Positions 1 to 53,984 of a stretch of 53,984 bases of DNA are shown piece after piece. Under the pieces are notes generated by a model. That model made no database searches, was not told where the DNA came from, and saw only the letters and a list, made by a program, of their open reading frames with translations. The first letter of the stretch is position 1; every line of letters begins with the position of its first letter. Both the position numbers and the translations under genes were made by a program. The DNA comes from Bacteroidetes bacterium RIFCSPLOWO2_12_FULL_35_15 (GTDB lineage Bacteria; Bacteroidota; Bacteroidia; 2-12-FULL-35-15). The DNA is taken from contig MEPB01000080.1 of assembly GCA_001769385.1 (NCBI GenBank), forward strand, positions 1,278-55,261. The letters are read 5' to 3'.

Positions 1-332
1 TTTTCTGCGGTAAGTTTGATGTCAACTTTATTGTCAAGAAACCCTAGCCTTAATTCAGTATTTTTTTTCTCTGGAGTCCAGCCAGATTCAATTCCATATT
101 TAATAACCTGTCTTACGATAAAAGGAGTAATAGATAGTTTTTGTTTTAACAATTTTGAATTTTCCATAACCACATGGAATGAATGATAGTCAAACTGAGC
201 TAATAGTTTTTGACCTGGTCCTTTACTAGAACATATAATCAGATCTATCCAACCGTCATTCCCTGAAGCAATCCAAGAGTATTGATGTCCGTCAACATTA
301 ATTTTTCTTGAGTCTTTTTTAGGAAGTGCCAT
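1..332 (-). CDS. Hypothetical cassette protein, C-terminus beyond window
   Basis: Open frame from an ATG at 332 running off the left edge; 110 residues are visible. It begins MALPKKDSRKINVDGHQYSW and contains WIASGNDGWIDL and a segment ending TPEKKNTELRLGFLD. There is no signal peptide or membrane segment, and the composition suggests a small soluble cytoplasmic protein. It starts 48 bp from the attC site at 380-555 and reads leftward like the other cassette genes, so it is the gene of the first visible integron cassette. I do not recognise the family. The reading frame is secure; the function is unknown. Confidence 0.7.
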   Translation of the reverse strand, partial: MALPKKDSRKINVDGHQYSWIASGNDGWIDLIICSSKGPGQKLLAQFDYHSFHVVMENSKLLKQKLSITPFIVRQVIKYGIESGWTPEKKNTELRLGFLDNKVDIKLTAE

Positions 333-379
333 TTTTCTGTCGATATTAAATTGTCATGTTGTACGTCTGAAAGCATTAC

Positions 380-555
380 CGCTAACGAACGAAGCTAAAA
401 GAAGTGCGGACTTACTTGCACTCACTTGTTCGTTACCGCAAATATAAATTAAAAGCACAACCGTTCCTTGCAAATGTTTAGAAATAAATTTATACCGCTG
501 TGACAAACATTTGCAACTTGCAGGAACTCCGCATTTATTTTAGGTGGTGTTATGG
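380..555 (-). repeat. Integron attC site 1 (176-bp family)
   Basis: Outer inverted ends are CGCTAAC (380-386) and GTTATGG (549-555). The left arm CTAAAAGAAGTGCGGA pairs with the right arm, whose reverse complement is CTAAAATAAATGCGGA. An inner stem is GCAAATGTTT with AAACATTTGC. The cassette to the right starts TTATGGGC (550) and ends GCCCATAA (1920-1927), the exact complementarity expected of a circularised cassette. A TAnnTTTG box on the minus strand lies at 439-446. Confidence 0.85.
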
Positions 556-593
556 GCTGGGCTTATATCCATTACATCATCTTTTTTTTGTTA

Positions 594-1700
594 TTAGTCT
601 AGAGGTGGTAAGCTTTTATCACACCTTTGGGCATTTGAATGTGCCAATACTTTTCCAACAGATGTTAATTGAATACTAATTCCAATGCTATCCCACCATT
701 CTCTTAGTGCCTTCAAGTTTTGTCTCTTATCCCATTCTTGCATGAATACTTTAATATTTTCTTGTTTGACTGTCTCGTCTTGTTTGTAGAGGTCGTAAAC
801 TGCTCTTATTGCATTTTTTTGTTCTTCTGTTAATTGCGCTTGGACATTAACTAGATTCCCATTTATTGGAATTTGATGTTGCAAAGTGAGAGAGTCTATT
901 TGATTTTTATTGGAAAGGTTTAACCTTGAGAAATTTTTATTCAAAGCATGTTCCACTAATATATTTTGAGGTAATCGATTACTTGTAATTAATTCTATCG
1001 CCTTTTGGTAATTTTCTGATTCCTTTTCAATCCCAATCTCGATATAACCTACTAGCATTTCCGGATAAAATTGTTGTATTTTTTTTAACCCTCCAAGAGA
1101 ATTAATTCTTACTGCATCTAATATGTCTAGATGATCAAGCCATTCCTTCCCCGTTGGAAGTTTATCATAGAAAAGCTTGCCAAACAAATTATCTAAAACA
1201 TCAAGTCCTTGTTGAATATCTCCGCTTACAGGAAAAAAATATGATACCGAATGAAAAACAGTCAAACCAAGTAAAGCATCATCTGAAATTTCATCAACTA
1301 TCTCAACTGCCCGACTAATTCCAGCTCTTGTAAAACGATTTTCGCCTTTTTGAAATCTATAAATAAGCAGTTCTGATAAAAGTTCATAATCAGCGGGTCT
1401 TTCAGTAGAGGCGGCAGTCTTTTGAGCTTCGACAAGTAATAACTGAAAGCTTGGATCAGCGAAGGCTTCTAGAGCCCCGTCAACTGCTTCCATTTTAGGC
1501 AAAAGCTGATTTTCAAATTCTGCGACTCTTGAATTTGCAATTGTCAAAGCTTCTTGAGTATAATCTCTTCTTACTTGCAAGTTCATTTCTTGATAGATTT
1601 CTCGGGCACGTTTCTCATCGATACCGATATGGACTATCATTTTGTCTGCTTGCAATTGCTGTGAGTTGTCTCCAGCTTTTTGGTTTTGCTTATTTGTCAT
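594..1700 (-). CDS. LPO_1073/Vpar_1526-type cassette protein
   Basis: A soluble protein of 368 residues from the ATG at 1700. The longer frame to 1733 adds eleven residues that overlap the preceding small gene and look untranslated. The N-terminus has QNQKAGDNSQQLQ followed by a segment with IGIDEKRAREIYQEM, a combination I associate with the LPO_1073/Vpar_1526 family of unknown function. The rest is mostly helical with no membrane segment. The stop lies 39 bp from attC 1 and the gene overlaps the stop of the 59-residue membrane gene at 1690-1869, so the pair is one two-gene cassette. Both members carry a QKAxDNxxQxQ motif, which suggests they work together, possibly by association at the membrane. 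The family call is from memory of the motif. Confidence 0.7.
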   Translation of the reverse strand: MTNKQNQKAGDNSQQLQADKMIVHIGIDEKRAREIYQEMNLQVRRDYTQEALTIANSRVAEFENQLLPKMEAVDGALEAFADPSFQLLLVEAQKTAASTERPADYELLSELLIYRFQKGENRFTRAGISRAVEIVDEISDDALLGLTVFHSVSYFFPVSGDIQQGLDVLDNLFGKLFYDKLPTGKEWLDHLDILDAVRINSLGGLKKIQQFYPEMLVGYIEIGIEKESENYQKAIELITSNRLPQNILVEHALNKNFSRLNLSNKNQIDSLTLQHQIPINGNLVNVQAQLTEEQKNAIRAVYDLYKQDETVKQENIKVFMQEWDKRQNLKALREWWDSIGISIQLTSVGKVLAHSNAQRCDKSLPPLD

Positions 1701-1869
1701 TATAGTCTCTTCCAACTTGAATTTGTGAAGCATTATCTTTTGCCTTTTGCTTTTGATTCACCTTATTTGTCTTTTTGATACCAATGCGATATCCTATTGT
1801 TCCGCCAGTTAAAAGACCAAAGATTAAAGTTATTATAGCTGTTCCTATTCCATCAAAAATCCATTCCAT
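1690..1869 (-). CDS. Small membrane protein with QKAxDNASQIQ tail
   Basis: 59 residues from the ATG at 1869, too short for ordinary ORF calls. It starts MEWIFDGIGTAIITLIFG, giving one glycine-rich transmembrane segment (about residues 6-30), then a basic stretch IKKTNK and a tail KQKAKDNASQIQVGRDYNDK. The tail repeats the motif found at the N-terminus of the next gene (QNQKAGDNSQQLQ). Its stop overlaps the next start by 11 bases, so the two are probably translationally coupled. A role as membrane anchor or partner of the downstream protein is inference from this shared motif. Confidence 0.65.
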   Translation of the reverse strand: MEWIFDGIGTAIITLIFGLLTGGTIGYRIGIKKTNKVNQKQKAKDNASQIQVGRDYNDK

Positions 1870-1921
1870 ATTTATTTTTTTAAAGTGTTTAATTAATTCG
1901 TTCTAGTCGTCATAGCCTTGC

Positions 1922-2026
1922 CCATAACGGACGAAGCTAAAAGAAGTGCGGACTTACTTGCACTCACTTATTCGTTACCACAAATATAAATTAAAAGCAC
2001 AACTGATCCCTGCAAATGTTTAGAAA
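1922..2026 (-). repeat. Truncated attC site 2
   Basis: Left half of the 176-bp family: CCATAAC end at 1922-1928, the CTAAAAGAAGTGCGGA arm and the inner half GCAAATGTTT, then an abrupt break at about 2026 where the neighbouring gene sequence begins. The right arm and the GTTRRRY end are gone. A deletion between the gene 3' end and the attC explains this. Confidence 0.75.
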
Positions 2027-2655
2027 TTTGTCCATTGTTCTTCTTGTCGACCCGAACTAAAAGTTGGAAAAGCAAGATTTACAACATTGGATTCACTTTT
2101 ACAATAAATAATTTGTACTCGAGTCTCAAGTGCAATTGATATTAGTTTTGTAAGTTTAACTTCAAAACCAATTGCTGGTGTTGCACCAAATCCTATTGTC
2201 TTGGTTTTTACTCTTTCAGAATTTCCAGAAAGACCACCATTAAATGTTTTGTCCGAGTACGATTTTATTGCGGTCAAATCAAATGCAATGTAAGGTCTGT
2301 AATTTCTTTTCAATGTAATTCCTTTCTCAATTCCTAACCTTATCATTCCTTGTTTGGTAAACCCATCGGAATATAAAAAGTCTGGAGTGCTTGAGTAGTC
2401 ATCTTTTTCATCAATAATTTTTACATACTCAAATGCAAGTCTTGCTGTAAAATAGTTCAAATGTTTTTTAGCAACAATTCCATTAAAAAAATTGGGTGTA
2501 AATATTTTGTCAAGGTATGAATTAGATTCGCTCATTAAAATTGTTCCAATAGTCCACTTGTCGCTAATAAGTTTTGTTGTGTCTGGTTTTGCAGTTTGGC
2601 CAAAAACACAAGTTGTCAGTGCGATAACAGTCAAGGTTATGATTAATTTTTTCAT
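2020..2655 (-). CDS. Exported beta-rich protein, 3' end fused to broken attC
   Basis: 211 residues starting MKKLIITLTVIALTTCVFG, a signal peptide, followed by alternating hydrophobic/polar strands (for example RLGIEKGITLKRNYRPYIAF and IGFGATPAIGFEVKLTKLI) typical of a small outer-membrane barrel. The last residues and the TAA lie inside the remnant of attC 2, whose right half is missing, so the native C-terminus has probably been lost by deletion and replaced by a stop supplied by attC sequence. The terminal Phe resembles an outer-membrane signal but may be chance. It starts 57 bp from the intact attC 3. Confidence 0.6.
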   Translation of the reverse strand: MKKLIITLTVIALTTCVFGQTAKPDTTKLISDKWTIGTILMSESNSYLDKIFTPNFFNGIVAKKHLNYFTARLAFEYVKIIDEKDDYSSTPDFLYSDGFTKQGMIRLGIEKGITLKRNYRPYIAFDLTAIKSYSDKTFNGGLSGNSERVKTKTIGFGATPAIGFEVKLTKLISIALETRVQIIYCKSESNVVNLAFPTFSSGRQEEQWTNF

Positions 2656-2711
2656 TGAGTTGTCGTTATTTTTGATTGTCTTGTGAACGTCAATGCCGGT
2701 CTTATTATTGC

Positions 2712-2887
2712 CCCTAACGAACGAAGCTAAAAGAAGTGCGGACTTACTTGCACTCTGTTATTCGTTACCACAAATATAAATTAAAAGCACAACTGATCCC
2801 TGCAAATGTTCAGAAATAAATTTATACCGCTGTGATAAACATTTGCAACTTGCAGTATCTCCGCATTTATTTTAGGTGGTGTTAGCC
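2712..2887 (-). repeat. Integron attC site 3 (176-bp family)
   Basis: Ends CCCTAAC (2712-2718) and GTTAGCC (2881-2887), with the same arm and inner-stem organisation as attC 1. The next cassette starts TTAGCCGC and ends GCGGCTAA at 3246-3253, an exact match. Confidence 0.85.
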
Positions 2888-3247
2888 GCTGTACATCTTC
2901 AAACACAAAGTTCGTCACGTATAGAATTAGTTTCTCAAACACAGAAAATCTTTTTCTTGTCCCTTTTGTCTTGAAACAAAAGGAACCAAAAATTCAAGAA
3001 TAGGTCATCGGCTTGCGCTCCTGCTGTCTCAGCCCCCGCTACCTATTCCGGCTTACGCGCCTGATAGAATAGGGGGACAGTGCTGTTGATAAATAAACTT
3101 GAATTTGTCATTATTTTCCGGGAACTTTACCAAGCAGTAAATGCAAATCTCTCATAAGACTTTTTTGTCTTCCTCGATATTTCCCTTCAACTGCTTGAGT
3201 AGGTTTCGGATTTATTTACTAATGGATTTTTTTTTTCCTTGTATTGC
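2888..3247. other. ORF-less cassette body
   Basis: A complete cassette by its matched ends (TTAGCCGC and GCGGCTAA) but with no credible ORF on either strand. It holds a perfect hairpin, CCTTTTGT with ACAAAAGG around a six-base loop (about 2965-2990), followed by an inverted pair GAATAGGT / ACCTATTC (about 2998-3046) in a GC-richer patch. It may be a captured intergenic or REP-like sequence or a non-coding RNA; nothing decides between them. Confidence 0.5.
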
Positions 3248-3423
3248 GGCTAACGAACGAAGCTAAAAGAAGTGCGGACTTACTTGCACTGAGTTATTCG
3301 TTACCACAAATATAAATTAAAAGCACAACCGATCCCTGCAAATGTTTAGAAATAAATTTATACCGCTGTGACAAACATTTGCAACTTGCAGGAACTCCGC
3401 ATTTATTTTAGGTGGTGTTATGC
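3248..3423 (-). repeat. Integron attC site 4 (176-bp family)
   Basis: Ends GGCTAAC (3248-3254) and GTTATGC (3417-3423), with both arms and the inner GCAAATGTTT stem intact. It separates the ORF-less cassette on the left from the first copy of the recurrent ORF-less cassette on the right. Confidence 0.85.
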
Positions 3424-3691
3424 GCTAGGCGTTCTTTTCGTTTCTCAAACAATGCAAGCCTTCTGGGGGTATGAGAAAGTGATTACCTGAATACTAGCAA
3501 TCACTTTTATTCGAGCCTCATAGATTTTTTGTCCGCTCGTAATTGTCCGTCAGCTGTGGATTTGAGAAAAAGAGTCTAAGAATATTAGCACAAAATAAAT
3601 TCGAGCCTCATAAATTTTTCCGGTCATTTTCTCAAAACATTTCGTTCAATGTACAAAATTGTCTGCTTGAATTTTTTTGCTCACCGCTTGC
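3418..3691. other. Recurrent ORF-less cassette, copy 1
   Basis: Body of about 270 bp bounded by TTATGCGC and GCGCATAA (3690-3697). It contains two related modules of about 48 bp (3472-3520 and 3563-3610). Each begins TGAG, contains an AAT..TAGCA core and ends TTCGAGCCTCA; the first also holds GTGATT / AATCAC flanking a 14-base loop. Three further copies lie at 6834, 7280 and 7728. Short frames here are not conserved. It is a candidate structured RNA or a multiplied silent cassette. Confidence 0.5.
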
Positions 3692-3822
3692 GCATAACGT
3701 TTTCGGGCTTTGCGTTGGTGGGCTTTTGAAACCGTAAACTGTCTGCCAGCACCAACGTTTATTAATTGCTAAAATGTTTCTATTCGCACTGTCCGCCCAC
3801 TAACGCAAAGCCCGTGTTAGGC
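3692..3822 (-). other. Integron attC site 5, distinct 131-bp type
   Basis: Ends GCATAAC (3692-3698) and GTTAGGC (3816-3822). The stem CGGGCTTTGCGTTGGTGGGC pairs over 20 bases, with one G-T exception, with the sequence just before the right end. It shares no sequence with the 176-bp family, so it arrived with a different cassette. The stop codon of the adjacent gene overlaps the right end. Confidence 0.85.
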
Positions 3823-4485
3823 ACTGGCTTTTGCAATTTTCTTTTCTAGCATTGCTACATACTTTTCATCGTCAGCACCAATAATAACTGAGCTACAATC
3901 CATTTCAAATTCGTTGAAATTTAAAAAATCAACATTAGTTATTTTGTGCTTCTTAAAAATATCCACGAGTCGTTTAGTGACATATACAAATGCTGTAGCC
4001 TTTCCATTGTTGTCGGCCCGCTCCATAAAAATATCAGATCCGTCCCAAGTGTCCGGAGTAAAATATAGTCCCTTGAATGAAGGGAAAAGTCCGCCTGGCA
4101 TTTTATTAAAAACGATAACGCTGTCCATATAGTCTATATGATTCGTTCGTCCAGTAACGGTAATAGCAAAATAGTTTTTCCACTTCTTTTTATTCTTGTC
4201 AGTTACGGTTGCAGGAATTGCCTTCCAGCCCGTTAACTCATTTTCCTTCAGTATTCGTAAAACTTCCTCATTTACGCAAAATGGGTCACATACCGTATTC
4301 CAAAATAACTGGCTCGGTTCTTTACCTCCTTCGAGGTGTTTTACATCAATTTGCTTCTTTGTAAACTCGCCTCTTAGTAGCTGTGCAAAATCACCAATTT
4401 TTCCTGTGATTTCACCTCTGAAATTTTTCTTAGAAGCAGGGTCATTAACCACAAAGAAGTTTGAAAAAAAGTCTTTATTTTTCAT
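3817..4485 (-). CDS. Soluble cassette protein, possibly Imm11-like
   Basis: 222 residues, no signal peptide. It opens MKNKDFFSNFFVVNDPASKK, has a central charged region with GWKAIPATVTDKNKKKWKNY, then a TWDGSDIFM stretch and a helical C-terminal part with VTKRLVDIFKKHKITNVDF. The order (a D/S-rich strand region, a GSDIF-like turn, then a helix and an LNFNEFEMD-like end) reminds me of immunity proteins of the DUF1629/Imm11 kind, but I see no diagnostic motif. The stop TAA is part of the GTTAGGC end of attC 5 and the start lies 17 bp from attC 6, so the gene fills its cassette completely. No toxin gene is beside it. Confidence 0.6.
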   Translation of the reverse strand: MKNKDFFSNFFVVNDPASKKNFRGEITGKIGDFAQLLRGEFTKKQIDVKHLEGGKEPSQLFWNTVCDPFCVNEEVLRILKENELTGWKAIPATVTDKNKKKWKNYFAITVTGRTNHIDYMDSVIVFNKMPGGLFPSFKGLYFTPDTWDGSDIFMERADNNGKATAFVYVTKRLVDIFKKHKITNVDFLNFNEFEMDCSSVIIGADDEKYVAMLEKKIAKASA

Positions 4486-4501
4486 GTTGTCTTAAGCTTG
4501 T

Positions 4502-4687
4502 GCCTAACGAACGAAGCTAAACGCAGTGGCCGTTGTTATTCGTAAACTGTAAAGATAGATTTTACAAGCAGCAAAAACAAAATTAAAAATATTCTGCCGC
4601 TGTGAAATGTTTTTGCTGCGACCAATTATTTTTGCGAACTCTGAACATTCGGTTAATTCCGGCCATTGAGTTTAGGTGGTGTTATGG
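4502..4687 (-). other. Integron attC site 6, divergent 186-bp type
   Basis: Ends GCCTAAC (4502-4508) and GTTATGG (4681-4687). The outermost arm CGAACGAAGCTAAA and the GTTTAGGTGGTG side resemble the common family. The interior is different, with its own stem GCAGCAAAAAC / GTTTTTGCTGC. The cassette to its left starts TTAGGCAC and ends GTGCCTAA, an exact match. Confidence 0.8.
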
Positions 4688-4741
4688 GCCAGGCGTTCTT
4701 TTTTTTTCTTTTTTCTTTTTGCTTTTACGCTTGCCCATAAC
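4682..4741. other. 60-bp mini-cassette without gene
   Basis: Between attC 6 and attC 7 there are only about 60 bases, bounded by TTATGGGC (4682) and GCCCATAA (4733-4740) and otherwise a C/T-rich tract. It therefore obeys the cassette end rule but has no room for a gene. It is probably a deletion derivative of a larger cassette. Confidence 0.65.
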
Positions 4742-4911
4742 GAACGAAGCTAAAAGAAGTGCGGACTTACTTGCACTCTGCTTTTCCGTTACCACAAATA
4801 TAAATTAAAAGCACAACTGATCCCTGCAAATGTTTAGAAATAAATTTATACCGCTGTGACAAACATTTGCAACTTGCAGGAACTCCGCATTTATTTTAGG
4901 TGGTGTTATGC
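4735..4911 (-). repeat. Integron attC site 7 (176-bp family)
   Basis: Ends CCATAAC (4735-4741) and GTTATGC (4905-4911); both arms, inner stem and TATATTTG box are intact. The following cassette starts TTATGCCT and ends AGGCATAA at 5448-5455. Confidence 0.85.
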
Positions 4912-4954
4912 CTTCGTGCTATTTATTTTTCGAATTATAACAAATTGTGTTAAT

Positions 4955-5374
4955 TTAATATTCGTTGTAATGTCTGAAAACACAGGTCGTATCAATTTTT
5001 ATATTAATATTCTCATTGTCATAATATGGATAGTCAGTTTTCCAACATACTTTCCAAAAGAGGGTTTTGTCGGGAACAATAAGGTATTTATTTATGTCTT
5101 GAGATGGCGTCACCTCATAAGCGCGTGGTATGGTTATCTTCGCTTTATCAAAGGTCAAGCTTTGGTTAAAATTAAATATTACACTGTCTTTCGTCTTGTT
5201 TTTAATTTGAATTGTTCCATAATACCAATTATTAACTTTTGAGTATTCGTCTAATGTTACTTTAATTGTCAAGGCACTTGAAGTTGTTTCATTGGTCTTA
5301 TTAATTTTAACAAGATGTCTGAAACAAGATGAAAGAAGCAAAGTCGTGGCAAGTATTATCAATTTAATCTTCAT
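4955..5374 (-). CDS. Small cassette lipoprotein
   Basis: 139 residues. The N-terminus MKIKLIILATTLLLSSCFRH is a lipoprotein signal with lipobox LSSC, so the mature protein should begin at the cysteine and sit in the envelope. The rest (IQIKNKTKDSVIFNFNQS, PDKTLFWKVCWKTDY) is beta-rich and looks like a single immunoglobulin-like or similar sandwich domain. The stop is 44 bp from attC 7 and the start 76 bp from attC 8, normal spacing for a cassette gene. The family is not recognised. Confidence 0.7.
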   Translation of the reverse strand: MKIKLIILATTLLLSSCFRHLVKINKTNETTSSALTIKVTLDEYSKVNNWYYGTIQIKNKTKDSVIFNFNQSLTFDKAKITIPRAYEVTPSQDINKYLIVPDKTLFWKVCWKTDYPYYDNENINIKIDTTCVFRHYNEY

Positions 5375-5449
5375 AAGTCCAGTCCTTTTTCATTTTGTTT
5401 AATTTATAACTGTCGGGGTTTATGTATTAGTGTCGCTTTTTAGCATGAG

Positions 5450-5528
5450 GCATAACGGTCAAATATACGATGCCGTGCATTGGCCTTTTGAGCGTGTCGG
5501 CAAAGGTATAGTATATTTTATGTTAGCA
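5450..5528 (-). other. Integron attC site 8, short 79-bp type
   Basis: Ends GCATAAC (5450-5456) and GTTAGCA (5522-5528). Inner arms CAAATATAC and GTATATTTT pair imperfectly. It is much shorter than its neighbours and unrelated in sequence. The flanking cassettes both pass the end-pairing test (AGGCATAA on the left one, TTAGCAGT on the right one). Confidence 0.75.
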
Positions 5529-5570
5529 GTAGTAATTTCTTTTTTCATACAACGTCTGGTTAAATAATGT

Positions 5571-6095
5571 CTATTCTGTTTGTCTGTATTTAAAAGCAAA
5601 GTTACTTGTCCACTTGCTAAAAAAAATAACAATTCCGATAATTGTTAGCAGAGTCCCATTTGCGATGAACTTGTATGGAATACCTATGCCTACAAACAGT
5701 TTTCCAAATGAAAAGAAGATTGTGTCAATTACTTTGTTGTCATACAGTCCAAACCAATTAAGAGATAAAGCTATTATAAAAACAATAAGTGAGTTTAGCC
5801 AAAACATTTTCTTTCTAATTGTTAAGGTCAAAGAAATGGTCATGGCTACCACTAAACCAATTAAAATAGACATAGCATTCCAATAAGTATAATTCATAAA
5901 TCTGTTTGCAAAATTGTCTTCCTTTACTAAAAGTTTCAGTCCGTCTTCCACACCATATTTATAAATAGTATTCACAATACCAATGTCGTTAAGTGCTACA
6001 AATTGTCTTGCTGCAATAATCAAAAAGAATGTTGCAACTAAATGAATTGTAATTTGTCGCCAACTAATTCTATAAATGAATTTGAGTATTGTCAT
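5571..6095 (-). CDS. Four-pass membrane protein of a cassette
   Basis: 174 residues with about four hydrophobic helices: near 16-33 (IHLVATFFLIIAARQFVAL), 72-92 (AMSILIGLVVAMTISLTLTI), 97-118 (FWLNSLIVFIIALSLNWFG) and 145-162 (GTLLTIIGIVIFFSKW). There is no catalytic motif. It starts 28 bp from attC 9 and stops 43 bp before attC 8. The family is not recognised; a small inner-membrane protein is all that can be said. Confidence 0.65.
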   Translation of the reverse strand: MTILKFIYRISWRQITIHLVATFFLIIAARQFVALNDIGIVNTIYKYGVEDGLKLLVKEDNFANRFMNYTYWNAMSILIGLVVAMTISLTLTIRKKMFWLNSLIVFIIALSLNWFGLYDNKVIDTIFFSFGKLFVGIGIPYKFIANGTLLTIIGIVIFFSKWTSNFAFKYRQTE

Positions 6096-6122
6096 TGCGT
6101 GTGTGTCATGTCTTATTATTAC

Positions 6123-6298
6123 TGCTAACGAACGAAGCTAAAAGAAGTGCGGACTTACTTGCACTCTCTTGTTCGTTACCACAAATATAAATTAAAAGCA
6201 CAACTGATTATAGCAAATGTTTAGAAATAAATTTATACCGCTGTGATAAACATTTGCAACTTGCAGTATCTCCGCATTTATTTTAGGTGGTGTTATGC
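6123..6298 (-). repeat. Integron attC site 9 (176-bp family)
   Basis: Ends TGCTAAC (6123-6129) and GTTATGC (6292-6298). The left cassette pairs TTAGCAGT with ACTGCTAA; the right pairs TTATGCGT with ACGCATAA (6662-6669). Confidence 0.85.
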
Positions 6299-6353
6299 GT
6301 TGTAGCTTCTTCACTGTCTCTATTTCAACAATATATCTATGCCATATGTCATG

Positions 6354-6632
6354 TTACTTCTTTCTTTTAACAATAAGATAAATTACTGTTGTCAGTATCC
6401 AAATTATTAAGCAGTCATAAACAAAGTTGTCGAAATTCCATCCACAGTTTGGAGAATCTGATCCCCTTAACCAAAACTGATAATAATATTTAAAAGGATA
6501 GCCCAAATTCGCAACTGGCTTTTGAGAAGGATTTCCCACAGAACCTAAAAGGGAAATCATCACTGAAATGTATGAAACTACGCAAAAGGCAATGATCGAA
6601 TAAATGGTCGCTATAAATATTTTTCTAGTCAT
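6354..6632 (-). CDS. Two-pass membrane protein of a cassette
   Basis: 92 residues. It starts MTRKIFIATIYSIIAFCVVS, a long hydrophobic N-terminal helix, and ends with a second helix in CLIIWILTTVIYLIVKRKK followed by a lysine-rich tail. The loop between them (about residues 30-68) contains two cysteines and an aromatic-rich stretch. No known motif. The start is 32 bp from attC 10. Confidence 0.6.
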   Translation of the reverse strand: MTRKIFIATIYSIIAFCVVSYISVMISLLGSVGNPSQKPVANLGYPFKYYYQFWLRGSDSPNCGWNFDNFVYDCLIIWILTTVIYLIVKRKK

Positions 6633-6663
6633 TTCGTTATTGTCTTCTTTTTTTTGCTATTAC

Positions 6664-6839
6664 GCATAACGAACGAAGCTAAAAGAAGTGCGGACTTACT
6701 TGCACTCACTTATTCGTTACCACAAATATAAATTAAAAGCGCAACCGATCCCTGCAAATGTTTAGAAATAAATTTATACCGCTGTGACAAACATTTGCAA
6801 CTTGCAGGAACTCCGCATTTATTTTAGGTGGTGTTATGC
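6664..6839 (-). repeat. Integron attC site 10 (176-bp family)
   Basis: Ends GCATAAC (6664-6670) and GTTATGC (6833-6839); fully conserved copy with its TATATTTG box (minus strand) at 6723-6730. Confidence 0.85.
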
Positions 6840-7115
6840 GCCAGGCGTTTCTTTTCGTTTCTCAAACAATGCAAGCCTTCTGGGGGTATGAGAAAGTGAT
6901 TACCTGAATACTAGCAATCACTTTTATTCGAGCCTCATAGATTTTTTTCGCTCGTAATTTTCCGTCTGCTGTGGGTTTGAGAGAAAGAGTCAACTGAATA
7001 CTAGCACAAAATAAATTCGAGCCTCAAAAATTCTTTTCAGTCAATTGTCTTAAAACGTTCCGTTCAACTTACAAAATTTTCTTCCGAGTGTTTTTGCTCC
7101 AGCGCTTGCGCATAA
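6834..7115. other. Recurrent ORF-less cassette, copy 2
   Basis: Bounded by TTATGCGC and GCGCATAA (7108-7115). It contains the same two modules as copy 1; the first is 6889-6937 with the GTGATT / AATCAC stem. The difference from copies 3 and 4 is a handful of substitutions and one-base indels, including indels that would break any frame. Confidence 0.5.
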
Positions 7116-7285
7116 CGAACGAAGCTAAAAGAAGTGCGGACTTACTTGCACTCACTTATTCGTTACTGCAAATATAAATTAAAAGCACAACCGATCCATG
7201 CAAATGTTTAGAAATAAATTTATACCGCTGTGATAAACATTTGCAACTTGCAGTATCTCCGCATTTATTTTAGGTGGTGTTATGC
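7110..7285 (-). repeat. Integron attC site 11 (176-bp family)
   Basis: Ends GCATAAC (7110-7116) and GTTATGC (7279-7285); intact copy between two recurrent ORF-less cassettes. Confidence 0.85.
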
Positions 7286-7562
7286 GCTAGGCGTTTCTTT
7301 CATTTCTCAATCAATGCAAGCCTTCTGGGGGTATGAGAAAGTGATTGCCTGAATACTAGCAATCACTTTTATTCGAGCCTCATAGATTTTTGTCCGCGCG
7401 TAATTGTCCGTCTGCTGTGGGTTTGAGAGAAAGAGTCAACTGAATACTAGCACAAAATAAAATTCGAGCCTCAAAAATTCTTTTCAGTCAATTGTCTTAA
7501 AACGTTTCGTTCAACTTACAAAATTTTCTTCCGAGTATTTTTGCTCCAGCGCTTGCGCATAA
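7280..7562. other. Recurrent ORF-less cassette, copy 3
   Basis: Bounded by TTATGCGC (7280) and GCGCATAA (7555-7562). Same layout as copies 2 and 4, with small differences (for example one extra A in the AAAATAAAATTCGAGCC segment). Confidence 0.5.
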
Positions 7563-7733
7563 CGAACGAAGCTAAAAGAAGTGCGGATTTACTTGCACTC
7601 TGCTTTTCCGTTACCGCAAATATAAATTAAAAGCACAACTGATCCATGCAAATGTTTAGAAATAAATTTATACCGCTGTGACAAACATTTGCAACTTGCA
7701 GTATCTCCGCATTTATTTTAGGTGGTGTTATGC
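7557..7733 (-). repeat. Integron attC site 12 (176-bp family)
   Basis: Ends GCATAAC (7557-7563) and GTTATGC (7727-7733); intact copy. Confidence 0.85.
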
Positions 7734-8009
7734 GCCAGGCGTTTCTTTCATTTCTCAAGCAATGCAAGCCTTCTGGGGGTATGAGAAAGTGATTACCTGA
7801 ATACTAGCAATCACTTTTATTCGAGCCTCATAGATTTTTATCCGCGCGTAATTGTCCGTCTGCTGTGGGTTTGAGAGAAAGAGTCAACTGAATACTAGCA
7901 CAAAATAAATTCGAGCCTCATAAATTCTTTTCAGTCAATTGTCTTAAAACGTTTCGTTCAACTTACAAAATTTTCTTCCGAGTGTTTTTGCTCCAGCGCT
8001 TGCGCATAA
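7728..8009. other. Recurrent ORF-less cassette, copy 4
   Basis: Bounded by TTATGCGC and GCGCATAA (8002-8009). Same two modules. Unlike the other three it is followed not by a recognisable attC but by a GCATAAC half-site and a palindrome-rich stretch. Confidence 0.5.
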
Positions 8010-8010
8010 C
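8004..8010 (-). other. Isolated attC end (half-site 13)
   Basis: GCATAAC followed by ACC, which on the minus strand reads GGTGTTATGC like the right end of a normal attC. No matching second arm or GTTRRRY end is visible to the right, so the attC here is lost or strongly diverged. Confidence 0.5.
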
Positions 8011-8018
8011 ACCTGTGT

Positions 8019-8141
8019 TTACGAAACTAGTTTCGTATTATCACCCTTTTTTGAGATATATGCGAAACTAGTTTCGTATATATCCGAATTAGTCGTAAGT
8101 GGGGAAAGATTTAAATTTGCTGATAAATAGTCGTTTTTCAT
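8019..8141 (-). CDS. Possible 40-residue peptide
   Basis: A short frame from the ATG at 8141 (MKNDYLSANLNLSPLTTN...) to the TAA at 8019-8021. AAGGAAA lies six bases upstream of the ATG, a better ribosome site than most here. The stop lies nine bases from the GCATAAC half-site, which is normal gene-to-attC spacing. Both CGAAACTAGTTTCG palindromes fall inside the frame, so it may instead be chance readthrough of an operator region. Low confidence. Confidence 0.25.
   Translation of the reverse strand: MKNDYLSANLNLSPLTTNSDIYETSFAYISKKGDNTKLVS
8020..8083. promoter_or_regulatory. Twin palindromes, operator-like
   Basis: TACGAAACTAGTTTCGTA (8020-8037, perfect 18-bp palindrome) and CGAAACTAGTTTCG (8063-8076). 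The second extends to 8056-8083 with a single mismatched pair. The centres are 41 bp apart, about four helical turns, so a dimeric repressor could bind both on one DNA face. No regulator gene is adjacent. Confidence 0.4.
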
Positions 8142-8325
8142 ATCATTTCCTTACTTCATCTAATTCTTGCTTATATTTTCTGTAAAAAATTAAAATGCGT
8201 TAATTATTGAGGTAAATGTAATGTATAATTAAAATATATCCAATTTGTCAATCGGACTTGTATCTGATCAAATCCTTTAGTCGTAATGTGAGTCTCTCTG
8301 TTTTTTTTTTCGATAAAAGCTGACA

Positions 8326-8613
8326 CTAGGCAAGAAAATTAAAAATGACCGCTATTCCTGATATAGTTATTGCAATTATATTGATTGTGTTTAGCAAGTT
8401 TATTTGAGAAGTTAATTTTTGTCCACCTACAAATAATGTATAAACTCCAGGCAAGAATAGTACAGAAAAAACTGTCGCTGGAATCCACATTATGGAACAA
8501 AACTCACAAGGCGATGTTTCCTTAAAAGCCGAAGAAAAGATAAACCATGAAAAAAATGTTAGCGATCCTGTAAGAATTGTATTTGCTAAACCTAATAAAC
8601 GAGTTTTTTTCAT
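8326..8613 (-). CDS. Three-pass membrane protein with CEFC motif
   Basis: 95 residues with hydrophobic segments at about 8-30, 42-64 and 70-94. A CEFC pair lies in the first loop (SPCEFCSIMWIPATVF) and could be redox-active or metal-binding. The size and the CxxC facing a membrane helix recall small vitamin-K-epoxide-reductase or MauE-like proteins, but the match is too weak to name. Upstream (right) lies attC 14 at 127 bp. The stretch 8142-8325 to the left is AT-rich and shows nothing else. Confidence 0.6.
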   Translation of the reverse strand: MKKTRLLGLANTILTGSLTFFSWFIFSSAFKETSPCEFCSIMWIPATVFSVLFLPGVYTLFVGGQKLTSQINLLNTINIIAITISGIAVIFNFLA

Positions 8614-8739
8614 TGTATACTTTTAATTTGTCTTTGCGAGACTCTCTCTCCGATATTTTTTCTTTGGGTTCTTGCAAAACAATCCACCAAGATAAATGCT
8701 GTCTGCCGATGAGTGCATTTTCCCGGGTTGTTTCATTTT

Positions 8740-8915
8740 GCCTAACGAACGAAGCTAAAAGAGGTGCGGAATTACTTGCACTCTGCTGTTCATTACCACA
8801 AATATAAATTAAAAGCACAGCCGATCCCTGCAAATGTTTAGAAATAAATTAATACCGCTGTGGCAAACATTTGCAACTTGCACTTGCTCCGCATTTATTA
8901 TAGGTGGTGTTAGGC
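8740..8915 (-). repeat. Integron attC site 14 (176-bp family)
   Basis: Ends GCCTAAC (8740-8746) and GTTAGGC (8909-8915). Somewhat diverged (GAGGTGCGGAATT, AATTAATACCG). It is followed by TTAGGCGTTCG; the complement of that 11-mer occurs at 12275-12285 beside an attC in the opposite orientation. Confidence 0.8.
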
Positions 8916-10222
8916 GTTCGTTGTTATTCATTCCTCTGTCATTGCTTGTCGCAGATTATATAAAATGTCTGAGTTTGAATGATAATCCTCTTGTCTTCTC
9001 GATTTTGTTTTTCAATACCTATTATACAATTGGTAATAGTAAGAGTTCCTTCATTCTGAAGGTATAGTGTAAATTTTCATGAATTAATTTAATTGCGTAT
9101 TTCAAAAATAGAGAATTCGAGAGGGAATTAAATATTTATGAAGAATAAAAAAATAAAGAATCAGCTATGATCCTCCGTTCTTAAGAAGAACGCTTTTGTA
9201 TCAATAATCTTAAAGGTATATATTTGATATGGTGAAGTAATTGATGTATGCACTTCTCATTTTAAGAGAGGCGAATTTCAATGTAGGAAAAGAAATTTGC
9301 CAACGATCCGATCCCCTTTCTAATTCCCTTTAATATCATTGGGTTTAAAATTTAATTTTGTGTCTGGTGAAATTCCGGTGAAATAAAATTTATAGTTGTT
9401 TGCACAAGCTGGAAATTTCACTTACTCAGCACACAAAAGATCACTAATTTTTCGACCTCTTTTCTAAACTATCGAATGGTCATTGAAATCAATGACGTTA
9501 AATCATAAAGGCAGAGGACAGTTTTTTTCAAGCAAGGGGACTCACGAAGTGAATTTTTCAAAGGAAGTGGTTTTACAATTTATACATGCAGTTTTTTTCT
9601 CACCATAAATTTTTTATAGAAAAATAATCTAACACAAATAAAGAGCATCGACTTTTGTTTTTCTTTTTAACGACAAAATAAGTAGTCGCAAAAAAAGATA
9701 TATTGTGTTGATAACCAATAAAATGTATGTTGTTTTGTTTTGAATTTTTGAGTAAGCAAAGCAAATTTTTGAATTAAAATATTTGTACGAATGCACTAAG
9801 TCCCTGTAAAGCTATTTTATTATTTCTCTCTTCCATAAAATTTCAATTTTTTAGCGTTTTACTCTTTTTTCAAAACCCAAAAACAAACCTTTATATTGTA
9901 TTCGGCAGAATTTGCAGAATGCACTAGAAGAGTCGAATAAATAAGCAAAAAAAATTCGACTTTTCTTTTTTCTCTTTCGATAAAAGCATATCTGTAAAAT
10001 GTATGCAATGCCTTGATAATTAATAAAGTGTGTTTGTTTTATTTTTGAAATTTACGTGAGTAAAATTAACTGTATAATTCGATGTTTGAAATTGAATGTT
10101 AAACGGTATGTTTTACGGAATTTCTTTCAATTTCTCGAGAACTCTTGAGAAACTCCGGGAATTTTAAAAATTAATATTGATACATATTACCCTATTTAAA
10201 TAGGGGACGAAATGCACCTTAT
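8916..10222. other. ORF-free AT-rich spacer between divergent arrays
   Basis: About 1.3 kb without a convincing gene on either strand. Two loosely similar segments of about 120 bp (around 9645-9765 and 9950-10070) share CGACTTTT..TTTTCTTT, TTGATAA..AATAAA.TGT and a terminal GAGTAA, so an old duplication is possible. GGTGAAATTCCGGTGAAAT lies near 9368. The position, between arrays reading away from it, is where an integron integrase and attI would be expected, but neither is present. Confidence 0.45.
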
Positions 10223-10316
10223 TGCAGGGATCAGTTGTGCTTTTAATTTATATTTGTGGTAAATGAACAGCAGAGTGCAAGTAAATCCGCACTTCTTTTA
10301 CCTTCGTTAGTTAGGG
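10223..10316 (+). repeat. Half attC site 15, inverted orientation
   Basis: Reverse complement of the left half of the 176-bp family, from TTGCAGGGATCAGTTG to the end GTTAGGGG (10310-10317). The other half is missing; AT-rich spacer abuts at about 10222. TATATTTG lies at 10249-10256 pointing at the gene starting at 10335. Confidence 0.75.
10249..10256 (+). promoter_or_regulatory. Candidate -7 box TATATTTG within attC 15
   Basis: Matches the Bacteroidota TAnnTTTG box. A TTG lies at 10222-10224, 24 bases upstream, slightly longer than the usual 17-23. The start codon of the next gene is 79 bases downstream. The same box and spacing recur in the other attC copies. Confidence 0.45.
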
Positions 10317-10334
10317 GTAATTATTTTAGACGTA

Positions 10335-11099
10335 ATGAAAACAACTTTTTTAATCCTGACAATCTTATTTTCACTTAATGTGAGTGGACAATTTACAGGA
10401 AGAATTACTGATTATTGTAATCAAAAAGAATTAAAAAAACTCACATCACTTCTAGACTCTGTTTCGAAAATAAAAAACACAGACAATTTTACTTATGCCG
10501 CATCATCAGGTTACCCAAGACAAATAATTGGTAAATATGATGCTGTTATAATGTATTATAGCGAAGCGTTTCCTAAAGAGCCAAATTCTAGAATTTTTAA
10601 TGTGTACCCATTATTTATAAAACTTATTCTTAATACAAACGAAATAATATTTTGTCAACTAACGGATGAGTGCAATTTATATCATATAGATACAGTAATA
10701 AATTATCTAGACACAATTAAATTTAAAGAATTTCAAAATTCATATTTCAAGCAATATGAATATCAGATAGACGCAGACAGTATTTTTTTTAACCAAGAAG
10801 TGGTTTATGGGAAAAGATGCGGTAATGGTGCTCAACCTCCAAAATATCGAGTGCTTTGTGAAACCGCTATTAAAACCCAGAATCTTGACCTTTTAAATAG
10901 TTGGCTAAGATGCCCGACAATTGAAAAACAGGCATATGCTATTGAAGCACTTATTAGGTTAGAGGAGAAAGGACTAATATTAACCGATAAGCAAAAACAG
11001 TTAATCAAAATTATTAAAAAGAAAAAAGAACGAATTATTGTTTGTTCTGGATGCAGACATTATAGTAAGAAAATCCGAAGAGCATTAAGAAACCCATAA
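10335..11099 (+). CDS. Exported cassette protein of unknown function
   Basis: 254 residues. MKTTFLILTILFSLNVSGQF is a signal peptide with probable cleavage after SG. The mature part is alpha/beta with NVYPLFIKLILNTNEIIFCQ in the middle and a helical C-terminal region (ALIRLEEKGLILTDKQKQLI) before a basic tail with CSGCRH. It lies 18 bp after attC 15 and 13 bp before attC 16, so it fills a rightward-reading cassette. No family is recognised. Confidence 0.65.
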   Translation: MKTTFLILTILFSLNVSGQFTGRITDYCNQKELKKLTSLLDSVSKIKNTDNFTYAASSGYPRQIIGKYDAVIMYYSEAFPKEPNSRIFNVYPLFIKLILNTNEIIFCQLTDECNLYHIDTVINYLDTIKFKEFQNSYFKQYEYQIDADSIFFNQEVVYGKRCGNGAQPPKYRVLCETAIKTQNLDLLNSWLRCPTIEKQAYAIEALIRLEEKGLILTDKQKQLIKIIKKKKERIIVCSGCRHYSKKIRRALRNP

Positions 11100-11112
11100 T
11101 GAAAATAACTAC

Positions 11113-11284
11113 CCATAAACTACCTAAAATAAATGCGGAGTTCCTGCATTTGCAAATGTTTGTCACAGCGGTATAAATTTATTTCTAAACATTTGCTATA
11201 ATCAGTTATGCTTTTAATTTATATTTGTGGTAATGAATAGCTGAGTGCAAGTAATTCCGCAATCTTTTACTTCGTTCGTTAGTC
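11113..11284 (+). repeat. Integron attC site 16, inverted orientation
   Basis: Reverse complement of the 176-bp family from CCATAAACTACC to GTTAGTC (11278-11284). The inner stem GCAAATGTTT / AAACATTTGC is intact. One outer end is mutated (GTTTATGG on the minus strand instead of GTTATGG), so recombination activity may be lost. TATATTTG is at 11220-11227. Confidence 0.8.
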
Positions 11285-11324
11285 GTCATTTTACAAACTG
11301 GAACGACATTTAAGAAAAGAAATC

Positions 11325-12245
11325 ATGAGAAACGTAATAATAATATTGCTAATTACTATTTCCATTCAAGCAATAGGACAAGAAAAAAGTAAATTAATGA
11401 AAGAAGGCTCTGAATTCTTTTTTAATAAACAATATCCAGAAGCCTTAAAATGTTTTCAAAAAGAATTAAAAACTTCCCCAACTATAGAGGTGAAATTTTG
11501 GATAGCTCATTGCTATGCTGAAATGAAACAAATATCAAATGCAAAGCCCCGTTTTTTAGAAATTATAAACAGCAATACTACTGGACCAGAAATCGCCATG
11601 TCTTTGGTGAATTTGGGTAATTGTTACAGAGAGACAAAACAAATTGACAGTGCTCATTATTATTATGACAAAGCCATAACTGACTTTCCAAAATATTCGA
11701 GTGCATATTTCAATAAAGGGCAACTTTTTTACTCTACTAGTCAATTTAAAGAAGCGAAAATAAATTATGATAAAGCTATTGCAATAGACTCAAGTGATTG
11801 GTGGTATTTCCAGAAAAGACTTGAGGTATCTTTTGCCTCACAAGACTATGAAGGTGCATTACATGACTTGAAAAAAGTGAATCAACTAAATCCCCCCAAA
11901 AAAAACCAAATGAACATCGCATATTGCTATACAATGCTCAAAAGATATAAAGATGCGGACTCAATATTTCAAATCATTTATAACGACAAAGATGCTGTCT
12001 TTTTAAATAATTACGGTTTGAATAAGCATAATATGGGGGAAACAAATGAGGGTAAAGAAATCATTTTGAAATCAATATCCCTTGACCCGAAAAACTCATA
12101 TGCATACAGAAACTTAGCAACCATAGCCATTGCCGAAAATAATAAGGATAGTATCTGTAAATATTTGTCAAAAGCACGAGAACTTGGATTTGAAAAAAAT
12201 TATGGAACTGAAGTGAACGAATTACTTTTAAAATATTGTAATTAA
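11325..12245 (+). CDS. Exported TPR-repeat protein
   Basis: 306 residues with signal peptide MRNVIIILLITISIQAIGQ. It is then a continuous array of tetratricopeptide repeats: PEALKCFQKELKTSPTIEVKF, AMSLVNLGNCYRETKQIDSA, SSAYFNKGQLFYSTSQFKEA, and later ones around residues 165-290. TPR arrays bind partner proteins; here probably in the periplasm. It starts 41 bp after attC 16 and ends 35 bp before the degenerate attC 17. Confidence 0.75.
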   Translation: MRNVIIILLITISIQAIGQEKSKLMKEGSEFFFNKQYPEALKCFQKELKTSPTIEVKFWIAHCYAEMKQISNAKPRFLEIINSNTTGPEIAMSLVNLGNCYRETKQIDSAHYYYDKAITDFPKYSSAYFNKGQLFYSTSQFKEAKINYDKAIAIDSSDWWYFQKRLEVSFASQDYEGALHDLKKVNQLNPPKKNQMNIAYCYTMLKRYKDADSIFQIIYNDKDAVFLNNYGLNKHNMGETNEGKEIILKSISLDPKNSYAYRNLATIAIAENNKDSICKYLSKARELGFEKNYGTEVNELLLKYCN

Positions 12246-12279
12246 TGTACAGTATTTTCGACAGAAAATAAAAACGAAC

Positions 12280-12415
12280 GCCTAACACCACTTCTAAATG
12301 CGAAGTTCCTGCATTTGCAACTGTTTGTCACAACGGCATTAATTTATTTTCAAACATTTACCATTACCTTGATTGCTTTTAATTTATTTTTGTAATTTTA
12401 TTCACATCGAAGGTT
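12280..12415 (+). repeat. Degenerate attC site 17, inverted orientation
   Basis: GCCTAAC (12280-12286) then ACCACTTCTAAATGCGAAG, TTGTCACAACGGCATTAATTT and CTTTTAATTTATTTTTGTAA, recognisably the 176-bp family in reverse. The far arm has decayed to TCGAAGG. It marks the right end of the array. Confidence 0.7.
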
Positions 12416-12653
12416 TCTGCATCTATTTTGCATTTTCCAAAATGCTCGAGTACACTCAAACATACTTTCATGGCAATCCCGTGGAAAATTCGGCAGTTTA
12501 GCAATCACCCCGGAGTTTCCACCGATTCCCCCCGAATAATCCCCTGAAAATCCCCGAAAAAATGCGAAAGAATCTTAAACAATTTTTAATCGCCCCGGAA
12601 TAATCCCCGAATCATTTCGTTAACAGAAAAAACTGAATAAGCCTAAAACTTCT
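12416..12653. other. Intergenic stretch rich in CCCCGAA repeats
   Basis: Between the array end and the helicase stop. It contains several imperfect copies of AATCCCCGAA (about 12525-12615) and TCCCCCCGAATAATCCCCTG near 12527. A related CCGTCCCCCGAACAGTCCCT occurs at about 37317 beside the tRNA-associated element. Origin unknown. Confidence 0.4.
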
Positions 12654-15600
12654 CTAACCACAATTAGCTTTGTATCCCTTATTTACTTTTTGGCTTATTA
12701 ACTTATCAATCTCTGTTTTTGTTTGTTGTTCAGTCTCAAATAATTTAACATTTTCTTGACCTTTAGTTCCTGCTTTGCCATACCTTACTATCATTCTAAT
12801 ACCATCTTGAGCAATTTCCCAAAACTTATCTGATGAGTCATCCTTAAAATTAAAACGCTTAAAACTCAAGCCATTTTCAGAAACTGATTCATTTTTGGTC
12901 TCTTCAGTTTTTGCGTTTGTTTTTATTACCTCTTCCATCTTCTTGTCTTCAACAATAGTTGGCTCCGTTTTTACCATCAATTGTTCTTCTTCCTCGGGTT
13001 TGCCTTCAAGTGCCTTTTTGATCTGTTCCATTACCTTTTCCGGCTGATGGAGCCAATCTTTACTATAAACTTGAATAACATTCCAGTTAAAGCTTTTTAG
13101 GATAGAGGGTCTTAAAACATATTGCTCCAGTAGATTACTGTTTTTATAATGCTCTGTAGTGTCAACTAAAACACCCAAACAGTATTTATTTTTATTCTCC
13201 TTGCTTCTAACTCCAATGTTACAACGGAAATAAGATTGCCCAACATTTAAATCTGTTTTGTATCCTAAAGCATTTAACTCTTTAGCAATACCTAAAACAA
13301 TTGCATTAGTTGAAGTACGAGAAGTGTCAATTACACTATTTTTGGACAAGCTGTCTAAAGTAAGATTAGCGGATTTTAACTCTCCACGAGAAACCGACTC
13401 GGCATATTGTAAGAATTTCCGGAAGTAATTAGCTCCTTCATTATATTCGTTTTTTATATCTGCATATTTTATCGAACTAATAATAGCCATGTGTTTTTTT
13501 GCTCTTGAAAAAATTACATTTAATCGTTTCTCCCCGCCTTTACGGTTAATTGGGCCGAAATTCATAATCATTCTTTTATTATGGTCATGGCCATAACAAA
13601 CACTCATAATAATAATATCTCGTTCATCTCCTTGAACATTTTCCAAATTCTTTACAAATAACCCAACAAATTGTCCCTCTTCTTGACGTTGATATTCTTC
13701 TTCTAATTTATTTTCAAAATCTTTGTCCGCTGATGCCAAACGAATTAATGCGTTTTCAATTTCGTATTGCTGTTCTTGAGAAAATGCCACAACACCGATA
13801 CTTTGCTTTTGATCTTTATTCAAAAGTGTTTTTATTAGTTGAGCAATGTACTCTGCTTCCGCAGTGTTTGTTCGTTTATCATATACGCCATGTTCCATAT
13901 AATGGAAACTGATACTTCTATTATTTAACGAATCGAAATTCTCTATCGCATTTTCAGCTGAATTTGCTTTCACTTCGCTTAATTCTTCTGGAGGAATAGT
14001 TTGATCCGGAATGGTTAATAGATTTCGATTATAAAATGCTGCGTTTGAAAAGCTGATCAAGGATTCATACTTACTTCTGTAATGCCAGCCAAGCATAACA
14101 TCTTGAAGTTTACGAGCACCTTGTGTCAAAAGACTATCAGCATCAATACGCATGCTTTCATTTTCATCATCAATTAAATCATTATCTTCATCAGGCGCTA
14201 CAGATCCGAAAAAGTTAGATGGAGGCATTTGCATTTCATCTCCAACAATGATAGTTTGCTTTCCTCTAAATAATGGAGGAATTCCTTCTTCTAATGTAAT
14301 CTGACTAGCTTCATCAAAAATTACCACGTCAAAATATTCAGGATTCAATGGTAGGGTGTCAGAAACACTTAGCGGACTCATCAGCCAAACGGGTTTCAAA
14401 TCTTGAATTACCTTTCCGGATTCTTTAGATGCCAAATCACGAATAGATCGGAAGCGCATGCTTTTATTAAATTCATGTTCTACAATTTTTCTTCCTTCAG
14501 TATAATTTTTCTTGAATTCCTTTTCTTGAGAACTCATTCCTGAAACAGATCTTGTACTCAAGGCAATATTGTCATTAAACTTCTTACGGATTTTAGCTCT
14601 TATATATGATGCATTAATCTCGTATAGCTTTTCGAATGCCTTCTTCAGTTTGTTAATACTGTATTTTATATCCGAAGCTTCCGTTTTATGAAACTCTTTA
14701 TTACTACTATATACAGTTTTTAAGCTTTTTTCGGCCATTAAATTCTCGAACTGTTCAGGAGTGAATTTCTCTTTCTTAATAAACGCTTGAAAATTTCTCG
14801 AAGTTTCGTTCAGTTCATTTATTAATGGCAATATTTCAGGTAATGACTTTAATGAAAGTTTAATGTTTTCAATATCTTCTAAGAGATCAATTATGTTTTT
14901 AGTTTCATAATCGCTGATTGATTTATCCAGCAATTTATGAGCGTTGTCTACTTTGTCTTTTAAATCGCATAGCTCAAGAATAAGCTTTTCCTGATTAACG
15001 GAACTTAAGTAGGATAAAGTAGGTTTGTTTTTTTCTTTTCTGAAATTTTCAATGGTATCCCACGTTTCACCAATGCTATTAATCTTGAATGTAAACTCTG
15101 CTTTCTTTTCTAATTCTTTTGATTGATTAATTAAATAATACTCGGTTTGAAGTTCCTCTAAAACTTGTTTTAAACTGGGTTTTACATCATGTTTTGAAAA
15201 ATCATACGATGACTTAATAGTCTTTTTTAATTTCCAAAACCCCGGATTTAAAAATGAAAATATTGAACTTTGAAATGCTGTTAATTGTTCTTTCGCAGAT
15301 TGTAGATCTCCCTCAGAAAATTTATTTTTCCAATTACCATTCTTTTTACTTGCCTGCTCTACTTTATTTTTAAGTTCTATATAATCATATACAACTCCTT
15401 CAAATTGTTTAGTTGAGGGGTTATTGCTATCGTAAAGGAATAAATTTCCGTTCTCGGCATATGGCTTAAATCTATAAGCATCGGTCACTAATTCTTTTAT
15501 AATTAAGAAATGTTCTTTTAAATTATCAGGAATATTCGCTTTGCTTAATTCGTTACTTATAAACTCAAAAAGGTCTTCCAGTTGTTCAGCAAGTTGTTTA

Positions 15601-18113
15601 ATGTAATTTATCGGATGCTCTTGCTGTAAAGCCTCTTTACTGAGTAAACTTGCTGGATGAGAAGAAATATATGGTTCGTGATTAATTTCTTTTAGTTGTT
15701 TAGACAACTGCTGAATAAGGTTACCGTTTGAAACCCACTCTTTATATCCGGGAACCAATTCTTCCATTTCAAACGAAACATTAACATGGTTGGTCTTTAG
15801 TTCTATAAGACGTTCTATCAATTTTAAAAACGATATGCCAACATCCTCAAATTCTTTTGTTACAGTATTGTTATACTTTTCTAAACTATTTAGTTCGTTT
15901 TCAATGATAGAAATAATTTTATTTCGTTCATTTTCAATCTCAGGTAAATTGAATTTATTCTTCATGAAGTCATTATACGTTTCCTTCAAGTTCATGATAA
16001 ACTCTTTTTTATCAGCTTGAGAGTCATGAATGCGACAACATAACTCATCCAATTTTTGCTGCTTTAAGCGATAAAAAACAACATCAATAGCTGCTCGTTT
16101 TTCGCAAACAAACAATACTCTTTTCCCTCTCGCTATATAATCGGCAATTAAATTTGTAATAGTTTGAGATTTTCCTGTACCCGGAGGCCCTTGAATAATA
16201 TAACTATCTCCTGTTTTAGCCATTTTTATGGCGTTTGATTGCGTTGGATCGCAAGAGATAATGTGATATTTTTCTTTTAAATTTTCTTTCTCAACATCTT
16301 GCTTATTCAAAATGTTTTTAGGCTGATCGGAAAATAATTGTTCGAAAATAGGATCATTTATATTTTCATCAATTACTTCATTGTAATCTCTAACTAGGGA
16401 CATTTTTTTGTAATTAAAATTACCTAGTGTCATATTACAGGTGTCAAATTCCCATAAATATGGATTTGTATTACCCTCGTCAACTAAAGTAAATAGACTT
16501 CTTTCTTTTTCTGTATCAGTAATGTTATAGGTGTTTAGTTTAACATCTTCATTAATCAAAAATTCCAGATAAGAAGCCGCAGGTTCTATTTTCTGTTTGA
16601 ATATACTTAGTCCTAAAGGCTGAAAATTTTCACGCTGATAGGAATAGTCAACTTCTCTATAATGGCTTAAACTTTTGTTTCGCTTTAGCTTTCTGTTAAA
16701 TTGAGATAGGGTTTGTTTTGCTAAACTATAGATCAATTTTATTCTTGGCTTATCAATAAAATCTATTGAAATTCCCGAATTACTTAATTTGATTTGATCT
16801 TGAATACTTTGATATAGTTTACTCATTTCAAAATCATCCAAAACGATTGAGTCAGGAAGTTTAATGTCATATAATTCCCTTAACCAATAAACTAAAACAG
16901 GGTTAACTTCTGCTTCGTTTCCGGTTATATCAAGTGTGTATTGATCTTTAACACCTTTTTTCTTTTTAACTTCAACAGGAACTAATAATAAAGGAGAATT
17001 AATTTTTTCATATTTATCATCTTTCAAATTATACCAACTCAATGAGCAGATGATTAATCTTAACTGACTAAATCCATATTCATTAATGTCGCGAGTAGAT
17101 TCACTTCTAATCTTATCTAAAATTGAAGGGATGTATGGATTGTCCTCTGTTTTTAAGAACTTTGATAGAGGTATTTGCTTTCCGTTTTTTATTCTTGAAG
17201 AAATATCATCATTCCAAATAAATAAACTGTTTGGATCGATATTTCTGTAATTCAACGTTGTTGGTACAGAAGCAACAGTAAGATTTAAAAATTTTGAACT
17301 GTTTTTAAAATATAACAATCGGTTTCTTCTACTAATATCAAAAAGCCGGCTCTTAAGTTTGTTTAAAATCCATTTACTTCTTGTTGAAATGTCTTGATTT
17401 TTAAACCCTTCTAAAGAAGTTAAATCTATTTCTTTTTCAGGATTATAATCACGATAGTTTTTAAGTTTTCCTATTACTTCATGAAGATCTCTAGCTCTTT
17501 TCTTTCTATCTAACTCAGTCATCTCCATAACAATGTTTGCAATTGCAGGATGAATTTTAGAGTTTAAATGTACTAACCCTGATCTATTGGCTACAAAGGT
17601 TTTTAAGTCATCTTCATTATTTAAGTCTAATCCGGCAGCTAAGCTGCCAATGATTAATCCAAGAACAAAAATATCAGATAGTGCATCATGATGGCCTAGT
17701 AGAAATTCATATGAAACATATCCCGGTAAATAAACAGGCTTAGTTACTTCCTTGTCCTTTTCTAGTTGAATTGAGAGATTCGTTTCCTTAATATGAGATT
17801 CTTCAACATCTGTAGTTTGTTTGGTTTCATCAAGAACATCAAACACTTTACTTTTGGGCTGAGATATTTCAGATAGCTTACTATTGTTATACTTTGGCGA
17901 CTGAATAAAATTCTCGTCAATATCTAAAAGGTCATTTGTAATGAGAATATGTTTTAAACCCTCCAATGGCGCAACTTTCCCTTGCTCATGGAACGTTAAT
18001 ACTTCTTGTAATAAAGGCATTGCTATTGCAATAATATCATCGTTATGAAAACCTCCATTTTCAATGCCCTCATTCAAAAACTCAACAAAATTATTTTTTA
18101 CTATAGGTTCCAT
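12654..18113 (-). CDS. DUF4011/SF1 helicase with degenerate nuclease and WGR domains
   Basis: 1819 residues. About 28-222 resembles a kinase C-lobe (HEQGKVAPLEGLKHIL, SDIFVLGLIIGSLAAGLD, ELDRKKRARDLHEVIGKLK) without HRD or DFG. DUF4011 begins near 248 (LKSRLFDISRRNRLLYFK). The SF1 motor has GPPGTGKSQT (near 640), DEAS (near 1264), VGDEMQMPPS, VQGDERDIII and NVIFSRAKKH. A region near 1598-1700 follows the MTES_1575/Vsr-like endonuclease fold (LGYKTDLNVGQSYF through YSKDWL), but the usual catalytic IDLAV and GIECDG read CNIGV and GVLVDT, so cleavage activity is doubtful. The C-terminus is a WGR-like domain (YGKAGTKGQ), a nucleic-acid-binding type. The start is 2 bp after the protease stop, so the two form an operon. 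Related helicases occur in anti-phage systems. Confidence 0.9.
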   Translation of the reverse strand: MEPIVKNNFVEFLNEGIENGGFHNDDIIAIAMPLLQEVLTFHEQGKVAPLEGLKHILITNDLLDIDENFIQSPKYNNSKLSEISQPKSKVFDVLDETKQTTDVEESHIKETNLSIQLEKDKEVTKPVYLPGYVSYEFLLGHHDALSDIFVLGLIIGSLAAGLDLNNEDDLKTFVANRSGLVHLNSKIHPAIANIVMEMTELDRKKRARDLHEVIGKLKNYRDYNPEKEIDLTSLEGFKNQDISTRSKWILNKLKSRLFDISRRNRLLYFKNSSKFLNLTVASVPTTLNYRNIDPNSLFIWNDDISSRIKNGKQIPLSKFLKTEDNPYIPSILDKIRSESTRDINEYGFSQLRLIICSLSWYNLKDDKYEKINSPLLLVPVEVKKKKGVKDQYTLDITGNEAEVNPVLVYWLRELYDIKLPDSIVLDDFEMSKLYQSIQDQIKLSNSGISIDFIDKPRIKLIYSLAKQTLSQFNRKLKRNKSLSHYREVDYSYQRENFQPLGLSIFKQKIEPAASYLEFLINEDVKLNTYNITDTEKERSLFTLVDEGNTNPYLWEFDTCNMTLGNFNYKKMSLVRDYNEVIDENINDPIFEQLFSDQPKNILNKQDVEKENLKEKYHIISCDPTQSNAIKMAKTGDSYIIQGPPGTGKSQTITNLIADYIARGKRVLFVCEKRAAIDVVFYRLKQQKLDELCCRIHDSQADKKEFIMNLKETYNDFMKNKFNLPEIENERNKIISIIENELNSLEKYNNTVTKEFEDVGISFLKLIERLIELKTNHVNVSFEMEELVPGYKEWVSNGNLIQQLSKQLKEINHEPYISSHPASLLSKEALQQEHPINYIKQLAEQLEDLFEFISNELSKANIPDNLKEHFLIIKELVTDAYRFKPYAENGNLFLYDSNNPSTKQFEGVVYDYIELKNKVEQASKKNGNWKNKFSEGDLQSAKEQLTAFQSSIFSFLNPGFWKLKKTIKSSYDFSKHDVKPSLKQVLEELQTEYYLINQSKELEKKAEFTFKINSIGETWDTIENFRKEKNKPTLSYLSSVNQEKLILELCDLKDKVDNAHKLLDKSISDYETKNIIDLLEDIENIKLSLKSLPEILPLINELNETSRNFQAFIKKEKFTPEQFENLMAEKSLKTVYSSNKEFHKTEASDIKYSINKLKKAFEKLYEINASYIRAKIRKKFNDNIALSTRSVSGMSSQEKEFKKNYTEGRKIVEHEFNKSMRFRSIRDLASKESGKVIQDLKPVWLMSPLSVSDTLPLNPEYFDVVIFDEASQITLEEGIPPLFRGKQTIIVGDEMQMPPSNFFGSVAPDEDNDLIDDENESMRIDADSLLTQGARKLQDVMLGWHYRSKYESLISFSNAAFYNRNLLTIPDQTIPPEELSEVKANSAENAIENFDSLNNRSISFHYMEHGVYDKRTNTAEAEYIAQLIKTLLNKDQKQSIGVVAFSQEQQYEIENALIRLASADKDFENKLEEEYQRQEEGQFVGLFVKNLENVQGDERDIIIMSVCYGHDHNKRMIMNFGPINRKGGEKRLNVIFSRAKKHMAIISSIKYADIKNEYNEGANYFRKFLQYAESVSRGELKSANLTLDSLSKNSVIDTSRTSTNAIVLGIAKELNALGYKTDLNVGQSYFRCNIGVRSKENKNKYCLGVLVDTTEHYKNSNLLEQYVLRPSILKSFNWNVIQVYSKDWLHQPEKVMEQIKKALEGKPEEEEQLMVKTEPTIVEDKKMEEVIKTNAKTEETKNESVSENGLSFKRFNFKDDSSDKFWEIAQDGIRMIVRYGKAGTKGQENVKLFETEQQTKTEIDKLISQKVNKGYKANCG

Positions 18114-18115
18114 GT

Positions 18116-19327
18116 CTAATCTTCGTAAATATGTTCTTGATTTGATTCTTTTATTTCAGATAATGCTTTGGCTGCTTTTTTATGTAAATCAGACAATTTA
18201 CGTTCTCCCAATTTCAATTCTTTCTTTACAACTTCATTAAAGAAATCCTTTAATGTTAAATCTTCTGCTAATTGAAAAGCAAATCCCATTGGAACATCCT
18301 CGAGTGTTGGATCAACAAGCGCAAAATCAAGCAAAACATAAGATAAATATTCTTTAACTGATTTGGATAAAGAACTTATCGTGTTTATTAATTCGTCATT
18401 AATTACAATTGTGTCGTCAGTTTTAAAATCACTCATATATTGTTTTGATAAACTCAGAACTGCTGTTGTTCGTGTCCACTTAGGCTTTAGTAGTAGTTTA
18501 ATCAAACTAAAGGTTAAATCTTTTATCTTATTTTGTTTAAAAATGTCCAAGCCATTTAGTTGAATATCACCCTCGATCATATCCCTAATTTGTTTTTCTG
18601 AATTCTCCTTTTCAATTTCCCACAGTTTCAAAGCTCTAACTCTTATATAATTTTCCTGATGGGTTTGATATTCAGATTTAGCTTTTTCAGAAACAAATAT
18701 TTCTTCAGCCTGCTTTAGATAGCTCTCCACGGATACTTTATCAAGTCCTGTGTTTATTTTTATCAAGCCCGAGAGAACAGTATCTATACTATCAGTAACC
18801 AATAAAGAGCCTCTATCGCAGTATAATTCCATGTACAGCCTAAATAAACGAGCTGTTTCAATGTAAACATCTTCGCTTCTATAGTCATTTGCAATCGAAG
18901 TAATAATACGATCAGCTATCTCAAATTCGGAATTTTCAATAGTAAATAAACGAACATGCGATAACTCGTGAGCAAGTATTGAAAGGAGTTCGTCACCAGT
19001 AAGCAGTTTCATTATTTGACCTGAAAGAACAATATGAGCCTCTCCCGGTAAGTAAGAAATTCCTGCATTGTTATCCACAGAATTCTGTGCTTGATAAATA
19101 GTAACATCAATATTCAATCCTAATTTATCCTTTGCTACTTGAACTTTCTCATATAACTCAGGGTTACTTTCTTTATCAAGACGATATGTATTTTTCAAGA
19201 GGTTTGATTTAAACTCCAGCAATTGCTCATCTTTTACTTTTACTGATGAGAACCAATCCCAAGTTTTTTTCTGACCTTTAAGGCTGCCCCGAAGTTGTGT
19301 ATGATAATCGAATGGTTGTAGATTCAT
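18116..19327 (-). CDS. M48-like zinc metalloprotease
   Basis: 403 residues, no signal peptide or membrane segment, so a cytoplasmic zincin. The zinc-binding HELSH is at 120-124, preceded by LTGDELLSILA as in M48 peptidases. A downstream ELYCDRG (about 173) is in the place of the glutamate third ligand followed by the aspartate found in M48 proteins (ExxxD type). The helical C-terminal half (about 230-403) is unassigned. It lies upstream of, and within 2 bp of, the giant helicase, and divergent from the MoxR-vWA operon with a 263-bp shared promoter region. A plausible role is a protease effector or processing enzyme of that system; this is inference from position. Confidence 0.85.
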   Translation of the reverse strand: MNLQPFDYHTQLRGSLKGQKKTWDWFSSVKVKDEQLLEFKSNLLKNTYRLDKESNPELYEKVQVAKDKLGLNIDVTIYQAQNSVDNNAGISYLPGEAHIVLSGQIMKLLTGDELLSILAHELSHVRLFTIENSEFEIADRIITSIANDYRSEDVYIETARLFRLYMELYCDRGSLLVTDSIDTVLSGLIKINTGLDKVSVESYLKQAEEIFVSEKAKSEYQTHQENYIRVRALKLWEIEKENSEKQIRDMIEGDIQLNGLDIFKQNKIKDLTFSLIKLLLKPKWTRTTAVLSLSKQYMSDFKTDDTIVINDELINTISSLSKSVKEYLSYVLLDFALVDPTLEDVPMGFAFQLAEDLTLKDFFNEVVKKELKLGERKLSDLHKKAAKALSEIKESNQEHIYED

Positions 19328-19442
19328 GATGGTAATTTAATGTTTTTTTGATAATTAATTCTCTGAATATTTAGAAAGCGATTGTTTCATCCTTGATTGT
19401 ATCTTCTCGCTTAATCTTCGTGGGCTTAAGTGCAAAAAACAA

Positions 19443-19450
19443 CAAAATTA
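19443..19450 (-). promoter_or_regulatory. Possible -7 box for protease-helicase operon
   Basis: On the minus strand TAATTTTG fits TAnnTTTG. It lies about 115 bases before the protease ATG. No TTG at the right spacing was found, so this is weak. Confidence 0.25.
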
Positions 19451-19533
19451 AACAATCGAATTTAAAAAAACAGTTTTCTTACCAAAACACTTATCTAAGT
19501 TAAGCCTATATAGCGATTTTACAACAATTTTGA

Positions 19534-19541
19534 TATATTTG
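19534..19541 (+). promoter_or_regulatory. Possible -7 box for MoxR-vWA operon
   Basis: TATATTTG fits the TAnnTTTG box, with the first start codon 50 bases downstream. No clear -33 element. The two divergent operons share this 263-bp region, which leaves room for joint regulation. Confidence 0.35.
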
Positions 19542-19590
19542 TTGAAAGCCAAATCCTTCTATATAATTCTAACATAAATATTTCTGAATA

Positions 19591-20235
19591 ATGACTAGCA
19601 ATTACTTCCTGAAAACGATTCAAACACTTCGGAAGCAGGAAGAGATAATACTGTTCGGGAACATCCTATTAATTAATGACACCGAAGCTAGTGAAGTAGT
19701 TGAATTTCTCAAAATTGAATATCATCAAGAGGCTCTAGAATACCCTTTCGAAGTACCTGATTTTGATGCTGATGCTGCATTATGGGCTGCGAAAACAATA
19801 TATACTTGCACACAACTAGTGCTTTATCGAGAAAACAGAGTATCTGATTTAGCATTTTTATTACCTGATTTCTCAAATGAGTTGACTCCTTCGGCAATTT
19901 TGTCTTGTGATTTATGCTACCGTTTTATGCCCGAAATACTCGTACAATTAAAAATTATCGATAGTGAAGATGATATACTGCCTATCCTCGAAAAGCAACT
20001 TCTATTATGGCACTATTCAGGAATTCATTATCCTTTGGAGACTGAGAAACTTGATTTTCAAACTATTTCTTCAAATAATTGTTTGCAACAATTATACATG
20101 AATCGCATAATTGAATATAAAAAGATAAATTTAGCAAAACACCAGGCATGTAAAAGTTGGATTGAAGCCAATCTGGGTATTTTTACACAAGATTTTTGGA
20201 ATGAATTGAAACTAGAAAAAAATATAAATGGATAA
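19591..20235 (+). CDS. First component of MoxR-vWA-bpX type operon, unknown fold
   Basis: 214 residues, soluble and acidic. It has FGNILLINDTEASEVVEFLK near the N-terminus, ALWAAKTIYTCTQLVLYREN in the middle and LLWHYSGIHYPLETEKLDF toward the C-terminus. It overlaps the MoxR gene by 8 bases, so the two are made together. MoxR-vWA-beta-propeller ternary systems commonly begin with such a small dedicated protein (one of the bpX families), and by position this is the best match, but I cannot assign the exact family. Confidence 0.65.
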   Translation: MTSNYFLKTIQTLRKQEEIILFGNILLINDTEASEVVEFLKIEYHQEALEYPFEVPDFDADAALWAAKTIYTCTQLVLYRENRVSDLAFLLPDFSNELTPSAILSCDLCYRFMPEILVQLKIIDSEDDILPILEKQLLLWHYSGIHYPLETEKLDFQTISSNNCLQQLYMNRIIEYKKINLAKHQACKSWIEANLGIFTQDFWNELKLEKNING

Positions 20236-21358
20236 TATTGATAAACTAAATAATGTTCTTCGCTTTGTAAAAGATTCCTTTATCGGGAAAGATGAAATTA
20301 TTGATCTGTTAGGAGTAAGTTTAATAGCAAAAGAAAATGCTTTTCTTCTTGGACCTCCGGGTACCGCTAAAAGTGCGATTGTTCGTTTGCTTTCGAGCTG
20401 TATAAAAGATGGAAAAAATTTCGAATATCTATTAACAAGGTTTACGGAGCCCAATGAAATATTCGGCCCGTTTGATATCAGAAAACTGAAAGAAGGAGAA
20501 CTCGTAACGAATACAGAAGGAATGATGCCAGAAGCATCCATGGTTTTTTTGGATGAAATATTCAATGCGAATAGCGCTATCTTAAACAGTTTGCTAACTG
20601 CTTTAAATGAAAGAATATTCAGACGTGGAAAAGAAACCAAAAAACTTCCAGCATTAATGTTTGTTGGAGCAAGTAATGTATTGCCTGAAGACGAAGCGTT
20701 AAATGCATTATTAGATAGATTTTTAATTCGAGTACAATGTGATTATGTTGACACTGATTTACTTGAAGAAGTATTATTGGCTGGTTGGAATTTAGAAAAT
20801 AAACCTTCAAACAATAAACCTTGCATTACACCGAGCGAAATCATTGAACTACAACAATTGAGTAAACAAGTTGATTTATCTCCAATACGTAAACAATATG
20901 TCGATTTAGTTCACAACCTTAGAAATACAGGCATTAAAGTATCGGACAGAAGGGCGGTAAAGATTCAAAATTTGTTGGCTGCGAGTGCAATTATGTGTAA
21001 TAGAAAAGAAGTAATTCTTTCCGACCTATGGGTATTAAAATATATTTGGGATACTGAGGAGCAAATTGAAATTTTAGCAGGTATTATTGATAACATTATT
21101 GAAAAAGACAGTTCACCACAAGCTCATCCGCAGGCCTTGTTCAATAAAACACCTAATGCGGAAGAACTTATAAAAGAAGTTACACTCCTTATCCAAAAGT
21201 GGGATTCCGGAGCTTTATCCTTTGAAGAACAGAATGTAGTAAAAGATAAATTAAGATATGTTCAAACCCGTTGTAACTGGATTAAAAACAATGAACATAA
21301 AACGCATATCCAAACCGAAATAGAATCATTATGGCACAAAATGCTTCAAACGATTTAA
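20228..21358 (+). CDS. MoxR-family AAA+ ATPase
   Basis: 376 residues. It has Walker A GPPGTAKSAIVR (about 37-48), Walker B VFLDEIFNANSAILNSLLTA (about 105), sensor-1 region LMFVGASNVLP and an arginine-finger segment NALLDRFLIRV. The C-terminal helical lid covers about 200-376. MoxR ATPases act with vWA-domain proteins as remodelling chaperones. Here the vWA partner is two genes downstream and the neighbours overlap on both sides (8 and 28 bases), so this is the motor of the module. Close relatives include RavA-type ATPases. Confidence 0.92.
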   Translation: MDNIDKLNNVLRFVKDSFIGKDEIIDLLGVSLIAKENAFLLGPPGTAKSAIVRLLSSCIKDGKNFEYLLTRFTEPNEIFGPFDIRKLKEGELVTNTEGMMPEASMVFLDEIFNANSAILNSLLTALNERIFRRGKETKKLPALMFVGASNVLPEDEALNALLDRFLIRVQCDYVDTDLLEEVLLAGWNLENKPSNNKPCITPSEIIELQQLSKQVDLSPIRKQYVDLVHNLRNTGIKVSDRRAVKIQNLLAASAIMCNRKEVILSDLWVLKYIWDTEEQIEILAGIIDNIIEKDSSPQAHPQALFNKTPNAEELIKEVTLLIQKWDSGALSFEEQNVVKDKLRYVQTRCNWIKNNEHKTHIQTEIESLWHKMLQTI

Positions 21359-22071
21359 GCTATTATTTGGTTTTAGACGAAGTACTCAAAAGTAATTTAG
21401 GAAGTATTCGATCATGGAATAATTTAAAAATTGCTTTTGATGAAAAACAAATATGGGTTAAAGATTTAGATTACGTTCAAATCAATTCTTTAGAAATTAA
21501 AAGCATTCCCTATAAAACGATTTTCTATGCCAAACAGGGGAAACTATTTCTTCTTAATAGCCTCCTTCCTAACAGAAATATTCCTTCTTTACTTTGGACT
21601 GCCATAGATAGAGCATTGCCGATAAAATTGCCTTCATTTAATCATAACTATTTTGGTATTCAAGAAAAAATTTCGATAAGTATAATTCCGTCCGAAATGG
21701 AGAACGAAGCTGTAGCGATGGCAACAACAGTTGATTCATTAAAACAATTTATCGAAACTGCCCCTGCAATAAGATTGCAAAAGTTGAACTGGGTTTTACT
21801 TAATAACGATAGAGTATTTTTGTTTGGAAAACCTCTTTTGCCTATTAACGGAGATGTATATTGGAAACGTGGTGATTCGATACTTCCCACAGGATTTGAT
21901 TTTGACTTATCTTTATTATCTGATACATTAAATAATATATTAAATCCCGAAAACCTGTTTCTGGTAGTGTGGAATATTGACAGTACTTATTCTTTAATAG
22001 CAAAAGATGAACTGCAACAATTATCTCTTAGCTCTTTCAGAAAGACAATGAATCATTTTTCACACTCATAA
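21331..22071 (+). CDS. bpX-like component of the ternary system
   Basis: 246 residues, soluble. It contains VWVKDL-like beta motifs (DEKQIWVKDLDYVQINSLEI, TIFYAKQGKLFLLNSLLPNR) and a late segment NWVLLNNDRVFLFGKPLLPI, with strand-loop-strand repeats similar to the bpX families that accompany MoxR and vWA proteins. It has no catalytic motif. It begins 28 bases inside the MoxR gene and ends 9 bases before the next start, so it is a fixed part of the operon, probably structural or substrate-recognising. Confidence 0.65.
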   Translation: MAQNASNDLSYYLVLDEVLKSNLGSIRSWNNLKIAFDEKQIWVKDLDYVQINSLEIKSIPYKTIFYAKQGKLFLLNSLLPNRNIPSLLWTAIDRALPIKLPSFNHNYFGIQEKISISIIPSEMENEAVAMATTVDSLKQFIETAPAIRLQKLNWVLLNNDRVFLFGKPLLPINGDVYWKRGDSILPTGFDFDLSLLSDTLNNILNPENLFLVVWNIDSTYSLIAKDELQQLSLSSFRKTMNHFSHS

Positions 22072-22080
22072 AAATTGCGC

Positions 22081-24621
22081 ATGGTATTCACTGACTATTT
22101 TCAATCTTATGATAATTACTTCTGGCAGTGGGAAGATAATGCTGACGTGATTGCCATACCAAATGAGAATACAATAGCTTATCGTGAGTTGGTAATTGAT
22201 GTTTTTGAGAAAATTGCACCACAAGGTGTCCCCCCTTTTGGCTCATTACTATTAGCAATTATTGCTACCAATCCAAAAGGAACAAACTCTCTTGATGTTG
22301 TAAATATCATCTTAAGTAAAGTTATAAATCAGGAAAATAAAAGTACACTGAATGATGCCATTGCATTTTTAAAATTATTGGCTGAAGTGCCTCAACAATA
22401 CAAGGAAGGGAAAAAACGAATATTACTTTTTCAAACTATTTTTGAGAGGTGCCACAATATTGTATCTGCTAGAAATTCAAAACAAATAAGAGATACATAT
22501 CACACAAATAAGCATGGCGAAGGTAAAATATCAAATAAAAAAGAGTTTAGCTTACAAGTTTTTAATAAGGATTTCAGAACAATTGGATTGTTAAAAAACA
22601 AATTTCAAGATGTTAATGATATAATAAATAAAATAGCTTCTCTGCCGGATTTCTTTGAAGAGCCTTTAGTTTTTACAGAAAATATTTCAGAAGAAAACGA
22701 CACAACTGATTTTGTTGATCAGCTTATTGCAAATAATAAAACCTTTCATGTAGGTTCATTAGTAAAAAGAATCTGGAGCGGATTAAATATTCCGGTTCAC
22801 AGTGCTCTGCCAAGTCAACAACCGTTAGGAGGATTTTCGGATTTAACCAATAAAGGTGATTTTGACAAGCTTTTAGTGTCCGAGTTTGCAAATGATGATA
22901 TCGTTTTTCTTTCACGATTAGCCAACAACGAAGCCTTATATATTCATCGCGAAGTTCCACCAACGAATAATAATCTGGAAAGAATTATTTTATTGGATGT
23001 GTCTTTAAAAAATTGGGGAACACCAAAGGCTATTGCATTTGCTACTATGCTCGCAATAGCAAAACATCCTAAAACGAATATTGAATGCAAAGCATTTTCA
23101 ATTGGTAATTCTTGTCGTCCAATTTCCATTGAGAATATCGATACTATCATTGACGGCTTACAGCACTTAGAAGGATGTTTACATTCAGCCGATGGACTAG
23201 AGGTTTTCTTCAAAGAAAATCCTCCTAATAAAAACAGAGAAATATTTCTAATAACTGAGCCATCGACACTTAAAAATGTTGGCATGCTTAAAGCGATGAA
23301 TGAGTATCATGCAGCAATAAATTATTGGATTTATACAGATGCTGATGGGAATATTGATGTGTATAAAAAACAGCAAAACAACAAAAAACACATCCAACAT
23401 ATTCAACTTCCGATTGAAGCACTTTGGAAAAAAGAAAGTAAAAATAACAGCATTTCTCAACTTAGAAACGAATCTCTTACTAATTACCCGATATTAGTTA
23501 GAAACTCCATGAATCTGAAAAAATTGATCTCTACTTCGGATGGTGAAGTTTTTCAAATAACAGGTGATAAAATGCTATTACGTCTCTTCGATAAATCTGT
23601 TAAAATTTATGAAAAAGGTTGGGAGATAATGTATGAGAACTTACCTTTCATTGCAGGTGAATTTGAGATGGGTGTATTACCTAATGGAGAGCATGTTTTA
23701 TTAATGTTTAATCCTCAAAGCAAGGAAATTGTTTTATTAAACATCAACACAGGTGAAAAGAAAAATATATTATTTATAGAATGGAAATCCTCTGCAACTA
23801 ATAGTTTTGCATATCATGAGCAAAAATTTCATCACAGAAATAATAAAGGAGTATGGAGCATTGGTATTGACGGGAAAATAGAGAAAGATGACACAATTGA
23901 TATTGAAATATTTACAAAAAGAGGTAAGGAACTAAAAGATGTTGCTCAGAAATATTCTTATGCTCAGGGTGTTCTAAAAAATATTCATCATATATATATT
24001 AATGAGTTGAATAATATTGTTTTTAATATCCATGAATTAGTTATTAATAAAGGTTATCACATCAAATTAGATAAAACAAATTTTTTACAAAGGATATCTG
24101 TTGCACAAAAAATAAAAGATAATAAGTTTGTTTTTGATGATGGAAGTAGTATTGAAATAAATCGCTGTGGATTACTTATTTTAAAAAGTAGCAATTCGGA
24201 AATCCCGATTATTTATATACCATCAGTACTCGATGCTTCATTGGGTGTGGCAACTGAACATGAATTTGCAGGCAATGAATACTATTATAAAGAATCCCAA
24301 AATGATGTGATATTATTAAAGCCGGGACCGAAAGTGCTAGAAACCGTTAGAGTAATAAAAGAATCAACAAGTCTTGGATTGATTGAGTCAAGAGATCTGG
24401 TTAACACTACTCCAACACCTTTAAGAATAAGTGTTTCGTCAAACAAGGCCAATGACATTAAAAGTTCACTTGAAGGTATTGGTGCAAAAGTTCAAATCAA
24501 AACGCTGAATAAAAGTGACGAACAACAGGAAGAAATTGAAAAGATAACAACAACTGCATTTTTCGAAAAACACATTTTATCTTTTATAAATAATATTCAA
24601 GTTCATGGAGTTAAAAATTAA
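22081..24621 (+). CDS. vWA/beta-propeller protein with L7/L12-type C-terminus
   Basis: 846 residues from the ATG at 22081 (an in-frame TTG at 22075 is less likely). A helical N-terminal part is followed by a vWA domain at about 300-450: LERIILLDVSLKNWG, FATMLAIAKHPKTNIECKAF, IFLITEPSTLKNVGMLKAM. Its MIDAS DxSxS reads DVSLK, so metal binding is probably weakened. A beta-propeller-like region spans about 475-740 (FQITGDKMLLRLFDKSVKIY, LPNGEHVLLMFNP, KGVWSIGIDGKIE). Residues 752-810 match the ribosomal protein L7/L12 C-terminal domain (VRVIKESTSLGLIESRDLVN and LEGIGAKVQIK). The next gene starts 17 bases before its stop. It is the likely scaffold or sensor of the ternary complex. Confidence 0.85.
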   Translation: MVFTDYFQSYDNYFWQWEDNADVIAIPNENTIAYRELVIDVFEKIAPQGVPPFGSLLLAIIATNPKGTNSLDVVNIILSKVINQENKSTLNDAIAFLKLLAEVPQQYKEGKKRILLFQTIFERCHNIVSARNSKQIRDTYHTNKHGEGKISNKKEFSLQVFNKDFRTIGLLKNKFQDVNDIINKIASLPDFFEEPLVFTENISEENDTTDFVDQLIANNKTFHVGSLVKRIWSGLNIPVHSALPSQQPLGGFSDLTNKGDFDKLLVSEFANDDIVFLSRLANNEALYIHREVPPTNNNLERIILLDVSLKNWGTPKAIAFATMLAIAKHPKTNIECKAFSIGNSCRPISIENIDTIIDGLQHLEGCLHSADGLEVFFKENPPNKNREIFLITEPSTLKNVGMLKAMNEYHAAINYWIYTDADGNIDVYKKQQNNKKHIQHIQLPIEALWKKESKNNSISQLRNESLTNYPILVRNSMNLKKLISTSDGEVFQITGDKMLLRLFDKSVKIYEKGWEIMYENLPFIAGEFEMGVLPNGEHVLLMFNPQSKEIVLLNINTGEKKNILFIEWKSSATNSFAYHEQKFHHRNNKGVWSIGIDGKIEKDDTIDIEIFTKRGKELKDVAQKYSYAQGVLKNIHHIYINELNNIVFNIHELVINKGYHIKLDKTNFLQRISVAQKIKDNKFVFDDGSSIEINRCGLLILKSSNSEIPIIYIPSVLDASLGVATEHEFAGNEYYYKESQNDVILLKPGPKVLETVRVIKESTSLGLIESRDLVNTTPTPLRISVSSNKANDIKSSLEGIGAKVQIKTLNKSDEQQEEIEKITTTAFFEKHILSFINNIQVHGVKN

Positions 24622-25231
24622 ACCGCATCATAAAAATAATTTTCCATTAGGCGGAATATTAATTAAAAATGCTTCAGTCGTTTTTTGGATAAAAGAAATT
24701 CAATTCTTAAAATTGAACTTAAAAGAAATCCAAATTTACCCCATCCCCGATACGATCGCAAATACTATTTGGGGATGTTTGATTGTGAATCAAAAGAAAA
24801 TAAATACCCATTCAATTGGCAAAAATGAATTATGTCAAATGGTGTCTCCTAATCTTTTTATTCCGGAAAAATCTATACTACATCCTATTATTACGATTGC
24901 TGAAATTGAAAAGCTATTCCCTTCAACAAAACATGTTATCCACCCTGAATTTGGATTGGTAGAATTAACAGAGGAACTAAATTTTGAAAAATTAATTCAA
25001 AAGCCAATATTAAAATCATATTATATAACAAAACCACACGAATCCGTTTTTATACCGAAAAAAATAAAGAGCTTTCAAGTAATGCCCTTATCATCTGAAG
25101 AAATATTAAAGAATCTGGAGGAAAATGTTTTCCCGAAAAAGGAAAAAATGAAGGACAAACCATTGAGTTTATACGAAAAGGGAAAGTTGAGCTTTTATAA
25201 AATGCTCTTTACAAAAAAAAAAAAGAAGTAA
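24605..25231 (+). CDS. Last ternary-system component, N-terminal part (zero frame)
   Basis: 208 residues. It opens MELKIKPHHKNNFPLGGILI with beta-rich segments (SVVFWIKEIQFLKLNLKEIQ, HPEFGLVELTEELNFEKLIQ) as in bpX proteins, and ends in KMLFTKKKKK. The frame stops at 25229-25231 just after a run of 12 A (25213-25224). From the run onward the -1 frame stays open, without its own nearby start, into the 25387-26328 reading frame, so the intended protein is probably about 574 residues. The site A_AAA_AAG sits in the correct phase at 25219-25225. It overlaps the vWA gene by 17 bases. Confidence 0.7.
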   Translation: MELKIKPHHKNNFPLGGILIKNASVVFWIKEIQFLKLNLKEIQIYPIPDTIANTIWGCLIVNQKKINTHSIGKNELCQMVSPNLFIPEKSILHPIITIAEIEKLFPSTKHVIHPEFGLVELTEELNFEKLIQKPILKSYYITKPHESVFIPKKIKSFQVMPLSSEEILKNLEENVFPKKEKMKDKPLSLYEKGKLSFYKMLFTKKKKK

Positions 25232-25252
25232 TTGGTGGTAATTCAACCATTG
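25219..25252 (+). promoter_or_regulatory. Candidate -1 frameshift signal A_AAA_AAG
   Basis: The slippery heptamer A AAA AAG (25219-25225) is in zero-frame phase. Slipping back one base gives AAA AAA GAA GTA and continues in the downstream frame. A weak stem just beyond (AATTGGT with ACCATT, one bulge, about 25230-25252) could stimulate. Polymerase slippage on the A12 run would give the same product. A lost A in assembly would look identical. Confidence 0.5.
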
Positions 25253-25386
25253 AAAAAACCGGAATATGGGCCAAAATAGAATCCTTCATAAATTCTATAT
25301 CCAATAAAGAAAATAAATGGTCTGATAAGCTTCAAGCGGATTTTGAAGATCTTGAAAAGAGGAACCAAAAGCAAATTGATAAGCTG

Positions 25387-26328
25387 ATGGATATGTTCAA
25401 GAACAATCCCGAGGAAGCGTTAAAATATGCGATTCCATTAGATGATATTGGCAGTACCAGAGGAGGGAACAAGTCACAACTTGACTTATTAAAAAGATGG
25501 TTTGATTTTTCTTTATTAGGAAATAATTCCAGATCGTCCTCAGGGTCAATAAATTTAGGTGACCATTATTATGAATTACAAAAACAATATAACGCAACCG
25601 CTCAAGAATTAATAAAACAAAAAGATTATCATAAAGCAGCATTCATATATATGAAATTGCTTAAAAACAATCTGATGGCCGCACAAACTTTAGAATCCGG
25701 CAATCACTTTCAAGAAGCCGCTACAATTTATTTAAAACACGCAGGCAATAAAAATAAAGCGGCAGAATGCTATGAGAAAGGGAATATGACAAATGAAGCA
25801 ATTGAAATCTATAAGGAATTAAATGAAAATGAAAAAGTTGGAGATTTATATTTAACCATCAGAAAAAGAAAAGAAGCGGATCTTTATTTTGAAAAAGTAG
25901 TAACCAATTACAAATCGAAGAATCAGTATGTAAAAGCTTCTTTAATCTATAAAAACAAAATGAATAATGAACAGGGTGGGCAATCTCTTTTATTGGAAGG
26001 GTGGCGGAGTTTTAAAGATCCATCCAATTGTTTGAATAATTATTTTTCGAATATTCGTGACATTAAAATATTAAAACGTGAAATAGAAACTATTTATGCA
26101 AATGATCTAAATCGTCAAAATAGCGAAACATTTTTACAAGTTATTCGGCATGAATACAATAAAAATAATGAGCTTTCAGATTCAATTAGAGAAATGGCTT
26201 ACGAAATTGTTGCAGCACAAATTCCTAAAAACCCTTCTATTGTCTCCGAATTAAAAGAATTTAATTTGAAAGACAAAGAATTGATGAAGGATACAATAAG
26301 ATTTAAAGTGAATAGAAAAACAAAATAA
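25387..26328 (+). CDS. Last ternary-system component, C-terminal helical-repeat part (-1 frame)
   Basis: 313 residues from the first ATG, but the same frame is open back to the A12 run and encodes another 50 or so residues there (EVIGGNSTIEKTGIWAKIES and on), so translation probably enters by frameshift. From about 60 to 200 it is a helical repeat of TPR type: YNATAQELIKQKDYHKAAFI, AAQTLESGNHFQEAATIYLK, AAECYEKGNMTNEAIEIYKE, LYLTIRKRKEADLYFEKVV. The ATG at 25387 has no ribosome site of note. The role is probably protein binding within the ternary complex. Confidence 0.7.
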   Translation: MDMFKNNPEEALKYAIPLDDIGSTRGGNKSQLDLLKRWFDFSLLGNNSRSSSGSINLGDHYYELQKQYNATAQELIKQKDYHKAAFIYMKLLKNNLMAAQTLESGNHFQEAATIYLKHAGNKNKAAECYEKGNMTNEAIEIYKELNENEKVGDLYLTIRKRKEADLYFEKVVTNYKSKNQYVKASLIYKNKMNNEQGGQSLLLEGWRSFKDPSNCLNNYFSNIRDIKILKREIETIYANDLNRQNSETFLQVIRHEYNKNNELSDSIREMAYEIVAAQIPKNPSIVSELKEFNLKDKELMKDTIRFKVNRKTK

Positions 26329-26399
26329 CTTAATTGGGGTAATAAAATTAGCTTCAAGCAACAACAATACTGAAATAAGTTAATAAAATCCAAAAAGTA

Positions 26400-27002
26400 A
26401 TGAGCCATCCCATCGAATCATTTAAAAAAATGCGACAAAGTCTTAGTCAAATAAGTCCTATAAATGAAAAGGATTGGCAACTTTTCAGCAAATATTTAAA
26501 ACTTAAAACCTATAAAAAAGGGGATTTGTTTATTAAGGAAGGGCAACTCTGCAACCACATTGGCTTTTTGAATAAAGGCATTGCACGAGTTTATTATGTA
26601 ATTGATGGCAAAGAAATCACGTCCTATTTTAATGCAGGAAACCGCAATTTGTTTGTTTGCTCCTTCACTAGTTTTTTAAGTAGGAAACCATCTTTTGAAA
26701 ATATTCATTTTCTTGAAGATTCAGAGTTGTTGGTATTAGAATATGAGCAATTACAAGATTTATATGATAAAAGCCCGAATATTCAAAAGTTAGGTCGGTT
26801 GATGGCAGAATATAATTATGTGCTTTCTATGGAGCGAATCTACTCATTGCAGCATTCCCCTGCAATTGACAGATATAATAATATGCTAAAAATATATCCC
26901 GGTTTAATGAATCAAATACCTCATCATTATATCGCTTCATATCTTGGTATAACACCAGAGTCTTTAAGCCGTATCAAAAAAAAGGTGCTCAAAAAGAAAT
27001 AA
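26400..27002 (+). CDS. Crp/Fnr-family transcription regulator
   Basis: 200 residues. An N-terminal cyclic-nucleotide-binding-like beta barrel occupies about 25-115 (LKTYKKGDLFIKEGQLCNHI, GFLNKGIARVYYVIDGKEIT) and a short C-terminal helix-turn-helix about 155-195 (IPHHYIASYLGITPESLSRI). This layout, ending in SLSRIKKK, is the usual Bacteroidota Crp/Fnr form. It lacks the Fnr iron-sulfur cysteines. It starts 71 bases after the ternary operon and heads a run with the HD and CoaD-CoaE genes; it might regulate either group. Confidence 0.85.
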   Translation: MSHPIESFKKMRQSLSQISPINEKDWQLFSKYLKLKTYKKGDLFIKEGQLCNHIGFLNKGIARVYYVIDGKEITSYFNAGNRNLFVCSFTSFLSRKPSFENIHFLEDSELLVLEYEQLQDLYDKSPNIQKLGRLMAEYNYVLSMERIYSLQHSPAIDRYNNMLKIYPGLMNQIPHHYIASYLGITPESLSRIKKKVLKKK

Positions 27003-27084
27003 ATTTCATTTGTCATTTTCTTACCATAGGTCAATGCGCAGGTATATTATCTGTCGTAGATTTGTTTCAGATAATAACAGACAA

Positions 27085-27711
27085 ATGGATACTTTCAAAA
27101 AACAGTGGTTAGAACTTGCTAAAAAATACAGTTCCGATGAATTATTGATAAATCAATGTTATGATACATTGTGTTATGGATATTATGAACCTGAAAGGTA
27201 TTATCATAATATGCAACATATTCAATCTATGTTAGAGGAAATATATAATTGCAAAAACAATTCATTGGATATCGACTCGCTGCTTTTTGCAACTTGGTTT
27301 CACGATGTTTCTTACAACCCTAAAAGCCATACCAATGAAGCGGAAAGTGCAGCCCTAGCAATTGTATTGCTAAAACAATTAGATGTACCGGAAGTTAAAA
27401 TTCAAACAGTTCAAAAACTTATACTGTCTACAATCAATCACACAAAGGCTACAAACTCCGATACCAATTTGAATTTTTTTCTTGATTGTGATTTAAAAAT
27501 TTTAGGTGCTACCAAAGAAGAATATATGTTGTATGCCGAAAATATCCGTAAAGAATACAAACACGTGATTGGCTTTATTTATAGAATGGAAAGGAAAAAA
27601 GTATTGAAACGATTCATCGAATCAGCAAGCATTTATCGCACAGATTATTTCAGAAATAAATATGAAGAGCAAGCAAGAAGTAATATTTTATTCGAAATCA
27701 AAAACTTATGA
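27085..27711 (+). CDS. HD-superfamily metal-dependent phosphohydrolase
   Basis: 208 residues from the ATG at 27085 (MDTFKKQWLELAKKYSS). An in-frame TTG at 27010 and ATG at 27034 would add a basic stretch not typical of the family. Metal ligands are visible as YHNMQHI (about 33-39), WFHDVSYNP (about 70-78) and a later CDLKILG. It belongs to the predicted HD hydrolase group often mislabelled as an NMDA-receptor subunit. The substrate is unknown. Its stop lies only 4 bases before the CoaD-CoaE start, so the pair is coupled and a link to CoA or pantetheine metabolism is possible. Confidence 0.8.
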   Translation: MDTFKKQWLELAKKYSSDELLINQCYDTLCYGYYEPERYYHNMQHIQSMLEEIYNCKNNSLDIDSLLFATWFHDVSYNPKSHTNEAESAALAIVLLKQLDVPEVKIQTVQKLILSTINHTKATNSDTNLNFFLDCDLKILGATKEEYMLYAENIRKEYKHVIGFIYRMERKKVLKRFIESASIYRTDYFRNKYEEQARSNILFEIKNL

Positions 27712-27715
27712 AATC

Positions 27716-28879
27716 ATGAAAAACACGAGAGCTATTTATGCCTTTTCGGGTGATCCAATCACTTTTGGGCACATACATATTATCGAACGGGCAGCTAAAA
27801 TAGTTGATGAACTCATTGTTGGAATAGGCATTAACCCTGCAAAAAAATATCTTTTCACAATTGAAGAACGTCTTCAGCTCGCAAAGGATGCCTTGGCAAA
27901 GTTTAGCAATGTTAGTGTTGTAGCATTCCAAGGTTTGTTGGTTGACTATGCTTTTGAAAACAATATTAAGGTTATCATCAGAGGCCTTAGAAACAGTGAA
28001 GATTTTAATATGGAAATTATGTTGCATCAAATTGGCGAAAGCCAAAAGTCGAATATTGAAACGATATTTTTTCCATCCAATCAAAATATGAGTCATATAA
28101 GTTCGGGAGCTACAAAGGCATTACAGCTGGAGCAGGGTTTTGTTTTTGAATATGTTCCACTAAATGTAAAACAAAAGTTGGAGGAAAGATTAACAGGACA
28201 GTTTATAATCGGGGTAACGGGAGAGATAGCATGCGGTAAATCGTATTTATGTTCAATGTTTTCCAAATTTGGAGAGGAATCAAATATTCCGGTTACCGTT
28301 ATTGATGTTGACAAAATCGGGCATCAGATTTTAGAATTACAATCAGAGCCATTATATAAAGAGTTAAGGGAAGAAATTGCGAATACATTCGGAGAAGAAA
28401 TTAAAAATCCGGAGGGTTTTATTGATAGAAAAAAATTAGGAAAAATTATTTTTAATGACCCTGAAAAATTGAAGCAGTTCAATCAGATTATTTACAAGCC
28501 GCTATTATTAAAATTAAGGAGAGAATTGTATGGAAAGAAAGGTCTTATTCTTTTGGACAGTGCTTTAATTGCAGAAACTAAAATGACCTACTTGTGCAAT
28601 AACAATATCATTCTTGTAAATACAGATACAGAAAATCAATTGAATCGAATGAATGAAAGATCATATTCGGAAGAACAAATCAAACAGCGTATGAATGGTC
28701 AATATTCAAGTAGTTTAAAGGAAGAATATGTTAAAAATACCATCATTAAAGATGGTTGTGGTAACATCTATAAATTTGAAAATTCGGTAGAAGGAAATGA
28801 AAGTGAATTGAAAAACTTGTTTACTAGGATTAAGAATGATTTTGTTAATATTATGGAACCAAAGCCTCAATTCGGATAG
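27716..28879 (+). CDS. Fused phosphopantetheine adenylyltransferase and dephospho-CoA kinase
   Basis: 387 residues from the ATG at 27716; the upstream extension overlaps the HD gene. Residues 5-155 are CoaD-like: GDPITFGHIHII with the TxGH nucleotidyl-transfer motif at 16-19, NPAKKYLFTIEERLQL, IIRGLRNSEDFNMEI (87-101) and ISSGATKAL. Residues 162-370 are CoaE-like: P-loop GVTGEIACGKS (166-176), VIDVDKIGHQIL, DRKKLGKIIFND and LDSALIAETKM. The two enzymes carry out the last two steps of CoA synthesis. Bacteria normally encode them separately, while animals have the same order fused in CoA synthase. Both halves are diverged, so a specialised paralogue is possible. Confidence 0.85.
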   Translation: MKNTRAIYAFSGDPITFGHIHIIERAAKIVDELIVGIGINPAKKYLFTIEERLQLAKDALAKFSNVSVVAFQGLLVDYAFENNIKVIIRGLRNSEDFNMEIMLHQIGESQKSNIETIFFPSNQNMSHISSGATKALQLEQGFVFEYVPLNVKQKLEERLTGQFIIGVTGEIACGKSYLCSMFSKFGEESNIPVTVIDVDKIGHQILELQSEPLYKELREEIANTFGEEIKNPEGFIDRKKLGKIIFNDPEKLKQFNQIIYKPLLLKLRRELYGKKGLILLDSALIAETKMTYLCNNNIILVNTDTENQLNRMNERSYSEEQIKQRMNGQYSSSLKEEYVKNTIIKDGCGNIYKFENSVEGNESELKNLFTRIKNDFVNIMEPKPQFG

Positions 28880-28982
28880 AATTATGTCCAAAAAAGATTT
28901 TAGATATTTGAATTACAACAACTTTAAATTGGGACAATTCAAAGACTAAACTTGCGAATAATATTGTAATTTGGTGTCGCTA

Positions 28983-29594
28983 ATGAATCGAATCAAAATT
29001 ATCTATCTACTTATTATCTCTATATCGATACTTTTAATTTCGATTGCTCTGTTCGTTTGCACTAAAGAACAACCGAATAATAAATATATTATTATAAACG
29101 GAAGTCATTCCATTGAAGTATCTCTGGTAAAAGACAACGAAGGTGGTTCTTCCATTATATCATCCGAACATATAGGAACTAAAGAGAATATTATTTCCAA
29201 ATGGAAATTAAGCTACCCTATTTATCATTTTGAATGTGCTGATATAAATGCAGATGGAATGGACGATATTTTAGTTGGTGTTATTAAACCTACAAGATTT
29301 GATAGCATCTGTAGAAAGCGAATTTTTATTTTCAAACTTTTAGAAGGTTATGTTCGTCCTTTATGGTTGGGATCAAGGGTGTCACAACCATTAGAAGATT
29401 TTAAAGTAATCCCATCAAAACCAATGAATTTAATTCGGACAATGGAATATGAAGAAAATGGAAATTTTTTGGTGGCCGAATATAAATGGAAAGGATTTGG
29501 CCTTACATTCGTAAAATACATAGTTAGAAATTCGAAAATAGAAGAGGCTAGAAAAATATTTAACCAAACAAATACAGGCAATGAAAACAATTAA
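28983..29594 (+). CDS. Exported protein with calcium-loop (FG-GAP-like) motif
   Basis: 203 residues from the ATG at 28983. One N-terminal hydrophobic segment (IKIIYLLIISISILLISIAL) acts as signal or anchor, followed by an extracytoplasmic domain. CADINADGMDDILVGV (about residues 85-100) fits the DxDxDGxxD calcium-binding loop of FG-GAP/VCBS repeats. The remainder is beta-rich. It overlaps the next gene by 14 bases, so it is probably cotranscribed with the DUF3160 lipoprotein. The function is unknown. Confidence 0.7.
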   Translation: MNRIKIIYLLIISISILLISIALFVCTKEQPNNKYIIINGSHSIEVSLVKDNEGGSSIISSEHIGTKENIISKWKLSYPIYHFECADINADGMDDILVGVIKPTRFDSICRKRIFIFKLLEGYVRPLWLGSRVSQPLEDFKVIPSKPMNLIRTMEYEENGNFLVAEYKWKGFGLTFVKYIVRNSKIEEARKIFNQTNTGNENN

Positions 29595-32022
29595 AGCTAT
29601 ATTTTTTATATTCACAATTTCTTCTCTGATTTTTTCTTGTTCAACGGAGGATAAAAAAAATGATACTCAATCTGGTTCAAATGAAGTTTCTGAAAGAGTT
29701 TTGAAGCAATCCTTCAATCCTGATTCAATAATGAAGGTAGATCTCAATCAAGATTTAAGTGGTAAGTCACTGCAAGAACTCCGACTACTGAGAAACGTTT
29801 TATACGCCAGACAAGGGTATTGTTTTATGCAAGCAGATATTCGAGGATATTTTTCAGGGCACATGAAAGGGTATGATTCAATAATGGAAGCACGTTTTTG
29901 GTCAGAAGAGGGCGCGGATTCTACACACACTTTCCCTCCAATAAAACTTAGCCCTGAAGAAGCTGTTTTTGTTAAAAAGATAGAAACCTTGGAAGCAGAA
30001 AAGAAGAAGAACAATTATGTCGATAGAAACGGGGGGCAATTAGGCAATGTTGAAAATATTGTTAACCTGTTTCAATTTACGAATCTTTCAACGGATTTTA
30101 TAAGCATGTTGGATAAAAACAATTTCGCAATAGTTCCAACAAACAAGATTCAACTCTTCCACATTTATGAAGAGAATGATTATAATCAGGTTCCTAACTT
30201 CATAACTACTGATCTATATCTTCAACTTTACCACATGTATTTTTCTTATGTTCTTAAATCACTTGAAGAAAGCAAATTTATTCCTGTTATTACTGAGCTT
30301 TCAGAAGGGATGTACATGGAAGCTGTGAAAGTAGCTGCCTCTTCCAAAGATGAGAGAATAAAATCAACAGCAGAATATACTGCTACATTTTACGCAATAC
30401 CTTATTACATTTTAACAGGAAAGAAAAAATCTGTTCCTGCGAAATATAAAGAAATGTTTGAGGCCGAGATCTCACATATAAATTCCGAAACAGATGCTCC
30501 TTCCGAATTTCTTGAATACAAGCAGGCATTCTCATACAGTCTGTTCAAACCTCGCGGACATTATACCCGCAACGAAGAATTAAAGAAATATTTTAAAGTG
30601 ATGATGTGGCTTCAAACAGCCTCATTCTGTCGCGAAACACCTGAACAGTTGAATCGAACAATTTTTATGGCTCAATTATTAAATACTGGAAAATCGACTG
30701 GGAATCAATTACTCATGAAACTTTATAATTCAGTTTATGAGCCAATTATTTTTCTTATTGGTGAACCCGATAACCTTTCTGTAAATGATATTGTTTCTTT
30801 TTTTAAGAAAAACAATGTGAACGATTTGTCAGCAGCAATGAAACCCGATATGCAAACAAAAGTAGATGCCGAATTAAAAGCGATTGTAAAAAACAGAAAC
30901 AAAATAAAACCAAAAATAGAAATAACCTGCCCTGACAAAATTAATTTTATGCCTCAGCGCTATTTGTTTGACAATGAAATTTTACAAGAACTTGTAGATA
31001 TTAAACCAAATGCAAAACGAGCTTATCCAAAAGGCCTTGATGTTTTTGCAGCACTTGGGAACAAATCAGCAGAAAACATTTTGATCAATGAATATAAAGA
31101 AAAAGACAACTGGAAAGATTACCCCGGTGAATTAAAAAAACTTCAGAAAAAATTTGGAAACTACCCGGATTGGAATAAAACAGTTTACAATAAATGGATG
31201 TCTAGTTTAAATACCTTGCAGAAAAGAGAATCTAATTTCCCTGCATTTATGAAAACGGATATGTGGGACAGAAAAAACCTGAACACATCACTTGCTTCCT
31301 GGACAGATTTAAAGCATGATGCAATTCTTTATGGTGAACAACCCGAAGCAGCAGAGTGCGGAGGCGGTGGGCCACCCAGCCCCTATACGGTGGGATATGT
31401 GGAACCAAACGTCAACTTTTGGAAAAGTATGATTGAACTACTTGCTTTAACAGAAGATGTTCTTAAAAGGAATGGTCTGTTAACAAAAGATATTGATTCT
31501 AAAACTCAACAATTGAAAGAAAGTGCTCAATTTTTACTTTCTGCAAGCGAAAAGGAATTGAAAAAGCAAAAATTGTCTGAACAGGAATATCACACCATTG
31601 AAGCGCTAGGAGCAAGTACTGAATATCTTACATTATCAATTATAGAACCGGACAAATATCTTCAATATTGGGAAAATGTTCAAGGCCCTGACAAATCGGT
31701 TGCTGTTGTTGCAGATGTTTATACAAGAAATATCAATGGTTGTGAAAAAGATGGCATTTTGCATGAAGGAGTTGGAAATGTAAATGAAATTTATGTTGTT
31801 GTTGAAATCGATGGCTACCTGTATTTAACAAAAGGGGCAACATTCAGTTATTATGAATTTGTTCAACCTCTGGGAACAAGATTAACAGATGAAGAGTGGC
31901 AAAAGATTCTGGAAACAAAAAAAGATTTGCCAACAATACCCCAATGGATGAAGGATATTATACTTCCGGCAAAAGATGTTCCTGCTGTTGACGAAAAGAT
32001 TTTTTATAGTTCAGGATGTTAA
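29581..32022 (+). CDS. DUF3160-family lipoprotein with YARHG domain
   Basis: 813 residues. The N-terminus MKTIKAIFFIFTISSLIFSC has the lipobox IFSC, so it is an envelope lipoprotein. A YARHG-type domain follows at about 55-105 (LRNVLYARQGYCFMQADIRG). The large DUF3160 domain covers about 140-800, with FITTDLYLQLYHMYFSYVLK, ECGGGGPPSPYTVGYVEPN and DVYTRNINGC..LHEGVGNVNEIYVVV as landmarks. Its biochemical role is not known. The stop overlaps the CapA-like start by 7 bases, so the three genes 28983-32945 form an operon. Confidence 0.85.
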   Translation: MKTIKAIFFIFTISSLIFSCSTEDKKNDTQSGSNEVSERVLKQSFNPDSIMKVDLNQDLSGKSLQELRLLRNVLYARQGYCFMQADIRGYFSGHMKGYDSIMEARFWSEEGADSTHTFPPIKLSPEEAVFVKKIETLEAEKKKNNYVDRNGGQLGNVENIVNLFQFTNLSTDFISMLDKNNFAIVPTNKIQLFHIYEENDYNQVPNFITTDLYLQLYHMYFSYVLKSLEESKFIPVITELSEGMYMEAVKVAASSKDERIKSTAEYTATFYAIPYYILTGKKKSVPAKYKEMFEAEISHINSETDAPSEFLEYKQAFSYSLFKPRGHYTRNEELKKYFKVMMWLQTASFCRETPEQLNRTIFMAQLLNTGKSTGNQLLMKLYNSVYEPIIFLIGEPDNLSVNDIVSFFKKNNVNDLSAAMKPDMQTKVDAELKAIVKNRNKIKPKIEITCPDKINFMPQRYLFDNEILQELVDIKPNAKRAYPKGLDVFAALGNKSAENILINEYKEKDNWKDYPGELKKLQKKFGNYPDWNKTVYNKWMSSLNTLQKRESNFPAFMKTDMWDRKNLNTSLASWTDLKHDAILYGEQPEAAECGGGGPPSPYTVGYVEPNVNFWKSMIELLALTEDVLKRNGLLTKDIDSKTQQLKESAQFLLSASEKELKKQKLSEQEYHTIEALGASTEYLTLSIIEPDKYLQYWENVQGPDKSVAVVADVYTRNINGCEKDGILHEGVGNVNEIYVVVEIDGYLYLTKGATFSYYEFVQPLGTRLTDEEWQKILETKKDLPTIPQWMKDIILPAKDVPAVDEKIFYSSGC

Positions 32023-32945
32023 AACGGATAAGTTTTTTTCTTTTTTTAATTGTTATCACATTTGTCTCGGCATTTTTATCAAGGTGCAAGCAACATGATA
32101 GCTCACTAAAAATATATTTTGTTGGTGACCTATTACTGGATAGAGGTGTTCGTAAACAAATAGAAATAAAAGGTGTTGCTGCACTCTTTAAAAATGTAAA
32201 AAAAGAATTCTCAAAAGCAGATGCAGTAGTTGCAAATCTCGAATGTCCGGTTACAAAAAACAGTACACCTATCAATAAAAAATACATATTCAGGGCAGAA
32301 CCAGAATGGCTAAAGGATGTAAGAGAGTCTGGTATTACTCACCTTATAATGGCAAATAATCATACCTGCGACCAAGGTAGAAATGGAATTAAAGAAACGT
32401 ATGAAAATCTAATTGCAAACAATCTTATCCCTGTTGGTTATGGAACAAATCAGGACGATGCATGTAAACCAATCATAATTGAAAAAGAAGGAATGAAGGT
32501 TGCTTTGTTTTCATCTGTATTATTAACATTGGAGAATTGGGCATATTTACCCGATTCGCCTGGAATTTGCCAGGCAAGTGTGGAAGATCTTAAAGAGAGA
32601 ATAAAAAAGTTTAAAGAAGTTAATAAAGATTGTAGGATCGTAATTATTCTTCATTGGGGAGCTGAGTTTCAGGAAACACCTTTATTAGAACAAAGACAAC
32701 AGGCAGAAGAACTCATTGATTCCGGAGCAGATGCTATTATTGGCCATCATCCACATGTGATTCAGCAAAAATCAATTTACAAGGGTAAACCAATTTTTTA
32801 TAGTCTTGGCAATTTTGTTTTTGATCAGGAATACGAGGCTGCAAAAAAAGCACTAATGGTTGAATTGATATTTTCAAATAATGAGGATTCGTTTACTGTT
32901 CAACCAATTGTAATAAAAAATTGTGTTCCAACTCCTGTTGAATAA
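32016..32945 (+). CDS. CapA/PgsA-like metallophosphatase-fold protein
   Basis: 309 residues with a signal or lipoprotein-type N-terminus (FLFLIVITFVSAFLSRC). The CapA fold is shown by FVGDLLLDRGV, VVANLECPVT, HLIMANNHTCDQG, VIILHWGAEF, GADAIIGHHPHV and YSLGNFVFDQ, which carry the aspartate, asparagine and histidine ligands of calcineurin-like enzymes. Members are linked to poly-gamma-glutamate capsule synthesis, but here there are no CapB/CapC partners, so the substrate is open. Confidence 0.88.
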   Translation: MLKRISFFLFLIVITFVSAFLSRCKQHDSSLKIYFVGDLLLDRGVRKQIEIKGVAALFKNVKKEFSKADAVVANLECPVTKNSTPINKKYIFRAEPEWLKDVRESGITHLIMANNHTCDQGRNGIKETYENLIANNLIPVGYGTNQDDACKPIIIEKEGMKVALFSSVLLTLENWAYLPDSPGICQASVEDLKERIKKFKEVNKDCRIVIILHWGAEFQETPLLEQRQQAEELIDSGADAIIGHHPHVIQQKSIYKGKPIFYSLGNFVFDQEYEAAKKALMVELIFSNNEDSFTVQPIVIKNCVPTPVE

Positions 32946-33118
32946 ATACAAGTAAATTTTTCTAGAAAACTAATTCTTGTTCAATTTCTATTTCTGTTTC
33001 CTTTCTCCCAAGTGAAAGTTTGAATGTTTTCTATAAACATATATTCATTTGAAATTCGTGTCAAAAACATTTCATTTATAGGCTATTCAGAGGTGTTGTG
33101 TTTTTTAATCAAATCTAT

Positions 33119-34456
33119 TTAAAATAATTTTTGCTTTAAATAAAAACGACAAAGTTCATCCAAGTCCTCTTTGTTTTTTGTAGTAATATTTATAATCCGG
33201 TAAGGTTCACCGGTTGAAAACCGCCAATCCCACTGGCTTATTGTTTTATTTGTTCCATTATCATACCACCAGGCTGTGTATTGAACAATCGCATCTTTCT
33301 TTAAAATTGCAGTTAAAATTGTGAAATTTTCAAAATTAGCTTCCATAATTTTCTCAAGCTTAAACCCCGATCCCTGCCAGCACATTACTGGTTGATGATC
33401 CCCTTCATATCCACGACTTGCAGGTTTGATATAAATTAACACACTATCTTTTTGAAATTCTGCAACACCTAATTCCTTAATTTTTTTACTATAACCCGGC
33501 AATTGCAAGTCATATAATTTTTGATCTTTAATTGCATTCTTCAAATAGTCTTTTACATTAGTGCTGATAAAAAAAAGTGCTATAGATAAACTAACGGTAA
33601 TAATTACATTTTTCTTAAATGATTTATTTTTAGTGTTCGTCCCGAGATATTCTATCGTTCCAAACGTTTTGTTTAAAAAAGAAACAATGAGATAAAGAGG
33701 CACTATAGTATACATAATTAAGGACGCAATACCAATCATGTCGTGATGGATTGTACCGGGTTCTGATTTAAAAAATACAATCGCAACGATGCGCAACAAA
33801 TTAGTTAGAATTAAACAAGCTATTGTTACAGAAAACAAGAAGGCGATGGAAAAGAAACCAAGACTCTTTTTGGTTCTTTGTTCAGCAAACCCAATTAAAA
33901 GTATGGTAACAATTAGTCCTGTATTGAACATATTTAAGCCTATACATGCACTATCAACACTAAATGTGCTTCCATCAGGCATTACAAAAAAGCTTCCTTT
34001 GTTTTCTATCGCCATGCCTACGCTATTTAATATCAGTGCCGAATAGTGGCTTAACTCCAGACGAATTGAAAAAGTAAACAGATTTACCAAATAATGGGTA
34101 GTGGGCGAAACGCATATTAAAAACAAAAAGGGTAAGATGCCAATTTTCCCAAATTGACTTTCAATTGTAAAAAAAGCAAGGCAACCGAGACTAAAAAAAA
34201 GTAAAACATAAATATGAAGGAAGTAAAAAGCTATTAAAAAAATAAAAGAGATATAAGCGTATCGATTCGAAAAAATATTTTTTTGTACTTTAAATACGAA
34301 TGGGGAAACCATTATTCCCAGTACTAGCTGGATTTGAGGGATACAATAATCCTTCAGCAGCCAGTAACCGAAAATACAAACAGCCAATGGCAAGATGTAA
34401 TTTACATACTTGTCATTAGTTGTTGTAATCGTTTTATTTTCTAAAATAATTTCCAA
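33119..34456 (-). CDS. xrtN: Exosortase XrtN
   Basis: 445 residues. Roughly ten hydrophobic segments cover the first 300 residues. The exosortase catalytic set is present: Cys171 in DSACIGLNMF, Arg222 in NLLRIVAI and His237/238 in GTIHHDMIG. The C-terminal 130 residues are extracytoplasmic, as in EpsI-like exosortase extensions (MCWQGSGFKLEKI). The enzyme should cleave and process PEP-CTERM-type tails in the inner membrane. The only substrate in sight is the gene just upstream, with which it overlaps by 23 bases. XrtN is known as a Bacteroidota exosortase dedicated to one VIT-domain target. Confidence 0.85.
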   Translation of the reverse strand: MEIILENKTITTTNDKYVNYILPLAVCIFGYWLLKDYCIPQIQLVLGIMVSPFVFKVQKNIFSNRYAYISFIFLIAFYFLHIYVLLFFSLGCLAFFTIESQFGKIGILPFLFLICVSPTTHYLVNLFTFSIRLELSHYSALILNSVGMAIENKGSFFVMPDGSTFSVDSACIGLNMFNTGLIVTILLIGFAEQRTKKSLGFFSIAFLFSVTIACLILTNLLRIVAIVFFKSEPGTIHHDMIGIASLIMYTIVPLYLIVSFLNKTFGTIEYLGTNTKNKSFKKNVIITVSLSIALFFISTNVKDYLKNAIKDQKLYDLQLPGYSKKIKELGVAEFQKDSVLIYIKPASRGYEGDHQPVMCWQGSGFKLEKIMEANFENFTILTAILKKDAIVQYTAWWYDNGTNKTISQWDWRFSTGEPYRIINITTKNKEDLDELCRFYLKQKLF

Positions 34457-36974
34457 TTAGTTCTTTACGTTTTAGGTAGATGTGTCGCGAAATCAAAATA
34501 AATACTAAGCCAATCAACAACCATTCGTGGGGTTCGGGCACTGCTCCTCCGGAAACCAATCCGGCATTCCCAACAGTGTTTTTGTTTTCGCTTATTCCCA
34601 TTTTATCATAATCTTCTTTGCTTTCCAACACAATCATGCTTGTTATGGGTGTTACAACATAGCCTTCTTCTGCTTCGCGGAATAATTCATTTTCGTACTT
34701 TTCTTTTTCAAAATATTTTTTTCCGATTTTTCGCAATATATCGTTATATGCAAACATGCGTAATAAGTGATCAGGAGCTTTTCCGGCAGCTTTAGTAGTA
34801 TCTGATTTTTCTTTTATGATACTCATATAGCTATCATTCATTGAAACAGTGGAAGTATCTTCATTCACATAATTAAATTTCCCTGTATTTATTATTCGCA
34901 TTGCATCATCAATACTTTCCGTGTTATACTCAATAAGCCTTAATTCGTGCAGCGATCGCCATAATGGTGATAACTCGTTACCTATATTTACAACAGCAAT
35001 TTTGTTGTTAGAATGTATCAGATAGTTTATTGTTTTTTCCGCGTAATCACTTCCCTTTAAATCAGACAGTAATGGAGAAGTTGAACCCGTTTTAGTGATC
35101 ACAATAACATTATCAGGTGTTGTGATATCATACAAAAAAGGCATAGAAAACTGATTGTTTTTAACGGCTTCCCATACCAACTCTTTATTGTCATTTGTTA
35201 TTTGCACCTTTTCAGGAAGCCATGTATAGAGAGATTTATTGCCAACGCTTTGAATGATTTTATTGTACTCGTCCTTGTTCCATTCTTTTGTAACATCCAG
35301 AAATATCTGCTTTATATTTATTGCATTTTGTTGGACAGAAAGTTCTTTTAAAGAATAATCATAGCCATTAAAACTAAATTTGTTTTTAGATAATGGCACT
35401 GGCTGCATTGCTATTTTCCAATCGGGCAAATAGTCTCCTTTATAAATATAATCGCCTTTGGCATTTTTTTGCAGATAATCCGGCATATCAATAAAACTAA
35501 CTTTTTCTCCTGCAACTGAAATGGAGGTTGCTTCACGGGCCGAATTAAAATCGGGACCTTCAAACCAAATATTTTCTAACCACATGTGTCCCTCTTTTAG
35601 TGATAGGGGAGAAGTAAATCCAATTTTAAAGGTACGGTCTTCTTCTTTTGTGCAGGGAAAAACATTAACAGTTATTGTATTACCTTCTTGCCAATGTGCA
35701 ATTGCAGGATCCCTGCGTTCAACACCTACAATTGTAGTATAGGCACTATCCGCTTTTTGAGAAGTACTTAATCTTGATTTTTGTTCTTTGCCATTTATCC
35801 ATAATGATAAGGATGTTACAATGCTTCCTTCCGGAACATGAAATGTATAAAGGGCCTCTTGTGTATTATTAACGAACCAGACATCTCTGTCATTTTTATC
35901 CGGATCATTATGTATGACAAGTGTTTTTTCTTGGTACGCTAAGCGGTATTCAGGATAAATGCGAATATTATTTGATACTGACGAAGTGGATAAACTAATA
36001 CCTGTCCATAATTTTCGTGAAGTTTTATGGCGGTAATCTTTCCGGATGTTAAGCAATGTTTCAACGGTATTTTGATCTAAATCCAATGTTCCAAAAAGGG
36101 CTATTGATACAACAGATAATGGATCATGAAATTTATTTATTCCATCACGGCTAAATCCAAAACCATCATCCCAAAACCGTTGCGACTTAAATGGAGTAAC
36201 AAGAATTTGCTCTGTAAATGCATCAGAAGGTAATTTTTGAGCGAGTTGGATAGCTTCAGGTAATTGGTTTTCTAATTGCAGATTTTTTTCAGCAAGAATA
36301 TCTTTTATCTGGGTTTGAACATCGTTCCATTTTTTTAAATAAATGCCTAAAACAATAAGTGGGATAGCAAAACCCACCCAGAGCATATGTTTGAATTTAG
36401 AGGGCTCCCCTTTTCTGATAAAAAAATCAACGATGACCCAAAGCCACATAACAGGCACGAATGTATGGATGGAAATTCCAAAAAATACGCATGCAATTAT
36501 TGATAGCGGCACTAAAGCCAAAAGATAAAAACTCATATAAAGTGCTAAAAGAAGTGCAGTACCAGATAATAAGTAAACTGATGTTCTTAAAAAAACCGGG
36601 AGATTTTTTATAAAGGGATAAATAAAAAATAAAGCAATCATCAATAAGGTATAGATATTAAGCCATAGCGGAAAAGTTGCAAATACCGAAAATTCTTTAT
36701 TTAATGAGAATGCGCTAATTGTAAATAATACAACAACGTTGATCCAGCAGCCATAAGAAATTTTAGGTCTTGGTACCGGGAACCTGAGTTTAAAAACTAA
36801 TAAAAAAATAAGATAGGCGATGGTGATTCCATAATTTATGAAAAATGACTGTGAAAAAAAGTCACCACGGGCTACCTGGTTTCGAGTGAAAAGATAAATA
36901 CTTAATGAAATAAGATTAAGTGAAAGCCCAACTATATAGGCTACTTTGTACGATTTTGCAGATGTTATATTCAT
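34434..36974 (-). CDS. XrtN-system VIT-domain protein with PEP-CTERM tail
   Basis: 846 residues. The first 215 are membrane-embedded (about seven helices), then an extracytoplasmic VIT-like beta region (about 340-480: LYTFHVPEGSIVTSLSLWIN, ERRDPAIAHWQEGNTITVNV) and a large C-terminal domain. The end carries a sorting tail: VPEPHEWLL near 812, a hydrophobic helix and a basic stop ISRHIYLKRK. This is the PEP-CTERM layout recognised by exosortases, matching the downstream XrtN. A polytopic N-terminus together with a processed tail is unusual for cargo but is the norm for this XrtN partner. Confidence 0.85.
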   Translation of the reverse strand: MNITSAKSYKVAYIVGLSLNLISLSIYLFTRNQVARGDFFSQSFFINYGITIAYLIFLLVFKLRFPVPRPKISYGCWINVVVLFTISAFSLNKEFSVFATFPLWLNIYTLLMIALFFIYPFIKNLPVFLRTSVYLLSGTALLLALYMSFYLLALVPLSIIACVFFGISIHTFVPVMWLWVIVDFFIRKGEPSKFKHMLWVGFAIPLIVLGIYLKKWNDVQTQIKDILAEKNLQLENQLPEAIQLAQKLPSDAFTEQILVTPFKSQRFWDDGFGFSRDGINKFHDPLSVVSIALFGTLDLDQNTVETLLNIRKDYRHKTSRKLWTGISLSTSSVSNNIRIYPEYRLAYQEKTLVIHNDPDKNDRDVWFVNNTQEALYTFHVPEGSIVTSLSLWINGKEQKSRLSTSQKADSAYTTIVGVERRDPAIAHWQEGNTITVNVFPCTKEEDRTFKIGFTSPLSLKEGHMWLENIWFEGPDFNSAREATSISVAGEKVSFIDMPDYLQKNAKGDYIYKGDYLPDWKIAMQPVPLSKNKFSFNGYDYSLKELSVQQNAINIKQIFLDVTKEWNKDEYNKIIQSVGNKSLYTWLPEKVQITNDNKELVWEAVKNNQFSMPFLYDITTPDNVIVITKTGSTSPLLSDLKGSDYAEKTINYLIHSNNKIAVVNIGNELSPLWRSLHELRLIEYNTESIDDAMRIINTGKFNYVNEDTSTVSMNDSYMSIIKEKSDTTKAAGKAPDHLLRMFAYNDILRKIGKKYFEKEKYENELFREAEEGYVVTPITSMIVLESKEDYDKMGISENKNTVGNAGLVSGGAVPEPHEWLLIGLVFILISRHIYLKRKELIGNYFRK

Positions 36975-37474
36975 GGTGTAATAACGTTTAGTGATATTAT
37001 TTGTTATTTAAAAGTACTTTGTAACGCAAAGTTAATGTAAAAATTGTATTGTTTAAAATAATAATTTTATCCTAGGTATGAAATTGTTATGAATTTATTG
37101 ACAGGAAACAGATTTATTGAAATAAAAAAATCGAATAATCTATTTAAACTTCGTACAATAACTTTTTCAAAGTTTTAACGAATAATTAATTGTATTATTT
37201 TGATTCAGACATCTATTCAAAATGATTAATTTGAAAAGTTATCAACACCTTGACAATAATGACGAGTATCTACGAGTCTCCTTTGCTTCCCTTTAAAATC
37301 AGCTTTCTTCAAAAACCGTCCCCCGAACAGTCCCTGAGTAAACAAGAAAAACCGTCAAGTGTCTGACAATTAATGGTTTAAACTTTAATTTCGAACGGTC
37401 GTTGACGGGGCCGCAATAACAGCCTTGGTTACCAATCGAATTTCATAACCATTTATTGAGTTATTTCTTGTAAC
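36975..37474. other. Non-coding stretch between VIT gene and tRNA-linked element
   Basis: 500 bp, AT-rich and without a credible ORF. A GC-richer patch near 37310-37430 contains CCGTCCCCCGAACAGTCCCT and GTCGTTGACGGGGCCGC. The left boundary of the integrative element probably lies here, but no copy of the tRNA 3' end was found. Confidence 0.4.
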
Positions 37475-37636
37475 TTAATTTTTCTCTTCCCTATTATTGA
37501 ATGAAACAACAAAAAAATATGTTCCCAAAGCAAGGGATGAAATAATTAATATTGGTAATAAATTACTTGTTTTTGCACTTGGCATTACCACTGGTGTTGC
37601 CCTGTTAAATGCTGTTTGTACATTGATTAAATTCAT
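37475..37636 (-). CDS. Small single-pass membrane protein
   Basis: 53 residues from an ATG at 37636 that overlaps the preceding TGA as ATGA, a standard coupling arrangement. It begins MNLINVQTAFNRATPVVMPS and has one transmembrane helix (LLPILIISSLALGTYFFVV, residues 26-44) and a charged tail NNREEKN. It is the last gene of the short element operon. Function unknown. Confidence 0.6.
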   Translation of the reverse strand: MNLINVQTAFNRATPVVMPSAKTSNLLPILIISSLALGTYFFVVSFNNREEKN

Positions 37637-38088
37637 TTTCTTTTAATTTTAAAGATTGATATAGATTCATTTTGATCTATCCATTCAATAGTGAAATTTC
37701 CGACAACTAGTAAATCATGCAAACCACTAGAGGACATTCTATAGGAATAACAACTTATGTCATAACCTACTGAATCTAAAAGGTCACTTGTTACTATTTT
37801 CACATTTGCTGGTCCTAAAATATCATTAAGGTTTTTTATATTTTTCCCAAAAGGATCTTTTTGATTTTGGAGTTCTATGTTTGCTCTTTGTAATGCAATA
37901 ACCATTTTAGATAGTTTATTTTCATCATAAAGCTTTTTCTGTTCGGATTTGCAAAAATTAGGAATTCCATTTTTCTCCCGGCAGTAGCGTTCTAAACCAT
38001 GATTTACGGTAAATCGCTCGGAACAGTAGTCGCATTTTCGGGTGAGCCCTTGATAAGGTTCACGTTTGTTGTTTTTATAGAGTCTCAT
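37633..38088 (-). CDS. Cys-rich, probably zinc-binding protein of the integrative element
   Basis: 151 residues. The N-terminus holds four spaced cysteines: RKCDYCSERF, RYCREKNG and NFCKSEQ (about residues 19-47), a likely zinc ribbon or finger. The following helix has LYDENKLSKMVIALQRANIE and the C-terminal half is beta-rich. It lies 10 bases after the HTH gene and overlaps the small membrane gene, so all three form one operon. A DNA- or RNA-binding role is plausible. Confidence 0.6.
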   Translation of the reverse strand: MRLYKNNKREPYQGLTRKCDYCSERFTVNHGLERYCREKNGIPNFCKSEQKKLYDENKLSKMVIALQRANIELQNQKDPFGKNIKNLNDILGPANVKIVTSDLLDSVGYDISCYSYRMSSSGLHDLLVVGNFTIEWIDQNESISIFKIKRK

Positions 38089-38098
38089 TTTTAAAAAA

Positions 38099-38356
38099 TT
38101 ATTTTTGAATATTTTTCTCTAAAAGAGAAATGATTTCACTTTTCCTAATAAATTTCCTACGGCCTACTTGGCTAAATTCAATTGCTTTTGACTTTTCAAG
38201 TTCGGCCATAGCCGTATCAGCATAGCCAAGAAATAACATGGCTTGTTTTCGAGTAATCCAATCACCCATGCCATTTTTTTCCTCCAGTGAGAGTTTGATT
38301 TCGGAGAGATCTTTTAGAATCTTTGTAAATGATTCTTCATTGTTGTTGTTTTCCAT
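38099..38356 (-). CDS. Excisionase-like helix-turn-helix protein
   Basis: 85 residues. After a coiled N-terminus (FTKILKDLSEIKLSLEE), residues about 30-80 form a MerR/excisionase-type winged helix: WITRKQAMLFLGYADTAMAE followed by VGRRKFIRKSEIISLLE. Such proteins commonly accompany Bacteroidota integrases and may act as recombination directionality factor or regulator. Confidence 0.75.
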   Translation of the reverse strand: MENNNNEESFTKILKDLSEIKLSLEEKNGMGDWITRKQAMLFLGYADTAMAELEKSKAIEFSQVGRRKFIRKSEIISLLEKNIQK

Positions 38357-38437
38357 CTTAGTAAGGGTTAAAATTTATTTTACTAAGGACGTGACAATTT
38401 TTATGAGAAGAATAAAAGAAAAAAAGACCATTGACCT

Positions 38438-39367
38438 TTATTTAGTTTTACCAAGAATGATTTTCACTTTACTAATTTTATAATGATCATAATTTTTGTA
38501 ACGAATCCAATGCTTAGTATCGTATTCTTCAAAGGATATCAATTTTGGATCTTTTATTAATATTTTGAATAGAGGGTATAGATTTCGATAAAGTTCATCT
38601 TTCCCGTTTTTTCTTAAACTATTTGTCGGTAACAGCCTCATATAAATACTTGAAGTGCCTTTCATGATTCCCTTTAAGGTTTTCATACCTTCTAAATGGC
38701 CATATTTATTTTCATGAATAGTTGCTAATAAATGTAAAAAATTCTGATTGAAAAATTCAAAAGAATCTTCTTCCCCTTTCAAAAGTGTTCTAACAGAATC
38801 GACAGATTCTATATAGGTTTTGTGGTGTGCAATTTCAATAAATGTTTTTGAAATTTTGTTTGCAGTTTCGGTGTTCTTTTCAATTGTGTCTGGACTCCTT
38901 TTTCTATTTCTGTATAAATTATCAATTGTTTTAAATAGTTTGTTATTATAATCATTACTAGAATAATGATCAACCGCTATAATAATAGATAAACGAATTT
39001 GGTGTAGTAAATAATTAATAATGGTTAAAAAAAATGAATCATATTCTAATTCAGGATAAATTTTGACTAAGCGAATTAATTCTTCATTTATTAATTCCTT
39101 CGAAATATTCCATTTCATAGAATTTCTAAGAATTTTGGAAGATTCTATTCTTTTTGTTATTTCTTGTTTTGGGTAGATGTAATTACAATGTGCGATACTA
39201 AAAAATGTTTCAAAATTATTTTCAATAACATTTACTTCGTTCCAATCCCAATCAAAAACTTTTGGAGCCCTTTCAAGTTCCTTATTTCTATTGTTTTCAA
39301 TGCTTTTAAATAAAGCTAGAGTGCCGGGAATTTGCTCTTTGGGTGTGTTATTATTTTCCATGTTCAT
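38438..39367 (-). CDS. Hypothetical protein of the integrative element
   Basis: 309 residues, mostly helical and hydrophilic, no signal peptide. Landmarks are FDWDWNEVNVIENNFETFFS (about 40), YDSFFLTIINYLLHQIRLSI (about 115-135) and FEYDTKHWIRYKNYDHYKI near the end. It overlaps the integrase gene by 17 bases, so it is translated with it. I do not recognise the family; it is not a relaxase or replication protein by any motif. Confidence 0.6.
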   Translation of the reverse strand: MNMENNNTPKEQIPGTLALFKSIENNRNKELERAPKVFDWDWNEVNVIENNFETFFSIAHCNYIYPKQEITKRIESSKILRNSMKWNISKELINEELIRLVKIYPELEYDSFFLTIINYLLHQIRLSIIIAVDHYSSNDYNNKLFKTIDNLYRNRKRSPDTIEKNTETANKISKTFIEIAHHKTYIESVDSVRTLLKGEEDSFEFFNQNFLHLLATIHENKYGHLEGMKTLKGIMKGTSSIYMRLLPTNSLRKNGKDELYRNLYPLFKILIKDPKLISFEEYDTKHWIRYKNYDHYKISKVKIILGKTK

Positions 39368-40631
39368 GTAAATATGAAGTTAAATATAGTTCAAATTTTC
39401 TTTTTGCTTCCAACAAAGGTGTTTCATTCACTTTATAATAACGGCTATCCATGTTTTTGTGATTACTGTGTCCCATTAGTTTTTTTATGATACTATCTGT
39501 TTCTATCCCCGCTTCACCAATTAATTGTCGGAATGTTCTTCTTCCAACATGAGTTGTTAGATTTACTGGGAGATTTAATCTTTCAGCAATTATTTTTAAG
39601 TGCAGATTTATTTTGGAATTGGAACGCTTCGGGATAACGCCACCTTCTATGGCTACATCAGGGTGATCTTTGTATTTTTCAATAATTTGAAGTGCAGGTG
39701 AAGTAAGGAATTGGTCGTAAACTTGGTTTGTTTTTCCCCTTTTTTCGGTCAATCTGAATTCATTGTTTTCTTGATGTGAAATCTTATCTCTTTTTAGATT
39801 TGCGGCATCGTGATATGCTAAGCCTGTGAACACACTCCAAAGGAATATATCCTTATATAGAATTAAATTACTAGTTAACTTACCATTCCCGTGGTATAAA
39901 AGTTTCACCTGAAATGGTGTTAAAGTTTCACCTTCCGGTGTCGTGTTGGATAATTTTATTTTTTTGAAAAAATTTCGTGAATGAAAATCTTCATCAATAG
40001 CACTTTCCAGTATTGTTCTAAATTTTTTTACTTGACTAAGAGCAGAGGGTTCAGACATCCCTTTTTTTAATTGCCTCTTACCCGAATCATCAATACATAT
40101 TTTTTCGTTTAAAAGGTAATTTGTAAAGTCTTTTGCAAACTTCATATCAAGTTCATTGGTCCTCATCTTTTCTTTTCCAATAGACTTCAAAAAAGCATGC
40201 ATATGGTTGATTGCTTTACGATAATTCTTTTTAGTTCCCTTTGTTAATGATGTTTTAGAGCTTATTGAGGAGTCAAAGTAATTTTGGCAATAATCCTTCC
40301 ATAACGGATTAGAATCTCTTTGATCAGACTTTTTAAATAAGGTATACATTATCTTCTTTGCATCAAAGAGATGTAAATTGGTTTCATTAAGAGCTATGAA
40401 TTTTTTAAATGTAATGTTGATGTCATCAATGGTATCATTCACTCTAAATTGAGGGAGATCAAACCTCATAATACGTTCATTCCACGTAATGAGATCTTTT
40501 TCAGCCACTTCTGCATTTAGGCGGTATTCAGCCTTTTTTTGTTGAAAAACAATTCTGCAATAAACAGGAATTGTCCCGTGTTTTGTCTTTTTTTCCGCAT
40601 TGGGGAAAAACTTGATTGATACCTTTGCCAT
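39351..40631 (-). CDS. Tyrosine site-specific integrase (Bacteroidota type)
   Basis: 426 residues from the ATG at 40631 (MAKVSIKFFPNAEKK); 22 extra in-frame residues upstream look untranslated. The N-terminal arm-binding domain is at about 5-90, the SAM-like core-binding domain about 105-205 and the catalytic domain about 225-410. HVGRRTFRQLI gives the His/Arg pair, LMGHSNHKNMDSRYYKV gives the second His and the Tyr nucleophile. The first catalytic Arg is replaced (FTGLAYHDAANL), as known for IntDOT-like Bacteroidota integrases. It sits 154 bp from tRNA-Lys. It is not an IntI: it lacks the extra IntI patch and is far from the cassette array. Confidence 0.9.
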   Translation of the reverse strand: MAKVSIKFFPNAEKKTKHGTIPVYCRIVFQQKKAEYRLNAEVAEKDLITWNERIMRFDLPQFRVNDTIDDINITFKKFIALNETNLHLFDAKKIMYTLFKKSDQRDSNPLWKDYCQNYFDSSISSKTSLTKGTKKNYRKAINHMHAFLKSIGKEKMRTNELDMKFAKDFTNYLLNEKICIDDSGKRQLKKGMSEPSALSQVKKFRTILESAIDEDFHSRNFFKKIKLSNTTPEGETLTPFQVKLLYHGNGKLTSNLILYKDIFLWSVFTGLAYHDAANLKRDKISHQENNEFRLTEKRGKTNQVYDQFLTSPALQIIEKYKDHPDVAIEGGVIPKRSNSKINLHLKIIAERLNLPVNLTTHVGRRTFRQLIGEAGIETDSIIKKLMGHSNHKNMDSRYYKVNETPLLEAKRKFELYLTSYLHEHGK

Positions 40632-40725
40632 CTTCTTAGGATTTTGGTGAAATTTCAGATTAATTGGTGAAATCGTGGCGAAAGAAAAAAAGGCCAAACC
40701 GGGTTTTAACGGATTTTAGTGGAAA

Positions 40726-40762
40726 TTAAAAAGCTCTCAAACCGTTGGTTTGAGAGCTTTCG
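40726..40762 (-). terminator. Rho-independent terminator after tRNA-Lys
   Basis: A 13-bp perfect stem AAGCTCTCAAACC / GGTTTGAGAGCTT with a three-base loop (40731-40759). On the minus strand it continues into a short T run. It lies 23 bases from the tRNA 3' end. Confidence 0.85.
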
Positions 40763-40784
40763 TGTTCTAGTGAAACACTTGGTG

Positions 40785-40857
40785 TGATCCCGCTGGGATT
40801 CGAACCCAGGACCCCTACATTAAAAGTGTAATGCTCTACCAGCTGAGCTACGGAATC
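40785..40857 (-). tRNA. tRNA-Lys (anticodon TTT)
   Basis: A full cloverleaf is readable. Acceptor GATTCCG pairs with CGGGATC. The D arm is GCTC..GAGC, the anticodon stem TTACA/TGTAG encloses loop CTTTTAA with anticodon TTT, and the T arm is CTGGG TTCGAAT CCCAG. CCA is not encoded. It is adjacent to an integrase gene, a usual site for element insertion, although no second copy of its 3' end was found in the window. Confidence 0.95.
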
Positions 40858-41106
40858 AAAAAACTACACAAATAATGTAATCTTCCCTTTTTTTGATTTT
40901 GGGAGTGCAAATATAGAATCTAAATCTTATTCTACAAAGGCTTTTTTTTAAAAAAATGAAATATTTTCTTTCCCCTTGATTTCCAGGCTTTTCTAAATGA
41001 TATGCTAACAAATCCTAATAATCAAAAATAGGATAAATGTCATATCCATTTTAAGTCGTAATGTGGTAATAATTTGTTATAATTGTACTATTCATCATTG
41101 TTTTAA

Positions 41107-41565
41107 ATGAATGCACTTTTGGAAATAAAACCCGGTATCGGCCTTTCTGATCTATTGTTCGGAGCTTCTGTAATAGAATCGGAAGCCGCTTTTGGCAAAG
41201 CAGAAGAGGTAGATCTCCTGGATGATATAGAAGATTGCCACTCTACTGTATTGCATTATTGGAAAAATGGATTTTCATTATTTTTTGATGAAGCAAACCA
41301 CCGCCTGTTTTGTTGTGTTGAAATTGATAATAGCGATACTGTTTTATGGGGTCAGAAGATCTTTGATCAGAAAGAAAAACAAATCATCGAATTGTTCAAG
41401 GCAAAAGGAATAACAAAATATGAAAGCGAACAACATGAATGGGGTGAAAAACGAATTAGCTTTGACGAAGCAAACATTGATTTTTATTTCGAAAAAAATA
41501 AGTTAGTTTCCATAAATTATGGGAAATCCATTTTGGATCAAACAATACTAATACTTCCAAACTAA
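41107..41565 (+). CDS. Conserved hypothetical protein upstream of aroK
   Basis: 152 residues, soluble, acidic. It begins MNALLEIKPGIGLSDLLFGA and reads as a small alpha/beta protein with IGLSDLLFGASVIESEAAFG, HYWKNGFSLFFDEANHRLFC and DEANIDFYFEKNKLVSINYG, two similar FDEAN-containing halves. The stop overlaps the shikimate kinase start (TAATG), so the two are coupled. Function not known. Confidence 0.7.
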   Translation: MNALLEIKPGIGLSDLLFGASVIESEAAFGKAEEVDLLDDIEDCHSTVLHYWKNGFSLFFDEANHRLFCCVEIDNSDTVLWGQKIFDQKEKQIIELFKAKGITKYESEQHEWGEKRISFDEANIDFYFEKNKLVSINYGKSILDQTILILPN

Positions 41566-42080
41566 TGTCAAAAATATTTTTAATCGGGTACATGGGCAGT
41601 GGTAAATCTACCGTAGGTAAAAAACTTGCTGCAAAAATTGGTTATGAGTTCATCGATCTGGATAAATTCATTGAAGCAGAATATCAACAAACCATTCCGC
41701 AAATTTTTGCGAGTAAAGGGGAAAAAGAATTCCGCGCCATGGAGCACAATACACTTAAAAAAGTGATCGAAAAAAGTAATGTAGTCGTTGCTTGTGGTGG
41801 TGGAACTCCTTGTTATTACAATAATATGGAGTTGATGAATAACAATGGAACAACTGTGTATCTGAAAATGAGTGTGGATGCTTTGGTTTCCCGCTTATCA
41901 AATGCAAAAGACAAACGTCCTTTGATCGAGAATAAAACACCCGAAGAATTGCATGCTTTTGTGAACCGCCAGTTGGAGAAAAGGGAAGATACCTATCACC
42001 AGGCGCAATACATTGTTAAAGGTAAAGATCTTGATATTGATGAATTGGCTTTGTTTGTTAAAGAACAAATAGGGGTGTAA
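41565..42080 (+). CDS. aroK: Shikimate kinase
   Basis: 171 residues. Phosphorylates shikimate with ATP in the aromatic amino-acid pathway. Walker A is GYMGSGKSTVG (8-18). The shikimate-binding DLDKFIE is at about 32-38, EKEFRAME at about 56, the CGGGTPCYYN glycine loop near 79 and the lid segment AKDKRPLIENK near 115-125. The length matches the family. Cytoplasmic. Confidence 0.95.
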   Translation: MSKIFLIGYMGSGKSTVGKKLAAKIGYEFIDLDKFIEAEYQQTIPQIFASKGEKEFRAMEHNTLKKVIEKSNVVVACGGGTPCYYNNMELMNNNGTTVYLKMSVDALVSRLSNAKDKRPLIENKTPEELHAFVNRQLEKREDTYHQAQYIVKGKDLDIDELALFVKEQIGV

Positions 42081-42103
42081 CTTGAGTATTTGGGTGAATT
42101 GGG

Positions 42104-42185
42104 TTAAATGGTTAATCAGGTTAAGTAATTAATTTATTTGCCTCCTTTTCCCAAATTAACCTATCCCTCAATTAGCCATTTAACT
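42104..42185. terminator. Long inverted repeat between convergent genes
   Basis: GTTAAATGGTTAAT (42104-42117) pairs with ATTAGCCATTTAAC (42172-42185), and AGGTTAA (42119-42125) with TTAACCT (42157-42163). It lies between the convergent aroK and phosphoribosyltransferase genes and overlaps the latter's stop, so it is probably a bidirectional terminator. Confidence 0.5.
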
Positions 42186-42683
42186 AAGATAAACCGCTTC
42201 TTTTCCTTTTTTATCTATTTCCACAGTAATATGTTCCTGTAAAGTAGTGGAAAGCGATAAGCCCACAAAATCAGCTTTTATAGGGTAACGGTTGTGTCCG
42301 CGATCAACAAGTACCACCGTGGTTAAACGTTTTACAGGAGTAGTTAAAAAAGGCTTGGCGCCAAATATTAATGTCTTGCCGGAATTCAAAACATCATCCA
42401 CCAGAATAATTACTTTGTTCTTTAGTTCCTTCTCGGATAAAGAAATTTTAATATCTACTGCTACCGGATTTTCTTTGTTAATCTTTATTTCGATAAGCTT
42501 GGTTTTTATCGGAGAGATCTTTTTTAATACATCATCAATACGTTTTGCTAAGATGAAGCCATTAGAAGCAATGCCGGCAATGATAATTTCTTTCTCATTA
42601 TAATTGTTCTCATAGATCTCATAGGCAATACGATTGATCTTTTGTTGAATTTGTTTGCTGTCGGCTATTAAGGTCTTATTCAT
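42180..42683 (-). CDS. PyrR-like phosphoribosyltransferase
   Basis: 167 residues of the type I phosphoribosyltransferase fold. The PRPP-binding loop is VIILVDDVLNSGKTLIFGA (about 91-109), with VVLVDRGHNRYPIKADFVGL downstream as in PyrR, the pyrimidine-operon attenuator/uracil phosphoribosyltransferase. The N-terminal GIASNGFILAKRI loop also fits. There is no pyr operon beside it, so its regulatory role is uncertain. Confidence 0.75.
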   Translation of the reverse strand: MNKTLIADSKQIQQKINRIAYEIYENNYNEKEIIIAGIASNGFILAKRIDDVLKKISPIKTKLIEIKINKENPVAVDIKISLSEKELKNKVIILVDDVLNSGKTLIFGAKPFLTTPVKRLTTVVLVDRGHNRYPIKADFVGLSLSTTLQEHITVEIDKKGKEAVYLS

Positions 42684-42761
42684 TTTTCGAAAATTTTGAA
42701 ACTATTTATATTTTTTCCTTTTTCCTTTTTTTTCTGTTTTCTTTTTGCTGCCTACTTCTTA

Positions 42762-43310
42762 CTACTTTCTTCTTACCGCTTCCTCTTGACTATTCCCTAT
42801 AACTCGGCCTCCTTTATAAAAATATTTTTTATAATATTCTTCATTCAGATCACTGATAATTACTCCATAAGCAACAGATGCATGTGCAAATTTATTATTT
42901 CCTAAGTAAATTCCAACATGAGAAATTTGTCCACGCTTAATTTTAAAGAATAAAATATCTCCTTCTTGCAGGTCTTTCTTTTCAACCGGTATTACTGTTG
43001 GCCAGATATCACGCGATCCGCCTGATAGAGTGATACAATATGTATTTCGGTACATTTCACCTACAAAGCCCGAACAATCTATCCCTTTTTTTGATTTGCC
43101 GGCATATTTATATCGTGTGCCTACCCAATCATATACCTGATAATACAAATAGGGTGTACATGCAGAATCAATGGATAATTGATATGCAGAAAAATAAACA
43201 GGCATGCTTTGTTTTTGCACTTTTGGTTTCGGTTTTTGCTTCTGCTTTTTGGTTTGAGCAAAGCACAAAAAAGGAATTAAAAATAAAAAAAGTACGATCC
43301 GGAATTTCAT
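42762..43310 (-). CDS. NlpC/P60 cysteine peptidase, exported
   Basis: 182 residues. MKFRIVLFLFLIPFLCFAQ is a signal peptide, followed by a Lys/Gln-rich linker. The catalytic domain has Cys in GIDCSGFVGEMYRN (about 80), His in ISHVGIYLGNNKFAHAS (about 134) and a further His in FAHAS. It probably cleaves peptidoglycan peptide cross-links in the periplasm. It is 17 bases from the preceding methyltransferase gene. Confidence 0.88.
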   Translation of the reverse strand: MKFRIVLFLFLIPFLCFAQTKKQKQKPKPKVQKQSMPVYFSAYQLSIDSACTPYLYYQVYDWVGTRYKYAGKSKKGIDCSGFVGEMYRNTYCITLSGGSRDIWPTVIPVEKKDLQEGDILFFKIKRGQISHVGIYLGNNKFAHASVAYGVIISDLNEEYYKKYFYKGGRVIGNSQEEAVRRK

Positions 43311-43326
43311 TGCAAAAACTATCTGT

Positions 43327-43911
43327 TTATTTCTTTATAAAGTTGATAAATATCTCACGACCCATTCGTGGTTGAATTGAATTTACACATGCTGCAAACG
43401 TTTTAAATTCGAAACCCGAATTAAATAGCTTTGTGTATTCTTCTATTGTTGCACCAAATGGAGGGTTCTCGGTATCAACAGGATCTGTAAAAAAAACACC
43501 AACTAATTTTCCTTTCGGTTTTAAAAGTTCAAGCATTTTTGTAACATACTGTTTACGGAACGAAGGATCCAAGGCGCAAAAAAAAGTTTGTTCAATGATC
43601 AGATCGTAGTGTGATTGATGTTCAAAAAAATCACATAGAATTAAATTTTCTTTTGGAAAATCAGACAAACGTTTTTGTAAATTTATTAATGGCAGCTCCG
43701 AAATATCAATTACGGTGATGTTCGAAAATCCTTTTTTGAAGAGGTATTCGGCCTCATGCGCATTGCCTGCTCCCGGAATAAGAATTCTGATATTAGTATC
43801 AGTTAACTGATCAATGTATTCTTTTAAAGGGTTAGAAATAGTCCCTACATCCCAACCTGTTTCATTTTCCTGATAACGTTTGGTCCAAAACTCTTTGGTA
43901 AATTTATTCAT
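43327..43911 (-). CDS. Thiopurine-methyltransferase-like SAM methyltransferase
   Basis: 194 residues. The N-terminal FWTKRYQENETGWDVGTISN and PLKEYIDQL match the TPMT group. The SAM-binding glycine motif is ILIPGAGNAHEAEYL (about 43-57) with VIDISELPL as motif II, followed by IEQTFFCALDPSFR. These enzymes methylate thiols, halides or tellurite. Cytoplasmic; the natural substrate cannot be told. Confidence 0.85.
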   Translation of the reverse strand: MNKFTKEFWTKRYQENETGWDVGTISNPLKEYIDQLTDTNIRILIPGAGNAHEAEYLFKKGFSNITVIDISELPLINLQKRLSDFPKENLILCDFFEHQSHYDLIIEQTFFCALDPSFRKQYVTKMLELLKPKGKLVGVFFTDPVDTENPPFGATIEEYTKLFNSGFEFKTFAACVNSIQPRMGREIFINFIKK

Positions 43912-43926
43912 TACAATTTTTATTTT

Positions 43927-46458
43927 TTAGAATGAGAACTGGACTCCTGCTTTTATTCCCCAGTTAGTAATGGTACTTCCGGGATTTGTTTTTGCATAAT
44001 GATCCTGATAGGGTTCATCATTATATGTTAAACGATATAAGAAATCAATTCGGAAAATATCAAATATATTTTCTATTCCGAGATCGGCTTCAAAATAGGG
44101 TACATCTTCCATGGTGGTAAAATTATTATTGATGTTGAATTTTTTATTTTTCTCACTCAGGGTTCCATAAACCATGTTTAAACCGACTACTTCCCGCCAG
44201 TTATATTTTTTTAACAATGGAACGCGGTTAAAAAATAAACCGTTTAAATGATGTTGCCAGAATGCTTGTATATACTGGTCACTCACGAATTCGAAAAAAT
44301 TCATTTGATTGAATGTATTATTTGCATAAAAATTTGTTTCATTGCCTCTTGGTATTTCCAGCAAGGTGTATGGGATCTCAGAAAATACTTTTCCCACTTT
44401 TATAAATATTCCGGTATAACCCAGCGTAGCCATTTTAAATTTATTCTGATACGAAAGACTTACTTTATGATAATTAAAATCTCCTTCCAATACATTTTTC
44501 AAACCGATGGTGTAATTAAGACTTATGATCGCTGATCTTTTATTTCCAAAACTGATCCGTTCGTTTCCGTTTTGTACATAACGTTCCTTGGCCGAAAAAC
44601 GTGCATCAATAAGTGCTTCCGTAATGGAATAACTCCTTTGCTGAAAAATATTGAATTGATCGGGAGCAACAGTAAGATCAAACAGAGGTGTGGTTCGGAT
44701 ATTTTGGAAAGTAATTTTAGAAGTTAATCCGAAATTAAAATCTTTTTCATACCAGATACGTGCTTCCTGCATTTTTAACAGCTTGGAAAAATTACGGATG
44801 TTGGCGGATAAATTATACAGATTATTTGGTGCTTGTCCCAGATTTATATTCTGCGAATAATTAAAATTTGTTCCTATCTGATTGATATCATCTCGGTATT
44901 GAATTCCAACTTTACTCCAGGGAAAACGACTTAAGATCCGTTCTAACTGAAGATTGTATTTGAATTTTTTATCTTTGAACCCATAAGCACCGTATCCTCT
45001 GATGATCCAGTCTTTGCTGAATTTCACATTGGTTCGGAAACCCAGCTTTACTTTGTTCCCTTCATATTGGTTATAGCTATATAATTGCATGTAATGTCCC
45101 AGGTCAACAGGTCCGAAATCTTTATACCCGGAAAATAAAAAGTAGAGAACGTTTACTGCATTTTTTATTAATGGGATGCTCCTCACTGTATCTATCATGT
45201 CGTATGATTTCCCTTCGAGTGGTGTTAATTTTTCAAAACGATTTTCTTTCCACCAAAGTGTATCTTTTATAATTGCATCTTCTGCATATTGAATTCGGGT
45301 ATCATAAAAGTTTTTTTCTTTTGGTTTGTTCACCACAAAGTTTCTGTTCGAATTATAGGTGCGTACAACCAGACTTACAAACTTATCGGTAAGCGTACTG
45401 AAATCTATCATCGTTCGTGTTTGTGTAGGCACCCAGATTCCTGCATCGGTAGGAATTAAAACTTGTTGAATACGTGCTCTGTCGAGCCAGTTAAAATTTA
45501 CATCGGGTGTGATTTCCAGATCAAGTTGTTTGATAGCAAAGGTGGTATCGGTTATCCAGATGGAACCTGTAAAGGCCAGATCTTTTTTGTTTTTTGGCCG
45601 GCAATCAATTCGATAGCACCAGAAACTATCAAGCATAACACTATCGGTCAGATAATAATTATAAAATAACATGGCATTATCTGCAATAGGATTCAAAATT
45701 TCTTTTGCCTGAATGCTCACATTATTGTTGCAGAAATTATAGTTTTGAAAATCGGTACCTGTTAATTGTGAAACAGCACTTCCATCTTTCATCCCAACAA
45801 ATTTTATTTTTACGGCTTCTACTTCTTCGCGTTTTTTTTCACCTACTTTATAAGAATAAATATTTGAAATAACTTCACTCATCATCACCGGTAAATTCGC
45901 TTTGCTATTCTCTCCTGCAAGGCTATCCAGGCTGTCCCACATTTTTGTAAAACCACGGAATAATTTCCATTTACGCATTTTTGGTGTCACATTATCTACA
46001 TCAGCTTCCTGTTTGGTATAGCTGGTGTATTGCACCGATTCAAGGTTATCACGATTGTATTTTGCTTTATTGTTCTGTGCGTTTTTTATTATTCGTAAAG
46101 CTGGATTTATTCCGGGTCGAATTTCTACAGTGCCTAAGTTCAATGCTTCCGGACTCAAAGTAAAATTAATGATTTGTGAAACACCTTTCTTTACAGGTTT
46201 TGCTTTTGAGCGATAACCGATCAATGAAACAAAAATGGAATCTTTTGGGGTAGAAGTTTTTATATAATAGTTGCCATCAAAATCAGTAACAGTTCCAATT
46301 AGTGTTCCTTTAAAATAAATATTTACAAAGGGGATTCCACTATTGGTGCCGTTCTCTGTAACCCTTCCGGCAATAATAGTTTCCATCTGAGCATTCATTT
46401 GAATGCTTAGTAATAGCAAAAATAAAATGAATAGTAATGATGATCTTTTCATTCTCAA
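43927..46458 (-). CDS. DUF5686 outer-membrane protein with carboxypeptidase-like regulatory domain
   Basis: 843 residues. The signal peptide (about 1-23, SLLFILFLLLLSIQMNAQ) is followed by a carboxypeptidase-like regulatory (CarboxypepD_reg) domain (about 28-110: AGRVTENGTNSGIPFVNIYF, SLIGYRSKAKPVKKG). The DUF5686 region then spans the rest, ending in many amphipathic beta strands and a terminal GVQFSF, so a beta-barrel in the outer membrane is likely. Function not known. It stops 15 bases upstream of the methyltransferase start and begins just after rlmD. Confidence 0.85.
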   Translation of the reverse strand: MRMKRSSLLFILFLLLLSIQMNAQMETIIAGRVTENGTNSGIPFVNIYFKGTLIGTVTDFDGNYYIKTSTPKDSIFVSLIGYRSKAKPVKKGVSQIINFTLSPEALNLGTVEIRPGINPALRIIKNAQNNKAKYNRDNLESVQYTSYTKQEADVDNVTPKMRKWKLFRGFTKMWDSLDSLAGENSKANLPVMMSEVISNIYSYKVGEKKREEVEAVKIKFVGMKDGSAVSQLTGTDFQNYNFCNNNVSIQAKEILNPIADNAMLFYNYYLTDSVMLDSFWCYRIDCRPKNKKDLAFTGSIWITDTTFAIKQLDLEITPDVNFNWLDRARIQQVLIPTDAGIWVPTQTRTMIDFSTLTDKFVSLVVRTYNSNRNFVVNKPKEKNFYDTRIQYAEDAIIKDTLWWKENRFEKLTPLEGKSYDMIDTVRSIPLIKNAVNVLYFLFSGYKDFGPVDLGHYMQLYSYNQYEGNKVKLGFRTNVKFSKDWIIRGYGAYGFKDKKFKYNLQLERILSRFPWSKVGIQYRDDINQIGTNFNYSQNINLGQAPNNLYNLSANIRNFSKLLKMQEARIWYEKDFNFGLTSKITFQNIRTTPLFDLTVAPDQFNIFQQRSYSITEALIDARFSAKERYVQNGNERISFGNKRSAIISLNYTIGLKNVLEGDFNYHKVSLSYQNKFKMATLGYTGIFIKVGKVFSEIPYTLLEIPRGNETNFYANNTFNQMNFFEFVSDQYIQAFWQHHLNGLFFNRVPLLKKYNWREVVGLNMVYGTLSEKNKKFNINNNFTTMEDVPYFEADLGIENIFDIFRIDFLYRLTYNDEPYQDHYAKTNPGSTITNWGIKAGVQFSF

Positions 46459-46460
46459 AT

Positions 46461-47903
46461 TTATTTTTTCTCCAGCAAAACTACATTCTCGACATGGTGT
46501 GTTTGAGGGAACATATCCACCGGTTGCACCTTTATCACTTTGTATTTTTCATCAAGCAATTGCAGGTCACGTGCTTGTGTAGCAGGATTACAACTCACAT
46601 AGACGATACGTTTGGGTCCTATCTCCAGTATTTTTTTTGTCACGTCTTCATGCATTCCTACACGTGGCGGATCCGTGATGATCACATCCGGTTTTCCGTT
46701 TTCAGTGATAAACGTATCGTTCAGCACATCTTTCAGGTCACCTGCATAAAAACTGGTATTTGTAATTCTATTAATTTCCGAATTTATTTTAGCATCATCA
46801 ATGGCTGCAGAAATATATTCGACTCCTACTACTTTTTTTGCCTGATGTGCTACAAAGTTTGCTATGGTGCCTGTTCCGGTATATAGGTCATACACCACAT
46901 CAGTGTTTTTTATGGCAGCAAATTCACGTGTGACTTTATACAATTCATAGGCTTGCTCCGAATTGGTCTGATAAAAACTTTTCGGACCAATTTTAAATTT
47001 CAAGCCTTCCATGTTCTCATAAATACTGTCGTTCCCTTTAAATAGCTTTATTTCCAGGTCGCTGATGGTATCGTTTTTCTTAGTATTTATAACATATTGC
47101 AAGGAAGTGATCTGAGGGAATTTTTCAGAAATATGATTCAGTAATTTTTCTATTTCAATTTTATCATCGTAATGAAAGGAAACAATAAGCATCCATTCAC
47201 CTGTGGAGGTACTGCGAATAATGATGTTGCGTAATAGTCCAATTTGTTCGCGCAAATCAAAAAAAGGCAACTTGTTTTCTAAGGCGTATTTCTTTATTTC
47301 ATTACGGATTGCATTGGAAGGTTCTTCCTGCAAATGACATTTTTCAATGTTCAGTATTTTATCGAACATTCCCGGGATATGGAAGCCCAGTGCATTACGA
47401 CTTGTCTCGCCTTGTGCTTCGCCAAACAAAATACTTTTATCATTTATCTGTTCAGTTGTCAACCAACGTTTATTCGAAAAAGTAAATTCTAATTTATTCC
47501 GGTAATTATAAATTTTTTGTGAGGGCAGGATCTTTTGTAGTTCCGGAAGTTCAATTTTTGCTAATCGTGTTAAAGCATCACTTACTTGTTTTTGTTTGTA
47601 AAACAATTGCCACTCATAACTCATGTTTTGCCATTTACATCCTCCACATACTCCGAAATGGCTGCAAACTTCCTCCACACGTTTTGCCGATCTTTCTTTT
47701 ATGTTGATAGCAGTTGCTTCACGGTATTTGCTTTTTTTGCGGGTTATTTGCACATCCACCACATCACCCGGTACAGCGCCTTTAATGAAAATAACATATT
47801 CATCAGTCTTTGCTATTGATTGCCCATCTGAACTGGCATCAATAACACTCACATTTTCAAGTATTGGTAACGGTTTTTTATTCTTTTGTCTCATAGTACA
47901 CAT
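46461..47903 (-). CDS. rlmD: 23S rRNA (uracil-5-)-methyltransferase RlmD family
   Basis: 480 residues. It has a TRAM domain (about 12-70), an iron-sulfur site with CSHFGVCGGCKWQN (about 80-94) and a later ligand Cys in KCHLQEEPS, and a SAM domain with YDLYTGTGTIANF (about 320). The catalytic DPPR is in ITDPPRVGMHEDV and the nucleophile in YVSCNPATQARDL (about 433-445). It methylates uridine in large-subunit rRNA. An ATG at 47894 (MRQKNKK) is an equally good start. Confidence 0.92.
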   Translation of the reverse strand: MCTMRQKNKKPLPILENVSVIDASSDGQSIAKTDEYVIFIKGAVPGDVVDVQITRKKSKYREATAINIKERSAKRVEEVCSHFGVCGGCKWQNMSYEWQLFYKQKQVSDALTRLAKIELPELQKILPSQKIYNYRNKLEFTFSNKRWLTTEQINDKSILFGEAQGETSRNALGFHIPGMFDKILNIEKCHLQEEPSNAIRNEIKKYALENKLPFFDLREQIGLLRNIIIRSTSTGEWMLIVSFHYDDKIEIEKLLNHISEKFPQITSLQYVINTKKNDTISDLEIKLFKGNDSIYENMEGLKFKIGPKSFYQTNSEQAYELYKVTREFAAIKNTDVVYDLYTGTGTIANFVAHQAKKVVGVEYISAAIDDAKINSEINRITNTSFYAGDLKDVLNDTFITENGKPDVIITDPPRVGMHEDVTKKILEIGPKRIVYVSCNPATQARDLQLLDEKYKVIKVQPVDMFPQTHHVENVVLLEKK

Positions 47904-48079
47904 TTTTGCTTTTCAGCGAATGTAAATTTACTAAAACCGTTTGGATTAAGGGTTTGATTTTTTATCCTTATTTGAACCCCCACAGAGAATTTAAATTTTG
48001 TATCTTTTTTAGAGACGTGTGTTATAAATATAAGAATTATCAAAGAGTTCTTTGTTTTAAATATTTAAAATTTAACGTC

Positions 48080-49555
48080 ATGAAAAAAATAATTCTGAAC
48101 AAGCTGAATGTAAAAATACTGATAAGTATTGCTACTGTTGCTGTTGTTGTAAGTATTGCATCTGTAAAATATCCTCTGAAAGAAAATAATTCGACAGCAG
48201 CAGAAAATAAAGTAAAGCCACCATTAAAAAATGTGAATGTTAATTTTGAAAATTATTTAGTGGATGCCAATGAAAAAACAATATTAAAATATCAAACAGG
48301 TTCCATAATTAAAATCCCAAATGATGCTTTTGTTGATAAGAACGGTAAACCTGTTTTCGGAAAAGTAATTATTAAGTACCGTGAGTTTCACGATCCTGCC
48401 GATTTTTTTGTTAGCGGGATCCCAATGACCTACGATTCGGCCGGAGTGCAATATCATTTCGAATCAGCCGGAATGCTTGAAATACTGGCCTTTCAAAAGG
48501 GCAAACCAGTTTTTGTGGATCCTGCAAAAAAAATTGTTATTGAAATGGTTTCTTCTCAGGGAGATGATAAATACAACATTTATAAATACGATTCTTTAGC
48601 AGGAAATTGGAACTACCTCTACAAAGATCATGCAAATAGCATGATTGACAACGATAAGAAAGGCTTGGATAAAAAGCAATTACCAATGGAAAAGGTAGGT
48701 GCATCTAAAAAACAGTCATCACAACCTGAAATAATTCCTCTTCTGCCTTTAAAAAGTGATCTTACTAATTTCCATTTTGATATAGAAACCGATCCTCTGG
48801 AATTTCCGGAAATAAATGCATACAAGGGTGTTCGCTTTGAAGTGAGTGTGAACGAAAAAGACTTTGATCCTGCTTTTGTAAGTATTTTATGGAATGATAT
48901 TATACTTGAAAAAGGAAAGCAAAAAGGAAGTTATTTTATGACCTTAATAAAAGGACGTGAATCGCATACATTTGAAACAGTGCCTGTTTTAGACGCAAAG
49001 AATTATGACGAAGCACTTTCGCAGTACAAAAACATATATTTCCAAAGAAAAGAAAAGGAAACAAAAGAACAAAAAATGAGAGATTCAATAAACAGGGTAT
49101 TAAACCAAGAACGATTGGATCAAAATGATTTCGCGAAAAGCAATTTACAAAATGCATCGGCAAGTAATGAAACTCAAAATATGGTACAACGGACATTTGT
49201 GATCAACGGCTTCGGTATCTGGAACTCTGATTGTCCTGCGTCATTGCCAAAAGGAGAACAATTTGCTGCAACATTTACCGACACGTTAGGAAGAAAAATA
49301 ACATTCAAAACTTTGTATTTAGTCGAAAAAGGACGTAATGCAATGTTCGTGATGTACAATTATTCCACCTTGAATTATGATCCAGGCAAAAAAAATATTT
49401 TATGGGCAGTAACCAACGATAACAAACTTGCAATCTTTGATGAACAGGATTTTAAAAAAATTATAATTAAAAATGATAGCTGCACCATTAAAATGACAGT
49501 TATAAAACGACCCATTACAAAGATTTTTGAAGTGAGATCCCTGTTAAATATTTGA
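48080..49555 (+). CDS. Exported protein of unknown function
   Basis: 491 residues from the ATG at 48080, where a signal anchor begins (MKKIILNKLNVKILISIATV). The upstream in-frame extension overlaps the rlmD promoter region and looks untranslated. The mature part is beta-rich: GSIIKIPNDAFVDKNGKPVF resembles the ZU5-like/DUF-type domains of Bacteroidota envelope proteins, and a low-complexity Lys/Glu/Gln linker lies at about 325-370. The stop precedes the next gene start by 2 bases, so the two are a pair. Confidence 0.7.
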   Translation: MKKIILNKLNVKILISIATVAVVVSIASVKYPLKENNSTAAENKVKPPLKNVNVNFENYLVDANEKTILKYQTGSIIKIPNDAFVDKNGKPVFGKVIIKYREFHDPADFFVSGIPMTYDSAGVQYHFESAGMLEILAFQKGKPVFVDPAKKIVIEMVSSQGDDKYNIYKYDSLAGNWNYLYKDHANSMIDNDKKGLDKKQLPMEKVGASKKQSSQPEIIPLLPLKSDLTNFHFDIETDPLEFPEINAYKGVRFEVSVNEKDFDPAFVSILWNDIILEKGKQKGSYFMTLIKGRESHTFETVPVLDAKNYDEALSQYKNIYFQRKEKETKEQKMRDSINRVLNQERLDQNDFAKSNLQNASASNETQNMVQRTFVINGFGIWNSDCPASLPKGEQFAATFTDTLGRKITFKTLYLVEKGRNAMFVMYNYSTLNYDPGKKNILWAVTNDNKLAIFDEQDFKKIIIKNDSCTIKMTVIKRPITKIFEVRSLLNI

Positions 49556-49557
49556 TC

Positions 49558-50274
49558 ATGACAAATAAGGATATGAAAAAAATTATCTTCCTGCTATTTT
49601 TTGTTTTGCTTGCGGAATCACAATTTGCGCAGGATACCACTGCGACCATTAAAATTAAAAAAACAAAATGGAAAGTACTGATCACTTCAAAGGATAGTAT
49701 TTTATGGATCGATAAAGAAAACCATGTGACCATATCTGTTGAAGGAGGTCTGAATTATTGTGTAAATATTAAAGACGGTAAAATTACCTGCAACAGGAAT
49801 AATTATACAATCCAAGTTTTTCAGGAAGGTACTGCAATACTCACTGTTTATGAGAAGCTTCCAAATAAACGATTAAGAACGCTACATACTAAATTATACC
49901 AGGTGAAACGAATTCCAGATCCTGTGGCTTATGTGTGTGGAGTAAAAAGTGATTCCGTGATAGACAAACTACAGATTATTCACGATAATAAAGTTACCAT
50001 TACACATCCATTTTATAAATTAGAACTTCCTGTGTTGGGTTTCGAGGTTATATTTTCTAACGCTGGGAAAGCTGATACGCTTACTTCGAAAAACAATCAT
50101 TTTACTATCGATATGCGAAAGCGGATCTATTATTTACCTTCCGGCTCAATTTTGTATTTTGAGAACGTTTATTGTGAAATGCCGGATGGAAAAGTTAAAA
50201 AGATAAAACCTTTTGAGATTTATATTACAGAAACAAATAAGTACAAAGTGGGTTACCGGGTTATAGGACTATAA
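49558..50274 (+). CDS. Exported protein with GldM C-terminal-like domain
   Basis: 238 residues from the ATG at 49558; a second ATG at 49573 (MKKIIFLLFFVLLAESQFAQ) gives a cleaner signal peptide. The last 120 residues start RIPDPVAYVCGVKSDSVIDK and follow the GldM-C pattern (IPDPVA.VGG, then FEV.F..AGKADTL, then MPDGKVKKIKPFEIYI). GldM is part of the gliding/type IX secretion motor, but this protein lacks its membrane and coiled-coil parts, so it is a stand-alone relative. It follows the preceding exported protein directly. Confidence 0.7.
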   Translation: MTNKDMKKIIFLLFFVLLAESQFAQDTTATIKIKKTKWKVLITSKDSILWIDKENHVTISVEGGLNYCVNIKDGKITCNRNNYTIQVFQEGTAILTVYEKLPNKRLRTLHTKLYQVKRIPDPVAYVCGVKSDSVIDKLQIIHDNKVTITHPFYKLELPVLGFEVIFSNAGKADTLTSKNNHFTIDMRKRIYYLPSGSILYFENVYCEMPDGKVKKIKPFEIYITETNKYKVGYRVIGL

Positions 50275-50326
50275 ATAGAATAGGGAATAATTGACCTTTT
50301 AGGGCTAAAAGGTTAAGAAAAATGAT

Positions 50327-50334
50327 TAAATTTG
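50327..50334 (+). promoter_or_regulatory. Possible -7 box for ornithine aminotransferase gene
   Basis: TAAATTTG fits TAnnTTTG and lies 23 bases before the ATG at 50357. A short hairpin ACCTTTTAG / CTAAAAGGT at 50294-50313, just upstream, may end the previous operon. Confidence 0.35.
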
Positions 50335-50356
50335 TAGCTTATAAAATATTTTGACG

Positions 50357-51598
50357 ATGGAATCTCTCATGACAAACAAAATTACCGCACAAAAAGCAAT
50401 TGAACTTGAAGATAAATACGGTGCTCACAATTATCACCCATTACCTGTGGTATTGGAGCGTGGCGAAGGAGTGTTTGTTTGGGATGTAAATGGTAAACAA
50501 TACTTTGATTTTTTAGCTGCATATAGTGCCGTTAATCAGGGACATTGTCACCCGAAAATTATTGCCGCATTGGTGGAACAGGCACAAAAATTAACACTTA
50601 CTTCCCGTGCATTCTATAACGATTCATTGGGTGAATATGAAAAATTTATCACTTCTTACTTTGGTTACGATAAAGTATTACCAATGAATACAGGTGCCGA
50701 AGGGGTTGAAACAGCTTTAAAATTAACCCGTAAATGGGCATACGAGAAAAAAGGAATTGCTGAAAATGAAGCAAAGATCATTGTATGCAAAAACAATTTT
50801 CATGGACGTACCATTACTATTGTTTCTGCCAGTAGCGATCCTGATGCACGAAATAATTTTGGTCCATTCACTCCCGGAATAATTTCTGTTGAATATAATA
50901 ATGCAGAAGCATTAGCTGAACTGTTAAAAGATAAAACAATTGCCGGCTTCTTGATTGAGCCTGTGCAAGGCGAGGCAGGAGTTATTGTACCTGATGAAGG
51001 ATATCTTAAAAAATGTTATGAGCTTTGTAAAGCAAATAATGTTTTATTTATTGCTGATGAGATCCAATCAGGATTAGGCCGTACAGGAAAACGTTTAGCA
51101 TGTGATCACGAAGGTGTTCATCCTGATATTTTAATTTTAGGAAAAGCGCTTTCAGGTGGAACATTCCCTGTTTCAGCAGTTTTGGCAAGTGATGAAATTA
51201 TGCTTTGCATCAAACCCGGACAACATGGTTCAACTTATGGAGGAAATCCAATCGCATGTAAAGTTGGAATAGCTGCTCTTACTGTTTTAAAAGAAGAACA
51301 ATTATCAGAAAACTCTGAACGATTAGGAAAAATATTATTAAAAGAGTTAAAAGCGATTCAAGCTTCTTATCCTGAATTAGTAAAAACTGTGCGTGGAAAA
51401 GGATTGTTCTGCGCGATGGTTATTGCTGAACGTAATGGAAAAACTGCCTGGGATGTATGTATCGAATTAATGAAAAACGGATTACTTGCAAAACCAACTC
51501 ATGGAGATACCATCCGTTTTGCACCACCATTGGTAATTACGGAGGATCAAGTAATGGAATGTGCTTCGATTATCAGGAAAGTTGTTAAACAATTTTAA
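50357..51598 (+). CDS. rocD: Ornithine--oxo-acid aminotransferase
   Basis: 413 residues from the ATG at 50357 (another ATG at 50369). It converts ornithine and 2-oxoglutarate to glutamate semialdehyde and glutamate, using PLP. Landmarks: [20 protein letters not shown] at the N-terminus, [14 protein letters not shown] for the phosphate-binding loop, [27 protein letters not shown] with the PLP-binding Asp, and [15 protein letters not shown] with the Schiff-base Lys. The length and the YGAHNY start are typical of RocD rather than acetylornithine aminotransferase. Confidence 0.95.
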
Positions 51599-51624
51599 AT
51601 AGTTTAACTTTTAATTTATTGTAG

Positions 51625-51657
51625 AAAGCCTCAGCGATTTTTCGCTGGGGCTTTTTG
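51625..51657. terminator. Strong bidirectional terminator
   Basis: Stem AAAGCCTCAGCGA / TCGCTGGGGCTTT with a loop of Ts, then TTGTTT on the plus strand and AAAG..TTTCTAC on the other. It lies between the convergent rocD and T9SS cargo genes. Confidence 0.85.
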
Positions 51658-51680
51658 TTTGGAGAACAGAATTTTTAAAA

Positions 51681-53762
51681 TTATTTTTTAATCAATTTTT
51701 GTACTTCAATTTCACTTGCATCATTTACGCTTCGTACATAATAAATGCCCTGCGCATAATTGGTAATATCCACATCAAATTCATTATAACTTGATGCTCC
51801 TGTTTGCCAAATTACTTTGCCCATCAGATCATAAACTTTTAGTTCTTTTATAGCAATTGGCTTATTGTTTTCGGTAACCGTTATTTTAAATGTACCATTG
51901 TTTGGATTTGGAAAAATACTGATATTGTTTGTTCGTGTTGCAGAAGTAGTTACCTTGTTTTTAATTTTGGCCTGCTGTCCGAAGGTTTTAGTTGATACGT
52001 CCATTGGAAGTGAAGAACTTAAATTTCCTTTATCATTGTTTTGATTCGCTGTGTACATTCTTCCATCAGTACATGCACTTTGGTTTATGGAGGCTCTGAA
52101 ATTTGAACCTGCCGTTGCAACAAAACCCGGCAACAATTGAATAGATTCACCTGCAACCATATTTACAGATTTACCTGCTTTAATCTGGAAGATGTTATTT
52201 GTAGTAATTGGATCAGCAAATGAATTGCTATTTAGTTGGTGAAAACCATCTACTTGTTCCGGCGCAATCATTAATTTGTTTTTTACAATAAAATCTTGGT
52301 TGTAAACAACATCACGATTGTAAAGTGTTAGATTGATACATTCTTTATCCCATTGTGCTTTTACTACTTCCGAAAGACCTTGAAAACTTTGGGCTCCGGT
52401 TAAATTTTGTACTGAAGGAGGAGAAGTTGGAGAAATCAGCCCTGTCGTATGTTGGATTAAGATATCATATACGTTCGGTAAAGAATTCCCATCATAATTA
52501 TACATTGGCATCCAAGCAAGTGCTTCACCATAGAATAAATCAGAAGGACAGCTTGGAGAACAAGAGTTACCAGTAAACTGGTTATCTGAGCCATTAACGC
52601 AATTATGAAAATGAGCCCCTGTTCCATTTGTAAAATATACGTTTTTTGTAAAGGTGTTCCTGAATCGCTCCATGACTATTTCATCAAAATAGGGTGGAGA
52701 TAAATTATCAGGAGCCAATTGGGCATCGTAACACGCTTTTGCAAACCATAAATCCATAGCACCGTGAGAAACATCTTCGATGTTTTTTACATATTCATTA
52801 ATTTTCGGTTGGTCCTGATATGTACAAGGAGGATCACAGTTGCGTGTTTGATAACTCCAACCTGCATGATACCATAAAAATGAATTATTGATCATAGGCC
52901 ATAAGACAGGATTGTTTTGGTATATTGGTGCACAGGAAGGGGCGTTACAATGGTCAGTCAAATTCATATTCCCTTTGTAATACGAAGCAATAAATTGAGC
53001 TTTATATAAATAATTCGCCCTGTTGTTCCCATAACCAAAATTAGTGTTTGCTAACCCCATATAAAGCAACGCACAACCATAAGGTGAATTCATATTCATT
53101 GCAGATCCATGGATAGCACCCCCATCAGAGAAGTGCCCTTTAATTCCAAATGAATTATTCCAGTAATTATTATTCATGTACATCATGGTTTCTTCAACTC
53201 TTTTGCCAAGCCAATTAGCAAAATCGCCATAACCTAAAATCTGAAACCCTGGATTCATGCTATTTAATGTGGATATGTCAACAATGTTTTGTGTTGTGCC
53301 CGGTTGAATCGGTAGGTTTGTATTATACAGGTTATGTCCCGGTTCATTTATAACCATATTCACAAATTCAGCCATTGGGTAAATTAATAAACTATTGAAA
53401 TAAGCAGGTTCTGTGCCGCCATTTGCATTGTTTGGATAACAGTAATTGTCATTTTGTCCTACCCATGCCGCGACAGCTTCGGTTCCGCTTTCATCCTTTC
53501 TTATTTTTTGCAGTTGGATACAATGATTAATAAATTTAACTAAATAAGCTTTATCTCCTGTTGTTTCGTACATACGTAATAATCCGGATAATGTCCAAGA
53601 AAGACTATTACCGGTAGCAAAACAATAATTATAATCAAAATTAGCCGGAGCATAAACAGATGAATATAGTTTATCATAATGTTCTTTTATTGGAAAAGTG
53701 TTTTGAGCAGAAACATTGTCTGAAATTAATAAGGCAATTAATAATTTTAAAAATATTTTCAT
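51681..53762 (-). CDS. Secreted protein with type IX secretion sorting domain
   Basis: 693 residues. Signal peptide MKIFLKLLIALLISDNVSAQ. Residues about 25-420 form a helical, aromatic-rich region with repeated Tyr/Asn/Trp (FATGNSLSWTLSGLLRMYET, WMPMYNYDGNSLPN), perhaps an alpha/alpha-toroid glycan-active domain, but no catalytic motif is certain. A beta region near 480-560 (IAPEQVDGFHQLNSNSF, LLPGFVATAGSNF) recalls the coat-hanger-stack modules of T9SS cargo. The C-terminal 75 residues (ISIFPNPNNGTFKITV, VYDLMGKVIWQTG, IYYVRS) are a type A T9SS sorting domain. Confidence 0.8.
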   Translation of the reverse strand: MKIFLKLLIALLISDNVSAQNTFPIKEHYDKLYSSVYAPANFDYNYCFATGNSLSWTLSGLLRMYETTGDKAYLVKFINHCIQLQKIRKDESGTEAVAAWVGQNDNYCYPNNANGGTEPAYFNSLLIYPMAEFVNMVINEPGHNLYNTNLPIQPGTTQNIVDISTLNSMNPGFQILGYGDFANWLGKRVEETMMYMNNNYWNNSFGIKGHFSDGGAIHGSAMNMNSPYGCALLYMGLANTNFGYGNNRANYLYKAQFIASYYKGNMNLTDHCNAPSCAPIYQNNPVLWPMINNSFLWYHAGWSYQTRNCDPPCTYQDQPKINEYVKNIEDVSHGAMDLWFAKACYDAQLAPDNLSPPYFDEIVMERFRNTFTKNVYFTNGTGAHFHNCVNGSDNQFTGNSCSPSCPSDLFYGEALAWMPMYNYDGNSLPNVYDILIQHTTGLISPTSPPSVQNLTGAQSFQGLSEVVKAQWDKECINLTLYNRDVVYNQDFIVKNKLMIAPEQVDGFHQLNSNSFADPITTNNIFQIKAGKSVNMVAGESIQLLPGFVATAGSNFRASINQSACTDGRMYTANQNNDKGNLSSSLPMDVSTKTFGQQAKIKNKVTTSATRTNNISIFPNPNNGTFKITVTENNKPIAIKELKVYDLMGKVIWQTGASSYNEFDVDITNYAQGIYYVRSVNDASEIEVQKLIKK

Positions 53763-53773
53763 TGTACGGAAAT

Positions 53774-53984
53774 TTAAAATTGATAAGATATATTTGATTT
53801 AAGAACTAATACCGGGAATAATTTGTTTAGTGAGGAGTAGAAAACTTTGCTTGAATACGAAGTCGTGTATGGAATGATATCTACATTATAAAATACTCCG
53901 GCAAATGCTTGAAAACCAAAAGAAAATGCACTTTTTGTTTTTTTAATATATGAATAACCAATTAGGCCTTGAAAAACCTGTTTT
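53774..53984 (-). CDS. C-terminal end of a probable outer-membrane protein
   Basis: Only the last 69 residues are in the window, reading FQGLIGYSYIKKTKSAFSFG to the TAA at 53774-53776. They form alternating hydrophobic strands and finish SNISYQF, with the terminal Phe typical of beta-barrel proteins. The start lies beyond the right edge. Confidence 0.6.
   Translation of the reverse strand, partial: KQVFQGLIGYSYIKKTKSAFSFGFQAFAGVFYNVDIIPYTTSYSSKVFYSSLNKLFPVLVLKSNISYQF

What the first reader, a model, noticed from the sequence alone, without database searches (positions are those of the whole stretch)
24337..24516. Ribosomal L7/L12 C-terminal domain fused to a vWA/propeller protein
Residues about 752-810 read VRVIKESTSLGLIESRDLVN and later LEGIGAKVQIK, a near-perfect L7/L12 C-terminal pattern. 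In ribosomes this domain recruits translation GTPases and it resembles the ClpS adaptor fold. Here it could connect the ternary system to ribosome factors or to proteolysis.
Basis: partly seen in the sequence, partly recalled or inferred. Interest (0 to 1): 0.72.

Follow-up and report, generated by a model that had tools for sequence, protein, structure and literature searches.

The report
Ribosomal stalk domain in conflict protein
A gene of a bacterial conflict system (a predicted defence machine) carries a copy of the ribosome-stalk domain that normally grabs protein-synthesis factors; the fusion is real and this kind of fusion was already reported in 2020, but its role is still untested.

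Summary
Residues 739-804 of the vWA protein (window 24304-24501) match the ribosomal L7/L12 C-terminal domain (Pfam E 1.7e-13, above cut-off; best structural matches are bL12, Z 12.3-14.6, ClpS 9.2-10.9). The operon 19591-26328 is a MoxR-vWA-beta-propeller ternary system. Kaur et al. 2020 already reported L12/ClpS insertions in such vWA proteins of Bacteroidetes, so this is a new member of a known kind.

What I add: of 41 distinct bpX0-bearing genomes sampled, 25 carry the domain (21 of 23 in one genus, 4 of 18 elsewhere, two of those 18 truncated). It sits at two different sites flanking bpX1, in different parts of the core tree. At the window's site, three basic residues of the recalled translation-GTPase face (K70/R73/K84) keep their charge in 12 of 12 cells, against 17 of 52 at other charged positions constant in bL12. 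K65 is mostly lost, and the other site shows no clear preference. Most likely it is a recruitment module for translation GTPases or other stalk ligands; this is inferred. ClpS-like proteolysis is unsupported.

The parts
24304..24501 (+). L7/L12 C-terminal domain inserted in the vWA protein (residues 739-804 of P0001)
   Evidence: Pfam PF00542 E 1.7e-13; AF2 fold, VIA Z 12.3-14.6 to the seven best bL12 chains
24349..24393 (+). Helix 4-helix 5 hairpin segment from R754 (K70 equivalent) through K757 (R73) to R768 (K84): retained basic face
   Evidence: alignment to E. coli 1ctf and bL12; the role of these three residues is recalled from the L12 literature
22081..24621 (+). vWA component of the ternary system (ATG at 22081; TTG 22075 also possible)
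   Evidence: bpX0, bpX1 and L12 Pfam matches
22168..22629 (+). bpX0 domain
   Evidence: PF19915 E 2.3e-38, residues 27-180
22978..23409 (+). divergent vWA-like domain with degenerate MIDAS (D303 in 38 of 38 proteins, no conserved second Asp seen)
   Evidence: no Pfam vWA match; Foldseek of the low-confidence full model lists MDN1-MIDAS, TRAP and collagen VI vWA chains at E 0.013-0.026; column counts
24121..24306 (+). bpX1 domain, profile positions 2-63 of 82; the L12 domain follows directly
   Evidence: PF19917 E 1.8e-19; five relatives without L12 match 1-2 to 81-82 without a break
24550..24609 (+). C-terminal helix of bpX1 resuming after the inserted L12 domain
   Evidence: aligned to the terminal helix of relatives without L12; helix 821-840 in the model
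19591..20235 (+). bpX4 protein
   Evidence: PF19920 E 7.5e-73
20228..21358 (+). bpMoxR AAA+ ATPase, P-loop GPPGTAKS
   Evidence: PF20030 E 1.5e-102; P-loop read
21331..22071 (+). bpX2 protein
   Evidence: PF19918 E 1.2e-81
24605..25231 (+). bpX3 protein
   Evidence: PF19919 E 4.5e-52
25387..26328 (+). TPR protein, in one frame with bpX3 in 28 of 37 fetched loci that have both
   Evidence: PF13174 E 6.9e-05, below its cut-off; frames counted

Best explanation
A copy of the ribosomal bL12 C-terminal domain has been inserted beside the small bpX1 domain of the vWA co-chaperone of a MoxR-vWA-beta-propeller ternary system. Shown: the domain's sequence family, its predicted fold, its place, and that it stands at two different sites flanking bpX1 in two separate groups of proteins. 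Inferred: it is a recruitment module. Its helix 4-helix 5 face, the surface with which the ribosomal stalk captures translation GTPases (IF2, EF-Tu, EF-G, RF3), tethers one of these factors, or another stalk-binding protein, to the MoxR-vWA complex, so that the ATPase acts on it or senses translation through it. Domain identity is about 0.97 likely; the confidence below is for the recruitment mechanism.
For: Pfam and TIGRFAM name bL12; 18 of 19 PDB sequence rows are L7/L12 proteins. Fold: Z 12.3-14.6 to the seven best bL12 chains. At site A (window, L029, L004, L037) the charge at K70/R73/K84 is kept in 12 of 12 cells against 17 of 52 for the other 13 positions that are charged in at least 95% of 28 distinct bL12 rows; 1 of 560 position triples does as well (with 23 rows: 17 of 56, 1 of 680). 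The four site A domains are 19-38% identical to each other. V66 and I69 are hydrophobic in 24 of 24. The insert is present in 21 of 23 bpX0-bearing genomes of one genus, with dN/dS 0-0.49 in 8 pairs. Two placements beside the same domain argue for selection. PMC6753160 (passages) states that the bL12 CTD binds IF2, EF-Tu, EF-G and RF3 through a conserved positively charged site in helices 4 and 5.
Against: K65, which I recall as part of the same face, keeps its charge in only 1 of 4 (A) and 3 of 20 (B); with it in the set, 31 of 1820 sets do as well for A and 492 of 1820 for B. Site B shows no clear preference (triple 49 of 60 against 121 of 260; 54 of 560 triples as high), and G79 is Ser, Thr or Asp in 20 of 20. 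The insert has a higher dN/dS than the rest of the protein in 7 of 8 pairs, which fits relaxed constraint. Which residues form the face was recalled; two searches for it found nothing. Non-ribosomal L12 hairpins in other proteins keep basic residues at the same places by eye, so retention may reflect the hairpin itself. The full model is poor (pTM 0.29), so whether the face is exposed is unknown. No binding was tested.
Confidence: 0.4

Rival explanations
1. The domain is a structural or assembly module, as Kaur et al. [quoted passage not shown]
For: Kaur et al. describe it so. Site B does not keep the GTPase face clearly better than other charges, and the insert evolves faster than the rest in 7 of 8 pairs. 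The insert is dispensable: 14 of 38 proteins have no L12 match while 38 of 38 have bpX0 and bpX1.
Against: What dimerises bL12 is its N-terminal domain (PMC6753160, passages); no L12 N-terminal domain is listed for the window protein or for the 38 proteins. Selective charge retention at site A is not explained.
Confidence: 0.3
2. Integrated decoy: the domain mimics the ribosomal stalk so that an invader's stalk-targeting protein binds it and triggers the MoxR-vWA machine.
For: The same self domain stands at two sites in two groups of a predicted conflict system, perhaps recruited separately, and changes faster than its host; a related protein carries another self domain, TonB_C, at its C-terminus. 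A type III CRISPR effector, Cami1, acts at the ribosome and is called 'ribosomal stalk-captured' in the title of its paper (PMC11229360 passages and reference list).
Against: No invader protein that targets bL12 was looked for; dN/dS stays below 0.5; TonB_C is one case of 38.
Confidence: 0.12
3. The domain binds a partner specific to the system, with a surface that differs between site A and site B, and has lost translation-factor binding.
For: At site B the best-kept charges lie elsewhere: K59 20/20, K107 20/20, E111 20/20, D/E88 19/20, E104 18/20; position 117 is Cys in 20/20 but Val or Ile in bL12.
Against: Site A keeps the basic face and not several of those positions (E104 0/4, K100 0/4).
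Confidence: 0.15
4. ClpS-like adaptor that feeds N-degron proteins to a Clp protease or to the MoxR ring.
For: ClpS shares the fold (VIA Z 9.2-10.9, 7-14% identity); some lower bL12 rows (9.5-11.8) score no better than ClpS.
Against: Sequence matches are bL12, not ClpS, and the seven best fold matches are bL12.
Confidence: 0.03

Closest known systems
MoxR-vWA beta-propeller ternary systems with L12/ClpS insertion (Kaur et al. 2020, PMC7159879)
   Same: MoxR, vWA protein, accessory proteins and TPR; same phylum; L12/ClpS domain inserted at different points C-terminal to vWA; P-loop GXXXTAKS as described
   Different: This locus was not seen in the passages and section I read. Here the two sites are mapped to either flank of bpX1 and placed on a tree; the domain lacks the dimerisation part
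Ribosomal protein bL12 (L7/L12), C-terminal domain
   Same: Sequence family, fold, basic residues at 70, 73 and 84
   Different: No N-terminal dimerisation domain found, not a stalk protein by architecture; K65 changed in most copies; 45% identity to the genome's own bL12
ClpS N-degron adaptor
   Same: Overall fold
   Different: 7-14% identity, no profile match, lower score than the best bL12 chains
Other non-ribosomal L12 CTD proteins (HTH plus ClpS-ribosomal L7/L12 proteins of lipocone operons, PMC12419801 passages; L168 and L169 here)
   Same: L12 CTD or its hairpin reused outside the ribosome
   Different: Different proteins; by eye L168 looks exported and L169 tail-anchored

Membership tests
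bL12 C-terminal domain (PF00542) | Profile match above the curated cut-off over the whole domain | tested here: met
   51.1 bits against 25.9, profile 2-67 of 67
bL12 C-terminal domain (PF00542) | beta-alpha-alpha-beta-alpha-beta fold like 1ctf | tested here: met
   predicted model of residues 622-843; Z 12.8, rmsd 1.2 over 68 residues to 1ctf
bL12 C-terminal domain (PF00542) | Basic translation-GTPase face on helices 4-5 | tested here: inconclusive
   K70/R73/K84 charge 4/4 each at site A, K65 1/4; binding itself not testable here
Ribosomal protein bL12 (whole protein) | N-terminal dimerisation domain and small size | tested here: not met
   843 aa with bpX0 and bpX1; no L12 N-terminal domain listed at E<=1; TIGR00855 below cut-off
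ClpS adaptor | ClpS profile match | tested here: not met
   none listed at E<=1 for P0001, none at E<=0.01 in 38 proteins
ClpS adaptor | N-degron pocket and ClpA contact residues | not tested
   no residue-level comparison was run
MoxR-vWA beta-propeller ternary system | bpMoxR plus bpX0/bpX1 protein plus bpX2, bpX3, bpX4 in one operon | tested here: met
   all above cut-off in 19591-25231
MoxR-vWA beta-propeller ternary system | vWA domain | tested here: inconclusive
   no Pfam vWA match; vWA chains such as MDN1-MIDAS among Foldseek matches at E 0.013-0.026 with a low-confidence model
MoxR-vWA beta-propeller ternary system | beta-propeller after vWA | tested here: inconclusive
   strands between 468 and 599; propeller-type chains such as Bub3 in Foldseek at probability 0.44-0.51
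Biological conflict (defence) system | Protection against an invader | not testable with these tools
   no PADLOC match for the vWA protein, one weak match (E 0.0011) for bpMoxR; patchy presence, 3 of 36 genomes of its order

The most novel reading that the evidence does not exclude
The bL12 domain is an integrated decoy or bait of the ribosomal stalk in a bacterial conflict system: invader proteins (or stress effectors) that attack translation through the stalk are caught by the vWA protein and fire the MoxR machine. The bL12 copies at two sites, and a TonB_C domain in a relative, would then be instances of self domains displayed as bait, as in plant immune receptors (that comparison is recalled).
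Probability: 0.12. Interest if true: 0.8.

Novelty: new member of a known kind. Interest (0 to 1): 0.4.

Why it matters
If the domain binds translation GTPases, it would give a clue to what the beta-propeller ternary systems act on; Kaur et al. [quoted passage not shown] It would tie a MoxR-vWA remodelling machine directly to the translation apparatus. The hypothesis is easy to test, because the partners and the key surface of bL12 are well known.

Tried and rejected
ClpS reading: rejected on sequence and on the best fold scores. 'Multimerizing' reading: weakened, since no dimerisation part of L12 was found.

Chance match or assembly artefact: rejected, because the fusion recurs in 25 of 41 distinct bpX0 genomes.

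Hidden L12 in L035: an insert of about 70 residues lies at site A, but profile comparison gave probability 1.4, so it is not counted. Conserved neighbours: the upstream M48 protease, the helicase and the downstream Crp-like gene had no relative in the frames of the 40 fetched loci at E 1e-5; the gene at 27010-27711 had one, in L031. They are not counted as parts. Some of these loci are short.

Single origin of site A and site B domains: the 72-column tree puts the 20 B domains with 12 bL12 rows of one group (96 SH-aLRT) and A elsewhere (A together only 43), but the tool warned of few columns and long branches, so recruitment from a local bL12 is only suggested. One insertion that later moved is not excluded.

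Literature: searches for residue-level L12-GTPase data returned no paper, so residue names rest on recall. In the listings of searches (12 of 3,971 papers listed) and 46 I saw no experimental paper on bpX systems or on the fused L12; the library holds open-licence papers only.

A first attempt to add five bL12 rows that my pattern had missed took wrong frames for four of them; one search repeats it correctly and is the count I use.

Full report
Observation. Pfam finds bpX0 (27-180), bpX1 (678-739) and Ribosomal_L12 (739-804, E 1.7e-13, above cut-off). phmmer against PDB sequences lists 19 rows at E<=10: 18 are L7/L12 proteins (E 1.5e-08 to 0.095) and one is an unrelated regulator (0.34). In the whole genome there are two PF00542 matches, the ordinary bL12 and this fusion.

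Context. The operon 19591-26328 encodes bpX4, bpMoxR, bpX2, the vWA protein, bpX3 and a TPR protein, the set of a MoxR-vWA-beta-propeller ternary system. The vWA part is divergent: no Pfam vWA match in 38 proteins, window included, D303 in 38 of 38 but no conserved second aspartate seen in the columns I counted, and vWA chains such as MDN1-MIDAS among Foldseek matches of a poor model. Kaur et al. note that a subset of vWA domains of these systems lack one or both aspartates (passages).

Prior print. Kaur et al. 2020 (PMC7159879; [quoted passage not shown] The finding is therefore a member of a reported kind.

Fold. A 222-residue model (622-843, four-row alignment, mean pLDDT 67, pTM 0.51) has the L12 order of elements. 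VIA-align gives Z 14.6 to M. tuberculosis bL12, 12.8 to 1ctf and 12.3 or more to the seven best chains, which are bL12; bL12 rows as a whole span 9.5-14.6 and ClpS rows 9.2-10.9, so the lower bL12 rows are tied with ClpS; penicillin-binding proteins follow at 8.1-8.4. The full-length model is weak (pTM 0.29), so the orientation of the domain is unknown.

Census. Together these are 41 distinct genomes. PF00542 in the vWA gene occurs in 25 of them: 21 of 23 in g58 (not in G699 and G939) and 4 of 18 elsewhere (G000, G135, G088 and L004's genome). Two of the 18 (G333, G631) have the gene cut by a contig end, so 4 of 16 can be judged. G984's gene is split over several frames, with the L12 match in the last. 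The census asks only for proteins with bpX0; relatives without it were not counted.

Two sites. In five proteins without L12 (L005, L007, L032, L091, L030) bpX1 matches from profile position 1-2 to 81-82 without a break. In the window, L004, L029 and L037 it stops at 59-63, L12 follows, then the terminal helix resumes (site A). In two g58 proteins scanned (L042, L094) L12 ends with two or three residues left before bpX1 starts (site B); the alignment shows the same place in 20 g58 proteins, and G984's frame reads the same way. On a tree of the core without the inserts, 38 rows, site B is one clade (99) and the four site A rows lie in a starred set of five with L030, which has no L12; three changes in all (quick method, long branches warned, counts cannot tell gain from loss). 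G984 and the two cut genes were not in the tree. Two different places need at least two placement events, independent insertions being the simplest reading. In a tree of the 72-column domain the B domains fall with 12 bL12 rows of one group (96) and A elsewhere, with few columns and long branches; separate recruitment from bL12 is suggested, not shown.

Functional surface. PMC6753160 (passages) says the bL12 CTD binds IF2, EF-Tu, EF-G and RF3 through a conserved positively charged site in helices 4 and 5. From recall, not from a call, the residues are K65, V66, I69, K70, R73 and K84. Among 16 positions charged in at least 95% of 28 distinct bL12 rows, site A keeps K70, R73 and K84 in 12 of 12 cells and the other 13 in 17 of 52; 1 of 560 triples does as well. 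With K65 it is 13 of 16 and 31 of 1820. Site B keeps the triple in 49 of 60 against 121 of 260 (54 of 560 triples as high), and with K65 52 of 80 (492 of 1820). My first count, with 23 rows because a pattern missed five bL12 loci, gave 12 of 12 against 17 of 56 (1 of 680) for A and 54 of 680 for B. G984's insert was left out, so 24 of 25 domains are counted. The triple was chosen with recalled knowledge and K65 was set aside in one of the two tests, so the figures are a guide, not a probability.

Constraint. In eight pairs of close site B genes (sharing some genes, so not independent), dN/dS of the domain is 0-0.49 and exceeds that of the rest in seven. The insert is under purifying selection but weaker than its host.

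L12 elsewhere. In 375 class genomes searched with the fused-domain profile, 8 show two matches, two of them the fusions G000 and G088; G135 shows only its fusion. Of the other six, searched again with PF00542, G352 has a 356-residue protein with an N-terminal hydrophobic stretch and a C-terminal L12 domain, G368 a 157-residue protein with two L12 hairpins and a C-terminal hydrophobic segment, G342 a short hairpin frame below cut-off, G245 and G252 each two frames of bL12 size, and G300 one match. The hairpins keep K/R at the same places by eye, which is a caution: retention may be a property of the hairpin. The match list was cut, so other fusions may have been missed.

Verdict. The domain is real, a bL12-type and not a ClpS-type domain by sequence, and of a kind in print. 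The most likely role is recruitment of translation GTPases or other stalk ligands; this step is inferred. The selective basic face at site A is the main support, and site B, K65 and the raised dN/dS are the main results against it.

Noticed in passing
25208-25231 and 25387-26328: bpX3 and the TPR protein are separate frames here but one frame in 28 of 37 fetched loci that have both. The two frames meet at a run of twelve A at 25213-25224, and the other frame reads on after the run with similarity to the relatives' linker. It could be slippage, a sequencing error or a real split.
   Followed up: partly
L030:4338-6923 (genome G268): A related vWA protein without L12 carries a TonB C-terminal domain after an intact bpX1 (PF03544, E 1.2e-17); one of 38 proteins.
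   Followed up: partly
12654-18113, minus strand: Neighbouring 1819-residue DUF4011-helicase-MTES_1575-WGR protein matches the PADLOC candidate PDC-S37 (716 bits) and Hhe (303 bits); no relative in the 40 fetched loci of the ternary system.
   Followed up: partly
L168 frame at 643-1710 (genome G352): A 356-residue protein with an N-terminal hydrophobic stretch ends in an L12 C-terminal domain (76 bits), possibly an exported L12 domain.
   Followed up: partly
L169, minus-strand 157-residue frame (genome G368): Two L12-like helix hairpins followed by a C-terminal hydrophobic segment, perhaps tail-anchored.
   Followed up: no
L035:6341-8929, minus strand (genome G280): An insert of about 70 residues at the same place as the L12 insertion, with no detectable L12 similarity.
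   Followed up: partly
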